Part shown: piece by piece, positions 1 through 64,000 of the stretch
Numbering within the stretch: the stretch's first letter is position 1
How the letters are laid out: every line of letters begins with the position of its first letter
DNA from: Thermus caldilimi
GTDB lineage: Bacteria; Deinococcota; Deinococci; Deinococcales; Thermaceae
Direction: 5' to 3'
DNA: 64,000 bases
Assembly (NCBI RefSeq): GCF_004684245.1
Contig: NZ_CP038452.1
Span: 2,032,796-2,096,795 of the forward strand
Position numbers and translations under genes: made by a program
Notes under the pieces: generated by a model
What the model was told of the DNA's origin: nothing
Seen by the model: only the letters and a program-made list of their open reading frames with translations
The model's database searches: none

Positions 1-139
1 GGGTCATCTCCACGGGGAAGCCCTCGGCAAGGAGCCTTTTCACCTCCTTGGAAACCGCCTGGCGGCTTACCTTTAGGCGTCGGGCCAGGGCCTCGCCGCT
101 TTGGTAGTCCTCGGTGAGGAGGTCCAGAAGCCGGGCCAT
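1..139 (-). CDS. birA: BirA-type protein, N-terminal HTH only (partial)
   Basis: The gene runs off the left edge, so only about 46 N-terminal residues are visible, starting at an ATG whose first base is 139. They form a winged-helix DNA-binding domain of the biotin repressor type: a leading helix, LARRLKVSRQAVSKEVKRL as the helix-turn-helix, then an AEGFPVE turn. In BirA this domain precedes a biotin-protein ligase domain that attaches biotin to acetyl-CoA carboxylase. The gene follows the nucleotidyltransferase stop by 11 bp on the same strand, so the two are probably co-transcribed. The ligase domain is not visible, so a stand-alone HTH regulator remains possible. Confidence 0.6.
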   Translation of the reverse strand, partial: MARLLDLLTEDYQSGEALARRLKVSRQAVSKEVKRLLAEGFPVEMT

Positions 140-150
140 GGGGGTGGTCT

Positions 151-1197
151 TCAGGCCAGCTCCACCTGGGAGAGGTCCCCCAGGATCAGGCGGTGGGCCC
201 GGGGGAGGCCATCGCGGTTTTTCACCTGGGCCCCCACCCCCAGGATGCTTTCCTGCAGGCGTAAGGCCACGTCTTCCAGGATGGCGTGGTCCTCGAGGAT
301 GGAGTACTCCACCTCCGAGCGCACCACCTTGGCCCCGGGCCCTAAGGAGGTGAAGGGCCCGATGTAGGCTCCTTCCACCACCGCTTCCTCCCCGATGAAG
401 GCCGGGCCGATGATGGTGCTTTTCCGCACCCTGGCCCCCTTCTCCACCACCACCCGCCCGGTGAGCTGGCTTTCCCCCACCTCCCCCTCCACCCGGGGTT
501 CCAGTTCTTCCAGGATGAGGCGGTTGGCGTCCAAAAGGTCCTGGGGGCGGCCGGTGTCCTTCCACCAGCCCTCCACCTCCACCCCCACCACCCTCTTCCC
601 CCGGTCGATGAGGCCCTGGATGGCGTCGGTGATCTCGTACTCCCCCCGGGCGGAGGGCTTGAGCCCCTCGATGACCTCGAGCACCTCCGGGGTGAAGACA
701 TAGACCCCGGCCACAGCCAGATTTGAGGGCGGCTCCTTGGGTTTCTCCAGAAGGCGCACGATCCTTTCCCCTTCCAGCACCGCCACCCCGAACTGGCTGG
801 GGTTTTCCACCCGCACCAGGGCGATCACCGCGCTCACCCCTGGGGTGAAGGCCTGGAGAAAGCGGGCGATTCCCTTCTGGAAGAGGTTGTCCCCCAGGTA
901 GAGGACGAAGGGGCTTTGCCCCAGGAAGCCCCTGGCCACCGCCACCGCATGGGCCAGGCCCTGGGGCTCTTCTTGCAAGATGTAGCGCACCCGGTAGCCC
1001 GCAAGGGCCTCGCGGATGTCCTTCTCCGTTTCTGGGGAAACCACCACCCCGATCTCCTCTATCCCCGCTTGCAGGAGGTTTTCCAGACCGTAGTGGAGGA
1101 TGGGCCTTCCCGCCACCCGGATCACGGGTTTGGGCCGGGTGTGGGTCAGGGGGCGAAGCCTCGTGCCCCGTCCGGCAGCCAGAATGAGTCCTTTCAC
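151..1197 (-). CDS. rmlA: Glucose-1-phosphate thymidylyltransferase, long form
   Basis: This 348-residue cytoplasmic nucleotidyltransferase would join a sugar 1-phosphate to dTTP (or UTP), giving an activated sugar for glycan synthesis. The N-terminal Rossmann-like domain has the GRGTR signature at residues 9-13, RPKPV at 21-25 and LGDN near residue 100. The region after about residue 245 has hexapeptide-like repeats typical of a left-handed beta helix, as in long-form RmlA/GlmU-like enzymes. The GTG start at 1197 sits 7 nt after a TATACT -10 box (1205-1210), so the mRNA is probably leaderless. Exact sugar and nucleotide specificity cannot be read from the sequence; a mannose-1-phosphate or UDP-type enzyme is the alternative. 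Confidence 0.8.
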   Translation of the reverse strand: MKGLILAAGRGTRLRPLTHTRPKPVIRVAGRPILHYGLENLLQAGIEEIGVVVSPETEKDIREALAGYRVRYILQEEPQGLAHAVAVARGFLGQSPFVLYLGDNLFQKGIARFLQAFTPGVSAVIALVRVENPSQFGVAVLEGERIVRLLEKPKEPPSNLAVAGVYVFTPEVLEVIEGLKPSARGEYEITDAIQGLIDRGKRVVGVEVEGWWKDTGRPQDLLDANRLILEELEPRVEGEVGESQLTGRVVVEKGARVRKSTIIGPAFIGEEAVVEGAYIGPFTSLGPGAKVVRSEVEYSILEDHAILEDVALRLQESILGVGAQVKNRDGLPRAHRLILGDLSQVELA

Positions 1198-1204
1198 GCT
1201 GCGA

Positions 1205-1221
1205 AGTATACCCCGTAAAAT
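1205..1221. promoter_or_regulatory. Divergent leaderless promoters
   Basis: Two -10 elements lie back to back: TATACT on the minus strand (1210-1205), 7 nt before the GTG at 1197, and TAAAAT on the plus strand (1216-1221), 8 nt before the ATG at 1230. No Shine-Dalgarno sequence precedes either start. This is the leaderless layout known for Thermus and Deinococcus. The two promoters share under 20 bp, so their transcription probably interferes. Confidence 0.6.
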
Positions 1222-1229
1222 GGGGAAGG

Positions 1230-2021
1230 ATGCCCAAGGCCTCCGTGCGTATGGCCTACGCCTACGACCGCCTCCGGGCCTACCCCCCGGAGGTGGCGGG
1301 CCGCATCGCCACCGCCATAGGGAATGCCCTAGGGGTGCGGGGGGAGGAGGCGGCGCTTTTGGAGCTTGGGGTGGGTACCGGGCGCATCGCCCTGCCCCTC
1401 ATCGCCCGGGGATACCGCTACCTGGCCCTGGACAAGGATCCCGCCATGCTGGAGGTCTTCCGCCAAAAGGCGGCGGGAGTTATGCGCAAGGTGCGCCTCA
1501 TAGAGGCCGATGTCCGGGCCATTCCCCTGCCCGACGAGAGCGTGCACGGGGTGATCGTGGTCCACCTCTGGCACCTCCTCCCCGACTGGCCCAAGGCCCT
1601 GGCGGAGGCCCTGAGGGTGCTGAAGCCAGGAGGGGTCCTTTTGGAGGGCTGGGATGAGATGGAGGCGGAGGAGGAGCGCCTGATCCAGGAAAGGTGGCGC
1701 TCCCTAGTGGAGGCGGAGGGCGTGGGGGTGGTGCGGGGCTTGCACAGAAGGCGGCTAGAAGAGGTGGAGGAAGCCCTAAAGCGGCTTGGCCTCAGGCCCA
1801 AGACCAAGCAGGTGGTCCAGTGGCGGGAGGCGCGCACCCTGCGCCAGGCCCTCGAGGCCCTGGAGGAAAGGCTTTACTCCTTCACCCAGCTGGTTCCCGA
1901 AGAGGTACACGAGCGCATCATGCCAAGGCTTTGGGCCTGGGCCGAAGGGGAGTTCGGCGATTTGGACCGCTCCTTCACCCTGGAACGGAGCTTTACCCTG
2001 CGGGCCACCCGCATGGCCTGA
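1230..2021 (+). CDS. Class I SAM-dependent methyltransferase
   Basis: A 263-residue cytoplasmic methyltransferase. Motif I (ELGVGTG, residues 45-51) binds S-adenosylmethionine, followed by an acidic loop (LALDKDPAML), an ADVRAIPLPDESV segment and a VLKPGG motif. The arrangement matches the UbiE/Methyltransf_11 group. The C-terminal third is helix-rich and probably recognises substrate, but I cannot tell whether that is a small molecule, lipid, RNA or protein. I chose ATG 1230 because a TAAAAT box ends 8 nt upstream; an in-frame ATG at 1251 would remove only seven residues. The gene stands alone between divergent rmlA and yjbQ. Naming it a ubiquinone/menaquinone enzyme would be a guess. Confidence 0.75.
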   Translation: MPKASVRMAYAYDRLRAYPPEVAGRIATAIGNALGVRGEEAALLELGVGTGRIALPLIARGYRYLALDKDPAMLEVFRQKAAGVMRKVRLIEADVRAIPLPDESVHGVIVVHLWHLLPDWPKALAEALRVLKPGGVLLEGWDEMEAEEERLIQERWRSLVEAEGVGVVRGLHRRRLEEVEEALKRLGLRPKTKQVVQWREARTLRQALEALEERLYSFTQLVPEEVHERIMPRLWAWAEGEFGDLDRSFTLERSFTLRATRMA

Positions 2022-2098
2022 TACCACCCCATCCCGGCAGGGCCACGCTTAAGCCCCTTCTTAAGGGATTTGCCTTCGTGGCCTGCTAGGCTTGAAGG

Positions 2099-2479
2099 AT
2101 GAAGACCATCCGCATCCCCACCCCCAAGGAAGGTTTGGTGAACATCACCCGCCAGGTGGAGGAGGTCTTGGCCGGGCACACCGGCTTGGTCTACCTCTTC
2201 GTTCCCCACACCACCTGTGGCCTCACCGTGCAGGAGGGGGCGGACCCCGATGTGGCCCACGACCTTCTCGCCCGCCTGGAGGAGCTGGCCCCCAGGGTGC
2301 ATCCCAAGGACCGGCATGCGGAAGGAAACTCCCACGCCCACCTGAAAAGCCTCCTCACCGGGGTGCACCTCCTCCTTCCCGCCGAGGGAGGGAGGCTTAG
2401 GCTTGGCCGCTGGCAGCAGGTTTTCCTAGCGGAGTTCGACGGACCGAGGATGCGGGAGGTGTGGGTCAAGCTCCTCTAG
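2099..2479 (+). CDS. yjbQ: YjbQ/UPF0047 family protein
   Basis: 126 residues, the usual length of this single-domain family. The signature VYLFVPHTTCGLTVQEG near residues 36-52 and the downstream HAHLKSLLTG segment supply the conserved histidines and acidic residues of the YjbQ beta-barrel fold. Members have been reported with weak thiamine-phosphate synthase activity, but the physiological role is unsettled. A TAGGCT box ends 6 nt before the ATG, consistent with a leaderless transcript. It converges with the Rel/SpoT gene: the two stops are about 10 bp apart with no clear terminator between them. Confidence 0.8.
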   Translation: MKTIRIPTPKEGLVNITRQVEEVLAGHTGLVYLFVPHTTCGLTVQEGADPDVAHDLLARLEELAPRVHPKDRHAEGNSHAHLKSLLTGVHLLLPAEGGRLRLGRWQQVFLAEFDGPRMREVWVKLL

Positions 2480-2489
2480 CCGGGCCCGC

Positions 2490-4670
<2,181 letters not shown>

Positions 4671-4690
4671 CCTTTTTCAGTGTAGCACCC

Positions 4691-7018
4691 CTAGGAGGTG
4701 AGCTCCAGGAGGAAGGCGGAGAGGCTGGTTTTTTCCAGCAAGGCCACCAGGGTGCGGCCCTTGCGGGGGGCCAGGACCAAGGCCTTTTCCTTAAGGAGGA
4801 TGGCCGCAGGCCCCCGGGTCTGGCCCAGGCTTTTATCCAGCTGGTCCAGGGCCTGGACCAGGGCTTCCAGGGGTTCCCTGGGCAGGGGCAAAGCCTCCCC
4901 CAGGTAGCCCAGCACCTCCACCCCAGGCAGGCGCAAGGGGGAGAGTTCCGCCCCCAGCTCCTCTGGGGAAGCTACCTGGGACCCGGATGGCGTGGCCTGG
5001 GCTTGGGCCCTTCCTTGGTCGAAGACCCCCAGGAGGGCCTCGAGGTCCTCGCCTCTGATCTCCTGGAGCACGGCCTTGGCGGCTTCCCGCTCCTTTTCCA
5101 GCTCCCGCAGAAGGGCTTCCGCCTGGCCCAGGGTCTTCTCCACCTGGAGGAGGCCTTGGGGGCCCAGGCGGGGAAGCTTTTCCTGGGCGCTTTTCAGCAC
5201 CGGCAAAAGGGCCTTTAGGCGGCGATTCGTTTCGCTCTGGAACCCCTCGAGGCGGGCGTAAGCCTGGAAGAAGGCGGTGAGGCGGGTGGTGAGCTCCTCC
5301 CGCTTCACCTCCATCCGCCGCTTTAAGGCCTCCAGGGCCCGGGCGATGGGGCTGGGGTCGGGGAGGGGCTTGCCCTTTTCCTCGGCGATGGCCCGCAAGA
5401 CCCCCTCCCCCCCAAAGCCCCGGAAGCGCTCCGCCAGGGCCTGGAGGCGGGAGAGCTCCAGAAGGGCTTCCTGCCGGGCCTGGGCCTTGGCGTCCTCCAG
5501 GCTTTTCCGTAAGGATCCCAGGTCGGGAAGGCCTCCCTGGGCCAAAAGGGCCTCCGCCTCGGCCACCTTCTCCTTTAGGCCCAGGGCCAGGGCCTCGGGC
5601 TTTAGAGCCTCCAGGGCCTTGGCCGCCTCGGCGAGCTTGGCCCTTAGGGCGGCTTCCTCCCCCTGGGCCCTAAGGAGTTCGGCGTACCGGGCCCGCACCT
5701 CGGGAAGCCTCTGGGGAAGGGCTTCCATGGGGAGGGCCTGCAGTTCCTCCAGAAGGGGGCGGAAGGCCCCGCCCTTCTCCTTGAGCTCCTCCACCAGGGC
5801 TTCCTTTTCCTGGAGGAGGCGCTTTTCCTCCTCCGCCTTGCGCCGGGCCTCCGCCTCGAGGCGCCGGAGCTCCTCCTCCAGGGGAAGGAGGTCGGGGTAG
5901 CCTCCCTCCTCCAGGGTTTCCTCCGCCAGCTGCAAGGCCCGTTGCAGGGGGAGCTTGGCTTCCTCGGGCAGGGGAAGGAGGCGCAGGGCCTCCTCTAGCT
6001 GGATCAGGCGGGCCCGCTTCTCCGCCTTAAGGTTCCGCTCGGCCTCCTGGAAGGCCTCCTCCAGGGCTTTGAGCTTTTCCCCCACGGAGGTGCCCGTCTC
6101 CAGGAGGGCCTGGACCTCGGCGAGAAGGGGGCTTACCGTGGCCCTTTCCACCAGGGGAGCGAAGCGGCGTAGGAGCTCCTCCAGCCTGCGCCGCTCCTCC
6201 TCCACCTCCAGGGCCAGGATCCGCTGGCTGGCCTCCTGGGATAGGGCCTCGAGGTCCACCAGTAGCTCCCCTTCCAGCTCGGAAGCCTCCTCCACGGTGA
6301 GGAAGACGTCGGTGGGATGGGAGGGTGTTTCCACCCGGGGCGGGGTTTCTGAGGGGGTTTCCTGAGTTTCAAAGACGATCTCCGGCAGGGTAGGGGCCTT
6401 GACGGCGCTGGACTCCAGAAACTTCCGTAGCTCCAGGGCCAGGCTCCGGGCCCGCTCCACCTCCGCCTGGGCCAGGATGCCCTCCTCTTGCGCCCGGCGG
6501 AGGGTTTCCACCAGGCTCTCCAAACGCCGCACCTTGGGCCCTCCCAGGTGGTGCACCCGTTCCAGGGTCTCCTCCAGGTGGGCCAGGTCCTTGGCCTGGC
6601 GCAGGAGGGCCTCCTCCAGCTTCTCCTCCAGGGCCTCCAAAAGCTGCTCCCCCTCCGCCAAAAGCCCGGCGTCCGGGGTCTGGCGCAGGCGGTTGACCAG
6701 GGCCCGGAGGCGGGCCACCTCCGGCCAGTCCACATAGAGCCCGAAGCGCCTCAAGCCTTGTTCCAGCTTGGCCAGCCTGGCCCCCTGCCCTTCCATTTGG
6801 GCCAGGATGTCCTCCACCAGCCGCCTGGCCTCCTCCGGGCGCATGCGGGCCTGGAGCTCGCGGTAGACCAGGCCCTTCAGGAGGTGGGCCCCGTCCGCAG
6901 GGGTGAGCTCGGAAGGCCGTTTGCCCAGGCGCTTTAGCCCCTCCTCCAGCACCGCCTCGGCCCTGGTGCCCAGATGGGGGCGGATAGCCTCCAGGATGGT
7001 TTGGTAGACGTCCGGCAT
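4691..7018 (-). CDS. Large coiled-coil protein of unknown function
   Basis: 775 residues, dominated by Glu/Leu/Ala/Arg heptads from about 90 to 680, predicting long coiled coils of an SMC- or golgin-like kind but without ATPase motifs. No signal peptide or membrane helix is visible. Residues 1-90 form a separate helical segment. The last 80 or so residues break the coiled-coil pattern: a hydrophobic strand (GVEVLGYLGEAL), a helix, then strands GPAAILLKEKALVLAP and TLVALLEKT, an order reminiscent of Roadblock/LC7 domains (my inference). The ATG lies 2 bp after the MscS stop, so the two are translated from one message. I do not recognise a named family. Structural scaffold or cell-envelope organiser are possibilities only. 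Confidence 0.7.
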   Translation of the reverse strand: MPDVYQTILEAIRPHLGTRAEAVLEEGLKRLGKRPSELTPADGAHLLKGLVYRELQARMRPEEARRLVEDILAQMEGQGARLAKLEQGLRRFGLYVDWPEVARLRALVNRLRQTPDAGLLAEGEQLLEALEEKLEEALLRQAKDLAHLEETLERVHHLGGPKVRRLESLVETLRRAQEEGILAQAEVERARSLALELRKFLESSAVKAPTLPEIVFETQETPSETPPRVETPSHPTDVFLTVEEASELEGELLVDLEALSQEASQRILALEVEEERRRLEELLRRFAPLVERATVSPLLAEVQALLETGTSVGEKLKALEEAFQEAERNLKAEKRARLIQLEEALRLLPLPEEAKLPLQRALQLAEETLEEGGYPDLLPLEEELRRLEAEARRKAEEEKRLLQEKEALVEELKEKGGAFRPLLEELQALPMEALPQRLPEVRARYAELLRAQGEEAALRAKLAEAAKALEALKPEALALGLKEKVAEAEALLAQGGLPDLGSLRKSLEDAKAQARQEALLELSRLQALAERFRGFGGEGVLRAIAEEKGKPLPDPSPIARALEALKRRMEVKREELTTRLTAFFQAYARLEGFQSETNRRLKALLPVLKSAQEKLPRLGPQGLLQVEKTLGQAEALLRELEKEREAAKAVLQEIRGEDLEALLGVFDQGRAQAQATPSGSQVASPEELGAELSPLRLPGVEVLGYLGEALPLPREPLEALVQALDQLDKSLGQTRGPAAILLKEKALVLAPRKGRTLVALLEKTSLSAFLLELTS

Positions 7019-7020
7019 CC

Positions 7021-8076
7021 TTACGCTCCCTTCTCCAGCCTAAGGGGTTCGCCGAAGTAGAGCTTCTGGTGGGGATAGGGGATCTCTATGCCCTCACGGT
7101 CCAGGCGGTTTTTGATGCGGCGGCGGAACTCCCGGGCCACCGCCCATTGCTGGGCGGGCCTGGTGTTGAAGAGGACCCGGATGACCACGGCGCTTTGGTC
7201 CAGGTTCTGCACCCCCAGGACCTCCGGGGGTTCGGTGAACCGGTCCTGCCACTCCGGATCCTGGTGGAAGCGAGCCACCTCGTCTTGGAACACCGCCAAA
7301 ACCCGGTCCAGGTCCTCCTTGTAGGCCACCCCCACGTCCACCACCGCCCGGCTCCACTCCTGGGTGAGGACCGTCACCTGGCGCACCTCGGAGTTGGGGA
7401 TGAAGTGGACCCGGCCCTCCAGATCCCGGAGGACGGTGAGGCGCAGGTTGAAGCGCTCCACCTGCCCCCCCACCCCGTTGAGAAGCACGATATCCCCCAC
7501 CCCGTACTGGTCCTCCAGGAGGATGAAAAACCCGTTGATGAAGTCCCGGATCAGGTTCTGGGCGGCGAAGCTGATGGCCAACCCCGCCACCCCCGCCCCC
7601 GCCAGGAGGGCGGTGACGTTGAAGCCCAGGTTGGAAAGGAGGAAGAGCCCCCCCAGGGTGAGGATGGCTATCTTCAGCACGGAATCCGCCACGGTCCTCA
7701 GGGTTCGGCGCCGTACCGCTTCCCGGGTGAGCTCCCCTTCGGGCTCGGGAAGCCTTGCGAGGAGGAGGGGCGCCAGGCGGTAGGCCACAAAGGTAAGGCC
7801 CACCACCGCTAAGACGGTTAGGCCCCGGCTTCCCAGCCACTGGGCGAGGGCCTTCCCCCAGGTGGCCAGGGGTTCCAGGGGCCAGGCGAGGGCGTGGGCC
7901 AGGTAGCTCAGGGCCAGGAGGACCACCACCCCCCACCAGAGGAAGCCCAGGGCCTGGAAGAAGCGGTCGTCCCGCTCCGTGGGGGTGAGGCGCCCCAGGG
8001 CGTTCAGGGCCCTGGCTCCGTAGAGGGCTAAAAGCCAGGCCAGAAGGAGGGCGAGGGCTGCGTGTAGGGCCACCAT
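7021..8076 (-). CDS. mscS: MscS-family mechanosensitive channel
   Basis: 351 residues with several N-terminal hydrophobic segments and a glycine/alanine-rich pore helix (LLAGAGVAGLAISFAAQNLIRD, roughly 155-177), followed by the MscS beta domain (GFFILLEDQYGVGDIV) and an alpha/beta C-terminal region. MscS channels sit in the inner membrane and release solutes when membrane tension rises after osmotic downshock. A TATACT box (8083-8088 on the minus strand) ends 6 nt before the ATG, giving a leaderless message. The next gene, the 775-residue coiled-coil protein, follows after 2 bp, which is an unusual partner for MscS. Confidence 0.88.
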   Translation of the reverse strand: MVALHAALALLLAWLLALYGARALNALGRLTPTERDDRFFQALGFLWWGVVVLLALSYLAHALAWPLEPLATWGKALAQWLGSRGLTVLAVVGLTFVAYRLAPLLLARLPEPEGELTREAVRRRTLRTVADSVLKIAILTLGGLFLLSNLGFNVTALLAGAGVAGLAISFAAQNLIRDFINGFFILLEDQYGVGDIVLLNGVGGQVERFNLRLTVLRDLEGRVHFIPNSEVRQVTVLTQEWSRAVVDVGVAYKEDLDRVLAVFQDEVARFHQDPEWQDRFTEPPEVLGVQNLDQSAVVIRVLFNTRPAQQWAVAREFRRRIKNRLDREGIEIPYPHQKLYFGEPLRLEKGA

Positions 8077-8082
8077 GGTGGG

Positions 8083-8102
8083 AGTATATCCCCGGGTATA
8101 TT
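8083..8102. promoter_or_regulatory. Divergent leaderless promoters, mscS / hemQ
   Basis: Minus strand: TATACT at 8088-8083, 6 nt before the mscS ATG. Plus strand: TATATT at 8097-8102, 6 nt before the hemQ ATG at 8109. The two boxes flank a CCCCGGG core and lie only 8 bp apart, so RNA polymerase could probably occupy only one at a time. Confidence 0.6.
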
Positions 8103-8108
8103 GGGGGC

Positions 8109-8861
8109 ATGGGAGGTTACATTCCTGAGCCCACCTTCACCCTCGAGGGCTGGCACATCCTTCACGACTTCCGCCGCCTGGACCATGCCGCCTGGTTCGC
8201 CGCCCCCAAGGAGGAACGGCAGGCCGCCTGGGAGGAGCTTTCGGAAATCCTGGGGGAGTGGGAAAAGGTGGAGGCGGAGGGCAAGGGGTCCTTCGGCGTG
8301 TACCAGGTGATCACCCCCAAGGCCGACCTCCTCTTCCTGAACCTGAGGGAGAACCTGGACGCCCTCCTGGAGGTGGAGGCCAGGCTCAACAAGAGCCTCT
8401 TTGCCCGCTATCTAAGCCCCGCCTACGGGTTTTACTCGGTGGTGGAGCTGGGAAGCCAGACCGGGCCCCTGGACCCCGAGGCCCCCTACATCAAGCCCCG
8501 CCTGACCCCCAGGGTGCCCAAGACGGGCTACGTCTGCTTCTACCCCATGAACAAGCGCCGCCAGGGCCAGGATAACTGGTACCTGCTCCCCGCCAAGGAG
8601 CGGGCGGAGCTCATGAAGGCCCACGGGGAGACCGGGAGGAAGTACCAGGGCAAGGTCTTGCAGGTGATCAGCGGGGCCCAGGGCCTGGACGACTGGGAGT
8701 GGGGGGTGGACCTCTTCAGCGAGGACCCCATCCAGTTCAAGAAGATCGTGTACGAGATGCGCTTTGACGAGGTATCCGCCCGCTTTGGCGAGTTCGGGCC
8801 CTTCTACGTGGGCAAGCGCCTCAGCCAAGAGGCCCTGGCCCGCTTCCTGAAGGTGGGGTGA
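8109..8861 (+). CDS. hemQ: Coproheme decarboxylase HemQ (chlorite dismutase family)
   Basis: 250 residues, the usual length of HemQ, which turns coproheme III into heme b with peroxide in the coproporphyrin-dependent pathway of monoderm and Deinococcota-type bacteria. The signature YPMNKRRQGQDNWYLLP begins at Tyr145, matching the catalytic tyrosine position of HemQ, and H172 in KAHGETGRKY matches the proximal heme ligand. True chlorite dismutases carry an arginine-based distal site that I do not see here. The ATG is 6 nt after TATATT. It is followed 3 bp later by a half-length paralogue, so the two form an operon. Confidence 0.9.
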   Translation: MGGYIPEPTFTLEGWHILHDFRRLDHAAWFAAPKEERQAAWEELSEILGEWEKVEAEGKGSFGVYQVITPKADLLFLNLRENLDALLEVEARLNKSLFARYLSPAYGFYSVVELGSQTGPLDPEAPYIKPRLTPRVPKTGYVCFYPMNKRRQGQDNWYLLPAKERAELMKAHGETGRKYQGKVLQVISGAQGLDDWEWGVDLFSEDPIQFKKIVYEMRFDEVSARFGEFGPFYVGKRLSQEALARFLKVG

Positions 8862-8864
8862 GGT

Positions 8865-9356
8865 ATGCCGCACCTTTGGGGGTTTAGCCTCTACAGGCTT
8901 TTGCCGGAGTTCCGCCGCCTCGAGGCCGAGCATCAGGAACACCTGAAGGAGGAGTTCGCCCAGTTCCTAACCCGCTGGCAGGAAAAGGAGGGCTTCCTCC
9001 AGGTCTACAGCCTGGTGGGGCTTTCCCCCGAGGCCGATTTCCTCCTCTGGCAGGGGGCCTCGCACCCCAAGGCCCTCCAGGCCCTGAGGCGGGAGATGCA
9101 CCGCACCCGCCTCATGGGGTTCCTGGAGCCCGTGGCCCTTTACCTGGGCCAAGGGGAAGGGGAGCCCTCGGGGGAGTTTTTGGCCCTTTTCCACTTTGGC
9201 CTGGAGGGAGGCCCGCCCGAGGGGGCGAGGACCTTCCAGGGGGAGGGGCTTTTGGCCCTCGAGGGGCCCTGGGAAGTGCTCTTCCCCCTGGCCCTGCGGG
9301 AAGGGGGGTACCTTGCCGCCCGGCGCACCCCCAGGGAGCTTTTGGACGAGCTTTAA
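8865..9356 (+). CDS. HemQ/chlorite-dismutase-like half-domain protein
   Basis: 163 residues. The first about 100 residues follow the pattern of the N-terminal half of HemQ upstream: FLQVYSLVGLSPEADFLLWQG parallels GVYQVITPKADLLFLNLRE, and the helix before RLMGFLEPVALYLG parallels the one before RYLSPAYGFYSVVELG. The heme-binding half with the YPM motif and proximal histidine is absent, and the C-terminal 60 residues are divergent. It therefore looks like a degenerate duplicate that cannot bind heme in the usual way. Its start is 3 bp after the hemQ stop, so it is co-translated. A structural partner of HemQ or a substrate-handling protein are inferences. Confidence 0.6.
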   Translation: MPHLWGFSLYRLLPEFRRLEAEHQEHLKEEFAQFLTRWQEKEGFLQVYSLVGLSPEADFLLWQGASHPKALQALRREMHRTRLMGFLEPVALYLGQGEGEPSGEFLALFHFGLEGGPPEGARTFQGEGLLALEGPWEVLFPLALREGGYLAARRTPRELLDEL

Positions 9357-9967
9357 AGGGAGGCCCAGAGGGCCAGGCCCCCGAAAAGGAGAAGGCCCAG
9401 AAGCAGGGTGAGGAGGGCCGGACGCCGGGTTTTGCGCAGGAAGAGGCTCAGGAGCAGGCCGGTGAGGCTCACCAGGGCCAGGAAGAGAGCGGAAAGGTCT
9501 ATGACCCATTTCCAGGCTCCTGGGGTATCCCGGCCCTTGTGCAGGTCGTTGAGGGCCGCCACCAGACCGGCCTCCGTGAGGCTTAGGGTGTACGCCCCCG
9601 TCTTCAGGTCCACCTGGGCATCGGCTCCGTAGCCGGGGGCCCGGAAGGAAAGCCAGGCCTGGCCCCCGCTTTGGCCGTACTCGGAAACCCGCCCCTTAAG
9701 CCCGAGGGCCCGGAGGTCCTCGGAAAGCCTCAGCCAGTCCACGGCCTCTCCCTGCAGGTAAGGGGCACCGGGCAGGGTTCCGGTGAGCTTCCTCACCCGC
9801 CCTTCCCCGAACCACTCGGGGTGGTTCAGGGTGAGGCCGGTGAGGGCGAAGAAGAGGACCGCCATCAGGGCCAGCATGGAAAGGTAGAGGTGAAGGACCC
9901 GGGCCCAGGCGTAAAGGCGGGCCCTGAGGGGGCTGGCCCCGCTTTTAGGCTTTCCTGCGGTAATCAA
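9353..9967 (-). CDS. PepSY-associated transmembrane protein
   Basis: 204 residues with a long hydrophobic helix near residues 22-48, a PepSY-like external domain (EAVDWLRLSEDLRALGLKGRVSEYG...YTLSLTEAG), then LNDLHKGRDTPGAWKWVIDLSALFLALVSLTGLLLSL and a final helix. This matches PepSY_TM proteins, inner-membrane proteins linked to iron reduction and extracytoplasmic electron transfer. The TTG start at 9967 is supported by GGAGGTGA about 5 nt upstream. It overlaps the DUF2271 gene by 23 bp and is the last gene of the apbE operon. Its stop shares a TTAA with the convergent stop at 9356. The histidines in LNDLHKG and VLHLYLS could bind heme, but this is not shown. Confidence 0.8.
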   Translation of the reverse strand: MITAGKPKSGASPLRARLYAWARVLHLYLSMLALMAVLFFALTGLTLNHPEWFGEGRVRKLTGTLPGAPYLQGEAVDWLRLSEDLRALGLKGRVSEYGQSGGQAWLSFRAPGYGADAQVDLKTGAYTLSLTEAGLVAALNDLHKGRDTPGAWKWVIDLSALFLALVSLTGLLLSLFLRKTRRPALLTLLLGLLLFGGLALWASL

Positions 9968-10484
9968 GGCTCACCTCCCTAAGCTCCCCCCTTAAGGGGT
10001 AGGTTTTCTGGAAGGGCTTCTCCCCGATCTCCACCCTTTCCCGGAAGAGCTCGTAGGGGCCATGCTCCCGGGCGTATTCCACGCACACGTAATAGCCCCC
10101 CTGGGGCACGGCGCGGCCCCGGTCGTCCAGACCATTCCAGGCCAGGGTGTACTGCCCTGGGGGGCGGGTGGGGCCGGAAAGGGTGCGCATGGCCTCGAGG
10201 CTCCCCAGGGTGAAGTAGCGCCGGAGGGCGTTCCACCACCGCTCCCCCTTCCCCGGCATGAGGAAAAGCCCCAGGGTGCGGACCAGGTTCCCCTTCTCGT
10301 CCTCCACGTACACGGCCACGTAAGGGGCCCGGTAGCGGAACCCTCCTCCCTCGTAGGTGAAGCTGACCCTGAGCTCCATCCCTTGCGGCCAGGCCTTGCC
10401 TTGGGCCCTGGCCAACCCCAGGGCCAGGGCTCCGCCCAACACCCTTCGGAAAAAGCTTCTGCGGCTGTAATAGCGCTTAAGCAT
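9945..10484 (-). CDS. DUF2271 protein with a Tat signal
   Basis: 179 residues starting at MLKRYYSRRSFFRR. The SRRSFFRR motif followed by a hydrophobic stretch ending ...LARAQG is a good twin-arginine signal, so the protein is exported folded. The body is a FlgD-like beta-sandwich: PYVAVYVEDEKGNLVRTLGLF, then YTLAWNGLDDRGRAVPQGGYYVCVEYAREHG, which is the DUF2271 pattern. DUF2271 genes are often found beside apbE and PepSY genes in flavinylation-based extracytoplasmic redox loci. The start at 10484 overlaps the apbE stop by 8 bp; an upstream in-frame extension exists but would bury the Tat signal. Confidence 0.78.
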   Translation of the reverse strand: MLKRYYSRRSFFRRVLGGALALGLARAQGKAWPQGMELRVSFTYEGGGFRYRAPYVAVYVEDEKGNLVRTLGLFLMPGKGERWWNALRRYFTLGSLEAMRTLSGPTRPPGQYTLAWNGLDDRGRAVPQGGYYVCVEYAREHGPYELFRERVEIGEKPFQKTYPLRGELREVSLDYRRKA

Positions 10485-11265
10485 CCTTCCCTCCCCTAAG
10501 TCCGGGGCTCGGCACGGGGCCATCCGGGGTGAAGAGGATTCCCTCGGCTCCAAAGCGCCTGAGCACGGGAAACCCCTCCTTCCCCAGGAGGAAGAGGGCC
10601 TTGGTGAGGCCGTCGGCCAGGAGGGCGCTGGGGGCCATCACCGTGGCCTGGAGGGCCGTTGGGGGACTTGCCGGGGCTTTCCGGCGGGGGTCCAGGAGGT
10701 GGAGCCCCTTATGCCGTAGCCCGCTGGTGGCCACGCCCCCTTCCCTCAGGGACAGGATCCAGGCGGGCTTGGCGTTGTCGGGGCCCAAGGGGTCTTCCAC
10801 CCCCACCTCCGCCCGCCCCGGCCCTTTGCGGGCCAGGTCCCCGCCCAGGTTCACCAGGGCGGCCCAGGCCCCCGCCCTAAGGGCGGCCGCTGCGGCCCGG
10901 TCGGCGATGTAGCCCTTGGCCAGGCCGTCCAGGTCCAGGGGGGCCAGGACCTCCACCTCCTCCCCGTGGAGGCGCAGGGCTTCCCCCCCGTGCCGGGGGG
11001 CGGGGTGAAAGGCCCCGCCCGTGGCTTCCTGGAGCCTGAGGGCCCAGGTGAGAACCTCCCGCACCTCCGGGCTTGGCCGGCCTCCCCCCTGGCGCACCAG
11101 GCGGGTGAGCTCGCTATCCCGGTGGCGGCTTAAGAGGCCCTCCAGCCTGGCCACCTCCTGCACCACCGCCGGGAAGACCCTGCGGACCCGCCAGGGCGGG
11201 GCGAGGACCTGGACCTCCAGGAAGCTTCCCAGAACGCCCTCCCATCTGGCCCCGTGCCGGCCCAT
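10477..11265 (-). CDS. apbE: FAD:protein FMN transferase ApbE
   Basis: 262 residues. ApbE covalently attaches FMN from FAD to a Ser/Thr of exported target proteins. Visible signatures are DLDGLAKGYIADRA (about 111-124), VNLGGDLARKG, GVATSGL and the HLLDPRRK motif (about 184-191), all conserved in the ApbE fold. No obvious signal peptide or lipobox is present, so this copy may be cytoplasmic and act before Tat export; that would fit the Tat signal on its neighbour. It is the first gene of the apbE-DUF2271-PepSY operon. A TACCCT box (11273-11278, minus strand) ends 7 nt before the ATG. I saw no classic FMN-acceptor domain in the window. Confidence 0.88.
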   Translation of the reverse strand: MGRHGARWEGVLGSFLEVQVLAPPWRVRRVFPAVVQEVARLEGLLSRHRDSELTRLVRQGGGRPSPEVREVLTWALRLQEATGGAFHPAPRHGGEALRLHGEEVEVLAPLDLDGLAKGYIADRAAAAALRAGAWAALVNLGGDLARKGPGRAEVGVEDPLGPDNAKPAWILSLREGGVATSGLRHKGLHLLDPRRKAPASPPTALQATVMAPSALLADGLTKALFLLGKEGFPVLRRFGAEGILFTPDGPVPSPGLRGGKDA

Positions 11266-11287
11266 GCCCTAAAGGGTAGGGGAGGGT

Positions 11288-11329
11288 GGTTAGGTGGGGG
11301 TTAGCCCAGCCCATAACCCCCGCCTAACC
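11288..11329. promoter_or_regulatory. 16-bp inverted repeat, likely operator
   Basis: GGTTAGGTGGGGGTTA (11288-11303) and TAACCCCCGCCTAACC (11314-11329) are inverted copies with one mismatch, separated by 10 bp. The repeat lies between the divergent -10 boxes of apbE (11273-11278) and the response regulator (CATACT, 11339-11344). It covers the position of the -35 region of both, which fits binding of an OmpR-type dimer. Autoregulation by the adjacent response regulator is inferred from position alone. Confidence 0.5.
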
Positions 11330-11350
11330 CATAGGGGGCATACTGGAGGC

Positions 11351-12010
11351 GTGCAGGTGCTCCTCCTCGAGGACGAGCCCCGCCTGGGCCGGGCGGTGGA
11401 AGGGGCGCTCTTGGCCCAGGGCTACGGGGTGCGCTGGGCCAAGGGGTTGGAGGAGGCCAGGGAGGCCTTCTTAGAGCTGGAGCCCGACCTCATGGTCCTG
11501 GACGTGCGTCTGCCCGAGGACCCGGATGGGGGCTTCCGCTTCGCGGAGGAGGTGCGGGGGGCGGGCTACCGGGGGCCCATCCTCTTCCTCACCGCTAGGG
11601 ACAGCCTGGAGGACCGGGTTCTGGGCCTAGACCTGGGCGGGGACGACTACCTGGTGAAGCCCTTCCACCTGGAGGAGCTCCTGGCCCGGGTGCGGGCCCT
11701 GTTGCGCCGGGGGGCGGAGGCCAAGGGGAGCCGGGTGCGCCTGGGGCCCCTGGAGGCCGACCTGGCGGGGCGGGCGGTCCTTTACGGGGGCCAGCGGGTG
11801 GACCTCTCCTTGAAGGAGTTTGCCCTCCTGGAGGTCTTTCTCCTGCATCCGGGCCGGGTCTTCGCCCCGGAGGAGCTGGCGGAAAAGGTCTTTGGGGATG
11901 CGGAGAAGGTGGGGGCGGTGAAGGTGTACATCCACTACCTGAGGCAGAAGATGCATCCGCAGGTCATACGCACCGTCCCCGGGGGGTACCGGCTTGGCCA
12001 TGAGCCTTAG
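11351..12010 (+). CDS. OmpR/PhoB-family response regulator
   Basis: 219 residues. The receiver domain has LLLEDE at the start, phospho-acceptor D51 (LMVLDVRLPED), T81 (LFLTARDS) and K103 (YLVKPF). A winged-helix DNA-binding domain follows from about 125 (VDLSLKEFALLEVFLLHPGRVF...VKVYIHYLRQKM...RTVPGGYRL). It should bind DNA as a dimer when phosphorylated by the downstream kinase, whose ATG overlaps its last codons. I prefer the GTG at 11351 because a CATACT box ends 6 nt upstream; a GTG at 11357 with GGAGG 7 nt upstream is an alternative, and a longer N-terminal reading adds non-conserved residues. Confidence 0.88.
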   Translation: MQVLLLEDEPRLGRAVEGALLAQGYGVRWAKGLEEAREAFLELEPDLMVLDVRLPEDPDGGFRFAEEVRGAGYRGPILFLTARDSLEDRVLGLDLGGDDYLVKPFHLEELLARVRALLRRGAEAKGSRVRLGPLEADLAGRAVLYGGQRVDLSLKEFALLEVFLLHPGRVFAPEELAEKVFGDAEKVGAVKVYIHYLRQKMHPQVIRTVPGGYRLGHEP

Positions 12011-13189
12011 GGCGCGGCTGGCCCTCTTCCTGGCCCTTTCCATCGGGGCCGCCCTCCTCTTCCAGGGGGGCTTGAGCTACCTGACCTTCCGGCGCCTCGT
12101 GGAGGCCGACCTGGACCGCTCCCTTCTCTTCTACGTGGGCACCCTTTCCGAGGGCAGGAGGCCCCCAAGGGGGGAGTTCGCCTTCCGGCTGGCCCAGGGG
12201 GAAGAGGTGCAGCAGAGCCCTAACTTTCCCCCCCTTCCTGCCCTCCCCCCTGGGGCCTACTGGCGGGAGGGGTGGCGGATCCTGGTCTTGGAGGTACCGG
12301 GAGGCACCCTCACCGTGGCCCGCTACGACCCGGGGGCGGTGGCCGCCCTGCGCAACTTCCGCCTGGCCCTCCTGGGAACCGGGGCCCTCCTCACCCTCCT
12401 CTTCGCCCTCCTGGCCTCGAGGCTGGCGGGGGCTGCCCTCCGCCCCCTTTCCCGCCTCACCGAGGTAGCCCAAAAGGTGGCGGACTCCGGGGACCTCTCC
12501 CACCGGGTGGAGGCCGGAGGCAGCGGGGAGCTGAAAGCGTTGGCGGAGAGCTTCAACCACATGCTGGAGCGGCTCCAGGCCTTCCTGGACCGGGAGCGCC
12601 GTTTCACCCGGGACGCGGCCCACGAGCTCCGTACCCCGGTGGCCGCCGCCTTGGCCCAGGTGGAGGGGGCGGAGGCGGGCTACCTGGACCAAGAGGAGGC
12701 CCTACAGGCGGCCAAGGAGGAGCTTCTGCGCATGAAGCGCCTGGTGGAAGCCCTTCTGGTCCTGGCCCGGGAGGGGCGGGTGGAGCGGGTAGGGCTGGAC
12801 CTGGCGGCCCTGGCCCGGCAAGAGGCGGAGGCCTTCCGCGTGCCCTACCGGGGGCCGGAGGCCCTGCCCTTCTTTGGGGACCCCCTCCTCCTTTCCCAGG
12901 CCCTGAGGAACCTCCTGCAGAACGCCCGCCTCCACGGGGAGGGGCAGGGGGTGGAGGTGGTCCTCCGAGAAGAGGGGCAGGAGGCGGTCCTGGAGGTGCG
13001 GGACCAGGGTCCGGGGATGCCGGAAGGGGCCCTGGAGGAGGCGGGCAGGCCCTTCTTCCGGGCCTCGAGGCAGCCCGGGGAAGGGCTTGGCCTCTCCGTG
13101 GCCAAGAAGGTGGCCGAGGCCCACGGGGGGCGGCTGGAGCTTCTCCCCAACCGCCCCTCCGGCCTGGTGGCCCGCCTGCGGCTGCCCCT

Positions 13190-13193
<4 letters not shown>
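12000..13193 (+). CDS. Sensor histidine kinase
   Basis: 397 residues from ATG 12000. Two membrane helices (about 7-30 and 121-145) flank a short external sensor of about 90 residues. Then come HAMP ([23 protein letters not shown]), a HisKA domain with phospho-acceptor H208 in [10 protein letters not shown], and an ATPase domain with the N box [11 protein letters not shown]1 DQGPGMPE and G2 [18 protein letters not shown]. It overlaps the response-regulator gene by 11 bp. The stimulus is unknown; context suggests envelope redox state or the neighbouring efflux pump. Its TAG stop is on the same CTAG palindrome as the convergent RND pump stop. Confidence 0.9.
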
Positions 13194-16483
<3,290 letters not shown>

Positions 16484-16486
16484 CCT

Positions 16487-17869
16487 TCACCTCCCTCCGG
16501 GCTGGGGCCGGGACCCAGGGCGGCGGGGTGGGGCGGAGGAGCCTTCCCGGGTCTGCGGGCTTGGGGAGGCGGCTCCCACCACCGGGGTGCCGTCCAAGAG
16601 CCCGGGAGGTGGGTTGACCACCACCTGGGTCCCAGCGGCCAAGCCCGCCACCGCCACCCGGTCCCCCGCCTGGGCCAAGACCTGTACCGCCTGGCGCCGG
16701 GCTACTCCCTCCTCCACCTGGTACACGAAGAGTTGGGAGCCGTCGGACTGCAAGGCGTTCACCGGGATCAGGGGCCCCCGGGCCAAGGCCACGGTGTAGC
16801 TCACCAAACCCACCGTGTTTAGAGGCAAGTGAACCCCTTCTGGGGGCCGGGCCAGCAGGAGGACCAGGCCCCCGGAGGCCGTGCCCCCGGGATTTTGCTC
16901 CACCTTCAGGAGATAGGTCTGGGCCCCCAAGGTGAAGCGCACCTCGCTCCCCACCGGCAGCAGGTGGACCTCCTCCGGGGGCACGCCGAACTGGACCCGC
17001 AGGCCCTGGGCCAGGACGAAGGCCGTGGCCCCGGGGGCCAGGTAGGCGCCGGGGGTGGCGCTCACCGCCAGGAGGCTCCCAGCGAAGGGGGCGCGCAGGG
17101 TGGCGTTTTGCAGGTTGAGTTCCGCTTGAGCCACCTGGTTTCGGGCCTGCTCCACCGCCACCCGCAGGGCGGCCAGGGTTTCCTGCTCCGCCCGCAGGTT
17201 GTCCGCCAAGGCGCTTTGGGCGGCCTCGAGGTTGGCCTGGGCCTGGGCCAAGGCGGCCTGGGCCTGGGCCAGCTCGGTGTCCGAGGCTCCGCCCAGGGCC
17301 TTCACCCGCTGGGTGGCCTGGTAGTTCTGCTGCGCAGCCTGGAGGGCGGCCTGGGCTGAACGCACCTGGGCCTCGAGGCGGCTTCGGGCCTCCAGGGTGG
17401 TACGGGTCTGGGTGGCCAGGTTGATCTCTGCGGCCCGCAGGGCGGCCCGGGCGTTGGCCAGGGCCAGCTGCAGCGCCTGGGTGTCCAGCTGCACCACCGC
17501 CTCCCCCTGCGCCACCGTGTCACCCGGGTTTTTCAGCACCCGCACCACCGCTCCCCCCACCTGGGCGGGGACGTTGGCCTGCACCGCGGGCACCACCGTG
17601 CCCCCCACCTGCCGGGTGGCCTCCAGGGTGCCCGCCTCCACCAGGGCCAGCTGAACGGGCAGGGGCTGGCCGCTACCCGGGGCCCCCCGGGCGGCGAAGC
17701 CCCCCGGCCGCCCCTGGGCCGGGAAGGCGGGGTTGGGGGTGAGCCCAGGGGTGCTGGGGCCTCGAGGGGTTCCCTGAGCGGGGCCGGCTGCGGTTCCGGG
17801 GGCGGTGATCCGGCCCACCAGGATCCCTAGGGCCAGGACCAGGAGGATGAGGATCGCCGAACGGGCCAT
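16487..17869 (-). CDS. RND efflux periplasmic adaptor (HlyD/MFP family)
   Basis: 460 residues. An N-terminal hydrophobic helix anchors the protein; a Pro/Gly-rich linker follows. The lipoyl-like half motif VPAQVGGAVVRVLKNPGDTVAQGEAVVQLD precedes a long Ala/Gln/Leu-rich alpha-helical hairpin (about 150-270), then the second lipoyl half LRAPFAGSLLAVSATPGAYLAPG, and a beta-barrel and membrane-proximal domain. Adaptors of this type bridge the inner-membrane pump and the outer-membrane channel. The C-terminus is rich in Pro, Ser and Arg. The gene starts 3 bp after the TolC-like gene and ends 3 bp before the pump gene. Confidence 0.88.
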   Translation of the reverse strand: MARSAILILLVLALGILVGRITAPGTAAGPAQGTPRGPSTPGLTPNPAFPAQGRPGGFAARGAPGSGQPLPVQLALVEAGTLEATRQVGGTVVPAVQANVPAQVGGAVVRVLKNPGDTVAQGEAVVQLDTQALQLALANARAALRAAEINLATQTRTTLEARSRLEAQVRSAQAALQAAQQNYQATQRVKALGGASDTELAQAQAALAQAQANLEAAQSALADNLRAEQETLAALRVAVEQARNQVAQAELNLQNATLRAPFAGSLLAVSATPGAYLAPGATAFVLAQGLRVQFGVPPEEVHLLPVGSEVRFTLGAQTYLLKVEQNPGGTASGGLVLLLARPPEGVHLPLNTVGLVSYTVALARGPLIPVNALQSDGSQLFVYQVEEGVARRQAVQVLAQAGDRVAVAGLAAGTQVVVNPPPGLLDGTPVVGAASPSPQTREGSSAPPRRPGSRPQPGGR

Positions 17870-17872
17870 GGC

Positions 17873-18928
17873 TCACCTCAGCAGGCCGGTGAGGTCCTGC
17901 CCCGCGGCCAGGGAAAGGGCGATGAGGGCCCGCCAGTAACCGTCCTTGGCCTGCAGCAGGTTGTACTGGGCGGTGAGGACGGAAACCCGGTCGCTCTCCA
18001 CTTGCAGGGCGGAGACCGTGCCCGCCCGGTAGGCCGCCTGGTCCTGTTCCAGCACCTTGAGGGCGTTGCTGAGGCTTTGCTGGGCCAGGGCGATCCCCCC
18101 GTAGGCCGCCTGGGCGGCCTGGTAGGCGTTGCGCAGGCTGGTGAGGGCGTTGCGCTGGGCCAGCTCGGAGGCCTTACGGTCGTTTTCCAGGGTGAGCTGG
18201 GCGGTCTTTAGGGTGAGGGCCGGGGTGTAGTCGTTGTCGGAGAGCTGGACCAGGAGCTGGTCGTACTCCACCGCCTGGGCCAGTTGGAGCACCTGGGGTA
18301 GCCGGAGGAAAAGGTCCTTCTCCAGGGCCTCTGGCTGGGCTTGGAGGATTGGGGGATCGGGGGGGTCGGCCAGGAGGACCGGTCCCAGGTCGGAAAGCCC
18401 TAGCTGGACGGCCAACTGGGCGGAGAGGACCAAGGTTTGGCCCTGGGCGGTGGCTAGGTTCTGCCGGGCGCTGTCCAGGGCGGCCTGGGCCCGGGCCACG
18501 TCCAAGGAGGTGGCGTTGCCCAGGGCCTGGCGGGACTTGGCCACCTCCAGGTTCCGCTCCGCCAGGGCCACCTGGGCCTTCAGCACCTCGATGTTCCTTT
18601 GGTTCTCGTAAAGGGCCAGGTAGGCGCTTACGGTGTTCTGCAGCACCTGCAGGCGGGTGTAGGCCAGGCTGGCTTTGGCCAGAGCCAGGGCCTGCCGGGC
18701 CTTGGTGAGGTCCAGGATTAGGGTATTGGGGTCCTGTTCCTTGGCCTGGAGCTGGACCTCGGCGTTCTGCAGGACGATCTGGGCAGCCTGTAGGCTGGGG
18801 TTGGCCTTGAGGGCCATCCCCAAGGCACCCTCCAAGGTGAGGGTGGGGGGCGGCCCGCCCTGGGCCAGGGCCCAGGCGCCAAGGGCCAAGACTGCCAAGA
18901 GCCGGGGGAGCGGGAAAACCTGCTTCAT
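17873..18928 (-). CDS. TolC-like outer-membrane efflux protein, short
   Basis: 351 residues with a signal peptide (MKQVFPLPRLLAVLALGAWALAQG). The rest is heptad-rich, alanine/glutamine-rich coiled coil in two repeats, as in the OEP family: TLTLEGALGMALKANPSLQAAQIVL..., then a second repeat ending in ALQVESDRVSVLTAQYNLLQAKDGYWRALIALSLAAG. It is shorter than typical TolC (about 430 residues or more). Its ATG overlaps the TGA of the upstream TolC-like gene in an ATGA. Having two OEP genes in one operon suggests either a hetero-trimeric channel or functional replacement of the frameshifted upstream copy. Confidence 0.8.
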   Translation of the reverse strand: MKQVFPLPRLLAVLALGAWALAQGGPPPTLTLEGALGMALKANPSLQAAQIVLQNAEVQLQAKEQDPNTLILDLTKARQALALAKASLAYTRLQVLQNTVSAYLALYENQRNIEVLKAQVALAERNLEVAKSRQALGNATSLDVARAQAALDSARQNLATAQGQTLVLSAQLAVQLGLSDLGPVLLADPPDPPILQAQPEALEKDLFLRLPQVLQLAQAVEYDQLLVQLSDNDYTPALTLKTAQLTLENDRKASELAQRNALTSLRNAYQAAQAAYGGIALAQQSLSNALKVLEQDQAAYRAGTVSALQVESDRVSVLTAQYNLLQAKDGYWRALIALSLAAGQDLTGLLR

Positions 18929-20251
18929 GGGGCTACCTCCTTCGCGTACGTTTCCAGGGTGAGCTGGGCCAGGGAACGCCGCAGGGCCAGGTAGGCCAGG
19001 TAGGCGTTCACCTGGGCGCTGGTCAGGCCATAGGCCGCCTGCAGCCGGTTGAGCTCCGCCTGGGCCAGATCCAGGGGGGCGATGAGCCCCGCTTCCAGGC
19101 GCTTGCGGGCGTCGCTCAAGGCCTGGTCTGCGGCCTCCAGCCCCTTTTGGGCGGCCTCCACCTGGGCCAAGGCGGCCAGGTAGGCTCCGTGGCGGGCGCG
19201 CACGTCCGCCTCCGCAGCGGCCAGGGTGGAGGCCAGGTTGGCCTGCTGGTAGGCCAGGTTCGCCCGGGCCGCCGCCACCTGGGCCTCCAGGTCCGGGGCC
19301 AGGAGGGGCAGGCTCAAGCTGAGGGAGGCTCCAAGCCCCTGGGCCCCGCTGGCCCCCGGCGCGTAGGTGGCGGAACCGCTCACCTGGCCCGTGCCCAGGT
19401 TGAGGTTGAGCCCCAGGCTGGAGCCGGGGTTGGCGGCGCTCACCTGGCCGTAGCTCAGGCTCAGGGTGCCTTGCGGGAGGAACCGGGCGGCCTCCGCGTA
19501 GGCCAGGACCTGGTGGGCATCCTCCAGGGCGTTTTGGGCCCGCAGGACCTCAGGCCGCTCGGCCACCGCCCGCAGGGCCTCCTCCAAGGGGGTGGAGGGG
19601 GAGGGGTAGGGGGAAGGAGGTCCTGGGGGGTGGGGGACCGGGAGCCTGGCCCAGGGTGGCGTAGAGGGCGGTCCGGGCCGCGGCCTCCTGGGTCTGGGCC
19701 TGGACCAAGGCCGCCTGGGCCTGGGCCAAGGCCTGGGCCGCCTGCTTGAGCCCCGTTTCGGAGAGGAGGCCCTGTAGGCGTTTGGCCTGGGCTACCCGAT
19801 AGGCCTCCTGGGCTACGGCTAAGGCCCGTTGGGCCACCTCCAGGTTCTTTTCCGCCAGGTAGGCACCCCAGTACTGCTGGAGGAGGGTAAAAAGGAGGTC
19901 CATCTCCCCCGAGCGGCGGCTGAGGTCGGCCCGCAGGAGGGCCATGCGGGCCTGGCGGGCGCTTTCCTGGGCTGGGCCGTAGGGAAGGGCCAGGAGGTTG
20001 GCGCTCAGGCTTAGGCTCTCCCGGGTATTGGCCTGGCCCTGGAGGCTCTGGTAGGCCAGCCCCCCGCTCGCGGCCACCTTGAGGCCTAGGGCCGCCAGGG
20101 CCGCCTGGTAGCTGGCCTGGGCCTGGGCGTACTGGGCCTCGAGGGCCTGCCAGCCGGGGGATTGGGGAAGGAGCCGGAGGAGGGTGGCCAGGTCCAGCCC
20201 CTGTCCCCAGGCCAGGCCGATAAGGGGGACGAGGGTCCATAGAGCGCGCAT
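18925..20251 (-). pseudogene. TolC-like outer-membrane efflux protein, frameshifted
   Basis: Read as one gene, this would be 441 residues of OEP family protein: signal peptide MRALWTLVPLIGLAWG, a first OEP repeat up to LYATLGQAPG, then a second repeat from TPLEEALRAVAERPEVL to the stop at 18925. The two halves are in different frames. The upstream frame runs on through a Pro/Gly-rich tail to a stop near 19550; the downstream frame can be rejoined by removing one base. The break lies in a C/G-rich run between about 19590 and 19636, and the G6 run at 19625-19630 is the best candidate. The total length fits exactly after removing one base (442 codons). A sequencing error, a real mutation or slippage are all possible. 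Confidence 0.75.
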
Positions 20252-20297
20252 ACTTGCCCCCAGTCTAGTCGCTGCCGGTTAGCCAAGGGTTATACCA

Positions 20298-20324
20298 CCC
20301 CACCCCGGCTTCGCCAGGGTGGGG
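20298..20324. terminator. Strong intergenic hairpin
   Basis: CCCCACCCCGGC (20298-20309), a TTC loop, then GCCAGGGTGGGG (20313-20324): a 12-bp stem with one mismatch. It sits between the ruvA stop (20403, minus strand) and the tolC-like start (20251). It resembles the two hairpins after carA in both the CCCCAC...GTGGGG ends and the 3-base loop. No U-tract follows, so if it terminates transcription it is not of the classic intrinsic kind. Confidence 0.45.
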
Positions 20325-20402
20325 CCCCGGTAGACCCCTTACCCGGGCCACCCCCCTTGGATCCTTAGGGGGCACGGTATAGCGGGAGAGGGTATTCGCC
20401 TC

Positions 20403-20978
20403 CTACCGCAGCCGTCTCAGGGCCTCCTTGATGAGCTCCTGGGCATTGGCCGAGGGGTGCTTGGCCAGGAGGTCCAGGACCACCCCCCGGGCCTGGCCCT
20501 CCTTAAAGCCCAAGGCGGTTAGGGCCAGGATGGCCTCCTCCGCCGCCTGGCTTTCCACCTTTTGCCCGGTGAGGAGGCTTGGGGGCACCTTGCCCTTGAG
20601 CTCCAAGGCGATGCGCTCGGCGAGCCTTCTTCCCACCCCGCTCGCTGCGGTGAGGAGGCGCAGGTCCCCCTGGGCCAGGGCCTGGGCCAGAAGCCTGGGG
20701 GTGAGGGCGGAGAGGAGGGAGAGGGCCACCTTGGGCCCCACCCCGCTCACGGAAAGGAGGAGCTCAAAGAGGAGGAGGCTTTCCTCGTCGGGAAAGCCAT
20801 AGAGAAAGAGGCCTTCCTCCCGAAGCTGGAGGTGGGTGTGGACGCCTACCTCCTGGCCTTCTTTGAGGCTTTGCAGAAAGGTCTGGGGGGCCTGCACCAG
20901 GAAGCCCACCCCATGCACCAGAAGGAGAAACCCCCCTTCCTCCCTCTTCAGGACCGTGCCCCTGAGGTAGCGGATCAT
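20403..20978 (-). CDS. ruvA: Holliday junction DNA helicase subunit RuvA
   Basis: 191 residues, normal for RuvA, which binds four-way junctions as a tetramer and loads the RuvB motor. The N-terminal OB-fold begins MIRYLRGTVLKREEGGFLLLVHGVGF. Two helix-hairpin-helix motifs follow (LLSVSGVGPKVALSLLS and LTAASGVGRRLAERIALELKGK). A C-terminal three-helix domain (EEAILALTALGFKEGQARGVVLDLL) contacts RuvB. The ATG overlaps the paaG stop by 4 bp, so RuvA is made from the paaG message. Confidence 0.95.
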   Translation of the reverse strand: MIRYLRGTVLKREEGGFLLLVHGVGFLVQAPQTFLQSLKEGQEVGVHTHLQLREEGLFLYGFPDEESLLLFELLLSVSGVGPKVALSLLSALTPRLLAQALAQGDLRLLTAASGVGRRLAERIALELKGKVPPSLLTGQKVESQAAEEAILALTALGFKEGQARGVVLDLLAKHPSANAQELIKEALRRLR

Positions 20979-21739
20979 CGGCCCTGGAACCTAGGGGGGC
21001 GCTTCTCCCGGAAGGCCCTTACCCCCTCCTCGTGGTCCTGGGTGCGCCCGGCCTCCCCCTGGAGGATGGCCTCGAGGGCCAGGGCTTCCGTGAGGGAAAG
21101 CCGGTAGGTTTCCAAAAGGAGCTTCCGGGTGAGGGCGTAGGCCCGGGTGGGCCCCTGGGCCAGCTCCCGCGCCACCGCTAGGGCCTCCTCCAGAAGCCTT
21201 TCCCCCGGCACCACCCGGTGCACCAGGCCCAGGGCTTGGGCCTCCTCGGCGGAAAGCTTAGGGGAGAGGAGGAGGAGTTCCTGGGCCTTGGCCAGGCCCA
21301 CGAGGCGCGGGAGGAGGAAGCTCATCCCCGAGTCCGGCACCAGGCCGATGCGGGTGAAGGCGGTGGCGAAGCTGGCCTCCTCCGCCGCCAGCCGGTAATC
21401 CCCCCAAAGGGCCAGGCTCATCCCCGCTCCCGCCGCCACCCCGTTCACCGCCACCACCAGGGGCTTCTCCAGCCCCGCCAGGGCCTCCACCACCCGGTTG
21501 TAGCGGCGGAGGTGGGCCTCGTAGTCGGGCTTTTGCTCCCCGAACTCCCCCAGGTCCTGCCCTGCGCTGAAGGCCCGCCCGGCCCCCGTGAGGAGGAGGA
21601 CCCGGACCGCGGGGGTTTCCTGGGCCTCCTTTAGGGCCTGGTAGAGTTCGTCCAGCAGGGCACCGGTTAGGGCGTTCAGCTTTTCCGGCCGGTTCAGGGT
21701 GAGGATAAGGACGCCTTCCTGTCTCTCCTTCAGGACCAT
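20975..21739 (-). CDS. paaG: Enoyl-CoA hydratase/isomerase, PaaG-like
   Basis: 254 residues of crotonase family. The oxyanion-hole segments are LTGAGRAFSAGQDLGEF (about 50-66) and VNGVAAGAGMSLALWGDYRLA. I recall a Thermus protein of this length annotated PaaG (phenylacetate degradation); PaaG isomerises the ring-1,2-epoxyphenylacetyl-CoA intermediate to the oxepin. No other paa genes are nearby, so fatty-acid beta-oxidation is an alternative role. A TACAAT box (21746-21751, minus strand) ends 6 nt before the ATG, so it is leaderless. It is followed by ruvA with a 4-bp overlap. Confidence 0.8.
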   Translation of the reverse strand: MVLKERQEGVLILTLNRPEKLNALTGALLDELYQALKEAQETPAVRVLLLTGAGRAFSAGQDLGEFGEQKPDYEAHLRRYNRVVEALAGLEKPLVVAVNGVAAGAGMSLALWGDYRLAAEEASFATAFTRIGLVPDSGMSFLLPRLVGLAKAQELLLLSPKLSAEEAQALGLVHRVVPGERLLEEALAVARELAQGPTRAYALTRKLLLETYRLSLTEALALEAILQGEAGRTQDHEEGVRAFREKRPPRFQGR

Positions 21740-21745
21740 GGCCCC

Positions 21746-21808
21746 ATTGTAAAGGTCCTAAAGCACCTACACCGCTTTTTGGTGTAGCGTAGATGAAGGG
21801 GGTATAGG
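21746..21808. promoter_or_regulatory. Divergent paaG / sucA promoters with palindrome
   Basis: Minus strand: TACAAT at 21751-21746 for paaG. Plus strand: TTGGTG (21779-21784), 18-bp spacer, TATAGG (21803-21808) for sucA. A palindrome CTACACC, 7-bp centre, GGTGTAG (21767-21787) covers the sucA -35 box and the upstream region of paaG. This is the expected site for a dimeric (for example TetR- or GntR-type) regulator of both transcripts. No matching regulator gene is in the window. Confidence 0.5.
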
Positions 21809-21828
21809 CCCCCCTCTTGGGAGGTAGG

Positions 21829-24528
21829 ATGGAGCTCACGTTGGAAAGCCAAGGCTACCTGGAGGCCCTCTACCGGGCCTATCTGGAGGATCCCTTCTCC
21901 CTGCCGGAGGAGTGGCGCCGCTACTTTTCCGCCCTCGCCCTGGAGGGGTCCCGAAGAGAACCCCTCGAGGATGGCCGACGAACCATCCCCGCTCCCCTGG
22001 CCGAGGCGGTGGACCTGGCCTTCCTCCTCAAGGTGGAGCGCCTGGTCCAGGCCTACCGGGAACTTGGGCACCAGTCGGCCCGCATCGATCCCTTAGGGCG
22101 GGAGCGGCCGAGGCCCAAGGAGCTTTCCCTGGAGGCCCACGGCCTTTCCCGGGAGGATCTCTTTAGGTCCCTTCCCCCCTTCTTCGGCGCCCCCACCCTG
22201 GGGGACCTCCTGGGCCGCCTGGAGGAGGTTTACCTGGGCCCGGTGGGGTTTGAGGTGGTCCATACCGAGCCCGAGGAGCGGGCCTGGCTTCTCTCCCGCA
22301 TCGAGGCCCCCTGGCCCAAGCCTCCCCGCGAGGTGCGCCGGCGCATGCTGGAGCGCCTCCAGCAGGCGAGCCTCTTTGAGGCCTTCCTGCAACGCAAGTA
22401 CCTGGGGGCCAAGACCTTCAGCCTCGAGGGCCTGGAAGGCCTGGTCCCCCTCCTCTTGGAGGCGGTGGAGGAGGCCGCCCGCCACGGGGTCAGGGAGGTG
22501 GTCCTGGGCATGGCCCACCGGGGGCGGCTCAACGTGCTGGCCCACGTGGTGGGCAAGCCTTTTGAGCGCATCTTCCGCGAGTTCGAGGAGATCTTTCCCG
22601 AGGGCTACTCGGGGGATGTGAAGTACCACCTGGGCTTCTCCAACGACCTCACCACCCCCTACGGGAAGGTCCACGTTTCCCTCAACTTCAACCCCAGCCA
22701 CCTGGAGTTCGTGAACCCCGTGACCCTGGGCCGCCTTCGGGCCAAGCAGGACCGCTTCGGCGACCGGGAGCGGAAAAGGGGCCTGGCCATCCTGGTCCAC
22801 GGGGACTCGGCCTTCATCGGCGAGGGCATCGTCCAGGAAACCTTTAACCTCTCCCAGCTCCCCGGCTACCGGGTGGGGGGGACCCTGCACGTGGTGGCCA
22901 ACAACCAGCTGGGCTTCACCACCAACCCCGAGGAGTACACCTCCTGCCGCTACCCCACGGACATCGCCAAGATGGTGGGGGCTCCCGTCTTCCACGTGAA
23001 CGCCGAGGCCCTGGACGAGCTCTGGTTCGTGCTGGGCCTGGCCCTGGAGTACCGCCAGCGCTTCGGCAAGGACGTGGTCATCGACCTGGTGGGCTACCGC
23101 CGCCGGGGCCACAACGAAACGGACGAGCCCACCTTCACCCAACCCCCCATGTACGCCCTCATCGCCAAGAAGCCCGAGCCCTGGAGGGTTTATGCGGAGA
23201 GGCTCCTTGCCGAAGGGGTGATGGCGGAGGGGGAGCTCAAAGCCAAGGAGGAAGCCTACCTGGCGAACCTGGAGAGCGAGTTCGCCCGGGTCAAGGCGGA
23301 GCCGGGCCCTGTGGTGCCCCACGGCCTTTCCGGTATCTGGCAGGGGTACGTGGGCGGGCCCGACCACCTGGTGCCCGAAGTGGACACCGGGGTGCCCCTG
23401 AAAGCGCTAAAGGAACTCCTTCTCCGCTTGAGCACCGTGCCCGAGGGCTTCCAGGTGCATCCCAAGCTGAAGCGGTTCCTCGAGGCCAGGAAGGAGATGG
23501 CCGAGAAAGGGCGCCCCCTGGACTGGGCGGCGGTGGAGGCCCTGGCCTTCGCCTCCCTGGCCGCGGAGGGGCACCGGGTGCGCCTCACGGGGCAAGATGC
23601 CCTAAGGGGCACCTTCACCCAACGCCACGCCGCCCTTTACGACTACCAGACGGGAAGGCCGTACATCTCCCTGCAACACCTGGCCGAGGGCCAGGCGGAG
23701 GTGGAGGTCTACAACTCCCCCCTCTCCGAGGCCGGGGTGCTGGGGTTTGAGTACGGGTATAGCCTGGACTACCCCGAAGCCTTGGTCCTCTGGGAGGCCC
23801 AGTTCGGGGACTTCGTCAACGTGGCCCAGGTCTACATCGACCAGTTCCTGGCCAGCGCCGAGGCCAAGTGGAACCGGCTTTCCGGCCTAGTCCTCCTCCT
23901 GCCCCACGGCCTCGAGGGCCAGGGCCCCGAGCACTCCTCCGCCCGGCTGGAGCGCTTCTTGCAACTCGGGGCTAAGGATAACCTCCAGGTGGCCTACCCC
24001 ACCACCCCCGCCCAGTTCTTCCACCTCCTGCGCCGCCAGGTGAAGCGCCCCCTGCGCAAGCCCCTCGTGGTCCTCACCCCCAAAAGCCTCCTCCGCCACC
24101 CCGAGGTGGTGTCCAGCCTGGAGGAGCTGGCCCAGGGGCGCTTCCAGAAGGTGATCCCGGAAAGGGTCAAGGGGGCGAGGAAGGTCCTCCTCACCTCGGG
24201 GAAGGTCTACTACGACCTCCTGCAAAAGCGGAGGGAGCTGGGGGCGGAGGACGTGGCCATCATCCGGCTTGAGCTCCTCTACCCCTTCCCCGAGGAGGAG
24301 CTTAAGGAGGCCCTGGGTTTCTACCCCAAGAAGACCCCGGTGGTCTACGTCCAGGAGGAGCCGGTGAACCAGGGGGCCTGGTGGTACCTCTCCGCCCGCT
24401 TCTGCGGGGAGATCTACGGCCACCCCTTCGGCGTGGTGGCCCGGCCCGAGTCCCCAAGCCCCGCGGTGGGTTCCTCCAAGGTGCACAAGCTGGAACAGGA
24501 AAGGCTTTTGGAAGAGGCCTTCAAGTGA
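21829..24528 (+). CDS. sucA: 2-oxoglutarate dehydrogenase E1 component
   Basis: 899 residues from ATG 21829, chosen because GGGAGGT lies just upstream and the protein then starts MELTLESQGYLEALYRAYLEDP, the usual N-terminus. E1 uses thiamine diphosphate to decarboxylate 2-oxoglutarate and passes the succinyl group to the lipoyl arm of SucB. The active-site region MAHRGRLNVLAHVVGKP and the ThDP motif GDSAFIGEGIV...HVVANNQLGFTTNP are intact, as is the C-terminal transketolase-like domain (QGPEHSSARLERFLQL). It is the first gene of sucA-sucB-lpd, a full 2-oxoglutarate dehydrogenase operon that feeds the TCA cycle. Confidence 0.95.
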   Translation: MELTLESQGYLEALYRAYLEDPFSLPEEWRRYFSALALEGSRREPLEDGRRTIPAPLAEAVDLAFLLKVERLVQAYRELGHQSARIDPLGRERPRPKELSLEAHGLSREDLFRSLPPFFGAPTLGDLLGRLEEVYLGPVGFEVVHTEPEERAWLLSRIEAPWPKPPREVRRRMLERLQQASLFEAFLQRKYLGAKTFSLEGLEGLVPLLLEAVEEAARHGVREVVLGMAHRGRLNVLAHVVGKPFERIFREFEEIFPEGYSGDVKYHLGFSNDLTTPYGKVHVSLNFNPSHLEFVNPVTLGRLRAKQDRFGDRERKRGLAILVHGDSAFIGEGIVQETFNLSQLPGYRVGGTLHVVANNQLGFTTNPEEYTSCRYPTDIAKMVGAPVFHVNAEALDELWFVLGLALEYRQRFGKDVVIDLVGYRRRGHNETDEPTFTQPPMYALIAKKPEPWRVYAERLLAEGVMAEGELKAKEEAYLANLESEFARVKAEPGPVVPHGLSGIWQGYVGGPDHLVPEVDTGVPLKALKELLLRLSTVPEGFQVHPKLKRFLEARKEMAEKGRPLDWAAVEALAFASLAAEGHRVRLTGQDALRGTFTQRHAALYDYQTGRPYISLQHLAEGQAEVEVYNSPLSEAGVLGFEYGYSLDYPEALVLWEAQFGDFVNVAQVYIDQFLASAEAKWNRLSGLVLLLPHGLEGQGPEHSSARLERFLQLGAKDNLQVAYPTTPAQFFHLLRRQVKRPLRKPLVVLTPKSLLRHPEVVSSLEELAQGRFQKVIPERVKGARKVLLTSGKVYYDLLQKRRELGAEDVAIIRLELLYPFPEEELKEALGFYPKKTPVVYVQEEPVNQGAWWYLSARFCGEIYGHPFGVVARPESPSPAVGSSKVHKLEQERLLEEAFK

Positions 24529-24539
24529 GGAGGTAAGCG

Positions 24540-25742
24540 GTGCAAGAGCTGAAAGTGCCCTCCGTGGGCGAGTCCATTGTGGAAGTGGAAATCGGCGCTT
24601 GGCTGAAGCGGGAAGGGGAGAGCTTTGCCCAGGACGAGCCCCTGGTGGAGCTCATCACCGACAAGGCCACCCTCGAGCTCCCCGCCCCCTTTGCGGGAAC
24701 CCTCACCAAGATCCTGAAGCGCACCGGGGAGACGGCCCGGGTGGGGGAGGCTATCGCCCTCCTGGAAGCGGGGGCGCAGGTTGCTGCTCCAGCCCCCCAG
24801 GCCCCGGCGGAGGCGGCCAAGGCCCCCGAGTCCCTGGCCATGCCCGCCGCGGAGCGCCTCCTGCGGGAGGCGGGGGTGGCCCCCGAGGCGGTCCAGGGTA
24901 CGGGCCTGGGGGGGCGCATCCTCAAGGAGGACGTGCTCCGCCACCTGGAGGCCCAGGCGGCTCCCGCCCCCGCGCCCACGCCGCCTCCTGCCCCCGCCCC
25001 CGCATCTGCTCCGGCGGCCCAGCCCCCCGCCGACCGCCCCTGGCGGGTAAGCGAGGCGGTGCCCATGACCCCTTTGCGCCGCCGCATCGCCGAGAGGCTC
25101 CTTTTGGCCCGGCAGACCACGGCCATGCTCACCACCTTCAACGAGGCGGACATGTCCCAGATCATCGCCCTCAGGAAGGAGCTGGGCGAGGCCTTCCAGA
25201 AGAAGCACGGGGTGAAGCTCGGCTTCATGAGCTTCTTCGTGAAGGCCGTGGTCCAGGCCCTGAAGGAGATCCCCGAGCTGAACGCCGAGATCCGGGATAA
25301 CGCCATCCTCTACCACCGCTACTACGACATCGGGGTGGCCGTGGGCGGGGGCGAGGGACTGGTGGTGCCCGTCCTGCGGGACGCCGACCGCCTCTCCTTT
25401 GCCGAGATTGAGAAGCAGATCGCCGAGTTTGCCGAAAAGGCCCGCACCCGGAAGCTCAAGCCCGAGGAGCTCATGGGGGGCACCTTCACCATCACCAACG
25501 GCGGGGTCTACGGCTCCCTGAACTCCACCCCCCTCCTCAACCCGCCCCAGGTGGGCATCCTGGGCATGCACGCCATCCAGGAGCGCCCCGTGGCCCGGGA
25601 TGGGCAGGTGGTGATAAGGCCCATGATGTACCTGGCCCTCTCCTACGACCACCGCATCGTGGACGGGCGGGAGGCGGTCACCTTCCTGCGCCGGGTGAAG
25701 GAGCTGGTGGAAAACCCGGTGCGTCTCCTCTTGGAGGTCTAA
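24540..25742 (+). CDS. sucB: Dihydrolipoyl succinyltransferase E2
   Basis: 400 residues from a GTG start preceded by GAGGAGGT. Domains: lipoyl domain with the modified lysine in [14 protein letters not shown] (about residue 42); an Ala/Pro linker; a peripheral subunit-binding domain ([22 protein letters not shown]...); a second Ala/Pro linker; and a catalytic acyltransferase domain with the active-site motif [13 protein letters not shown] near the C-terminus. E2 forms the core of the complex and transfers succinyl to CoA. It begins 11 bp after sucA and is followed by lpd after 1 bp. Confidence 0.95.
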
Positions 25743-25743
25743 C

Positions 25744-27117
25744 GTGGAGGCCTACGATCTTTTGGTGATCGGGGCGGGCCCCGGGGGGTACGTGGCCGCC
25801 ATAAGGGCGGCCCAGCTGGGCCTCAAGGTGGGGGTGGTGGAGAAGGAAAAGGCCCTAGGGGGCACCTGCCTGCGGGTGGGGTGCATCCCCTCCAAGGCCC
25901 TTCTGGAAACCACCGAGCGCATCTACGAGGCCAAAAAGGGCCTCATCGGGGCCAGGGTGGAGGGCCTAACCCTGGACCTCCCCGCCCTCATGGCCCACAA
26001 GGACAAGGTGGTCCAGGCCAACACCCAGGGCATCGAGTTCCTCTTCAAGAAAAACGGCATCGCCCGCCACCAGGGAAGGGCCCGCTTCCTCTCCGAGCGC
26101 AAGGTCTTGGTGGAGGAAACGGGGGAAGAGCTTTCCGCCCGCTACTTCCTCATCGCCACGGGGAGCGCCCCCCTCCTCCCCCCTTGGGCGGAGGTGGACT
26201 TTGAGCGGGTGGTGACCTCCACCGAGGCCCTAAGCTTCCCTGAGGTGCCGGAAAGGCTCATCGTGGTGGGGGGCGGGGTGATTGGCCTCGAGCTCGGGGT
26301 GGTCTGGCACCGCCTGGGGGCTAAGGTTACCGTGCTGGAGTACCTGGACCGCATCCTCCCCACCATGGATGCCGAGCTTTCCCGGGCGGCGGAGCGGGTC
26401 TTCCGCAAGGAGGGGCTGGAGATCCGCACCCGGGTGAGGGTACAGGCGGTGCGCCCGGAGGGGAAGGGGGCCCGGGTGGAGCTCGAAGGGGGCGAGGTCC
26501 TCGAGGCGGACCGGGTGCTCCTGGCCGTGGGCCGCAGGCCCTACACCGAGGGGCTTTCCCTGGAAAGCGCTGGGCTGGCCACCGACGAGCGGGGCCGCAT
26601 CCCCGTGGACGAGCACCTCCGCACCCGGGTGCCCCACATCTACGCCATCGGGGACGTGGTGCGGGGGCCCATGCTGGCCCACAAGGCCAGCGAGGAGGGC
26701 ATCGCCGCGGTGGAGCACATGGTGCGAGGCTATGGCCATGTAGACTATTTGGCCATCCCCAGCGTGGTCTACACCCACCCCGAGGTGGCGGGGGTGGGCT
26801 ACACCGAGGAAGAGCTCAAGGAGCGGGGCATCCCCTATAAGGTGGGGAAGTTCCCCTACTCCGCTTCGGGACGCGCCCGGGCCATGGGGGAGACCGAGGG
26901 CTTTGTTAAGGTCCTGGCCCATGCCCAGACGGACCGCATCCTGGGGGTCCACGGCCTCGGGGCCCGGGTGGGGGACATCCTGGCTGAGGCCGCCCTGGCC
27001 CTTTTCTTCAAGGCCAGCGCCGAGGACGTAGGCCGGGCCCCCCACGCCCACCCCTCCCTCTCCGAGATCCTCAAGGAGGCGGCCCTGGGGGCCTGGGAGC
27101 GGCCCATCCACCTTTAG
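25744..27117 (+). CDS. lpd: Dihydrolipoyl dehydrogenase E3
   Basis: 457 residues from a GTG. The FAD-binding GAGPGGYVAAIRAAQLG (about 10-26) is followed by the redox disulfide GGTCLRVGCIPSK (C42, C47). The NAD-binding motif is GGGVIGLELGVVWHRLG, and the C-terminal dimer domain ends in the catalytic base region APHAHPSLSE. The enzyme reoxidises dihydrolipoamide with NAD+. It completes the sucABD-type operon. Its stop overlaps the convergent gene at 27114 by 4 bp, with no terminator between. Confidence 0.94.
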   Translation: MEAYDLLVIGAGPGGYVAAIRAAQLGLKVGVVEKEKALGGTCLRVGCIPSKALLETTERIYEAKKGLIGARVEGLTLDLPALMAHKDKVVQANTQGIEFLFKKNGIARHQGRARFLSERKVLVEETGEELSARYFLIATGSAPLLPPWAEVDFERVVTSTEALSFPEVPERLIVVGGGVIGLELGVVWHRLGAKVTVLEYLDRILPTMDAELSRAAERVFRKEGLEIRTRVRVQAVRPEGKGARVELEGGEVLEADRVLLAVGRRPYTEGLSLESAGLATDERGRIPVDEHLRTRVPHIYAIGDVVRGPMLAHKASEEGIAAVEHMVRGYGHVDYLAIPSVVYTHPEVAGVGYTEEELKERGIPYKVGKFPYSASGRARAMGETEGFVKVLAHAQTDRILGVHGLGARVGDILAEAALALFFKASAEDVGRAPHAHPSLSEILKEAALGAWERPIHL

Positions 27118-27497
27118 GGGAGGGCTACCCTGACCTCGAGGTGGTAAGGCCCCAGGGTCCAAGTGCCTAGGGCTTGGTCCAAGGGTATCTGTAGGCAGAA
27201 ACCTCCCCCGGCGTCCCGGAGAATGAGGAGCAGGCTCCGCAACGGCCGGAGTAGGGGTAGGGAGGCTTCCCCTTTCCCATCGGTCCACCGGACCAGGCCC
27301 TTACCGTTGGGTAGCCCGTTGGCAGCTACCGGCTGCAAGGTCACCCAGACTCCGGGTAGGGGGCGCTCTTCTTTCAGGACCTGGACCTGCACGATGCCAT
27401 AAGCTACCGGTTCCCCAGGGGGTGTGGGTCTAGGTATCTGGCCCCATGCTACGGTCTGGAGGAGCAGTAGGGACAGCAACAGCGCTTTCTTGTTCAT
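27114..27497 (-). CDS. Small secreted protein, Cna-B/CarboxypepD-like
   Basis: 127 residues with a clear signal peptide (MNKKALLLSLLLLQTVAWGQ). The mature part is one predicted beta-sandwich: YGIVQVQVLKEERPLPGVWVTLQP..., then GLVRWTDGKGEASLPLL, resembling a carboxypeptidase-regulatory/SdrD-B-like repeat (a V.V.D.G.A..G...T.DG.G pattern). No catalytic motif is visible. It lies downstream of the subtilase gene on the same strand (57 bp gap) and may be part of the same secreted gene group. Function not recognised. Confidence 0.6.
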   Translation of the reverse strand: MNKKALLLSLLLLQTVAWGQIPRPTPPGEPVAYGIVQVQVLKEERPLPGVWVTLQPVAANGLPNGKGLVRWTDGKGEASLPLLRPLRSLLLILRDAGGGFCLQIPLDQALGTWTLGPYHLEVRVALP

Positions 27498-27553
27498 TCA
27501 ACCTCTTGTAAGCCTGCCCGGGCCCCTTAGGGGCCCGGGTGAAGGTCTGCGTC

Positions 27554-28978
27554 TTATCTGCCTAAAAGGGCGTTCAAGCTGGCCGCCGCGTCCACCAACC
27601 CGTAGCCGTACTGCCCACCGGCCGCGTAATCGGGTTTGGCCGCCTGCCCGGTGAGGGTGGCGTTGGCTCCCCGCTCCAAGGCCAGGCGGATCTCCTCGGG
27701 GCTGGCTCCTGGTTTGGCCGAGAGGAGGAGAGCCACCACTCCGGTCACGTGGGGGGCAGCCATGGAGGTGCCTTGCAGGAAGGCATAGGGATCGCTGGGA
27801 TTTTGCGCCACGGGCACCGTGGAGAGGATGGCGGCCCCAGGGGCGGCCACGGTTACGTAGGGACCGGTGTCCGAGAACCCCGCCCGCCGATTGTCGTTGC
27901 TGGTAGCCCCCACGCCGATCACCCCGGGGAGGAGGGTGCTGTAAAAGACGGGATACGAGGGTCGGTTACCGGACCGATAGGAGTTGCCCGCCGAGAACAC
28001 GTAGACCACGCCCTTCTGGGTGCCGTATTCCAGGACGTCTAGGAAAGCCTTGCTCCTGGCCCCAGAACCCCAGGAGTTGTTCACCACCTTGGCCCCGCAG
28101 TCGGCGGCGTACTTGAGGGCCCGCACCAGCATGTAGTTGGTCCCGCCGAAGTACCCCAGGGCCCGTAGGGCCATGAGCTTGGCTTCGGGGGCTACGCCCA
28201 CCACCCCTATGCCGTTGACGGCGGCGGCGATGGTGCCCGCCACGTGGGTGCCGTGCCCCCCGGAATCGGAGGGATTGGTGTCGTCGTCGACGAAATCGTA
28301 GCCGTTGGCCCCTGGGCAAGAGGGGTTGTTGGGGTTGGGGTTTTGCCAGAGGTTGGCGGCCAGGTCAGGGTGGGTGAGGTCGATGCCCTCGTCCACCACG
28401 GCCACCACCACCCCCTGGCCGCGGTATCCCTGGTTCCACACCTGCGGGGCGTTCACCCGGTACACGCCCCAAAGGTAGGGCACATTCTGGTAGCGGGTAC
28501 CGTCCGGGCCCTGGGCCTGGAGGGGGTCTCCAGGCGGCACCTGCACGAAGTAGGGATCGGTGATGCTGCCGGTGTAATCCAGGGGGCGGAGACCCTGGGG
28601 GCCAGGCATCCCCAAGGTGCGGGCCATCTCCCGGCCCGGGTTTTCCACCCAGTAGTTGGGTTCGGCGTAGGCTACCCCCTCGAGGGCCGCATAGGCGGAG
28701 GCGTACTGGGCTTCCTGCCCCTCGGGAACCTTTATGCGGACCAAGGTGCCCCAGCCGGGGTCGGCGATCCGGTCCAAGACCTGGCTTTCCCCCAGGACCT
28801 GGAGGCCTTGGGTCTGGAGGCCCCCGGAGCGGTACTTGACCAGGATTTCCCCGGCCACGGCGGTCTGCCCCTGGATCTGGGTAAGGGTGGGTCCCGGGGT
28901 GGGGCGTTGGCCGGTGGGGTTGTTCTGGCCGCAGGCGGCCAGGAGAAGGGCGAACAGGGTTAGCTTCCAGATGCGCAT
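27554..28978 (-). CDS. Subtilisin-like serine protease (S8), lipoprotein
   Basis: 474 residues. The N-terminus has a lipobox LAAC with C16 as the likely lipidated residue. A propeptide-like region (about 40-115, GEILVKYRSGG...YAALEGVAYAEPNY) resembles the I9 inhibitor of subtilases. The catalytic triad is D196 (VVDEGIDLTHPD), H242 (GGHGTHVAGT) and S405 (GTSMAAPHVTG), with oxyanion N332 (SAGNS). A protease of this kind acts outside the cytoplasm. Its 13-bp spacing from the upstream 520-residue lipoprotein gene suggests an operon. Confidence 0.9.
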   Translation of the reverse strand: MRIWKLTLFALLLAACGQNNPTGQRPTPGPTLTQIQGQTAVAGEILVKYRSGGLQTQGLQVLGESQVLDRIADPGWGTLVRIKVPEGQEAQYASAYAALEGVAYAEPNYWVENPGREMARTLGMPGPQGLRPLDYTGSITDPYFVQVPPGDPLQAQGPDGTRYQNVPYLWGVYRVNAPQVWNQGYRGQGVVVAVVDEGIDLTHPDLAANLWQNPNPNNPSCPGANGYDFVDDDTNPSDSGGHGTHVAGTIAAAVNGIGVVGVAPEAKLMALRALGYFGGTNYMLVRALKYAADCGAKVVNNSWGSGARSKAFLDVLEYGTQKGVVYVFSAGNSYRSGNRPSYPVFYSTLLPGVIGVGATSNDNRRAGFSDTGPYVTVAAPGAAILSTVPVAQNPSDPYAFLQGTSMAAPHVTGVVALLLSAKPGASPEEIRLALERGANATLTGQAAKPDYAAGGQYGYGLVDAAASLNALLGR

Positions 28979-28991
28979 GCCTCCTCCTGTA

Positions 28992-30554
28992 TCACTGGAC
29001 CGAGAAGGTGCGGGTTTCGCTCACGGATTGGCGGTAGCCCCTCTGGAGGAGGTTTTGGTAAGCCCCCTGGGGTACGTACCCTAGCCCTTCCAGGAAGGCT
29101 TGGGCCATGCGCCCCCGGGCTTGGTGGATGGTGCTTCCCCTGAAGCCTTTCAGCTTTGGGTAGTGAGCGAAGTCCACGTAAAGCCGGGCCTGGAGGGCGC
29201 TGGGATCCATGCCGATGTACTCCAGGATCCCCGTTTGGTCATCGGTGCTCACGTCCCAGGAGTAGACCCCCCCGCTGGACAGAGGGATAGGCAAGGCAAT
29301 TTCGGTCTTGGGGGTGTAGCCAACCCAGACCAAGCTACCGCCTTGATCGTAGACCGAGACCACGTACACCTGTCCTCCAGGGACCGGGCTCCAGGAGAGG
29401 GTAGGGTTTGGCCCCAGGGTGGCCCCATCGTTGACCGCCAGTTTGGGGGTGTCCAGGAAGGAGGCGGTGAGGGCCTGGTTCAAGTTGGTCCCATCCCGCC
29501 ACTGCTGGACCGAGGAAAGGTCCAGAACGCTCCCCGCGCTCGAGAGCCGCACCGCGAAGCTTTGCACCATGATCTGTTGGGACACATCGGTGGAGGGTAG
29601 GGCAAGGACCCGGAGGTTCTTGGTGGTTTGCCCTAGGAAGTAGTACTGACCCAGCTCGATGTCCCCCGAATGGATGGCGTGGGTGAAGGAGGCTGTGCTA
29701 AAGGAGAGGGCGTTCCAGCTAGGGCTCGTGGGGTTGAAGTTGAACCCGGTCAGGGCCCCATAGTCGTGGCTCACGGCCAAGGCGGTGACCTTAGGGTTGC
29801 TCTGGGGATCGAAGGCCTCGAGGGCCACGTTTTGGCCGGTGCTGGTCCCGTTCAAATAGACCCGCACCTCGGGGATGAGCTGGAACTGAGCCCAGAAGTA
29901 TTCCGTGGCCATTTGACAGTTCCCGGTGTCCGTGCCCGTGTAGTTTCCAGCCCATAGGCTTCCCGAGGCGGCGTACAGGTTGTTGGTGGAGGTCACGGGG
30001 ATTTGGTAGTCCCCCGAAGCATTGGTGGTCACCGTGCGCCCGCCGCCGTAGACCACCAGGCCGTCCTCGCAGGGCTGGGGAGGGTCGAAGAGCTGGGTGG
30101 GGCCCCTCGGGGTGGAGCTCACCACGGGTTGGTTGTTGAAGGTGACGTTGCCCGTGATGTGGCCCGTGCGGGCGGTATAGCCCGGAAGGGTTTTGGAGGC
30201 CGGGGCAGGGAGGTAAATGTTCATCTCCGAGGCGGCCCCATACGGGGAGCGGTAGGCGCTTAAAGGGACCTCCGCGAAGGTCAAGGCGGCCATACCCTGG
30301 CCTGCAGGGGGAATGACGGTGAGGGTGAAGGTCTGGGCGTTACCGGGTATTTGCAGGGAGAAGTGCCCATCCAGGCTGGTGGTGGTTTCCACCCTCCGGC
30401 TTCCCACCTGGGCAATTACCCTGGCCCCGTGAACGGGCTGCCCCCCGGCGCTGGGGCTGGTGAAGACATTTCCCTGAAGGCCCTGGGGCGGTGGCGTACA
30501 GGCCCAAAGGCCCAGCAAGCCTATGCCTATGGCTAAGAACCCGAGTTTTTTCAT
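28992..30554 (-). CDS. Large lipoprotein with an N-terminal CarboxypepD-like domain
   Basis: 520 residues. Signal peptide with lipobox LLGLWAC (C about 19). Residues 20-100 look like a carboxypeptidase-regulatory domain: GLQGNVFTSPSAGGQPVHGARVIAQ...ETTTSLDGHFSLQIPG. The middle is beta-rich and Asn/Ser/Thr-rich. Around residue 400, SWSPVPGGQVYVVSVYDQGGSLVW resembles a fibronectin-type III-like strand pattern. The last 70 residues (GRMAQAFLEGLGYVPQGAYQNLLQRGYRQSVSETRTFSVQ) are distinctive but unrecognised. It is the first gene of the secreted trio that includes the subtilase. A cell-surface or substrate-binding role is a guess. Confidence 0.65.
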   Translation of the reverse strand: MKKLGFLAIGIGLLGLWACTPPPQGLQGNVFTSPSAGGQPVHGARVIAQVGSRRVETTTSLDGHFSLQIPGNAQTFTLTVIPPAGQGMAALTFAEVPLSAYRSPYGAASEMNIYLPAPASKTLPGYTARTGHITGNVTFNNQPVVSSTPRGPTQLFDPPQPCEDGLVVYGGGRTVTTNASGDYQIPVTSTNNLYAASGSLWAGNYTGTDTGNCQMATEYFWAQFQLIPEVRVYLNGTSTGQNVALEAFDPQSNPKVTALAVSHDYGALTGFNFNPTSPSWNALSFSTASFTHAIHSGDIELGQYYFLGQTTKNLRVLALPSTDVSQQIMVQSFAVRLSSAGSVLDLSSVQQWRDGTNLNQALTASFLDTPKLAVNDGATLGPNPTLSWSPVPGGQVYVVSVYDQGGSLVWVGYTPKTEIALPIPLSSGGVYSWDVSTDDQTGILEYIGMDPSALQARLYVDFAHYPKLKGFRGSTIHQARGRMAQAFLEGLGYVPQGAYQNLLQRGYRQSVSETRTFSVQ

Positions 30555-30637
30555 AATCTCTCCTTTCTTTACGGGGCAAACTTACCCGGACCGGGATGGC
30601 CTGTCAAGGAGGAGGTGCGGAGCCAGACGGGTTCCTG

Positions 30638-30666
30638 TATACTTATGCATGCCCCCCTCGAGGGGG
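30638..30666 (+). promoter_or_regulatory. argG promoter -10 and palindrome
   Basis: A TATACT -10 box (30638-30643) lies about 40 bp before the argG ATG. It is followed at 30653-30666 by the perfect 14-bp palindrome CCCCCTCGAGGGGG, which sits in the predicted 5' leader. No good -35 box was found at 16-18 bp. The palindrome could be a short hairpin in the leader or a regulator site; I cannot decide. Confidence 0.4.
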
Positions 30667-30682
30667 TAGACTAGGGGTTGGC

Positions 30683-31891
30683 ATGAAGATCGTCCTGGCA
30701 TACTCCGGCGGGCTGGATACCAGCATCATCCTCAAGTGGCTCAAGGAAACCTACGGGGCCGAGGTCATCGCCTTCACCGCGGACATCGGCCAGGGGGAGG
30801 AGGTGGCGGAGGCCCGGGAAAAGGCCCTGAGGACCGGGGCCTCCAAGGCCATCGCCCTGGACCTGAGGGAAGAGTTCGTGCGGGACTTCGTCTTCCCCAT
30901 GTTCCGCGCGGGAGCGGTGTACGAGGGGTACTACCTCCTGGGCACCGCCATCGCCCGGCCCCTCATCGCCAAGTACCTGGTGAAAATCGCCGAGGAGGAG
31001 GGCGCCGAGGCCGTGGCCCACGGGGCCACGGGCAAGGGCAACGACCAGGTGCGCTTTGAGCTCACCGCCTACGCCCTGAAGCCCAACATCCGGGTCATCG
31101 CCCCCTGGCGGGAGTGGCACTTTAAGGGCCGGCAGGAGATGATCGCCTACGCGGAGGCCCACGGCATCCCCGTGCCCGTGACCCAGGAGAAGCCCTACTC
31201 CATGGACGCCAACCTTCTGCATATTTCCTACGAGGGGGGGGTGCTGGAAGACCCCTGGGCCGAGCCCCCCAAGGGGATGTTCCGCATGACCCTGGACCCC
31301 GAGGAGGCCCCCGACGCCCCCGAGTACGTGGAGGTGGAGTTCCACCGGGGGGACCCGGTGGCGGTGAACGGGGAAAGGCTTTCCCCGGCGGCCCTTTTGC
31401 AAAGGCTCAACGAGATCGGGGGGCGGCACGGGGTGGGCCGGGTGGACCTGGTGGAGAACCGCTTCGTGGGCATGAAGTCCCGGGGGGTCTACGAAACCCC
31501 GGGGGGGACCCTCCTTTACCACGCCCGGCGGGCGGTGGAAAGCCTCACCCTGGACCGGGAGGTGCTCCACCAGCGGGACCAGCTCGCCCCCAAGTACGCG
31601 GAGCTCGTCTACTACGGCTTCTGGTACGCCCCCGAGCGGGAGGCCCTCCAAGCCTACTTTGACCACGTGGCCCAGGCGGTCACCGGGGTGGCAAGGCTCA
31701 AGCTCTACAAGGGGAACGTCTACGTGGTGGGGCGCAAAGCGCCCAAGAGCCTCTACCAGAAGGACCTGGTCTCCTTTGACGAGCTTGGGGGCTACGACCA
31801 GAAGGACGCCGAGGGCTTCATCCGGATCCACGCCCTGCGCCTTAGGGTGCGGGCCATGGCGGAGAAGGGGAAGGGGGAGCATGGCGCATAG
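30683..31891 (+). CDS. argG: Argininosuccinate synthase
   Basis: 402 residues from ATG 30683, the family's normal start ([14 protein letters not shown]). The PP-loop ATP motif AYSGGLDTS is at 5-13, and [13 protein letters not shown] forms the citrulline/aspartate-binding segment. The enzyme joins citrulline and aspartate using ATP in arginine synthesis. A longer in-frame reading to 30596 exists but adds non-conserved residues. It overlaps argH by 11 bp, so the two are translationally coupled. A G8 run inside the gene is read in frame. Confidence 0.96.
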
Positions 31892-33269
31892 GACCTGGGG
31901 GGGCCGCTTCGCCGAGGGGCCGGATGCGCTGGCGGCCCGCTTCAACGCCTCCTTGCCCTTCGACCGGGCCCTTTGGCGGGAGGACCTCTGGCAGAACCGG
32001 GTCCACGCCCGCATGCTCAAGGAGGTGGGCCTCCTCAGCGAGGAGGAGCTAAGGGCCATCCTCGAGGGCCTGGACCGCATCGAGGAGGAGATCCGGGCGG
32101 GCACCTTCCCCTGGCGGGAGGAGCTGGAGGACGTGCACATGAACCTGGAAGCCCGCCTCATGGAGCTCGTCGGCCCCCCTGGGGGCAAGCTCCACACCGC
32201 CCGTAGCCGCAACGACCAGGTGGCCACCGACCTGAGGCTCTTCCTCCGGGGCGCCCTGGACGAGCTCTTGGCCCTGCTCCTGGACCTGCGCCGGGTGCTG
32301 GTACAGGAGGCGGAAAAGCACCTGGAGCCCCTTTACGTCCTCCCCGGCTACACCCACCTGCAACGGGCCCAGCCCATCCTCCTTGCCCACTGGTTCCTGG
32401 CCTACCACGAGATGCTTTCCCGGGATGAGGGAAGGCTAAAGGACGCCCGGGAGCGCCTCAACGAAAGCCCCTTAGGGGCGGCGGCCCTGGCGGGGACGGG
32501 CTTTCCCATCGACCGCCACTACACCGCCAAGGAGCTTGGCTTCGCTAGGCCCATGCGCAACTCCCTGGACGCGGTGGCTAGCCGCGACTTCGCCCTCGAG
32601 GTCCTCTCCGCCCTCAACATCGGCATGCTCCACCTCTCCCGGATGGCGGAGGAGCTTGTCCTTTACAGCACCGAGGAGTTCGCCTTCGTGGAGGTGCCGG
32701 ACGCCTTCGCCACGGGAAGCTCCATCATGCCCCAGAAGAAGAACCCGGACACCCTGGAGCTCATCCGGGCCAAGGCGGGAAGGGTCTTGGGGGCCCTGGT
32801 GGCCCTGTCCACCGTGGTGAAGGGCCTGCCTCTCGCCTACAACAAGGACCTGCAGGAGGACAAGGAGCCCCTTTTGGACGCCCTGGCCACCTACCGGGAT
32901 AGCCTCAAGCTCTTCGCCGCCCTCCTCCCCGGCCTCAGGTGGCGGCGGGAGAGGATGTGGCAGGCAGCGGAGGGAGGCTACGCCTTGGCCACGGAGCTCG
33001 CCGACTACCTGGCGGAAAAGGGCCTGCCCTTCCGGGCGGCCCACCACGTGGTGGGCCGCCTGGTGCGCAGGCTGGCGGAGGAGGGAAGGCCCCTCAAGGA
33101 CCTGACCCTGGAGGAGCTCAAGGCCCACCACCCCCTCTTCGCCGAAGACGCCCTGCCCCTCCTCCGCCTGGAAACCGCCATCCACCGCCGCAGGTCCTAC
33201 GGGGGCACGGCCCCTGAGGCGGTGCGGGCAAGGCTTCTGGAGGCCAAGAAGGAGGTGGGCCTTGACTGA
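31881..33269 (+). CDS. argH: Argininosuccinate lyase
   Basis: 462 residues. The fumarase/aspartase superfamily signature [12 protein letters not shown] (around residue 275) carries the flexible active-site loop with the catalytic serine. Other conserved blocks are [19 protein letters not shown] and [17 protein letters not shown]. The enzyme splits argininosuccinate into arginine and fumarate. The ATG overlaps the argG end by 11 bp, and its stop overlaps the next gene's TTG start. Confidence 0.96.
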
Positions 33270-33804
33270 GGTGAAAGGACTCGAGCTCTCCACGGCGGCC
33301 CTGCCCGAGGTGCGCCCCAACGCGGGGGTGGAGCTCAGGAAGGCCAGGCTTTCCGATGTGGAGGCCATCTACTGGCTCATCCGCTATTGGGCGGAGAAGG
33401 GCCTGATGCTGGTGCGGAGCCACAGCCACCTCTACGAGAACATCCGCGACTTCCAGGTCCTCGAGGACGAGGACGGGCAGATCGTGGGCACCGTGGCCCT
33501 GCACGTCCTCTGGCGGGACCTGGCGGAGATTAGGGGCCTGGCGGTGCACCCCCAGAGGCAGGGCCAGGGCCTGGGGCGCTGGCTGGTCTTGGGGGCGGAG
33601 CGGGAGGCCCGGGACCTGGGGCTCCCCCGGGTCTTCGCCTGGACGCTGCAGGTGGGCTTTTTCCGCTCCCTGGGTTACCAGGTGACCACCCGGGAGGCCT
33701 TGCCCCCCAAGGTGTGGAGCGAGTGCAACGCCTGCCCCTTCTACGAGAACTGCCGGGAGATCGCCGTCATCAAGGGGCTTTCCCGGGGGGCCTTCGGGGG
33801 CTAG
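33262..33804 (+). CDS. Short ArgA-like GNAT N-acetyltransferase
   Basis: 180 residues, a stand-alone GNAT domain. The acetyl-CoA loop is [17 protein letters not shown]. It probably makes N-acetylglutamate, the first step of arginine synthesis, given its place after argH; that is an inference from context. Near the C-terminus, [21 protein letters not shown] has three cysteines (CxxC, then C after six residues) that could form a metal site or disulfide. Start: TTG 33262 is preceded by GGAGGTGGG with 5-nt spacing; the next GTG at 33271 has worse spacing. Confidence 0.75.
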
Positions 33805-33805
33805 A

Positions 33806-34069
33806 ATGGGTGGGATGGGCACGCTGACCCGCTACCTGGCGGAGGCCATGGCCCGGGCCCGCTACGAGCTCATTGAGGACGAGGAGCCCTACTACGGGGA
33901 GATCCCGGGCCTCCTAGGGGTCTGGGCCACGGGGAAGACCCTGCGGGAGTGCGAGGCCAACCTCCAGGCGGCCCTCGAGGACTGGCTCCTCTTCCTCCTC
34001 TCCCGGGGCGAGGCCCCGCCCCCCTTGGGGGAGGTGCGCATTGAACTTCCTCATGGCGAAGCGGCTTAG
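33806..34069 (+). CDS. hicB: HicB-like antitoxin
   Basis: 87 residues with the HicB pseudo-RNase H-like fold: an N-terminal helix, then YELIEDEEPYYGEIPGLLGVWATGKTLRECEANLQAALEDWLLFLL, close to the classic Y...I.D.pYygeipgl...G.TleEa..n..eale.w. HicB neutralises HicA and usually represses its own promoter, but no C-terminal DNA-binding segment is visible here. It is 1 bp after the acetyltransferase gene, inside the arg/car operon. Order is antitoxin first, toxin second. ATG 33815 is a possible alternative start. Confidence 0.75.
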   Translation: MGGMGTLTRYLAEAMARARYELIEDEEPYYGEIPGLLGVWATGKTLRECEANLQAALEDWLLFLLSRGEAPPPLGEVRIELPHGEAA

Positions 34070-34271
34070 GCCCCTTTCCCGTAGGGAGCTTATCGCCCGG
34101 CTTCGGGCCTTAGGGTTCGCGGGGCCCTTTGCCGGGGGCAGGCACGAGTTCATGGTGCGCGGGGAGGTGCGGCTGGTCCTTCCCAACCCCCACCGGGGCG
34201 AGATCGGGGTGGATCTCCTGAAGCGCCTCCTAAGGCAGGCGGGCATCAAGGAGGAGGAATGGCCGGAGTGA
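34041..34271 (+). CDS. hicA: HicA-like toxin
   Basis: 76 residues (72 if starting at ATG 34053). HicA toxins are small double-stranded-RNA-binding-like mRNA interferases. The pattern here is [56 protein letters not shown], with the catalytic histidine in GRHEF. TTG 34041 is preceded by GGAGGTG with 5-nt spacing and overlaps hicB by 29 bp; ATG 34053 is 17 nt from that sequence. The stop overlaps the carA ATG. The pair is intact, so the toxin is probably active and coupled to carA translation. Confidence 0.75.
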
Positions 34272-35434
34272 GGGAGCGCGCGGTTTTGGTCCTGGAGGAC
34301 GGCACCGTCTATCACGGCTACGCCTTCGGGGCCCGGGGGAAGACGGTGGGGGAGGTGGTCTTCAACACCGCCCAGACCGGCTACCAGGAGATCATGACCG
34401 ACCCCAGCTACCACGGGCAGATCGTGGTCATGACCTACCCCCACCAGGGCAACTACGGGGTGAACGTCTACGACATGCAGTCCAACCGCCCCTGGGTGAA
34501 GGGGTTCGTGGCCAAGGAGTTCAGCCGCATCGCCTCCAACCCCAGGGCCCAGCAGACCCTAGGGGAGTTCATGGAGTTCTACGGGGTGGTGGGCCTCGAG
34601 GGCATCGACACCCGGGCCCTGGTGCGCAAGATCCGCGAGGGGGGGGTGCTGAAGGGCGCCATCGCCCACGCCTCCCTCTACGGGGAGCCGGACCACGCCT
34701 TCACCCCCGAGGAGCTTTTGGCCCTGCGCCAGGAGGCCAAGGCTTGGACGGACATCGACGGCCGGGACATGACCCCCGAGGTCTCCACCCCTCTGCCCTA
34801 CGCCTGGCCCACCCTGCGGTCGGGGCGGCGCATCGTGGTCATGGACTTCGGCATCAAACACGCCATCGTGGAGAACCTGGCCCAGCTGGGGTTTGAGATC
34901 CTCGTGGTCCCGGGCAAGACCCCTGCCAGCCAGATCATGGCCCTGGAGCCCCACGGCCTTTTCATCAGCAACGGCCCTGGCGACCCCTCCATGCCCCGCT
35001 ACGCCCACGAGACCATCTGGAAGCTCATGGGGCTTTTGCCCACCTTCGGCATCTGCCTGGGCCACCAGCTTTTGGCCCTGGCGGCGGGCGGGCGCACCTA
35101 CAAGATGAAGTTCGGCCACCGGGGGGCCAACCACCCGGTGAAGAACCTCCTCACGGGGAAGATCGAGATCACCAGCCAGAACCACGGCTATGCGGTGGAC
35201 ATCGACTCCCTGAAGGAGTTCAGGCCCACCCACATCAACCTCAACGACGGCACCCTCGAGGGCATGGCCCATGCCCGCTACCCCGTCTTCTCCGTGCAGT
35301 ACCACCCCGAGGCCGCCCCCGGCCCCCACGACGCCCTCTACCTCTTCCGCCGCTTCCTGGAGGAGGTGGAGGCCTTCCACGGGGTCACGGGGCTGCCCGT
35401 GGAGAAGCAAAGGGCAGACGGGCACGGAATCTAA
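34259..35434 (+). CDS. carA: Carbamoyl-phosphate synthase small subunit
   Basis: 391 residues. The glutaminase subunit supplies ammonia to CarB for carbamoyl phosphate, used in arginine and pyrimidine synthesis. The class I amidotransferase domain has nucleophile C266 in [11 protein letters not shown] and the His-Glu pair in [12 protein letters not shown]. The N-terminal CarA domain begins [16 protein letters not shown]. It starts within the last codons of hicA (4-base spacing by overlap). carB is not in the window. Two strong hairpins follow the stop. Confidence 0.95.
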
Positions 35435-35438
35435 ACCA

Positions 35439-35465
35439 CCCCACCCGGACGAAGTCCGGGTGGGG
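35439..35465. terminator. 12-bp perfect hairpin after carA
   Basis: CCCCACCCGGAC (35439-35450), GAA loop, GTCCGGGTGGGG (35454-35465), starting 5 bp after the carA stop. The convergent fhs gene ends at 35592. It is probably a transcription terminator or mRNA 3'-end stabiliser for the arg/car operon. Confidence 0.6.
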
Positions 35466-35559
35466 ACCCCGGGAAAAGGGCGAGCCCAGCTTCTCCCTAA
35501 GCGGTTCGGGGGGGCAACCCTTTCCCTGGCAGGGGCCTTGGGTATCCTTTCGTCGGGGC

Positions 35560-35586
35560 CCCCACGCGGACTTTGTCCGCGTGGGG
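35560..35586. terminator. 12-bp perfect hairpin after fhs
   Basis: CCCCACGCGGAC (35560-35571), TTT loop, GTCCGCGTGGGG (35575-35586), 6 bp beyond the fhs stop on the minus strand. It shares the CCCCAC ends and GGAC core with the hairpin at 35439 but differs by a compensatory C-G to G-C change in the stem. Together they form a two-sided terminator between convergent transcripts. Confidence 0.6.
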
Positions 35587-35591
35587 TGCTA

Positions 35592-37222
35592 TCAGTAGTC
35601 CATCCCTCGGATGTTTCCCTCCTCGTCCACGTCGATCCCCAGAGCCTGGGGCACCTTGGGGAGGCCGGGCAGGGTTTCGATCCCGCCCATGTAGACCACC
35701 ACGAAGCCCGCCCCAAACCGGCACCTCAGGTCCGTGACCCGCACCCTAAAGCCCAGGGGCCTTCCCCGAAGCTTGGGGTTGTCGGAGAGGGAGGTGGCTG
35801 CCTTGGCCATGACCACGGGGAGGGTCTCGCACCCCTCCTTCTTGGCGGCCTTGAGGGCCTTCTTAGCCTCCTCGCTCCACTCCACCCCCTCCGCCCCGTA
35901 GACCTTCTGGGCGATGGTGGCCACCTTTTCCTCCAGAGGGGCCTCGAGGGGGTAGAGGGGGCGGTAGGCGTGGGGAAGCTCCAGGGCGTGGAGCACCTGT
36001 TCCGCCAATTCCAGGCCCCCTTCCCCGCCCCTGGCGTAGACCTCGCTCACGGCAAAGGGCAGGCCCCGCTCCTGGGCGAAGGCCTGCACCAAAGCGATCT
36101 CCTCGAGGGCGTCCGTGGGGAAGCGGTTTAAGGCGATCACGGGCTTATAGCCGAAAAGCTCCACGTTCTCCACATGCTTTTCCAGGTTGGCTAGGCCCCG
36201 CTGCACCGCCTCCACGTCCGGCATCTCGTAGGCGTCCTGCCCCCCGTGGTAGCGGAGGGCTCGGATGGTAGCCACCAGCACCACCGCCTCGGGGACCAGC
36301 CCTGTAGTGCGGGCCACCACGTTCATGAACTTCTCCATGCCCAGATCCGTGGCAAACCCCGCCTCCTGCACCACGTAGTCCGCGAGGCCTAAGGCGAAGA
36401 GGCTGGCCCTCAGGGAGTTGGTGCCGTGGGCGATGTTGCCGAAGGGCCCCATGTGGACGAAGGCGGGGTTGCCCTCCGCCGTCTGCACCAGGTTGGGGAG
36501 AAAGGCCTGCCTGAGGAGGGCCGCCATGGCGCCCACCGCCCCCAGGTCCTCGGCGTAGACGGGTTTGCCCTCGTAGGTGAAGCCCACGCGGATCTTGCCC
36601 AGGCGGCGCTTCAGGTCCTTGAAGTCCCGGGAGAGGGCCATGAGGGCCATGACCTCGCTGGCCACGGTGAGCTCGAAGCTTCCTTCCCGCGGCACCCCGT
36701 GGGCCTTCCCCCCAGGCCCAGGACGATGTGCCTTAGGGCCCGGTCGTTCATGTCGATGGCCCGCTTGAGTTCGATGCGCCGGGGGTCAATCCCGAGGGCG
36801 TTCCCCTGGTGCAGGTGGTTGTCCAAAAGGGCGTTCAGGAGGTTCACCGCGCTGGTCACCGCGTGGAAGTCCCCGGTGAAGTGGAGGTTGATCTCGTGCC
36901 GGGGCTCCACCCGCGCCCTTCCGCCTCCCGTGGCCCCGCCTTTCACCCCGAAGACCGGGCCCAAGGAGGGTTCCCTTAGGGCCAAGGCTGCCTTCTTCCC
37001 CAGCCGCCAGAGGGCGTCCACTAGCCCGATGGCCGTGGTGGTCTTGCCCTCCCCCGCCGGGGTGGGGGTGATGGCCGTGACCAGGATGAGCCGACCCTTG
37101 GCCTTAGGGGGCTCCCCCAGCACCTTGGCCATGTAGGGGCCGTAGGGGTAGAGCCGGTCCTTGCCCAATCCCAGCTTGGCCGCCACTTCCTCAATGGGTA
37201 GGAGCGCTTCCTTGACGATCAC
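35592..37222 (-). pseudogene. fhs: Formate-tetrahydrofolate ligase, frameshifted
   Basis: Fhs makes 10-formyl-THF from formate, THF and ATP. Read through a single frameshift, this is a 543-residue protein of normal length. The N-terminal part has the P-loop [14 protein letters not shown] and conserved blocks to [12 protein letters not shown]. It then enters the wrong frame ([12 protein letters not shown]). The correct sequence ([23 protein letters not shown]...) continues in another frame to the stop at 35592. Adding one G to the six-base run at 36708-36713 (C6 on the plus strand) restores the frame exactly. The rest of the C-terminal half is undamaged, which argues for a sequencing error or a very recent mutation rather than an old pseudogene. 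Confidence 0.85.
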
Positions 37223-37231
37223 GGGGTAAGC

Positions 37232-38434
37232 TTACTCCGCCTTTCCAGGGAAAGAAGTCCCGCCTTGCAGGCTCAGGTTCCAAAGCCTTTGCATCAGCTG
37301 GGGCAAGGGGACAGCCAGGACGTCCGGGGAAAGCGGATAGGCTTCCTCCCCGGGGTAGACCACAAAGGCCGCCTGGGGCCTGAGGTCCATCAGGGCCTGA
37401 TGGAAGCCCCGGGAGGGCTTGGGTACCAGGCTGCGCTTTACCTCCACGGCCCACAGGGTCCCCGTGGGGCAGAGGAGGAGAAGGTCGATTTCCGCCCCCG
37501 CATGGGTGCGGTAGAAAAAGCCTAGGGCCCCTTCCGGTGCTACCCGCAGCAGGTTTTCCACCACGAAACCTTCCCAGCTGGCCCCCACCACGGGATGGCC
37601 CAGGAGGATCTCCCGGTCGTGGATGCCGAGGAGGGCGTGGACCAGGCCGCTATCCCGGAGGTAAAGCTTAGGGCTTTTTACCAGCCGTTTGCCCACATTG
37701 GCCTCGTAAGGGGGAAGCCTCCTTAAGAGGTAGAGATCCACCAGGTGGTCCAGGTAGCGGCTTACGGTTCTGCCATCCAGCCCCAGGTTGCCCGCCAGGC
37801 GGGAGAGGTGGAGGGTTTCCCCCTGCAGGTGGGCCAGCATGGTGAGGAGCCGGCGTAGGGTTTCTGTCGGCAACCTGCCGCCCAAGGCGGGGATTTCCCG
37901 TTCCATGTAGGTGCGGAGGAAATCCTGCCGCCAGCGAAGGCTTTGGACGTCGCTGGGTGCCAAGAAGCTTTCCGGGAACCCCCCCCGGAGCCAGAGGCGC
38001 TCCAGCTCCTTGGGGTCTACCTCTAAGGGATCCAGGGGGGAGAGCTCCAGGTAGCTGGCCCGGCCCGCGAGGCTCTCACCCGCTTGGCGGGACACTTCGG
38101 GGGATACAGACCCCAGGAGGAGGTAAAGGCCGGATTTCCTCCCGGCTCGCCTTGCCCGGTCCACCAGGCCCCTGAGAACGGGGAAAAGCTCAGGCATCCG
38201 GTGCACCTCGTCCAGGATGACCAGGCGGTCCAGATGGTCCTCGAGGTAGAGCTCCGGGGCCGCAAGCTTCCCCCTATCCCTTTCCGACTCGAGGTCCAGG
38301 TACAAGGCTCCAAGCCGATCCCCCACCGCCAAAGCCAGGGTGGTCTTTCCCACCTGCCTGGCTCCCGTGAGCACCACCACGGGTACCTGGCCTAGGCGCT
38401 CCTCGAGGACCGGTTGCAGGCGGCGGGGGATCAC
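37232..38434 (-). CDS. AAA-type ATPase with DUF4143 domain
   Basis: 400 residues. The N-terminal ATPase domain has Walker A GARQVGKTT (24-32) and Walker B RLVILDEVHRMPELF. The C-terminal DUF4143 part has the conserved nuclease-like block TGTLWAVEVKRSLVPKPSRGF and HAGAEIDLLLLCP (a D-E-K arrangement resembling a PD-(D/E)XK fold). Members are common in genomic accessory regions, and their role is unknown; defence or nucleic-acid processing are guesses. It is 9 bp upstream of fhs on the same strand. GTG start 38434 lies 7 nt after a TATATT box. Confidence 0.85.
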   Translation of the reverse strand: MIPRRLQPVLEERLGQVPVVVLTGARQVGKTTLALAVGDRLGALYLDLESERDRGKLAAPELYLEDHLDRLVILDEVHRMPELFPVLRGLVDRARRAGRKSGLYLLLGSVSPEVSRQAGESLAGRASYLELSPLDPLEVDPKELERLWLRGGFPESFLAPSDVQSLRWRQDFLRTYMEREIPALGGRLPTETLRRLLTMLAHLQGETLHLSRLAGNLGLDGRTVSRYLDHLVDLYLLRRLPPYEANVGKRLVKSPKLYLRDSGLVHALLGIHDREILLGHPVVGASWEGFVVENLLRVAPEGALGFFYRTHAGAEIDLLLLCPTGTLWAVEVKRSLVPKPSRGFHQALMDLRPQAAFVVYPGEEAYPLSPDVLAVPLPQLMQRLWNLSLQGGTSFPGKAE

Positions 38435-38472
38435 CCTTGAAAATATAGCATCGTAATGTCAAATTTTCAAGG
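38435..38472 (-). promoter_or_regulatory. Leaderless promoter inside a perfect inverted repeat
   Basis: On the minus strand: TTGAAA (-35, 38470-38465), 17-bp spacer, TATATT (-10, 38447-38442), 7 nt, then GTG. The arms CCTTGAAAAT (38435-38444) and ATTTTCAAGG (38463-38472) are a perfect 10-bp inverted repeat that covers both promoter boxes. The A+T-rich stretch contrasts with the surrounding G+C. A repressor dimer bound here would block RNA polymerase. Confidence 0.6.
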
Positions 38473-38483
38473 ATAAGCCTGCC

Positions 38484-39422
38484 CTAGGGGAGGGCGGGAA
38501 ACCCGCGGTTGCCTCCCGAAAGGAGAAGGGCCAGAACCTGAGGGAGCCTTTCCCCATGCTCCAGCACCGCCGCCAGGGGCAGGGCCCCGGTGGGCTCCAC
38601 CACCTGCTTGGTGCGGGTGAAGAGGAGGCCCTCGGCTTCCAGGATGGCCGCCTCGCTCACGGCGAGGATGGCGTCCACCTTCTCCTTCAGGATGGGAAAG
38701 GTGCGCTGTCCCAAGGCCAGGGTCCTTACCCCGTCCGCCCGGGTCCTGGGGGCCCCGGGCAGGCGCACGATCTTGCCTTCTTCCAAGCTCCTTCTGGCGT
38801 CGTCCGCACCCTCGGGCTCCACCCCCAGGACCAGGGTGCTTGGGGAGAAGGCCTTCACCGCGGTGGCCACCCCGGCGAGGAGCCCCCCTCCCCCCACGGG
38901 GACCAGGACGGCCTCCGGGAAAAGGCCCATCTCCCCCGCCTGGGCCATGAGCTCCAGCCCGGCGGTGCCCTGGCCGGCCACCACCAGGGGGTCGTCAAAG
39001 GGGTGGATGAAGGCGTAGCCGGTTTCCTCCTGGAGGGCTCTCGCCACCTCCTCCCGGTTTTCCACCGTGACCCCCTGGTCCACCACCTCCGCCCCGTAGG
39101 CCCGGGCCGCCTCCTTCTTGTAGGGGCTTGCCTCCTCGGGCATGACGAGGAGGGCCTTCACCCCCAGGATCCGGGCGGCGTAGGCCACCCCTTGGGCATG
39201 GTTGCCGCTACTCACCGCAAGAAGCCCCTTGGGGTTTTCCAGGGTGAAGGCCTTGGAAAGCGCCCCCCGGGCCTTGAAGCTTCCGGTCTTTTGCAGGTGC
39301 TCGGCCTTGAGGAGGAGGCGCTTGCCCAGTAGCTCATCCAAGAGCCTCGAGGTGAGGAGGGGCGTGCGGTGGATGTGGGGGCGGATGCGCCGGTAGGCGG
39401 CATGGATCTCGGCAAGCTCCAC
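38484..39422 (-). CDS. ilvA: Threonine dehydratase / serine racemase-like PLP enzyme
   Basis: 312 residues, a catalytic domain only (no C-terminal ACT regulatory domain), as in catabolic threonine deaminases and serine racemases. PLP lysine K50 lies in KTGSFKARGA, and the phosphate-binding loop is VGGGGLLAG (about 176-184). SSGNHAQGVAYAARILG binds substrate carboxylate. The reaction is probably threonine to 2-oxobutyrate and ammonia; serine specificity is possible. GTG start at 39422 lies 5 nt after TATAAA. Confidence 0.8.
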   Translation of the reverse strand: MELAEIHAAYRRIRPHIHRTPLLTSRLLDELLGKRLLLKAEHLQKTGSFKARGALSKAFTLENPKGLLAVSSGNHAQGVAYAARILGVKALLVMPEEASPYKKEAARAYGAEVVDQGVTVENREEVARALQEETGYAFIHPFDDPLVVAGQGTAGLELMAQAGEMGLFPEAVLVPVGGGGLLAGVATAVKAFSPSTLVLGVEPEGADDARRSLEEGKIVRLPGAPRTRADGVRTLALGQRTFPILKEKVDAILAVSEAAILEAEGLLFTRTKQVVEPTGALPLAAVLEHGERLPQVLALLLSGGNRGFPALP

Positions 39423-39482
39423 ACCTCTTTATACCGCGCCCGGGTGGACACGCCCTTCGCCCCGCGCTAAAGTGGTAGGGGT

Positions 39483-39710
39483 ATGGACTTCCTTTACACC
39501 TTGGTCATCCTTCTTTACCTGGGCGTGGCGGGGCTTTTGGTCTACCTGGTCCTGGTGCAGGAGCCCAAGCAAGGCGCCGGGGACCTCATGGGGGCTTCTG
39601 CGGACCTCTTCTCCGCCCGCGGGGTCACGGGTGGTCTCTACCGCCTGACCATCCTCCTAGGGGTCATCTTCGTGGCCTTGGCTCTCCTCATCGGCCTCTG
39701 GCCCCGTTGA
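39483..39710 (+). CDS. secG: Preprotein translocase subunit SecG
   Basis: 75 residues with two membrane helices (about 4-25 and 52-72) and the conserved cytoplasmic segment LVQEPKQGAGDLMGASADLFSARGVTGGLYRLT. SecG supports SecYE protein export. A TAAAGT box (39468-39473) lies 9 nt upstream. It reads toward the tRNA-Ala gene 36 bp downstream, and a terminator follows the tRNA. Confidence 0.9.
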   Translation: MDFLYTLVILLYLGVAGLLVYLVLVQEPKQGAGDLMGASADLFSARGVTGGLYRLTILLGVIFVALALLIGLWPR

Positions 39711-39746
39711 CAAAAGCCTTCCCCCTCGGTACCATAGGCGTTGCCT

Positions 39747-39822
39747 GGGGCCGTGGCGCAGTTGGGAGCGCGCCTCAATGGCATTGAGGAGGTCAGGGGT
39801 TCGAATCCCCTCGGCTCCACCA
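39747..39822 (+). tRNA. tRNA-Ala (GGC anticodon)
   Basis: A 76-nt cloverleaf. The acceptor stem GGGGCCG pairs with CGGCTCC and includes the G3:U70 wobble that identifies alanine tRNAs. The D-arm follows, then anticodon stem CCTCA/TGAGG with loop ATGGCAT (anticodon GGC, reading GCC). T-arm AGGGGTTCGAATCCCCT and encoded 3' CCA complete it. Confidence 0.97.
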
Positions 39823-39826
39823 GGAA

Positions 39827-39848
39827 CCCCCTGGGGAAACCCAGGGGG
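39827..39848 (+). terminator. Terminator after tRNA-Ala
   Basis: CCCCCTGGG (39827-39835), GAAA loop, CCCAGGGGG (39840-39848): a 9-bp perfect stem followed by TCAGGCTTTT. It ends the secG/tRNA transcript, and may also stop the lptF transcript that arrives from the other side. Confidence 0.75.
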
Positions 39849-39856
39849 TCAGGCTT

Positions 39857-40963
39857 TTAACGGAGGGCCCGCAGGCCCAGGAGGAGGAAAAGGAGGTTCG
39901 CCCCCCAGGCCCCCAGCTCTGGGGGGAGGACCCCTATCCCCGCCAAGGAGCGGCCCAGGAAGAAGGCCCCGTAGTAGGCCAGGGCCAGCACCACGCTTAA
40001 GCCCAGGGCGAGCCCGGTGCTCCGCCCATACCTGAGGGCCATGGCCGCGGCCAGGAGGACCAGGACCAGGTTGGCCAGGGGCAGGGCCAGCTTGGAGTGG
40101 AACTCCAGCCGGGCCCGCCACTTCTCCAGGGGGGCGAGGAAGGGGTCTTGCATCTTGGCCCAGGCCTGGGAAAGGCTGTCCTGTCCGAAGCTGAAGGTGT
40201 CGGCGTAGTCGGCGATGGCCCGGGCCCGGGAGAGGTCCGACTCCACCTCCAGGACCTTCCCCCGGCTCACCGCCCGGAAGACCTTCCGGGTCTGGGCCAA
40301 CAGGTCCTTGGCGGTTTCCAGCCCCGGCACCGCCTGGAAGTCCACCCGGTAGAGGCGGTAATCCTTTAGGGTGATCACCCGGTCCTCCCAGCTTCCCCGT
40401 TCGGCGAAGAGGAAGGTGCCCTCCTCCCCCTGGAAGGAGGCGATGCGCACCCCCACCATCTCCTTCCGCTCCATGTCGAAGTCCTCGAAGTAGAGGCTCC
40501 GCCCCTTGCCGATGGGGATCTGTAGGCCCTTGAGGCGAAAAAGCCCAGCCCCTTGAGTGTGGATCTCGTCCCACCAGGCCACCCGCACCTTTTCGTTGTA
40601 GTGGGGGACCAGCCTCTCCTGGAGGTAAAGGGCTACCCCGCTCAGCAAAGCGCCTATTCCAACTAGGGGCAGGGCCGCCCGCCAAAGGGGAATCCCCCCG
40701 GAGAGGAGGGCGAACTGGGCCCCTTCCGCGGAGAGCCTGCCGAAGACCAGGACCGTGGTGGTGACCAGGGCGATGGGGAAGACCTGCACCAGAACCCCGG
40801 GCACGTGGTAGGAGAGCCAACGGGCCACCTTGGGAAGGGGCACCCCCTCCAGCCACCGGGCCCCGGCGTAGAAGAAGCCAAAGAGGTAGACGGCGGTGAG
40901 GAAGAGGAGGGCCAAAAGGAGAACCGGGAGGCTTTCCTTCAGGATGTGGCGGTAAAGGGTCAT
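39857..40963 (-). CDS. LptF/LptG-type permease
   Basis: 368 residues of the YjgP/YjgQ family: three N-terminal helices, a large periplasmic jellyroll domain (residues about 115-270, GLFRLKGLQIPIGKGRSLYFED...) and C-terminal helices (KLALPLANLVLVLLAAAMALRYGRSTGLALGLSV). In Gram-negatives LptF and LptG extract lipopolysaccharide from the inner membrane. It overlaps the downstream-strand LptA/C-like gene start by 4 bp, so the two are one operon. Thermus is not known to make classic LPS, so the cargo may be another glycolipid. Confidence 0.8.
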   Translation of the reverse strand: MTLYRHILKESLPVLLLALLFLTAVYLFGFFYAGARWLEGVPLPKVARWLSYHVPGVLVQVFPIALVTTTVLVFGRLSAEGAQFALLSGGIPLWRAALPLVGIGALLSGVALYLQERLVPHYNEKVRVAWWDEIHTQGAGLFRLKGLQIPIGKGRSLYFEDFDMERKEMVGVRIASFQGEEGTFLFAERGSWEDRVITLKDYRLYRVDFQAVPGLETAKDLLAQTRKVFRAVSRGKVLEVESDLSRARAIADYADTFSFGQDSLSQAWAKMQDPFLAPLEKWRARLEFHSKLALPLANLVLVLLAAAMALRYGRSTGLALGLSVVLALAYYGAFFLGRSLAGIGVLPPELGAWGANLLFLLLGLRALR

Positions 40964-41595
40964 GGAAGGCGGCTGGCGTACTGGGCTAGGGGGCTGGCGT
41001 TAGGGGACACCTTGGTGCTGGCCTGGACCTTCCCCGAGGCGAAGCGCAGGTAGAGGCGGGCGCTGGGTCCTTGGCCCCTCAGGGTGGCCTTCCCCTCCTG
41101 GTAGGTGAAGCTTCCCAGGGCCAGGGCTTCCCGGTCCTTCAGGTTCACCACCAGGGTCTCCGCCTGGAGCCTGGGGCTTTCCGCCTGCACCCGGCCCTTC
41201 AGGACCACCACCTCCTCGGCGAAGAGGGCCAGGGCCTTTTCCGCCTTCAAGCCCCTGAAGTCGGGGTTGCTGAAGGTGAGGCCGGTAAAGCGGGCTTCCT
41301 GCTTGGGGATGTCGTGTTCCAGGGACTGGGCCAGAAAGGTTTCCTTCTCCGAAAGGAGCTCGGCTCCCCGGGCCCGCACGAAGCTTCCCTCTTTGTACTC
41401 AATATAGGCGGCCTTTAGGCGCAAGCCGTTTTCGTTGTCCACCAGGATCCCACCCTGGGGCAGGGTGGTGACCCCGGTGTCCAGGTTCACCCGCTGGGCC
41501 CCGAAGGGCTCCACGCTAAAGGCGGCGAAGCGGGCTCCCAAGGAAAAGCCCAGGAAAAGACCCAGGGCCAGAAGGAGGCGGTTACGGCCCTTCAT
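40960..41595 (-). CDS. LptA/LptC-like (OstA-like) periplasmic protein
   Basis: 211 residues from ATG 41595, which lies 7 nt after TAAATT (41603-41608, minus strand). One N-terminal hydrophobic helix (LLLALGLFLGFSLG) is a signal anchor. The rest is beta-rich with repeats resembling the Lpt jellyroll: AAYIEYKEGSFVRARGAELLSEKETFLAQ, AEEVVVLKGRVQAESPRLQAETLVVNLKD. This would form part of the periplasmic bridge to the LptD-like protein. The first gene of the lptA-lptF operon. Confidence 0.65.
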   Translation of the reverse strand: MKGRNRLLLALGLFLGFSLGARFAAFSVEPFGAQRVNLDTGVTTLPQGGILVDNENGLRLKAAYIEYKEGSFVRARGAELLSEKETFLAQSLEHDIPKQEARFTGLTFSNPDFRGLKAEKALALFAEEVVVLKGRVQAESPRLQAETLVVNLKDREALALGSFTYQEGKATLRGQGPSARLYLRFASGKVQASTKVSPNASPLAQYASRLP

Positions 41596-41602
41596 AAGGG
41601 GC

Positions 41603-41653
41603 AATTTACCAGAGGATTTTGAGGAGCGGCTTAGGGTTTCCTTGGCGTATATT
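41603..41653. promoter_or_regulatory. Divergent promoters of the Lpt and O-antigen genes
   Basis: Minus strand: TAAATT (41608-41603) 7 nt before the ATG at 41595. Plus strand: TATATT (41648-41653) 7 nt before the GTG at 41661. Both fit leaderless transcription. Confidence 0.5.
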
Positions 41654-41660
41654 GTTCCCC

Positions 41661-43105
41661 GTGCGCTGGTTGCTCTGGGCCCTGGCCTTGGCCCCTCTTT
41701 TCCCGCCCCTGGCCCTTTTGGCCCCCTTATGCGTGGGGTACCTCAGGCGGCTACCCCCTTGGGCCCTGGGCCTTTTGGCTGTCTATGCCCTTTCCCTCCT
41801 CCTTCCTGCCGTCTTTGCCCCAGAGCCCCTGGCCTTCCCCTTGGCCTTGGGCCGGGTCCTCTACGTCCTGGGGCTGGTGGGGGCGGGGGTGGCCCTTTTC
41901 CGCCAGCTCAGGGAGCCCTCCCGGGCCCTCCTGCCCTTGGGCTACGGGCTTTTCCTCCTCTATGGGAGCGCCTTCTTGGCCTCCTACCTGGCCTTTGGGG
42001 ACCAGGCGGTGGGGCAGAGGCTCATGCACCCCTTCCACAACCCTGTGGGTTTGGGATTCTTGGGCGCCTTGGGTGTGCTTCTTGCCGTATACGTGCGCTA
42101 CCCTTGGCCCTTCCGCCTCCTCCTAAGCCTTTTGGGGGGTGCGGTCCTCCTCCTTTCGGGAAGCCGCGGGGGGATGCTGGCCCTCCTTTTAGGGAGTGCG
42201 GGGGGGCTTCTTTTCCGGGGGCGGGGGCTTTGGGCTTTGGGGCTGGCGGGGTTCCTCCTCTTCGCCGCCCTTTCCCTGGACACCCCCATCTCCGAGCGCT
42301 TCTTCCAGGCCCACCTCTCGGGGCGGGAGGGGCTTTGGCTTCGGGCCTACGAGGTCTTCCAGGCCCACCCTTGGACGGGGGTGGGGCCTTATGTGCTGGG
42401 GGATTACCTGAAGGGGACGCTTTTTGGGGACTGCTTCCTCTTTCCCCTCATCGAGGCCAAAGGCCTCGCCTGCCCGGACTGGCTCAGGCCCCTTGGGGGT
42501 CTTTGGACCTTCGCCCACAACCACCTCCTCCAGGCCCTGGGGGAAAGCGGGGTCCTGGGGGCGGTGGGCCTCCTCCTCCTGGTGGGGGGTTTTTGGCGGG
42601 GGCCTGGGGGGAGGGGCTCCTCTTCTCCCTCCTCCTGGCCTTTGCCGCCATGGGGATGACCGACAACCCCTTCAGCGTCCCCAGCCCTTTCCGGGGGGAG
42701 ATCTTCTTCTTGGTGGGGGGGATGGCCCTGGCCCGGGGGGTGCGCCTTCCCGCCGCCTTGGGCTTCGCTGGGGCGGTGGCCCTCCTCTGGGCCTTGCCCT
42801 TCCTCTACCTGGCCACCCGGCCCCCGCTGCCCCCTCCTGCCCTCCTCTACGCCGCCATCCCGCCTGGGGAGGGGATGGGCTTCCTGCGCCTTGCGGGGGC
42901 CGAGGGGTACCGGGTGCAGGTGTGGCTCTGCAGGGAGAAAGCCTGCCAGCGCCTGGGGTGGGAGTGGCCGGGGGAGCAGGTGGTGGGCTTTCCCTTCCCC
43001 AAGGATCTTCCTTCGGGAAAGTACCGGCTTCGGGTCCTCCTCTTCAGCCAGCACCGCCTGGCCCAGCGGCCTCTTTACCTTTGGGAAAAGGAGGTGGTGC
43101 GGTGA
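41661..43105 (+). pseudogene. O-antigen polymerase/ligase-like protein, frameshifted
   Basis: Rejoined across a single-base deletion, this encodes 481 residues. Many hydrophobic helices fill the first 320 residues (RWLLWALALAPLFPPLALL, ALLPLGYGLFLLYGSAFLASYLAFG, and so on), and a large loop carries the O-antigen ligase hallmarks GSRGGMLALLLGS and HPWTGVGPYVLGDYL with the downstream HNHLLQALGE. The frame breaks at the G6 run 42584-42589 and continues as GFLAGAWGEGLLFSLLLAFAAMGMTDNPFSVPSPF. A soluble C-terminal domain of about 100 residues follows. Adding one G to the run restores a full-length gene. GTG start 41661 is chosen from the TATATT box. Confidence 0.75.
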
Positions 43106-43515
43106 AGCCCTTAGCGCTGGTGGGCGGCGGATTCCTCTTCGCCTTGGGGGTGGGCCTTGCCCTGTGGAGTCTTTCCCAAGCCTTTTCTGTAAGGCCTATA
43201 GAGGGCGAAGCTTGCGTGCCGGGTCCTCTGCCAGAAAGGGGGGAACTTTGGTCCAACGGGGTGTTGGAGATTCCCCTTTGCCGCGAAGCGCAGGTGGGGC
43301 TTCTCCTCGAGGGCACCCTGGCCCAGGGGAAGGGGCCCTACGCCCTGGTGGTGGAGGGGAGCCGGGTGCTCTGGCAGGGGGAGGTGCGGGGGGTAGAGGA
43401 GGTCTGGGTGAGGACCACCGGGAAGGGCACCCTGGCCTTGGCCTTCACCAACGACTTTTACCAGCCCCCCGAGGACCGGAACCTCTTCCTGCGGGCCTTG
43501 CGGGTGGAGCCTTAG
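43102..43515 (+). CDS. Small anchored protein with a carbohydrate-binding-like domain
   Basis: 137 residues from a GTG that overlaps the previous stop. One N-terminal hydrophobic segment (LALVGGGFLFALGVGLALWSLSQAF) is a signal or anchor. The C-terminus, LALAFTNDFYQPPEDRNLFLRALRV, matches the calcium-binding strand of xylan-binding carbohydrate modules (CBM36/60-like, FTND.y...DRNL.v...v). The likely role is binding the polysaccharide made or moved by the neighbouring O-antigen and Lpt genes; this is inference. Confidence 0.6.
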   Translation: MKPLALVGGGFLFALGVGLALWSLSQAFSVRPIEGEACVPGPLPERGELWSNGVLEIPLCREAQVGLLLEGTLAQGKGPYALVVEGSRVLWQGEVRGVEEVWVRTTGKGTLALAFTNDFYQPPEDRNLFLRALRVEP

Positions 43516-43575
43516 CGGAGAAGGGTCAGCAGGGCCAACACCACCTAGCCCCCCCACCTCGGGCATGGCCTCGGT

Positions 43576-45201
43576 CTACCGTAAGGAAAGACCAAAGGAG
43601 AGGCTCTGCCCCGTGGCCTCATCGTACTGTCCCCGGAGGACGTTCTGCCAGCGCACCTCGTAGGCGAAGCAGCCGTCGTAGAGGCGGAGGGTGAGGCCCA
43701 GGCGGGTGAGGCCCTCTCCATTGATCCCCACCTCGGGGGCGAGCCAGAGGGCCTGGCAGCAGGCCCGGTCGGGGAGGGGCATGGCGTAGGAAAGGCGCAC
43801 CTCCTCCAGGCTCCCCCGCACGTAGGCCAGGCGGAAGTTCCCCAGGGCCTCGTCCCGGTAGCTCCCCTCCAGGCGGTCCAGGCGGTTCCCCAGGGGGTTT
43901 TCCAGGGTGTAGCCCAGGCCCCAGGGGCCTAAGGCCCCCTCCAGCCGGAGGCGCTGGAACTCGTCCCGGTTCTCCCAGGTGAAGGGCGGGGTGGGGGTGA
44001 GGGGCTCCAGGCGTCCGGCGTAGCCCGCCCGCAGGAGGAAGTCCCCCTCCCGGTAGGAGGCCTCCAGGCTTCCTCCCACCGCTAGGTAGGGGCTGTACCC
44101 GGCGAAGGGGTAGAGGGCCAGGAGGGCCTCGGGCTGCAGGGTGAGGGCCCAGGGGCCCTCCCTCAGGGTGTGGCGGTAGGCCCCTTCCAGGCCCAGGGTG
44201 AAGCCCTGGCTCCTTCCCGTTTCCGCGTAGCGCAGGAAGGGCCTTAGGGTGAGGTCCTCCAGGCGGAGGGTGGGGGCGTAGCGGGCCTCGAGGCGGGGGG
44301 TGTCCGCATCCGGGGGGCTTGGGCTATAGCCCAGGAAGAGGTCCTCCGCCCAGGCCCAGACGCCCGGGGCGTAGCCCAGCTGGAATGCCGCCCCCACCCG
44401 GCCCTCCCGAAGGCCCAGGCGCAAGGCCTCCTGGGGCGACCCCAAGCCCGTGGCCAGGAGGGTGAGCCGCCTTTCCCAGCGGCCGATCTCCTCCCCCGGC
44501 CGGGGCAGGGGGAAGTCCTGGAGGCCCACCGTCCAGCCCCCGGCCTCCGAGCTGGAAAGGACCAGGGGGCTTTGTAGCTCTGGCCGGTGGTTGGCGTTGG
44601 CGGTGGCCTCCCCCAAGGGGACCTCGAGGGCCCAAAGCCCCAAGGTGGCCTCCCCCCTAAGCTCCCCCGTGGCCACCCGGAAGGTGGCCTCCTCCATGCG
44701 GAGGCGCACGTCCTCCCCGCAGGGGCAGGGGGTGGCGAGGAAGCCCCTCAGCCTGGCCTCCTCCCGGGTGAAGGTGGCTTCCGCCGCCCGCACCCGGTAG
44801 GCGGGGCTTTCCAGGAGGACGCCCTCCCCCTTGAGGGGGGTCTCCAGGCTAAGCCGCCGCACCTCCGCCTTGAGCCTCCCCTGGCTCAGGCGCACCCCCT
44901 GGAGGGCCTTCCCCTGCAGGGCCTCCGCCTCCACCCGCCAGCCCTCAGCCTCTCCTCGTAGACCCTCCGCCTGGAGGCTTCCCTCCGCCTCCAGGTACCG
45001 GATGGCGGGGGCTTCCAGGTAAAGCCCCTCCCTTTCCAGGCAGGCCCGGCCCTCAAAGACCAGGACCTCGCCGTCGTAGCTCATCTCCTCCCCGCCCAAG
45101 AGGCCCTCCTCCGTTTCCAGGGTGTAGGGCCTCTGCCCGCAAGGGCCTGCCAGGGTAAGGCCTAGACCCAAGGCTAGGACGAAAAGTCGCTCCCTCATCA
45201 C
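43576..45201 (-). CDS. LptD/OstA-like outer-membrane protein
   Basis: 541 residues with a signal peptide ending near residue 22. The first 170 residues are an OstA/LptA-type jellyroll (YDGEVLVFEGRACLEREGLYLEAPAIRYLEAEGSLQAEG). The rest is a predicted beta-barrel with alternating strands (RLEARYAPTLRLEDLTLRPFLRYAETG, QPEALLALYPFAGYSP) and a C-terminal GQSLSFGLSLR, the aromatic-ended strand typical of outer-membrane barrels. In Gram-negatives LptD inserts LPS into the outer leaflet. A TAAACT box ends 6 nt before GTG 45201, so it is probably leaderless. It converges with the small CBM-like gene. Confidence 0.65.
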   Translation of the reverse strand: MMRERLFVLALGLGLTLAGPCGQRPYTLETEEGLLGGEEMSYDGEVLVFEGRACLEREGLYLEAPAIRYLEAEGSLQAEGLRGEAEGWRVEAEALQGKALQGVRLSQGRLKAEVRRLSLETPLKGEGVLLESPAYRVRAAEATFTREEARLRGFLATPCPCGEDVRLRMEEATFRVATGELRGEATLGLWALEVPLGEATANANHRPELQSPLVLSSSEAGGWTVGLQDFPLPRPGEEIGRWERRLTLLATGLGSPQEALRLGLREGRVGAAFQLGYAPGVWAWAEDLFLGYSPSPPDADTPRLEARYAPTLRLEDLTLRPFLRYAETGRSQGFTLGLEGAYRHTLREGPWALTLQPEALLALYPFAGYSPYLAVGGSLEASYREGDFLLRAGYAGRLEPLTPTPPFTWENRDEFQRLRLEGALGPWGLGYTLENPLGNRLDRLEGSYRDEALGNFRLAYVRGSLEEVRLSYAMPLPDRACCQALWLAPEVGINGEGLTRLGLTLRLYDGCFAYEVRWQNVLRGQYDEATGQSLSFGLSLR

Positions 45202-45420
45202 AGGATGAGTTTAGTGGGGGGTTCTTCCTGGGACGAACGGGTATGGGTATCATATGTTTGGGTGAGGGGGTGGAATGGGGTCGCAGATGGGTATAACGCA
45301 GGGCCTAATAGGGGGGTTTCGTACCCGGGAAGCGGTAGCGGAAGTAATCGGTCGAGATTGTATGGACCTTTCTTTTACGGTCAGGGAATCCAGAGGCCCT
45401 GTGCTACTTAGAGCTTTCTG
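45202..45420. other. Intergenic, lptD promoter and low-GC boundary
   Basis: This 219-bp gap holds the minus-strand TAAACT box for lptD (45208-45213). On the plus side a TATAAC hexamer lies about 130 bp before wzx, without a matching -35. Codon use and base composition change from high G+C before it to clearly lower G+C after it, so it marks the left edge of the acquired glycan block. Confidence 0.4.
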
Positions 45421-46704
45421 ATGGAGAAAACAGGGGTCGAGGTTGGGAAATTGCGTCTCAAATTTTGGAGCACCGGTGCTGTTGTCCGCGACGCAATTAG
45501 CCTGTATGCGCTATTGTTGTTTAATTTCGTAATTCCCTTAATTACTTTACCGTATCTGTCCAGAGTGCTTGGGCCTCAGGTATTTGGGTTACTTACCTTT
45601 TTTCAGGCTTTTGCTCTATGGGCCTCTGTAGTGATTGAGTATGGTTTAAACTTATGGGGAGTAAGAGAGGGAGGCAAGGCAAGGGAAGATAGCGCTGAGT
45701 TAGGTCGGTTAGCTGCTGGTATTTTGGCGGCGAGATTGGTTTTATTGGCTGGTGTACTCACTATTTCCATCCCAGTTGCATTTTTTATCCCAATTTTTAA
45801 AGATAATCTCGTATACGTCATTTGGTCTCTGATTCAGGCGATTGCCTTTGGTTTTAGTCCGTTTTGGTATTTCCAAAGTACGGGAAAGATAACGCAGGCA
45901 GTAGCATTGGAATTTTGTTTCCGTTTGATAGCGACTACTATGGTTCTTCTGTTCGTAGACGCGCCACAGAAAGGATGGTTGGTTTTGGCGCTACAGGGAG
46001 GTTTTGGAATGGTAACGACTCTTATACAGTTGGCTTGGGTACACCGTGAAGTAAAATTGCCCATCCTTTTTTCGTTATTTGGCCTCTCTCTACAAATCCT
46101 GGCGAAAGGTCGGGGTGTATTTTTGCTAAGGTTGCTGCAAGTTATCTATAGTTCGAATCCTGTTTTTCTACTGGGTATTACCGCCGACCCCTTGGTTTTA
46201 GGCTATTATGGGGGAGCCGATAAGCTTTATAAGGCCCTTTTGAGTGTGCTAACACCCGTTGTTCAAGCAGTATATCCACGAGTCGCAGACTTCACATATA
46301 GCAACCCAGGGAAAAATCATGTGATCCTTAGACAAACCAAATGGTTACTAGGCATGGCTAGTTTTGTTTTGGCTGGAATAGTTTTGGCCAATGCACACTT
46401 GCTGATAGCTGTTTTCTTGGGTCACGCTTATATGCCCTCCATAGCAATTCTTCGGATTTTATCGCTTAGTATACCTTTAAATGCTTTTAATAGCGCATTA
46501 ATGATGTTTCATCTTTTGCCACATGGGATGGAAGTCATGGGTGTGCGTGCCTTACTCCTCGGAGTGGTGGTGCATGTAATCGGGATACTTGGCCTTGGAT
46601 CCTTGTATGCGGGGGTAGGCGCAGCATGTACTGTCGTGAGCGCTGAGTTACTTGTTTTTACCACTTTATGGCTTTGCTTGATTAAACGACGTTGTATGAG
46701 ATGA
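45421..46704 (+). CDS. wzx: Oligosaccharide flippase, Wzx-like
   Basis: 427 residues with 12 or so predicted membrane helices, MATE/polysaccharide-transporter superfamily: LLLFNFVIPLITLPYLSRVLGPQVFGLLTFFQAFALWASVVIEYGLNLWGVREG is a typical N-terminus. It would flip undecaprenyl-linked sugar repeats across the inner membrane. The gene is A+T-richer than its high-GC surroundings and uses many A/T-ending codons, so it was probably acquired horizontally. It starts the block wzx-wzy-GT2-GT4. Confidence 0.85.
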   Translation: MEKTGVEVGKLRLKFWSTGAVVRDAISLYALLLFNFVIPLITLPYLSRVLGPQVFGLLTFFQAFALWASVVIEYGLNLWGVREGGKAREDSAELGRLAAGILAARLVLLAGVLTISIPVAFFIPIFKDNLVYVIWSLIQAIAFGFSPFWYFQSTGKITQAVALEFCFRLIATTMVLLFVDAPQKGWLVLALQGGFGMVTTLIQLAWVHREVKLPILFSLFGLSLQILAKGRGVFLLRLLQVIYSSNPVFLLGITADPLVLGYYGGADKLYKALLSVLTPVVQAVYPRVADFTYSNPGKNHVILRQTKWLLGMASFVLAGIVLANAHLLIAVFLGHAYMPSIAILRILSLSIPLNAFNSALMMFHLLPHGMEVMGVRALLLGVVVHVIGILGLGSLYAGVGAACTVVSAELLVFTTLWLCLIKRRCMR

Positions 46705-46716
46705 GGAGGTGAGTCA

Positions 46717-47940
46717 TTGTACGGCGTCTTTGTTCGTTGGCTGTTTGGTGTATGGGTCCTCCTTTTGCTGCAAGCGGACCTCAAGGTGACGGTGCATCCT
46801 TATATTCATTGGTGGGCATCAATAGTGATCTTGCTGCTCGCGCTTCCATTACTTGTTAGATTGCCCTATGCCCTACGTCACTGGATAAAGATCTTTGCTA
46901 TATCTTGGGCCGGGTTTCTTATCCTTAGTGTTTTTTTGTCAAGCCTTGTTTCTGACGAGCTCTTGTATGGCTTAGTCCAGGCTATAAAGCTTACTACTAT
47001 ACTGATGTTTGCATTCCCGCTATTTTTGGGAAATGAGGGGCTGTGGCGAATAGGCATTTCTGTTTTCCCAATAGCGGTAATGACTAATCTTCTGTTTATT
47101 GTGCTTGGCTTAACGTTAAGTCCTGAGTTTGCAGGAGTTATGACGGGGGACGGCCGCTGGGGTACATTGCTGAACTATCCAGGTTCTCTGTGGCGAGTTG
47201 GAATGCTAGTTATTGTATGGGCCATGTATGAGGTATGGAATGGTCAAAAGAAGCTCTACTGGGGGCTCGTTCTCCTCGGGGCTTTAGCCCTTATTTATCT
47301 GGATAATTCACGCACTGGGGCGATTTTGGCTATCTTGGCTTTTTTATACACGATTTTCGTGCTTTCTTTGGAGAGGAAAACGCCAGGCACTGGGCTTGTT
47401 TTCGGCGTATTGATAGGTGTGAGTTTGCTTACCTGGAGCATAGCAAGTAGGGAACTTGGGGTAAGCGGACTATTGTTGCAGCGTGCGGCTGAATCGTTGA
47501 ATATCGCTCTGTCTAGGGGCTTTGAAGATGTTGATCCGACCCGGTACAAGATGATCCAGGTAGCACTTCAGCGAATAAAGGAAACCGGCTTGCTGGGAGG
47601 GGGGATTGGGACTACTCGTGCGGAAACAGATGAGGGTCCCATGGTGGTCCACAATACGTACTTGCAGGTCTGGGCAGATTTGGGCTTGATGGGATTCTTA
47701 TCATATGTGGGATTAGTAGTTGGCTGGATCTTGTGGATTCCTCACTTCTTTATACGTGTACAGGCGATCCCCAATATTTCCGACAGAGCAGTAATGTATA
47801 ATGCCCTGTTCCTCCTTCTGTTTTATGCGATATCGGGGCTATTTCACCCTTTGAGCACTGAGTGGTCAGAGTGGATCACGTTTATCCTGCCCTATGCGGC
47901 CTTTGCCACCATATTTGAAAAGAGAGGAGGCAGAACATGA
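46717..47940 (+). CDS. wzy: O-antigen polymerase, Wzy-like
   Basis: 407 residues with about 10 predicted helices and a large loop with a Wzy-like pattern: DNSRTGAILAILAFLYTI, and TGLLGGGIGTTRAETDEGPMVVHNTYLQVWADLGLMGFLSYVG. The polymerase would join lipid-linked repeats in the periplasm. A TTG start at 46717 is well supported by GAGGAGGTGAG just upstream. Its last bases overlap the GT2 ATG. Low G+C like its neighbours. Confidence 0.8.
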   Translation: MYGVFVRWLFGVWVLLLLQADLKVTVHPYIHWWASIVILLLALPLLVRLPYALRHWIKIFAISWAGFLILSVFLSSLVSDELLYGLVQAIKLTTILMFAFPLFLGNEGLWRIGISVFPIAVMTNLLFIVLGLTLSPEFAGVMTGDGRWGTLLNYPGSLWRVGMLVIVWAMYEVWNGQKKLYWGLVLLGALALIYLDNSRTGAILAILAFLYTIFVLSLERKTPGTGLVFGVLIGVSLLTWSIASRELGVSGLLLQRAAESLNIALSRGFEDVDPTRYKMIQVALQRIKETGLLGGGIGTTRAETDEGPMVVHNTYLQVWADLGLMGFLSYVGLVVGWILWIPHFFIRVQAIPNISDRAVMYNALFLLLFYAISGLFHPLSTEWSEWITFILPYAAFATIFEKRGGRT

Positions 47941-48860
47941 GAGGCACTGTGCCCTTTAGCGTTGTTATTACAACATATAATCGCTCCCGTTTAGTTAGCC
48001 GTGCGATCCGATCTGTCATTGAGCAAGGCTATACATCGGTAGAAATTCTTGTAGTGGATGATGGGTCGACCGATGAAACACCCAAGCTACTGAAAGAAAG
48101 TTTTCCACAAGTTAAATACTTTAGACAACAACCAAATCAAGGGCCGGGACCTGCGCGAAATCGGGGTATAAGGGAGGCAACGAATCCTTGGGTGATCATC
48201 CTGGATGACGACGATGAGCTTCTAGCGGGAGCACTTTTTTCGGTAGAAGCAACGCTAATGGCCTATAAGTTTGTGGACGATGTACATGCTTTTCCTGTTT
48301 TACAGTTCGCTTGCAGTAATGGGTGGATTGATGAACCATTTAGGCTAATAACGCTTGATGATTATCTTAAAGAGCGTATCAAGGGTGATTTTGTGCCGGT
48401 GATAAATCGTAAACGCTTCCTTTCACTTGAACTCGCGTATCCCTCATTGAGGATCGGAGGTGAACATCTTTTGTGGTGGCGTATTGCCAAGGAATACGGA
48501 ATTCCTACTTGGAGTTTAGCAATTGTTAGAGTGAATGCAGATGCTGATCTGCGCCTTACTTCGCCTCATAATCAAATTTCTCGTGCTATAGAGTATGGAC
48601 AGTTGCAAGAGATGACCCTGTCACAATTTGGAGAGGAGTTGCTGAGCAGGTCCCCTAATATGTATTACCGCAAAATTCTCGGGGCGGCGACTTATTTTCT
48701 CCTTGCCGAAAATAGAGCTTTAGCACGAACTTACTTGAAACGGGCCTGGTCCCTTAAGCCTGGTCTTAAGGCGATTGCTTTGTGGCTTCTCACCTTTGCT
48801 CCAATAAACCTTGTGCGAGGGATATTCGTTGCATACAAAAATAAGGGAGGGATTAAGTGA
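47937..48860 (+). CDS. Glycosyltransferase family 2
   Basis: 307 residues. The N-terminal GT-A fold has VVITTYNRSRLVSRAI, EILVVDDGSTDETPKLL and NPWVIILDDDDELLAGALF with the metal-binding DDD. It probably adds one sugar to the repeat unit on the cytoplasmic face. Specificity cannot be read. ATG overlaps the wzy TGA, and its end overlaps the GT4 GTG, so all four genes are translationally coupled. Confidence 0.88.
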   Translation: MRGTVPFSVVITTYNRSRLVSRAIRSVIEQGYTSVEILVVDDGSTDETPKLLKESFPQVKYFRQQPNQGPGPARNRGIREATNPWVIILDDDDELLAGALFSVEATLMAYKFVDDVHAFPVLQFACSNGWIDEPFRLITLDDYLKERIKGDFVPVINRKRFLSLELAYPSLRIGGEHLLWWRIAKEYGIPTWSLAIVRVNADADLRLTSPHNQISRAIEYGQLQEMTLSQFGEELLSRSPNMYYRKILGAATYFLLAENRALARTYLKRAWSLKPGLKAIALWLLTFAPINLVRGIFVAYKNKGGIK

Positions 48861-49942
48861 GAGTGTTACATGTTATTAACTCGTTGCAGATAGGTGGGGC
48901 CGAAGCCTTACTTGTGGAGCTTGCTTCACGGTTCCGGAAACGCGGGATAGAGGTGGATTTATATGCGCTAACTGTAACCGGGAGTTTCCTTGAGAAAAGA
49001 GCCGAGCAGCTGGGGCTTCCAACCTACTTTTCTCCCGTTTCATCTGTGTATTCACCCCAACAAGTAGTGGCCTTAGCTAAGCATCTACAATTTCAAAAAT
49101 ATGATTTGGTCCACGCCCATCTTTTCCCTGCTCAGTTGTGGGTATCTGTTTTATGGAAATGGATGGCAAATGCTCCTTTGATTACTACTGAACATAGCAC
49201 TTACAATCGGCGCAGAAAGTATGGTTTCTTTCGTCTGATGGACAGGTGGATGTACCAACCATATAGGGCTATTGTGGCTGTAAGTCAAGCCACCGCGAAC
49301 AACTTGTCCAAATGGGTACCCGAAATAGCTCACAAAATACGTGTTATATATAATGGTATAGACACTTCTCATTTTTTAGCTACAGAACCGGCGGATTTGC
49401 AAGCCCTAGGTGTGAAGCGACCAGTCATAATCTGCGTAGGGCGCTTGGAACGGCAAAAAGATCAAGCCACTCTGTTAAAGGCTCTAACACGCATGGATAA
49501 AGTGCATCTTCTTTTAGTGGGAGATGGTTATATGAAGGATGAACTTCAAGCTCTCACAAGGCGTCTTGGCATCAACCATAGAGTGCACATCGTGGGTAGG
49601 CGAGGAGACGTTGCTGCTCTGTTGAGGTCTTCCGACGTTTATGTACAACCCTCTCAATGGGAAGGTTTTGGTTTAGCTACAATAGAAGCTATGGCTGCAG
49701 GGACACCGGTCATTGTCAGCAATGTTGAGGGTCTCAGGGAGGTTGTTGGTAATGCCGGCTTGTACTTTGAGCCAGGAGATGTACAAGGTTTAGCGGAAAG
49801 AATAGCGCTCGTTCTAAATGACCCCGCTTTCCGTCGTGAGTTATCGACTCGCGGAAGAGAGAGGGCTAAACTTTTTGACATAGACAGTACTGCTGAGCAA
49901 TACAGCAAACTCTATCACGATCTCGTAGAAAGTTATTTGTGA
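48857..49942 (+). CDS. Glycosyltransferase family 4
   Basis: 361 residues. GT-B fold: N-terminal domain with LHVINSLQIGGAEALLVELASRF, C-terminal domain with the donor site VYVQPSQWEGFGLATIEAMAAGTPVIVSNVEGLREVVGNAGLYFEPGD. A retaining transferase using a nucleotide sugar. It is the last gene of the low-GC block, and an insertion sequence begins 9 bp after its stop. GTG start. Confidence 0.9.
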   Translation: MRVLHVINSLQIGGAEALLVELASRFRKRGIEVDLYALTVTGSFLEKRAEQLGLPTYFSPVSSVYSPQQVVALAKHLQFQKYDLVHAHLFPAQLWVSVLWKWMANAPLITTEHSTYNRRRKYGFFRLMDRWMYQPYRAIVAVSQATANNLSKWVPEIAHKIRVIYNGIDTSHFLATEPADLQALGVKRPVIICVGRLERQKDQATLLKALTRMDKVHLLLVGDGYMKDELQALTRRLGINHRVHIVGRRGDVAALLRSSDVYVQPSQWEGFGLATIEAMAAGTPVIVSNVEGLREVVGNAGLYFEPGDVQGLAERIALVLNDPAFRRELSTRGRERAKLFDIDSTAEQYSKLYHDLVESYL

Positions 49943-49950
49943 TCCAATTA

Positions 49951-51156
49951 CTCAAAACTTGCACCTCCCGAATACCCTGCATGAACACCCCCTTCCCCCC
50001 GCAGGCGGGGGCCAAAGACCCAAAGCTCCCAGCTCGGCCATGAGGACCCGCAAGACCACCTCCGGCAGCAGCAGGCGCGCCGCTGCCCACCCAGCCTCCC
50101 GCCAAGAAAGACCTCTCCCGTCTGGAGCTAGCCTCACCCAGTGGGCCAGCAGGTAAGCCAGGAAGGACAGCACCAGAAACCGATGCACCCCCAAGGCCGT
50201 CCGCTGCCCAAAACGCCCCAGGGAAAACTCGCTCTTTACCGTGCGGAAGAAGTGCTCAATGGTAAACCGCCGCCGCCCCCACACCAGCACAGTCCGTGGC
50301 CCCGCAGGAAAGGTGGCCACCACGTACCGCCACTCCCACCCTCCCCCGGGTAAGGGATAGCGGTACCAGCTCACCCACACGGGAAAGGGAAGTCCCCGCA
50401 GATGCACCCGACTCCCCTGCCGTCTGAGCCCAAAGAGGGGAAGCCCCTCCCGCGTCTTTCGGTCCCGCCGCATCCCCACCACCGCTTCCAGACCCAACCC
50501 CCGCACCCCCACAAGAAACCGGGCGGTGCCGAAGGCAGCATCGGCCACCACCCGAAGGTGGAAGGACTTGCGCATCCAGGGGGGCAGGGAGGCCAGAAGA
50601 CGCAGGGCAAGGAGGGAAAGGGCCTTCTCCCCCTTCCCCCGCCACACCCGGTAGGCCCAGGGGATGCGCAGCTCTCCCAGCACCAGATAGAGCACCACCA
50701 GGTGGAGCCCCCACTTGCCGTGGAAAAAGGAGAGGGGCAAGGCGGGGAAGAGGCCCCGCTTCTCCAGGGTGACCAGGTCCAGGACCACCAGGAGCCTGGG
50801 CTTGGGCCCCCGCCTGGGCCTGGCCCGGTGGAGGGTTTCCTGGGCCTTCTTGCGAGCCAGGCGGATGAGGGCGCGGGTGGGCCAGGGATAGCGGTTGAGG
50901 AAGCGGGAGAGGGCGGAAGGGGACTTGGTCTTGCTGTGCTGGGGCCTGGCCTTGCCGTGGCCGGTGAGAAGGAGGAGAAGAAGCGCTTTGAGGGATTCGC
51001 GGAGGTGGGGGGTTGGCAGGAGGGCCAGGAGGGTCCAGAGTAGAGAATGGGCCGTTTGGGTCATGGCACCCTTCATCCGAAGGGAACCCGGCGGCCCTTT
51101 TCAAGTGGTCCCCTGGCGCATGGGTATGCGGGGGGTGGATAAGTGCAAGTTTTGAG
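49951..51156 (-). mobile_element. IS4/IS701-like insertion sequence, intact
   Basis: A 1206-bp element bounded by perfect 14-bp inverted repeats, CTCAAAACTTGCAC at 49951-49964 and its complement at 51143-51156. Four-base direct repeats ATTA flank it (49947-49950 and 51157-51160), so this is a recognisable insertion. The transposase gene fills it on the minus strand, and its stop codon lies inside the left repeat. Confidence 0.8.
49952..51076 (-). CDS. DDE transposase
   Basis: 374 residues. Likely catalytic acidic residues lie in LLVVLDLVTLEKRG (first Asp), LRVVADAAFG (second Asp) and RRRFTIEHFFRTVKSEFSLGRFGQRT (Glu in the YREK-like region). The architecture and flanking 4-bp repeats fit the IS4/IS701 superfamily; I cannot fix the family. 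The reading frame is intact, so the element may be active. ATG 51064 is an alternative start. Confidence 0.8.
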   Translation of the reverse strand: MKGAMTQTAHSLLWTLLALLPTPHLRESLKALLLLLLTGHGKARPQHSKTKSPSALSRFLNRYPWPTRALIRLARKKAQETLHRARPRRGPKPRLLVVLDLVTLEKRGLFPALPLSFFHGKWGLHLVVLYLVLGELRIPWAYRVWRGKGEKALSLLALRLLASLPPWMRKSFHLRVVADAAFGTARFLVGVRGLGLEAVVGMRRDRKTREGLPLFGLRRQGSRVHLRGLPFPVWVSWYRYPLPGGGWEWRYVVATFPAGPRTVLVWGRRRFTIEHFFRTVKSEFSLGRFGQRTALGVHRFLVLSFLAYLLAHWVRLAPDGRGLSWREAGWAAARLLLPEVVLRVLMAELGALGLWPPPAGGRGCSCRVFGRCKF

Positions 51157-51387
51157 ATTAGCTACCTAAGCGATTTGCTCTGTGATGCCTGGGACACGCG
51201 CCCTCTAGACTAGGCACCTAGCAGATGTTAGGCTGGAGGCCAAAGGGGAACAAGATGAAGAGGGCCAAACCACTACCGCCGCAAGTAAAGTTTCAGATCG
51301 CCCTGGAAGTCGTGAAAGGGAAGAAAAGTGCGGTGGAGATCGCTCGCGCATACGGCATCCACCCCAACACCGTCTACAAGTACCGGG

Positions 51388-51411
51388 GTCACGGGCAAAG
51401 CCCGTAGCTTG
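51388..51411 (+). repeat. GTC-hairpin element, copy 1
   Basis: GTC (51388-51390), stem ACGGGC, loop AAA, stem GCCCGT, then AGCTTG. The T-A-G at the 3' edge of the stem makes an in-frame stop in orfA. It belongs to a family seen six times in this region (see findings). Confidence 0.55.
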
Positions 51412-51492
51412 TTGAGCTCATGGCCAAAGGAGCCTCTCTCTTTTCCGAGAAGACCCCGGAGAAGGAGTACGAGAAGAAGATCCGCGAGCTGG

Positions 51493-51516
51493 GTCAGCCC
51501 CGAAGGGGCTATCTTG
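51493..51516 (+). repeat. GTC-hairpin element, copy 2
   Basis: GTC (51493-51495), stem AGCCCC, loop GAA, stem GGGGCT, then ATCTTG. It interrupts the OrfA sequence EKKIREL/QLIG, adding about 24 nt in frame. The element is flanked by TGGG on both sides. Confidence 0.65.
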
Positions 51517-51533
51517 GGCAGTTGATCGGCAAT

Positions 51534-53197
51534 CCACATTCCGCACCCCTCCCACCTTCCCGTAGGATTTCGGGGTGGCAGAGACTCCCGACCTGCACGT
51601 GTACGACCTCGGCCACCTGGGCTTGGTGGCCGGCATCCTGGACCGCATCGGACTGGTATCCCTGGTGGACAGGCGGGTAGGTCCCCGCCCGGGGGAGAAG
51701 GTGAGCACGGGGGTTGCCCTGAAGGCCGCGGTCCTCAACGCCCTGGGCTTCCTCTCCTCCCCCCTTTACCTCTTCGGCCACTTCTGGGAGGGCAAGCCCA
51801 CGGAGTGGCTCTTGGGGAAGGGCATCACCCCGGACCTCCTCAACGACGACCGCATGGGGCGGATGCTGGACAGCCTGTATGCGGTGGGGGTGACGGAGCT
51901 CTTCCTGGAGGTGGCCAAGGAGGCCCACCGGGCCTTTGCCTTCCCGGTGCGGGCCTTGCACGTGGACACCACCAGCTTCCACGTGCACGGGCGGTATGAG
52001 GGAACGGGGGAGGAGGAGGCTATCCACCTGGTGCGGGGGTACAGCCGGGACCACCGGCCGGACCTCAGGCAGTGGGTGATGGGCCTGGTGTGCGCGGACA
52101 CGGGGGGCATCCCCCTGCTCTTTGCTCCTGAGGACGGGAACGCTGCGGACCGCAAGACCCTGGTGGACCTGGTGTCCCGGTACCGGGAGGCCTTGGACCT
52201 GGGGGAGGTGGTGGTCCTGGACGGGGCGGGCTACACCCGGGAGAACCTGAAGGCCCTGGGGTCTTTCCCTTGGATCCTGCGGGTGCCGGCCACGTTGCGG
52301 GAGGCCAAGGCCTTGCTTGGGGAGGAGTTTCCGGAGGGGGCGTGGGTTTCCCTGGACCCGGGGTACCGGGGGCTGGAGGTGGAGAGGACCTACGGGGGCG
52401 TACGGCAGCGGTGGGTGTTGGTGGAGAGCGCGGCGCGGGGGGAAGAGGAGAGGGGCAGGCTGGAGGAGCGGATAGGGCGGGCGCAAAGGGAGGCGGAAGG
52501 GGTCCTGCGGAGGCTTTTGGCGCGGCGGTTTGCCTGCGATAGGGATGCCCGGCGGGCTTTGGAGGAGGCGAGCCGGGGGCTGGCCTACCACCGCCGGGTG
52601 TACCTGGGGGTGCGGGAGGAGCGGCGGAGGGGAAAGGTGGGGCGCCCCCGGAAGGGGGAAAGCCCTTTGGGGGTGGGGTACCGCCTTTGGGCGCGGGTGG
52701 AGCGGGACGAGGGGAAGGTGGCGAAGGCGAAGCGGGGGCTGGGGAGGTTTCTCCTGGCCACCAACGTGCTGGAGCGGGAGAGGCTCCCTTTGGGGGAGGT
52801 GCTTGAGCGGTACAAGGGGCAGACGCGCACGGTGGAGCGGGGGTTCCGCTTTCTAAAAGACCCCATGTTCTTCACGGGGAGCACCTTTTTGAAGCGGCCG
52901 GAGCGGGTGATGGCTTTGGGGATGGTGATGGCCCTGGCGCTGCTGGTGTACGCCTTGGGGGAGTGGGAGCTGCGGCGGAGGCTTGAGGAGGAGGGGGAGG
53001 GGGTGCCGGACCAGAAGGGGAAGTCCACGGCGAGGCCCACCTTGCGGTGGGTGTTCCAGCTCTTTTTTTGGTTGCGTCTGGTGGTCCTGGAAGGACGGGT
53101 GGCGGTGCTGAACCTCAAGCCCCATCACGAGCGGGTGGTGCGCCTCTTGGGGGTGGAGCGATATTACCTCCTGCAGTGAGAGGGGTGCGGAATGTGG
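51534..53197 (+). mobile_element. IS1634-like insertion sequence, intact
   Basis: A 1664-bp element with perfect 18-bp terminal inverted repeats: CCACATTCCGCACCCCTC at 51534-51551 and its complement at 53180-53197. No direct repeat flanks it, and the ends of the interrupted IS3 element on each side do not abut, so insertion was accompanied by a deletion or followed by rearrangement. It contains one transposase gene. Confidence 0.8.
51575..53179 (+). CDS. IS1634-family transposase
   Basis: 534 residues from a GTG. The N-terminal HDLGHLGLVAGILDRIGLVSLVDR segment resembles the DUF4277 domain of IS1634 transposases. Catalytic DDE candidates lie in VRALHVDTTSFHVHG, VVVLDGAGYTRENL and KGQTRTVERGFRFLKDPMFF. 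The frame is uninterrupted and codon use matches the host. It reads rightward on the same strand as the disrupted IS3 gene. Confidence 0.85.
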   Translation: MAETPDLHVYDLGHLGLVAGILDRIGLVSLVDRRVGPRPGEKVSTGVALKAAVLNALGFLSSPLYLFGHFWEGKPTEWLLGKGITPDLLNDDRMGRMLDSLYAVGVTELFLEVAKEAHRAFAFPVRALHVDTTSFHVHGRYEGTGEEEAIHLVRGYSRDHRPDLRQWVMGLVCADTGGIPLLFAPEDGNAADRKTLVDLVSRYREALDLGEVVVLDGAGYTRENLKALGSFPWILRVPATLREAKALLGEEFPEGAWVSLDPGYRGLEVERTYGGVRQRWVLVESAARGEEERGRLEERIGRAQREAEGVLRRLLARRFACDRDARRALEEASRGLAYHRRVYLGVREERRRGKVGRPRKGESPLGVGYRLWARVERDEGKVAKAKRGLGRFLLATNVLERERLPLGEVLERYKGQTRTVERGFRFLKDPMFFTGSTFLKRPERVMALGMVMALALLVYALGEWELRRRLEEEGEGVPDQKGKSTARPTLRWVFQLFFWLRLVVLEGRVAVLNLKPHHERVVRLLGVERYYLLQ

Positions 53198-53225
53198 GGA
53201 AAGGGAACCCAAGCCCTTTGAGCTG

Positions 53226-53247
53226 CAGAACCTACGCTTCGCGTGAC
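53226..53247 (-). repeat. GTC-hairpin element, copy 3
   Basis: On the minus strand: GTC (53247-53245), stem ACGC, loop GAA, stem GCGT, then AGGTTC. A shorter stem than other copies, but the same loop and flanks. It lies just before the VTYADFT segment of orfB, in reverse orientation. Confidence 0.45.
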
Positions 53248-53309
53248 GTACGCCGACTTCACCCTGCTTCCTTACGGGGGCGGCAGGGTGTGGTTCCTGC
53301 CCATCCTGG

Positions 53310-53329
53310 GTCAGCCGTAGGCTACTTTG
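53310..53329 (+). repeat. GTC-hairpin element, copy 4
   Basis: GTC (53310-53312), stem AGCC, loop GTA, stem GGCT, then ACTTTG. The preceding 11 bases are identical to those in copy 2. The orfB reading frame is lost at this point. Confidence 0.5.
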
Positions 53330-53951
53330 CCCATGCCACCCACGCGGTCCTAGCCTGGGGGATGGGGCCTTCCCCTACGGCGGCCCTGGCCCTGGGGGTG
53401 TGGGAGGGGGCCAAGGAGTGGATCCGGGGGAAACGGGCCGGGAGCCCCGGGCTCTCATCCAACACGACCAGGGGGGCGTTTCTGAGCCATGAGTGGGTGG
53501 GGAAGCTTCTTTTGGAGGACGGGCAGAGGGTGTCTTAGAGGCTGTCGTAAAAGTCTCCCACCTCCCCTTACGCGGCCCTCGCCAGCCGCTTCACCAGCAA
53601 GCGTAGCATGCCCAAGTACAACCACGCCTCGCTGACGGAAGGATGCTGCTCGTAATCCTTGCTCAACCTCCGGTTCCTCCCCAACCACGCAAACGTCCGC
53701 TCCACCACCCACCGCTTGGGCAACGGCTTAAAGCCCTCTACCCGGGGAAGCTCCGGCACCTCCTCCCCCTCCCGCACCCACACCCCCCGCACCCCGGCGT
53801 AAGGATGGGCCACCACCTCCAGCTCTAACCCCAGGGCCTCCAAAAAGCCCCTTAGGCCCCGGTAGCCCCAGTCCCCATACACCTTCCTCACCCTCGGCCA
53901 CAGACCAAGGTCCATCCCCTCCAAAACCGCTTTCCCACCCCACTTGTCGTA

Positions 53952-53978
53952 CCCAAGATTCGCCCCTTCGGGGCGGAC
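53952..53978 (-). repeat. GTC-hairpin element, copy 5
   Basis: On the minus strand: GTC (53978-53976), stem CGCCCC, loop GAA, stem GGGGCG, then AATCTTGGG. The closing base pair is C-G, where copies 1-4 have A-T, so pairing is conserved while sequence changes. It adds about 25 nt to the transposase gene and breaks the frame. Confidence 0.65.
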
Positions 53979-54083
53979 CGTTGGCCGGGTGAACGTATGC
54001 CCGGAGCATCCTCCCCCCGGTATCCACCACCACTTGGCGTTTCCGCCCCTTCACCCTCTTGGCCCCGTCGTTGCCTCGGGGCC

Positions 54084-54090
54084 CCCCTTT
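54084..54090 (-). promoter_or_regulatory. Programmed -1 frameshift site (IS5 transposase)
   Basis: The minus-strand heptamer A_AAG_GGG in the OrfA frame is a canonical X_XXY_YYZ slippery site. A -1 shift joins OrfA to the conserved OrfB sequence. The AAG codon is in phase with the ATG at 54437. Confidence 0.6.
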
Positions 54091-54473
54091 TCCGTGGTCT
54101 TCACCGATTGGCTGTCCACCACCAGGGCGCTGGGAGAGGCATACCGCCTTTCTCTTTCCCGGTCCCGCCGGACCAGGGCCTGAGCTGCCCTCTCCCAAAC
54201 CCTTTCTTTCTGCCACTTGCGGAAGTAGTGGTAGACCGTGGACCAGTGGGGTAGGTCATGGGGCATGGCACGCCACTTAATGCCGTTTTCCAGAACATAC
54301 AGGATAGCGTTGACGATTTCTCGGCGAGGCACCTTGGCGGGGCGACCCCCGGGCTTGGGGGCGGGGATCAGGGGCTCAAGGATGGCCCATTCCTCATCGC
54401 TGAGGTCGCTGGGGTAAGATGTGCGTGTCCTCTGCACCCTTCAAGGATACAAGACTTTTACGACAGCCTCTTA

Positions 54474-54716
54474 TAGCCTGATGGGGCCACGGGGGAACCC
54501 GGTGGTGGAGTTCTTTTTCTCCCGCTTTAAGGGGAGAACCGGGACCTCTTCCTGGGGCTCGAACACTTGAGGAGCTGAGGGGGGTGATAGCGGCGCGGAT
54601 CAGGTATTACCACGAGGGGCGGCTGCACTCGGGGCTGGGGTACCGGATCCCGGGGGAGGCCTTGCGGGAGGCTCTGGGGGCTTCACGTGGCAAAGAGGCA
54701 GGAAGTGCTCAAGATT
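54474..54716 (+). pseudogene. IS3-family orfB remnant, 3' part
   Basis: Continues the IS3 OrfB after the IS5-like insertion: MGPRGNPVVEFFFSRFKG (third catalytic Glu) in one frame, then, after a 1-base shift, RTLEELRGVIAARIRYYHEGRLHSGLGYRIPGEALREALG, the normal IS3 C-terminus. Together with the pieces at 51255 and 53198 it shows that one IS3 element has been opened by two other IS elements. Confidence 0.75.
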
Positions 54717-54726
54717 AGGGGCGCAA

Positions 54727-54750
54727 TTCACAGCCGAAGGCTAGGTTTTT
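54727..54750 (+). repeat. GTC-hairpin element, copy 6 (variant)
   Basis: TTCAC, then stem AGCC (54732-54735), loop GAA, stem GGCT, then AGGTTTTT. The 5' flank departs from GTC, but stem, loop and the AGGTT 3' flank match copy 3. It lies between the IS3 end and the next transposase fragment. Confidence 0.4.
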
Positions 54751-54958
54751 GGGGAGGGTGAGGAACTGGATAGAGACGCGTTTCAGCGTGATGGTGCGTT
54801 CCCTGGGGCTTGGCCGGGTTGAGGCTCGCTCCTACTGGGGGCTGGTGGCGAGGGTGAACCTCATCCGCTTTGGGGTCCCTACACCCCAAATGAACACCCT
54901 GGCCCACAACCTCATCCGGAGTCGGGTTCTGCTCAAGGTGGCAGGGGTGGAGCTTTGA
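54751..54958 (+). pseudogene. C-terminal fragment of a DDE transposase
   Basis: About 68 residues: WIETRFSVMVRSLGLGRVEARSYWGLVARVNLI, then RFGVPTPQMNTL, then AHNLIRSRVLLKVAGVEL. The outer parts read as a transposase C-terminus (IS982- or IS5-like, uncertain). The middle looks like an insertion of about 30 nt holding an 8-bp hairpin, TTTGGGGT (54869-54876) and ACCCCAAA (54883-54890). The remaining 153 bp to the next gene hold no feature I can support. Confidence 0.5.
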
Positions 54959-55111
54959 GGTAGCAAACGGAGGGATGGGGCTTGGTATTATTTACGTGGT
55001 CACCCTTGCCCTTCGTGAGGGTCGAGGAGTGCCATCCAAGGAATCCAAACACTCGCAAGCGCAAGCAGGGAGCGCATAAAACGGCAAATTTGACCTGGTG
55101 GGCGGCGTGTC

Positions 55112-55903
55112 ATGGTAGCTGAAAAGAATCTGCTCCTGACCCTAGCTTTGGTTAACTCTTATACCCCCTCCCTTCTCCGCTTCCGGGGTCCCCTACTTCG
55201 GGAGTTAGTTCGCCGGGGGGTTAAGGTGTGGGCTCTGGGACCGGACTACACCCCGGAGGCCAGGGCAGGGGTGGAGGCTTTGGGGGTGTTGCCCGTGGAT
55301 TATCCCCTGAGCCGCACGGGGTTGAGCCCCCTCGAAGACCTCCGCTCTTTTCTGTCCCTCCTCCGCTTTTTCCGCCGGGAGCGTCCGGAGGCGGTTCTCA
55401 CCTGGCAGGCCAAGCCCAATGCCTACGGCATCCCGGCTGCAGCCTTGGCCGGGGTCCCCCATAGGGCGGCGGTGGTGGAGGGCTTGGGGTATGCCTTCAC
55501 CCCGGGCGAGGAGAACTTCAAGAAGCGGCTTCTGCGGGAGGTGCTTTCGGTTCTTTACCGCATCAGCTTTGCCCTGGCCCACAAGGTGTTCTTCCTCAAC
55601 CCGGACGACCTCGAGGAGTTCGTGGCCCGGGGCCTGGTGCGTAGGGAAAAGGCGGTCCTCCTGGGGGGGATCGGCGTTCCCCTGGAGGAGTGGCCACCGG
55701 CCCCGCCCCACCTGTATCCCCCCACCTTTACCCTCATTGCCCGTCTCCTGAAGGAAAAGGGGGTGCGGGAATTCGCCGAGGCGGCCCGCAGGATGAAGGC
55801 CAGACACCTGAACCCGGAGGCGCGCTTCCTGCTCATCGGCCCTCTGAACACCATCCCTGGGGCTATCCCAGGATATTCAAGAGGAAGATTCCAAGGGTGG
55901 TAA
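55112..55903 (+). CDS. Glycosyltransferase family 4, C-terminally truncated
   Basis: 263 residues. The N-terminal GT-B half is intact (LTLALVNSYTPSLLRFRGPLLRELVRRG; KPNAYGIPAAALAGVPHRAAVVEGLGYAF). The second half starts (TFTLIARLLKEKGVREFAEAARRM...FLLIGPLNTIPGAIP) and then stops after 11 unrelated residues. Normal relatives run on for about 100 residues with the donor-sugar EX7E motif. That motif is missing here, so the enzyme is probably inactive. The 3' junction region (about 55865-55930) is A+T-richer and reads as foreign sequence in another frame. Confidence 0.7.
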   Translation: MVAEKNLLLTLALVNSYTPSLLRFRGPLLRELVRRGVKVWALGPDYTPEARAGVEALGVLPVDYPLSRTGLSPLEDLRSFLSLLRFFRRERPEAVLTWQAKPNAYGIPAAALAGVPHRAAVVEGLGYAFTPGEENFKKRLLREVLSVLYRISFALAHKVFFLNPDDLEEFVARGLVRREKAVLLGGIGVPLEEWPPAPPHLYPPTFTLIARLLKEKGVREFAEAARRMKARHLNPEARFLLIGPLNTIPGAIPGYSRGRFQGW

Positions 55904-55936
55904 GGCTGGAAAAGGAGCTAAGGCGAAATCAACGCT

Positions 55937-57043
55937 ATGAGGTTGCTTTATGTCGTCACGCGACCTGAGCCCGGGGGAGCCCAGGTGCACCTCCTAGAGC
56001 TTCTGAGAGCTTTCCGTGATATGGCGGAGCTGCACCTGGGTGTGGGGGTAGAAGGGAATGATTTTTTGGTACGGAAGGCCCGGGAGCTTGGGGTGGAGGT
56101 GCATCCCTTGCGGCACATGGTGCAGCCCATACGGCCCGATAGGGACGCACTGGCCTTCCACGAGGTGGTGAGCCTGGTTCGCCGCCTACGTCCCAACCTC
56201 CTCCACGCCCACTCCTCCAAGGCGGGGTTCCTGGGCCGGCTAGCCGCGCGGGCGGTGGGCGTGAAAAGCGTGTTTACTGCCCACGGCTGGGCTTTTACCG
56301 AGGGGGTGAGCCCTGGGCGGAGGGTGCTGGCCCTTACCCTAGAGAGGGTGGCCGGGAGGGCAACAGACATGGTGATCGCCGTATCCGATCGGGACCGCGA
56401 GCTGGCTCTGAGGTACCGGGTGGTGCCCCCGGAGCGGATCCAGGTTATCTGGAATGGGGTACCGGACTCGCCCTTAAGGGCGGACCCTGCCCGCGAGCCC
56501 CCAAGGGTGGTGATGGTGGCCCGTTTTGCTCCCCCAAAGGACCACGCCCTGCTCCTTCGGGCCCTTTCTGATCTTCGGCACCTGCCCTGGGCCTTGGACC
56601 TGGTGGGGGATGGGCCGCTTCTTCCCCAGGTGCAGAAGCTTGCCCAGGAGCTGGGTCTTGGCGAAAGGGTGCGGTTTTGGGGTAGCCGGCCGGATGTGGA
56701 CCGCTTGCTCGCCGAGGCGCAGATCTTCGTGCTGGCCTCCCATTGGGAGGGGCTACCCCTTTCGGTCCTCGAGGGCATGCGGGCTGGGCTTCCCGTGGTG
56801 GCCTCGGACGTGGGGGGGGTTCGGGAAGCGGTGGTGCACGGCGAAACGGGTTTCTTGGTGGAGCGGGGTAGCCGGAACCAGCTTAAGGCACGGCTGGAAG
56901 CCTTGTTCTCCGACCCAGCCTTGCGGGTGCGTATGGGGTCCGCAGGCCGGGCCCGCTACGAGGCCCATTTCCGCTTGGAGAAGATGCTGGAGCGCACCTG
57001 GAGGGTCTACGTTCAGGTGTTGGGGCATGGTGGGGATCTTTGA
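55937..57043 (+). CDS. Glycosyltransferase family 4
   Basis: 368 residues, complete. Start YVVTRPEPGGAQVHLLELLRAF, acceptor-side PNLLHAHSSKAGFLGRLAARAVG and VFTAHGWAFTEG, donor-side VMVARFAPPKDHALLLRALSDL, and EGLPLSVLEGMRAGLPVVASDVGGVREAVVHGETGFLVERGS with the EX7E pair. It resembles transferases that add sugars to lipid carriers. It lies directly upstream of the sugar-phosphate transferase. Confidence 0.9.
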   Translation: MRLLYVVTRPEPGGAQVHLLELLRAFRDMAELHLGVGVEGNDFLVRKARELGVEVHPLRHMVQPIRPDRDALAFHEVVSLVRRLRPNLLHAHSSKAGFLGRLAARAVGVKSVFTAHGWAFTEGVSPGRRVLALTLERVAGRATDMVIAVSDRDRELALRYRVVPPERIQVIWNGVPDSPLRADPAREPPRVVMVARFAPPKDHALLLRALSDLRHLPWALDLVGDGPLLPQVQKLAQELGLGERVRFWGSRPDVDRLLAEAQIFVLASHWEGLPLSVLEGMRAGLPVVASDVGGVREAVVHGETGFLVERGSRNQLKARLEALFSDPALRVRMGSAGRARYEAHFRLEKMLERTWRVYVQVLGHGGDL

Positions 57044-57058
57044 GTTAGGGTGAAATCT

Positions 57059-58299
57059 ATGAGCGTGTTGGAGCTTTCCTTATCGCGCAGGGGTTCTACG
57101 GCGGCAAGTGGGCTTGTGTGGCCATGGGTCCTGGCCTTGGCCCTTGTTCCCTCGGGGCTGGCCGCTTTGCTCGTCTTCGGCTTGCCCCCGTGGCCAGGGG
57201 AAATAGGGGTGCAGGTCGGCCTCGCCTACCTGGCCCATGCTTTGGCCTTCAGCGCTACCGTGCGCACCCTTCGCTACCCTGGCCGGGAGGAGTGGGGGGT
57301 GGCGGCCTTGTACCTCTTGCTCTTTTCCTTGGCCCTCCTGGGGGTTTTGGCCATGGGCAGGCTGTACTACTCCCGGAGCTTTATCCTGCTCTCCACCGGG
57401 CTAGCCTTCGGGGTCCTACTTCCTTACCTCCGCTACCTGCCCCCTCGGCGGCTGGCCTTGGTGCCCGGGGGGTGGCGGATGTTTTACCTCAGGTAGCAGC
57501 TGGGGACGTGAGGCCGATTCCCCAGCTGGACTGGGAGAGGGTGGAGGCGGTGGTGGCGGATCTTCACCGCCTCTCCCCTGCGGCCTTGCCCCTTTTGGGG
57601 GAGGCGGCCTTGAGGGGCATTCCCATCCTGCATGCGGCCCCGGTGTACGAGGGGTATACGGGAAGGGTTCTTTTGGAGGCTCCGTATGCGGAGGCGTTGG
57701 CGGCGGGTGGGCCTCGGGGGTTCTACCCCCTCTTCAAACGCATCTGGGAGCTTGGTGCGGTGTTGCTCTTTTCTCCCTTGATCCTCCTTGGCTTGCTCCT
57801 GGTGGGCCTCCTCGTCTATTGGGACTTGGGGCGCCCTATCCTTTTTGCCCAAGAACGCGTGGGGTTAGGGGGGAGGCCCTTTAGGGCCTACAAGTTCCGC
57901 ACCATGAAAGGGGCACCGCGGCAAGGAGTGTATGCAGGGGAGGAGGCCAGCCGCATCACCCCTTTGGGGCGGATTTTGCGCAGATACCGCTTGGATGAGC
58001 TTCCCCAGCTTTGGAACGTCGTAAGGGGGGAGATGAGCCTCATTGGCCCACGGCCCGAGCAGAAGGTGTTGGCAGAGGCCTATGCCAGGGAAATCCCCCT
58101 CTATGCCCTACGCCATGCTGTTCGTCCTGGCCTTACCGGATGGGCTCAGGTACACCATGGGTACGCGGAGGGGTTGGAGGGGGCGAGGGAGAAGCTGAGC
58201 TATGACTTGTACTACATCAAACACCTCTCCTTTTGGCTTGATATGCGCATCGTGGTCCGCACCCTTTGGGTGCTCCTCACGGGCTTTGGGGCCAAGTAG
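57059..58299 (+). pseudogene. Polyprenyl-phosphate sugar-phosphate transferase, frameshifted
   Basis: Rejoined over one base, 413 residues of the WbaP/WcaJ type. The N-terminal third has four or five membrane helices. The C-terminal catalytic domain is complete: RPILFAQERVGLGGRPFRAYKFRTM, RYRLDELPQLWNVVRGEMSLIGPRPE, RPGLTGWAQVHHGY. Such enzymes transfer a sugar-1-phosphate to undecaprenyl phosphate, starting glycan repeat synthesis. The frame breaks at the G6 run 57467-57472 after LALVPGG; one more G gives VADVLPQVAAGDVRPIPQLDW. ATG 57059 is chosen; AGGGTG lies about 7 nt upstream. Confidence 0.85.
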
Positions 58300-58301
58300 G
58301 G

Positions 58302-58307
58302 TATATT
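58302..58307 (+). promoter_or_regulatory. -10 box of the wzz-like gene
   Basis: TATATT, 9 nt before the ATG at 58317 and just after the sugar transferase stop. This suggests separate, nearly leaderless transcription of the chain-length gene. Confidence 0.45.
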
Positions 58308-58316
58308 GGGGCCGTT

Positions 58317-59492
58317 ATGACGGAGGCGTCTACCCAGGAGCTTTCCCTTAGGGACATTGTAGAAACCCTGAAGCGTAACCGGGTTTGGATTCTATCCTTA
58401 CCCGTGATTTTTGGAGCGTTAGCCCTCATCTACGCCTTCTTCATCGCCGAGCCCCGCTACGCCTCCACCGCCACGGTGAACGTGGCCCCAGTGCAGGTGC
58501 AGGCCCAGCTGGAGCAGCGCATCCAGGTGCAGGGGCAAAACCTCCTCACCTTTGAGGGCCTAAGGGCTTTGGCCTTCTCCGAGGAGGTGACCAAAGAGGT
58601 GTGGGAGGCCCTGAAGCGGGAGGGCAAGCTCCCCACTGCCTGGCAGGACCAGGGGGGCACCCCAGGCCTAGAGCGGATGGTGAAGGACTTCAAGATCAAG
58701 AATGAGTCCGCCAGGCAGCAGGTGGCACCCCAGGGCCAGGTGCCCCCGGTGGTGGCCTCCCTCACGGTGGAGGCCCCCGCCCCCGAGGTGGCAGCCCGGG
58801 CGGCCAACCTTTGGGCGGAGGCGGTGACCAAGCGGGTGAACCGTAGCTTGCCTTCCAGGCTGGAAGAGAGTCTCCGGACTCTGGAAGAACAAGTCGCCTC
58901 AGCGGAAAGGGTTTATCGGGAGGCGCAGGCCCGTTGGGAGGCTTTTCAACGGGGGAATACCTTAGAACAAGACATGGCTGAGCTTTATTTCTTGCAGGGT
59001 TTAGCACCCTCTGGACAAACGTTAATTTTGCTGAATAGCCAGCTTTATGGGGAACGCTTGCGCCTTCAGAGAGATTTGAACGATCTTGAGATTGAGTTAA
59101 GGGTGGCAAAAGATGTGGAGCGGCCTGGGCTGCTTGCAAGAAAATCGGCCCTTCAAGATCGCCTTGCCCAGGTGGAAAGCCGGATCAATCTCCTCAAGGA
59201 GCGGGTGGCCCGGGCCCAGGTGGAGCAGGACCGGCTCAGCCAGGCCTTGGAGCTGGCCAAGAACGCCTACCTGGCCCTCGCCCAGAAGAAAACCGACCTG
59301 CAGATCGAGCTGGCGAGCTCCCAGAACTCCTTGGCCCAGGTCATCGCCCCGGCCTATCCGGTCTACGAAAAGGTGGCTCCCAAGCGGGGCCTCATCTTGG
59401 CCTTGGCGGTGGCCCTGGGGCTCATGCTGGGGGTGATGGCGGCCTTCGTGGCGGAAGCCCTGAGAGCGCCCAAGCCGGAGGCGGCGGGGTAG
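58317..59492 (+). CDS. wzz: Wzz-type polysaccharide chain-length/copolymerase protein
   Basis: 391 residues. Two membrane helices (about 26-46 and 358-380) bracket a long periplasmic coiled-coil part. The Wzz signature is LRDIVETLKRNRVWILSLPVIFGALALIYAFFIAEPRYASTATVNV, and the second helix is preceded by PAYPVYEKVAPKRGLILALAVALGLMLG. No cytoplasmic kinase domain is present. It controls polymer length with a Wzy-type polymerase. A longer in-frame reading to 58266 would overlap the previous gene and lacks support. Confidence 0.85.
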   Translation: MTEASTQELSLRDIVETLKRNRVWILSLPVIFGALALIYAFFIAEPRYASTATVNVAPVQVQAQLEQRIQVQGQNLLTFEGLRALAFSEEVTKEVWEALKREGKLPTAWQDQGGTPGLERMVKDFKIKNESARQQVAPQGQVPPVVASLTVEAPAPEVAARAANLWAEAVTKRVNRSLPSRLEESLRTLEEQVASAERVYREAQARWEAFQRGNTLEQDMAELYFLQGLAPSGQTLILLNSQLYGERLRLQRDLNDLEIELRVAKDVERPGLLARKSALQDRLAQVESRINLLKERVARAQVEQDRLSQALELAKNAYLALAQKKTDLQIELASSQNSLAQVIAPAYPVYEKVAPKRGLILALAVALGLMLGVMAAFVAEALRAPKPEAAG

Positions 59493-59507
59493 CCTGGGGG
59501 GCCTTGC

Positions 59508-59563
59508 TTGAAGGAAGGCCCAGGGTTGGGTATAGTGGAAAGCCGGTAGCCCCTTCGGGGGCT
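59508..59563 (+). promoter_or_regulatory. rplU promoter and leader hairpin
   Basis: TTGAAG (59508-59513), 17-bp spacer, TATAGT (59531-59536) is a good housekeeping promoter. The predicted leader holds a UUCG-capped hairpin, AGCCCC (59548-59553) with GGGGCT (59558-59563). L21 operons often have regulatory leaders, so this may be a ribosomal-protein autoregulation site. Confidence 0.55.
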
Positions 59564-59580
59564 TTTGGGAAGGGGAAGCC

Positions 59581-59886
59581 ATGTTCGCGATCGTCAAGAC
59601 CGGCGGCAAGCAGTACCGGGTGGAGCCCGGGCTGAGGCTTCGGGTGGAGAAGCTCGAGGCCGAGCCCGGAAGCGAGGTCACGCTTCCCGTCCTCCTCCTG
59701 GGGGGCGAGAAGGCGGCGGTGGGGGCTCCCGTGGTGGAGGGGGCCAAGGTGGTGGCCGAGGTCCTGGGCCACGGCAAGGGCAAGAAGGTGACCATCTCCC
59801 GCTTCAAGGCCAAGGTGCAGTACCGCAGGAAGAAGGGGCACCGCCAGCCCTACACGGAGATCCTCATCAAGGAGATCCAGGGGTGA
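59581..59886 (+). CDS. rplU: Ribosomal protein bL21
   Basis: 101 residues, full length: MFAIVKTGGKQYRVEPGLRLRVEKL..., YRRKKGHRQPYTEILI at the C-terminus. Part of the large subunit, contacting 23S rRNA. GGAAGGGGAAG precedes the ATG. It starts the conserved rplU-rpmA-obgE cluster. Confidence 0.97.
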   Translation: MFAIVKTGGKQYRVEPGLRLRVEKLEAEPGSEVTLPVLLLGGEKAAVGAPVVEGAKVVAEVLGHGKGKKVTISRFKAKVQYRRKKGHRQPYTEILIKEIQG

Positions 59887-59889
59887 GCC

Positions 59890-60147
59890 ATGGCACATAA
59901 AAAGGGTTTGGGTTCCACCAAGAACGGCCGCGACTCCCAGGCCAAGCGCCTCGGGGTCAAGCGCTACGGGGGCCAGGTGGTGAAGGCCGGGAACATCCTG
60001 GTCCGCCAGCGGGGCACCCAGTTCAAGCCCGGGAAGAACGTGGGCATGGGCCGGGACTTTACCCTCTTCGCCCTGGTGGACGGGGTGGTGGAGTTCCAGG
60101 ACAAGGGGCGGCTAGGCCGCTACGTGCACGTGCGTCCCTTGGCGTAG
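59890..60147 (+). CDS. rpmA: Ribosomal protein bL27
   Basis: 85 residues: [44 protein letters not shown]. The N-terminal tail reaches the peptidyl-transferase centre. It starts 3 bp after rplU. There is no N-terminal cleavage extension as seen in Firmicutes. Confidence 0.97.
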
Positions 60148-60165
60148 GCCCAAGGGGCGGTCTGG

Positions 60166-61419
60166 ATGTTCCGGGATGTCCTGACGATCACCGTCGCCGC
60201 CGGAAGGGGTGGCGACGGTGCCGTTTCCTTCCGGCGGGAGAAGTTCGTGCCCAAGGGGGGCCCGGACGGAGGGGATGGGGGGCGGGGGGGGAGCGTCTAC
60301 CTCCGGGCCAAGGGGAGCGTGGACTCCCTTTCCGAGCTTTCCAAGCGCACCTATAGGGCCGAGGACGGGGAGCACGGCAAGGGAAGCGAGCGGCACGGAC
60401 GGGCCGGGCAAGACCTTTACATAGAGGTGCCCCGGGGAACCCGGGTCTTCGATGCGGACACCGGAGAGCTTCTTGGGGACCTCACGGAGGAGGGCCAGGT
60501 CCTCCTGGTGGCCAAGGGGGGGGAGGGAGGCCGGGGGAACCCGCACTTCGTCACCCCTACCCGCCAGGCCCCCCGCTTTGCGGAGGCGGGGGAAGAAGGA
60601 GAGAGGCGCCGTTTGCGGCTGGAGCTCATGCTCATCGCCGACGTGGGTCTGGTGGGCTACCCCAACGCGGGCAAGTCCAGCCTTCTCGCCGCCACCACCC
60701 GGGCCCATCCCAAGATCGCCCCTTACCCCTTCACCACCCTCTCCCCCCACCTGGGGGTGGTGGAGGTGGGGGGAGAGGAGGGGGAGCGCTTCACCCTGGC
60801 GGATATCCCCGGGATCATCGAGGGGGCCAGCCAGGGGAAGGGCCTGGGCCTGGAGTTCTTGCGCCACATCGCCCGCACCCGGGTGTTGCTCTACGTTCTG
60901 GACGCCGCCGAGGAGCCCTTAAAAACCTTCCGCACCCTGCGCAAGGAAATGGAGGCCTACGACCCCGCCCTCCTCAGGCGGCCCGGCCTCATCGCCCTGA
61001 ACAAGGTGGACCTCCTCACCCCCAAGGAGGTGGAGGAGCGGGTGGCGAAGCTGGCCCAGGAGGGGCTTCCCGTCCTCCCGGTGAGTGCCCTCACGGGGGA
61101 GGGTTTGGCGGCGCTGAAGGAAGCCCTTTTGAGTCTGGTGAAGGCCACCCCGGCTCCCGAGCTTCCCAGGCCGGCCCCCAGGGCTTTTGTGGAGGCCGGG
61201 GTGGAGGTGGTGCCCTTGGAGGAGGGGGTGTACGAGGTGCGCTCCCCCGCCTTGGAGCGGTACCTGGGTCGGCTCAAGGGGGATCTTTCCGAGGCGGCGG
61301 GTTACCTGCAGGAGGTCTTTCGGCGCCAGGGGGTGGAGGCGGCCCTTAAGGCCAAGGGGGTGCGGGCGGGGGATATCGTGCGGATTGCGGGGCGGGAGTT
61401 TGAGTACATCCCGGGGTAA
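60166..61419 (+). CDS. obgE: GTPase Obg
   Basis: 417 residues. The glycine-rich Obg fold (residues 1-155), GTPase domain with G1 [21 protein letters not shown] and NKVDLL, and a C-terminal OCT domain ([49 protein letters not shown]). Obg acts in ribosome assembly and stringent control. A G8 run inside the gene is in frame. Confidence 0.96.
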
Positions 61420-61446
61420 AGGCGGCTTGACGATGGGGGTTGAACC

Positions 61447-62007
61447 TTGCGCATAGGCCTTTTTGGCGGGAGCTTTGATCCCATCCACCTGGGGCACCTT
61501 TTGGCGGCGGCGGAGGCCCGGGCGGCCTTGGGGCTGGACCTGGTCCTCTTCGTGGTGGCGGCCCGCCCCCCCCACAAGACCCCGGTGGCCCCGGCGGAGG
61601 CCCGCTACGAGATGGTCCTCCTGGCCACGGCGGAGGAAAAGGGGTTTTGGGCCTCGAGGCTGGAGCTGGACCGGCCGGGCCCAAGCTACACCGTGGACAC
61701 CCTAAGGGAGGCCAGGAGGCTTTTCCCGGAGGATGAGCTCTTCTTCATTACCGGGGCCGATGCCTACCGGGATATCCTCACCTGGAAGGAGGGGGGGAGG
61801 CTTCCCGAGCTGGCCACCCTGGTGGCGGTGGCCCGGCCCGGCTACCCCCTCGAGGGGATGCCGGTGCCCGTGGTGCCTTTGCTGGTGCCCGAGGTGGGGA
61901 TATCCAGCACGGAGATCCGGAGGCGGATCCGGCAAGGAGAGAGCATCCGCTTTTGGGTGCCCAGGCCCGTGGAGGTGTACCTTGAACGGCACGGACTCTA
62001 CCGCTGA
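61447..62007 (+). CDS. nadD: Nicotinate-nucleotide adenylyltransferase
   Basis: 186 residues from a TTG start, which gives the canonical N-terminus RIGLFGGSFDPIHLGHLL. The enzyme joins nicotinate mononucleotide and ATP in NAD synthesis. The (H/T)XGH-type motif is HLGH and the C-terminal ISSTEIRRRIRQGESIRFWVP is typical. It overlaps the yqeK start. Confidence 0.93.
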   Translation: MRIGLFGGSFDPIHLGHLLAAAEARAALGLDLVLFVVAARPPHKTPVAPAEARYEMVLLATAEEKGFWASRLELDRPGPSYTVDTLREARRLFPEDELFFITGADAYRDILTWKEGGRLPELATLVAVARPGYPLEGMPVPVVPLLVPEVGISSTEIRRRIRQGESIRFWVPRPVEVYLERHGLYR

Positions 62008-62539
62008 GCTGGAGGAGAGGGTAAAGGCCCTGGTCCGACTGGAAAGGTGGGCGCACATCCAGAGGGTGGCGGCCCTGGCCCGGGAGATCGCCCTTAAAAA
62101 CGGTCTGGATGGGGAGCGGGCTTACCTGGCGGGGCTTCTCCACGACGCCGCCCGGGACCTGGGGGAGGAGGAGCTCCTTAGGCTGGCCCCCCCGGAGAAC
62201 GAGGTGGAAAGGGCCCATCCCCTTTCCCTCCACGGCCGGGCGGCCCGGGTTTTGGCCGAGGCCTGGGGGGTAAAGGACGAGGAGGTTCTGGAGGCGGTGG
62301 AGGGGCACGTGTACGGGGTGGACCCCCAAAACGGCCTGGGCATGGCCCTCTACATCGCCGACATCTCCGAGCCCGGCCGGGGGGTGAACGGGGAGATCCG
62401 GGAGCTGGCCCTTTCGGGGAGGCTCCTCGAGGCGTACCGGCTGGCGGTGGGGAACAAGGTGGCCTACCTCACCGCCAAGGGCATCCCCCTGCACCCCAAG
62501 ACCCTGGCCGTGTACCGCCGTTTGCAGGATGCGCCCTAG
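61982..62539 (+). CDS. yqeK: YqeK-family HD-domain phosphohydrolase
   Basis: 185 residues from a TTG at 61982 (start uncertain; the conserved part begins near residue 10). HD-domain metal ligands: H in RWAHIQRVAALA, HD in AGLLHDAARD, H in HPLSLHGRAA and GHVYG, D in LYIADISEPGR. YqeK enzymes hydrolyse diadenosine tetraphosphate. The nadD-yqeK-rsfS order is a widely conserved neighbourhood, with an LCP gene inserted here. Confidence 0.85.
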   Translation: MNGTDSTAELEERVKALVRLERWAHIQRVAALAREIALKNGLDGERAYLAGLLHDAARDLGEEELLRLAPPENEVERAHPLSLHGRAARVLAEAWGVKDEEVLEAVEGHVYGVDPQNGLGMALYIADISEPGRGVNGEIRELALSGRLLEAYRLAVGNKVAYLTAKGIPLHPKTLAVYRRLQDAP

Positions 62540-63625
62540 GCTTTCCCTCCTCCTCCTTTCCCTGGCCCTGTTCGCCCTCGGGGGGTGCTCTCCTGGCCGC
62601 GGCCAGGGGAGGAGGAGGGAATGCGGCCCAGGAGGGCTGGGACCTTGCCCGAGATGGGGGTGGTGGTGGCGGCCCGGGACATCGAGTACTGCGGCTACCA
62701 CACCCCATGCGGCCCCGGAAGCCGTACGGACACCATCTTCTACGTGCGCCTAAGGGGAGGGGAGGCCCGGGCCTTGGCCATTCCCCGGGACCTCTATAGC
62801 CCTCTGGTGGGGGGCAAGATCAACGCCGCTTACGCCCGAGGCGGGGCGGAGCTTTTGAAGCAGGCGGTGGCGGAGGCCATGGGCCTGGTGGTGGAAAGGC
62901 ACCTCATCCTCACCCTGGAAAGCGTGGCCCGGGTGGTGGACGCCGTGGGGGGAGTGGAGGTCTACCTGGAGCGCCCCATGCGCTACACCGACCGGGCAGC
63001 GAGGCTTTTCATTGACTTCCCTGCGGGAAGGCTTCACCTAAACGGGGAGGAGGCGGTGAAGTACATGCGCTTCCGCCACGACGCCCTGGGGGATTACGCT
63101 CGGTTGGACCGCATCAAGGGGGTGGTTTCCCAGGTGCTCAAGAAGGCCCAGAACCCCCGCACCTGGCCGGCCTTGGCCTTGGCCTTGCGGGAGGCCTGGC
63201 GGGAGCTGGACACCGATCTGTCCCTGGAGGAGGTTATGGCTCAACTTCCGGGGGTCCAGGGCCTGCGGCTTTCCGTGGCCACCCTGCCCACCCGGGAGGG
63301 GAAGGGGACCTTCCTCCTGGTGGATGAGGAGGCCCGGGCCCAGGTCCTGGCCCAATGGATGGGGATGGCCCCGCCCTCCTCCCCGCCTCAGGTTCCCGTG
63401 CGCCTGAGGGGGGAAAGGAGCCTGGTCCTTTGGGGCCAAACCCTTCTCGCCCGGGAGGGGATTGAGGCCCAGGTGGAGGAGGCGGAGGTGGCGCAGAGCG
63501 CGGTCTACACCAAGGACCTCGAGGCCGGAAGCTACTTCGCCGAGCTCTTCCACCTGCCCCTTCTGGCGCCCCACGGGCCGGTTCCCGGGGTGGTGGTGGA
63601 GCTCGGGCGGGACCTGGTACAATAG
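62529..63625 (+). pseudogene. LytR-CpsA-Psr family protein, frameshifted
   Basis: Rejoined over one base, 365 residues. MRPRLSLLLLSLALFALGG is a membrane anchor. At the G6 run 62580-62585 the frame is lost; one extra G gives VLSWPRPG and continues through the LCP domain: GSRTDTIFYVRL, ARALAIPRDLYSPLVGGKINAAYARGG, KYMRFRHDALGDYARLDRIKGVVSQVLKK. LCP enzymes attach glycopolymers to peptidoglycan or related acceptors. Translation might instead begin at the internal GTG near 62585, giving a protein without the anchor. Confidence 0.8.
63618..63623 (+). promoter_or_regulatory. -10 box of rsfS
   Basis: TACAAT, 8 nt before the rsfS ATG and overlapping the lcp stop codon. Suggests an independent leaderless start for rsfS. 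Confidence 0.45.
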
Positions 63626-63631
63626 GGCTAG

Positions 63632-63973
63632 ATGGTAAAGACCCTCGAGGCAGTGGAGTTGGTAGCGAGGATCAAGGATCTCCTTTGGGAAAAGAAAGCG
63701 GAAAGGGTGGTGGCCCTGGACCTCCGGGCGGTGTCCGAGAGCCTGGATTACTTCGTTCTGGCCAGTGCCACCAGCACCCCCCACCTCCAGGCCCTGGAGC
63801 GCCACCTCCAGGAGAAGCTGGAGGCGGAGGGGCTTCGCCCCAGGCCCACGGAGGGGCAGAGCCCCCGCTGGGTGGTCCTGGACTATGGGGAGGTGGTGGT
63901 CCACCTCATGACCCCCGAGGCCCGGGAGTATTACGACCTGGAAGGGTTCTGGGCCGACGCGGAGCGGGTGTAG
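63632..63973 (+). CDS. rsfS: Ribosome silencing factor RsfS
   Basis: 113 residues, normal length. RsfS binds L14 on the 50S subunit and prevents subunit joining under starvation. The signature VVALDLRAVSESLDYFVLASATSTPHLQAL and the C-terminal WVVLDYGEVVVHLMTPEAREYYDLEGFWADA are intact. The remaining 27 bases to the window end hold no assignable gene. Confidence 0.94.
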   Translation: MVKTLEAVELVARIKDLLWEKKAERVVALDLRAVSESLDYFVLASATSTPHLQALERHLQEKLEAEGLRPRPTEGQSPRWVVLDYGEVVVHLMTPEAREYYDLEGFWADAERV

Positions 63974-64000
63974 CTACACCTTCGGCGGGGCCAGGGGCCC

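What the first reader, a model, noticed from the sequence alone, without database searches (positions are those of the whole stretch)
51493..51516. Copy 2 is an in-frame insertion bordered by TGGG repeats
In the IS3 OrfA tail, the element adds GQPRRGYLG between KKIREL and QLIG. The insert is about 24 nt, stays in frame, and is bordered by TGGG on both sides, as a target duplication or slippage unit would be. An in-frame, tolerated insertion in a coiled coil differs from the frame-breaking copies.
Basis: seen in the sequence. Interest (0 to 1): 0.5.

Follow-up and report, generated by a model that had tools for sequence, protein, structure and literature searches.

The report
Tiny mobile DNA hairpin in Thermus
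The 24-base insert in a broken transposase gene is one copy of a previously unlisted family of tiny hairpin-shaped DNA inserts, seen only in Thermus, that lands repeatedly in mobile elements and also, in frame, in host genes such as DNA topoisomerase I.

Summary
The insert is real. Window 51493-51516 (GTCAGCCCCGAAGGGGCTATCTTG) is absent from an intact IS3 relative that is otherwise 99.5% identical to an own-genome copy carrying it. It is not a TGGG duplication: the empty site reads TTGG|AGCAG, and the flanking TGGGs are coincidence. It belongs to a dispersed family, GTCA + 3-5 bp stem + GNA/GNNA loop + stem + TANCTTG, mostly 20-24 nt, seen only in Thermus (strict form: 15 of 27 Thermus genomes, 0 of 84 others in the phylum). 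In 38 occupied/empty pairs the base after the junction is A in 36 empty sites and has become C, G or T in 31 of those 36, with no target duplication. The own-genome IS3 copy gained seven elements against five ordinary substitutions. Elements also sit in frame in host genes; topA gained 16 residues from a tandem pair. Y1 transposase is found in 5 of 27 genomes and reverse transcriptase in 2 of 27, and neither in the genome with most copies, so the mobiliser is unknown. 'Tolerated in OrfA' is unsupported: copy 1 puts a stop upstream, and the gene is truncated.

The parts
51493..51516 (+). Copy 2 (the finding): 24-nt hairpin element GTCA-GCCCC-GAA-GGGGC-TATCTTG, followed by G where the empty site has A
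   Evidence: DNA fold -5.9 kcal/mol, z -3.2; empty site in L026
51388..51411 (+). Copy 1: 24-nt element GTCA-CGGGC-AAA-GCCCG-TAGCTTG in the same OrfA; in frame but carries the TAG stop at 51405-51407
   Evidence: same site occupied in L002, L003, L004 and, with another loop and tail, L027; empty in L026
53228..53247 (-). 20-nt element GTCA-CGC-GAA-GCG-TAGGTTC in the OrfB remnant (variant 3' end)
   Evidence: same site in L002 and L027, empty in L026 and L144
53310..53329 (+). 20-nt element GTCA-GCC-GTA-GGC-TACTTTG in the OrfB remnant
   Evidence: the same site holds other stem types in L027, L032 and L145
51193..51534 (+). 5' part of the host IS3-family element (OrfA, truncated)
   Evidence: the intact relative L026 OrfA/OrfB match NCBIfam IS3
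53197..53544 (+). middle remnant of the same IS3 element (OrfB)
54469..54725 (+). 3' remnant of the same IS3 element
51535..53199 (+). IS1634-family element (534-aa transposase 51575-53179) lying in the IS3, replacing about IS3 positions 283-746; ends read from the sequence as inverted CCACATTCCGCACCCCTC

Best explanation
Copy 2 is an insertion of a non-coding, non-autonomous mobile hairpin of about 24 nt that spreads within Thermus. Shown: (1) a family with fixed ends (GTCA ... TANCTTG), covarying stems and GNA/GNNA loops closed by C-G; (2) precise insertion, without target duplication, at a site resembling CTKG|ANG, with the A just 3' of the junction usually replaced by C, G or T; (3) the same sites are hit independently by different stem types; (4) head-to-tail tandem arrays; (5) dense hits in IS elements and in-frame copies in host genes. 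Inferred: the moving form is a folded single strand; an unidentified trans-acting or host activity joins it after a CTKG-like sequence that its own CTTG end imitates; the right-hand joint is made imprecisely, costing the A and adding one non-templated base. Insertions in IS genes are dead ends. In host genes mainly lengths divisible by three, and often joints that keep the A (and so the Glu codon), survive.
For: Empty sites: L026 (G008) against L002/L008 shows seven insertions and only five ordinary substitutions in about 1.3 kb. Thirty-eight distinct pairs: empty +1 = A in 36 of 38; occupied +1 at those 36 = C 16, G 8, T 7, A 5; empty -1 = G in 30 of 38 and +3 = G in 28 of 38. All 13 sites with flank identity of at least 0.95 have the A changed (tallied). 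Stems CGGGC, GCCCC, GCC, GCCC, CGC and others pair throughout; loops GNA or GNNA in about 80 of 103. Thermus only. The 53310 site holds different stem types in different lineages, and the copy 2 site holds GCCCC or CGC types. topA: a tandem pair gives +16 aa, with three orthologues 93-94% identical in the flanks lacking it.
Against: No movement was observed and no enzyme was found. The A change is not universal: 5 of the 36 A-sites keep it, and copies in long host ORFs mostly keep it, so it could be selection or later mutation rather than part of the joining step. Window and L002 are about 10-12% apart yet share four elements at the same sites with the same base at the joint, while L002's near-twin L026 has none. 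Parallel insertion does not easily explain the matching joint bases. The single-strand form rests only on hairpin geometry.
Confidence: 0.72

Rival explanations
1. A REP/REPIN-type repeat moved by a Y1 (HUH) transposase, either RAYT or IS200/IS605 TnpA: single-strand excision and insertion next to a short target that the element's right end resembles.
For: Size, hairpin with a tetranucleotide at its 5' foot, no target duplication, left-flank target like the element's right end. A Y1 gene is present in the own genome (G000:C1:2104967) and in G013, G016, G017, G019.
Against: Y1_Tnp is in only 5 of 27 Thermus genomes and absent from G001, which has the most pattern hits (36). The tetranucleotide is GTCA, not GTAG or CGTC. 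The Thermus IS605 end hairpin is different and is itself a target (L126 position 1975). Y1 joining does not predict loss of the A.
Confidence: 0.2
2. Cut-and-patch: a nuclease cuts CTKG|ANG-like sites (for instance in incoming mobile DNA), the hairpin is captured at the break, and because its CTTG end recreates the site the joint is re-cut until the A is lost or another copy is captured.
For: Loss of A at the right joint in 31 of 36. Tandem arrays with A still present at their right end, for example L042, L085, L089, L099, L114. Heavy load in IS genes.
Against: The target is too degenerate for a restriction-type enzyme (only G, A and a +3 G stand out). No source of the hairpin and no nuclease identified.
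Confidence: 0.25
3. The elements are old, vertically inherited parts of the IS, and clean copies (L026, L030, L144) come from precise removal that leaves an A, as with excised intervening DNA.
For: Window, L002 and L027 share sites, stem type and usually joint base at up to about 20% divergence, with dN/dS about 0.16-0.20 and no in-frame stops in the codons compared. Clean copies are scattered.
Against: Different stem types at one site show independent gains. The A in clean copies is, at three of the sites looked at, the codon base also found in distant clean relatives. Frame-breaking 20-nt copies cannot be read through.
Confidence: 0.08
4. Replication slippage or a TGGG target duplication.
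For: TGGG on both sides of copy 2.
Against: The empty site has one TGG and no duplicate. The same hairpin family is dispersed in 27 of 27 Thermus genomes. The other sites in the same IS are not bordered by TGGG pairs.
Confidence: 0.02
5. A structured RNA or regulatory element (terminator, attenuator or mRNA stabiliser) rather than a mobile element.
For: Stable hairpin with fixed flanks.
Against: No Rfam match in 51000-53500 at E<=1. It lies inside ORFs on either strand with precise empty sites.
Confidence: 0.03

Closest known systems
REP / BIME / REPIN sequences (GTAG- and CGTC-tagged palindromes)
   Same: Short dispersed hairpins with a conserved tetranucleotide at the 5' foot of the stem; compensatory stem changes; some lie in ORFs (passages of PMC3733652 and PMC3116915)
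   Different: Tag is GTCA with a fixed TANCTTG tail; stems 3-5 bp with GNA loops; mostly inside genes; no Y1/RAYT in 22 of 27 genomes; joint base change
Rickettsia palindromic elements (RPE)
   Same: Palindromes inserted in frame in genes for functional proteins (passage of PMC3733652)
   Different: Here 20-27 nt against longer elements (recalled); different sequence; also saturating IS elements out of frame
Cyanobacterial small dispersed repeats (SDR; Elhai et al. 2008, recalled; seen only as a citation in other papers)
   Same: Very small mobile hairpins of about 21-27 nt, as recalled
   Different: Other phylum and sequence; I could not read the paper, so joint details could not be compared
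Translational bypassing elements (byps) and intervening DNA
   Same: Tiny hairpins interrupting genes (recalled)
   Different: No evidence here of bypass or programmed removal; 20-nt copies break frames

Membership tests
REP (GTAG/CGTC super-families) | GTAG or CGTC tetranucleotide at one end of the hairpin | tested here: not met
   GTCA at the 5' foot in the pattern hits; the family was searched with GTCA fixed, or nearly so
REP/RAYT system | Y1-type transposase (RAYT) in the genome, flanked by the repeats | tested here: not met
   PF01797 in 5 of 27 Thermus genomes, none in G001 with 36 hits; scanned Y1 loci hold no flanking pair
IS200/IS605 end or mini-derivative | Hairpin equals the LE/RE of a resident IS605 | tested here: not met
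   The IS605 end hairpin in L125/L126 is different in sequence and is itself interrupted by the element in L126
Classical IS/MITE | Terminal inverted repeats plus target-site duplication | tested here: not met
   No duplication in 38 pairs
Retroelement (group II intron, retron, DGR) | Reverse transcriptase in the genome | tested here: not met
   PF00078 in 2 of 27 genomes (G008, G022), none in G000 or G001
Rickettsia palindromic elements | In-frame insertion in protein genes | tested here: met
   62 of 111 elements lie in an ORF of at least 150 aa that stays open, 48 of the 62 with length divisible by three; topA example
Cyanobacterial SDR | Sequence class and insertion details of the SDR families | not testable with these tools
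   Paper not held; strict pattern found in no non-Thermus genome of the collection

The most novel reading that the evidence does not exclude
Thermus carries a dedicated, undescribed activity that inserts about 24-nt extra-stable DNA mini-hairpins at CTKG|ANG-like sites, replacing the A with a non-templated base, and that acts so intensely on mobile DNA that an IS3 took seven hits while accumulating five substitutions. In effect it is a hairpin-tagging inactivation of mobile elements that also feeds new 8-residue peptides into host proteins.
Probability: 0.25. Interest if true: 0.9.

Novelty: new variant of a known kind. Interest (0 to 1): 0.72.

Why it matters
It would be among the smallest mobile DNAs known, with an insertion footprint (A lost and another base put in, no duplication) that matches no enzyme I know of. 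It repeatedly disables transposases and adds ready-made in-frame peptides to essential proteins of a model thermophile, so both a transposition chemistry and a source of protein insertions become testable in easily transformed Thermus strains.

Tried and rejected
TGGG as a target duplication or slippage unit: rejected by the empty sites. Tandem Repeats Finder on the window lists no array at 51388-51516. Rfam: nothing in 51000-53500 up to E 1. Y1 transposase and reverse transcriptase as general movers: rejected as general, since each is absent from most genomes. Looking for a mover next to element-rich spots in G001: no candidate; ORFs were listed there but not all were scanned. A two-mismatch pattern census was swamped by chance (46 matches against 18 in the control). 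Joint base as a copy of the neighbouring base: looked at by eye, no rule. Gene conversion of a c1-c2 tract from the window copy to L002: considered, then dropped because the 53228 and 53310 sites are shared too while flanking SNPs are not converted. Literature: eight searches found no description of this repeat in Thermus. The literal-sequence search returned 334 papers of which 20 were listed, none on Thermus by title. Papers were seen as search listings, and as passages only for PMC3733652, PMC3116915 and PMC5529391; none was read whole. Recalled and from no call: SDR details, byps, the extra stability of d(GCGAAGC)-type GNA hairpins, RPE length.

Full report
Observation. The 24 bases at 51493-51516 are GTCAGCCCCGAAGGGGCTATCTTG and keep the OrfA frame, giving KKIREL-GQPRRGYLG-QLIG. 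A second 24-mer of the same build, GTCACGGGCAAAGCCCGTAGCTTG, lies at 51388-51411; it is also in frame but brings the stop codon TAG. Both fold as a six-pair DNA hairpin including the A-T foot (z -3.2 and -3.4).

Empty sites. The own genome (one 2.45-Mb contig) has two further full-length copies of this IS3 and one divergent copy. An intact relative in genome G008 (L026; OrfA 93 aa, OrfB 315 aa; IS3 by NCBIfam, OrfB above and OrfA below the curated cut-off) lacks both inserts: CCGGG|ATGAGC for copy 1 and GAGTTGG|AGCAG for copy 2. Aligned over the whole IS, own-genome copy L008/L002 differs from L026 by seven hairpin insertions (24, 24, 20, 24, 20, 20, 20 nt) and, by my count on the printed alignment, five ordinary substitutions inside the IS plus changes at the joints. 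There is no target duplication.

The family. The pattern GTCA-N(8-20)-TAKCTTG occurs in 27 of 27 Thermus genomes, with 309 matches against 11 for the reversed-pattern control by my sum of the table; a few of the 309 are not hairpins. The strict CGGGC form occurs in 26 stretches of the GTDB contig collection, all Thermus, and in 15 of 111 genomes of the phylum, all 15 among the 27 Thermus genomes. From the loci in hand I reduced 142 unique junctions to 103 distinct sites, later 111 with variant tails (315 raw hits). Stems are CGGGC, GCCCC, GCC, GCCC, CGC and rarer ones, complementary by the search rule (which also allowed G-T). Loops are GNA (62) or GNNA (about 18) in about 80 of 103. Lengths are mostly 24 (67 of 103), then 21, 22, 20 and 23. 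In the tail TANCTTG the N was never A in 111 although A was allowed. Eleven of the 111 end in GTTC rather than CTTG, and one in CTTC.

Joint signature. Requiring gapless flanks and at least 80% identity, 62 hits gave 38 distinct occupied/empty pairs. The first base 3' of the joint is A in 36 of 38 empty sites. In the occupied site those 36 read C 16, G 8, T 7, A 5. All 13 pairs with flank identity of at least 0.95 have the A changed (tallied by hand). One of the 38 (L093) is an element nested in another and is doubtful. The empty consensus is roughly C-T-K-G | A-N-G: -1 G in 30 and +3 G in 28 of 38. The element's own end CTTG repeats the left half of the target. Results against a simple rule: 5 of the 36 keep the A; head-to-tail arrays keep an A at their right end; copies in long host-gene ORFs mostly keep it; in topA it is kept. 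At two of the seven sites three bases, not one, differ at the joint.

Recurrence at the same sites. The site at window 53310 is occupied in window and L002 (GCC type), L027 (GGC/GCC), L032 (GCCGCC type) and L145 (CGGGC type). The copy 2 site holds GCCCC elements in window and L002 but a 21-nt CGC element in L056, L057 and L031. Independent insertion at the same place is therefore established for some sites. A puzzle remains: window and L002 are about 10% apart with dN/dS 0.16 over 246 codons and no stops (junction positions left out; single-base indels are not seen by this count), yet share all four elements that can be compared, with equal joint bases, while L026, 99.5% identical to L002 in OrfB, has none. 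G014 shows the same: a clean OrfB (L144) 90% identical to an occupied one (L027). I favour repeated insertion into copies from intact IS lineages; precise removal is kept as a rival.

What gets hit. ORF pieces beside the 111 sites match IS3 (8), IS982 (7), IS5 (7), TnpB (6), IS256 (4) and single host genes (tallies of pieces, families overlap). Of 111 elements, 62 lie in an ORF of at least 150 aa that stays open, and 48 of these 62 are divisible by three; two frames dominate, sense ...GHGRSPYL... (15) and antisense ...KIRATPVT... (15). Whole ORFs containing an element include topoisomerase I, MutL (two tandem copies), a UvrD-type helicase and the DnaX C-terminal domain, and a Rad52-like protein with the element near its 5' end. 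In topA of G023 the tandem pair turns VVLLKDEGEK into VVFLKVAPSGLTKVAPSGLSKDEGEK; G017, G004 and G000 lack it at 93-94% flank identity.

Mechanism. Shown: precise, duplication-free, structure-bearing insertions at a loose CTKG|ANG-like target, with frequent loss of the A. Inferred: a folded single strand is joined by an unknown activity, and the right joint is imprecise. A Y1 transposase cannot be the general mover with present gene content (5 of 27 genomes; none in G001, which has 36 pattern hits), nor can a reverse transcriptase (2 of 27). A cut-and-patch route, in which the CTTG end recreates the target and the joint is re-cut until the A is lost, explains arrays and A loss but lacks a nuclease.

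Comparison and novelty. It works like REP, RPE or SDR-type small mobile hairpins but fails the REP tag test and the RAYT test. No description was found in eight literature searches (listed in Tried and rejected). I rate it a new variant of a known kind, with an unusual footprint.

Noticed in passing
window 49952-54725: A nest of IS elements: an IS3 split by an IS1634-family element (51535-53199, with loss of about 460 bp of IS3) and again by an IS5-type remnant (53568-53924), next to an IS701/IS4-like transposase (49952-51076, minus).
   Followed up: partly
L133 and L134 (G000:C1:1284000-1316000): Two 100% identical 1461-bp IS3 copies, each with the same seven hairpins, plus an 842-bp segment at 99.9% directly beside one copy and 769 bp away from the other: a segmental duplication rather than a fresh transposition. 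The same 30 kb holds further elements.
   Followed up: partly
L055 1511-1792 (T. thermophilus pTHTHE1601): The annotated intact OrfA ends (KKPNLRFA) inside an old element just after an A6 run typical of IS3 frameshift sites (the latter recalled), so one element may have become part of a working IS.
   Followed up: no
L126 1975-1998; L087, L094, L096, L100: Elements sit in loops of larger palindromes, including the end hairpin of IS605 and TnpB-side palindromes, suggesting a taste for hairpin loops.
   Followed up: no
L045 170-2896, L052 1237-2928, L088 1-1821, L119 400-1101, L040 1441-1986: Several of the host genes hit are replication or repair genes (topA, mutL, uvrD-like, dnaX, rad52-like); whether this is more than chance was not tested.
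   Followed up: no
all 111 sites: The variable base in the tail TANCTTG is never A, as the base after the joint seldom is; GCCCC-type elements mostly follow GG, CGGGC-type mostly TG, CG or AG (seen by eye).
   Followed up: partly
L042 1354-3030: A tandem pair in frame in an ORF with LAGLIDADG and intein-splicing domains.
   Followed up: no
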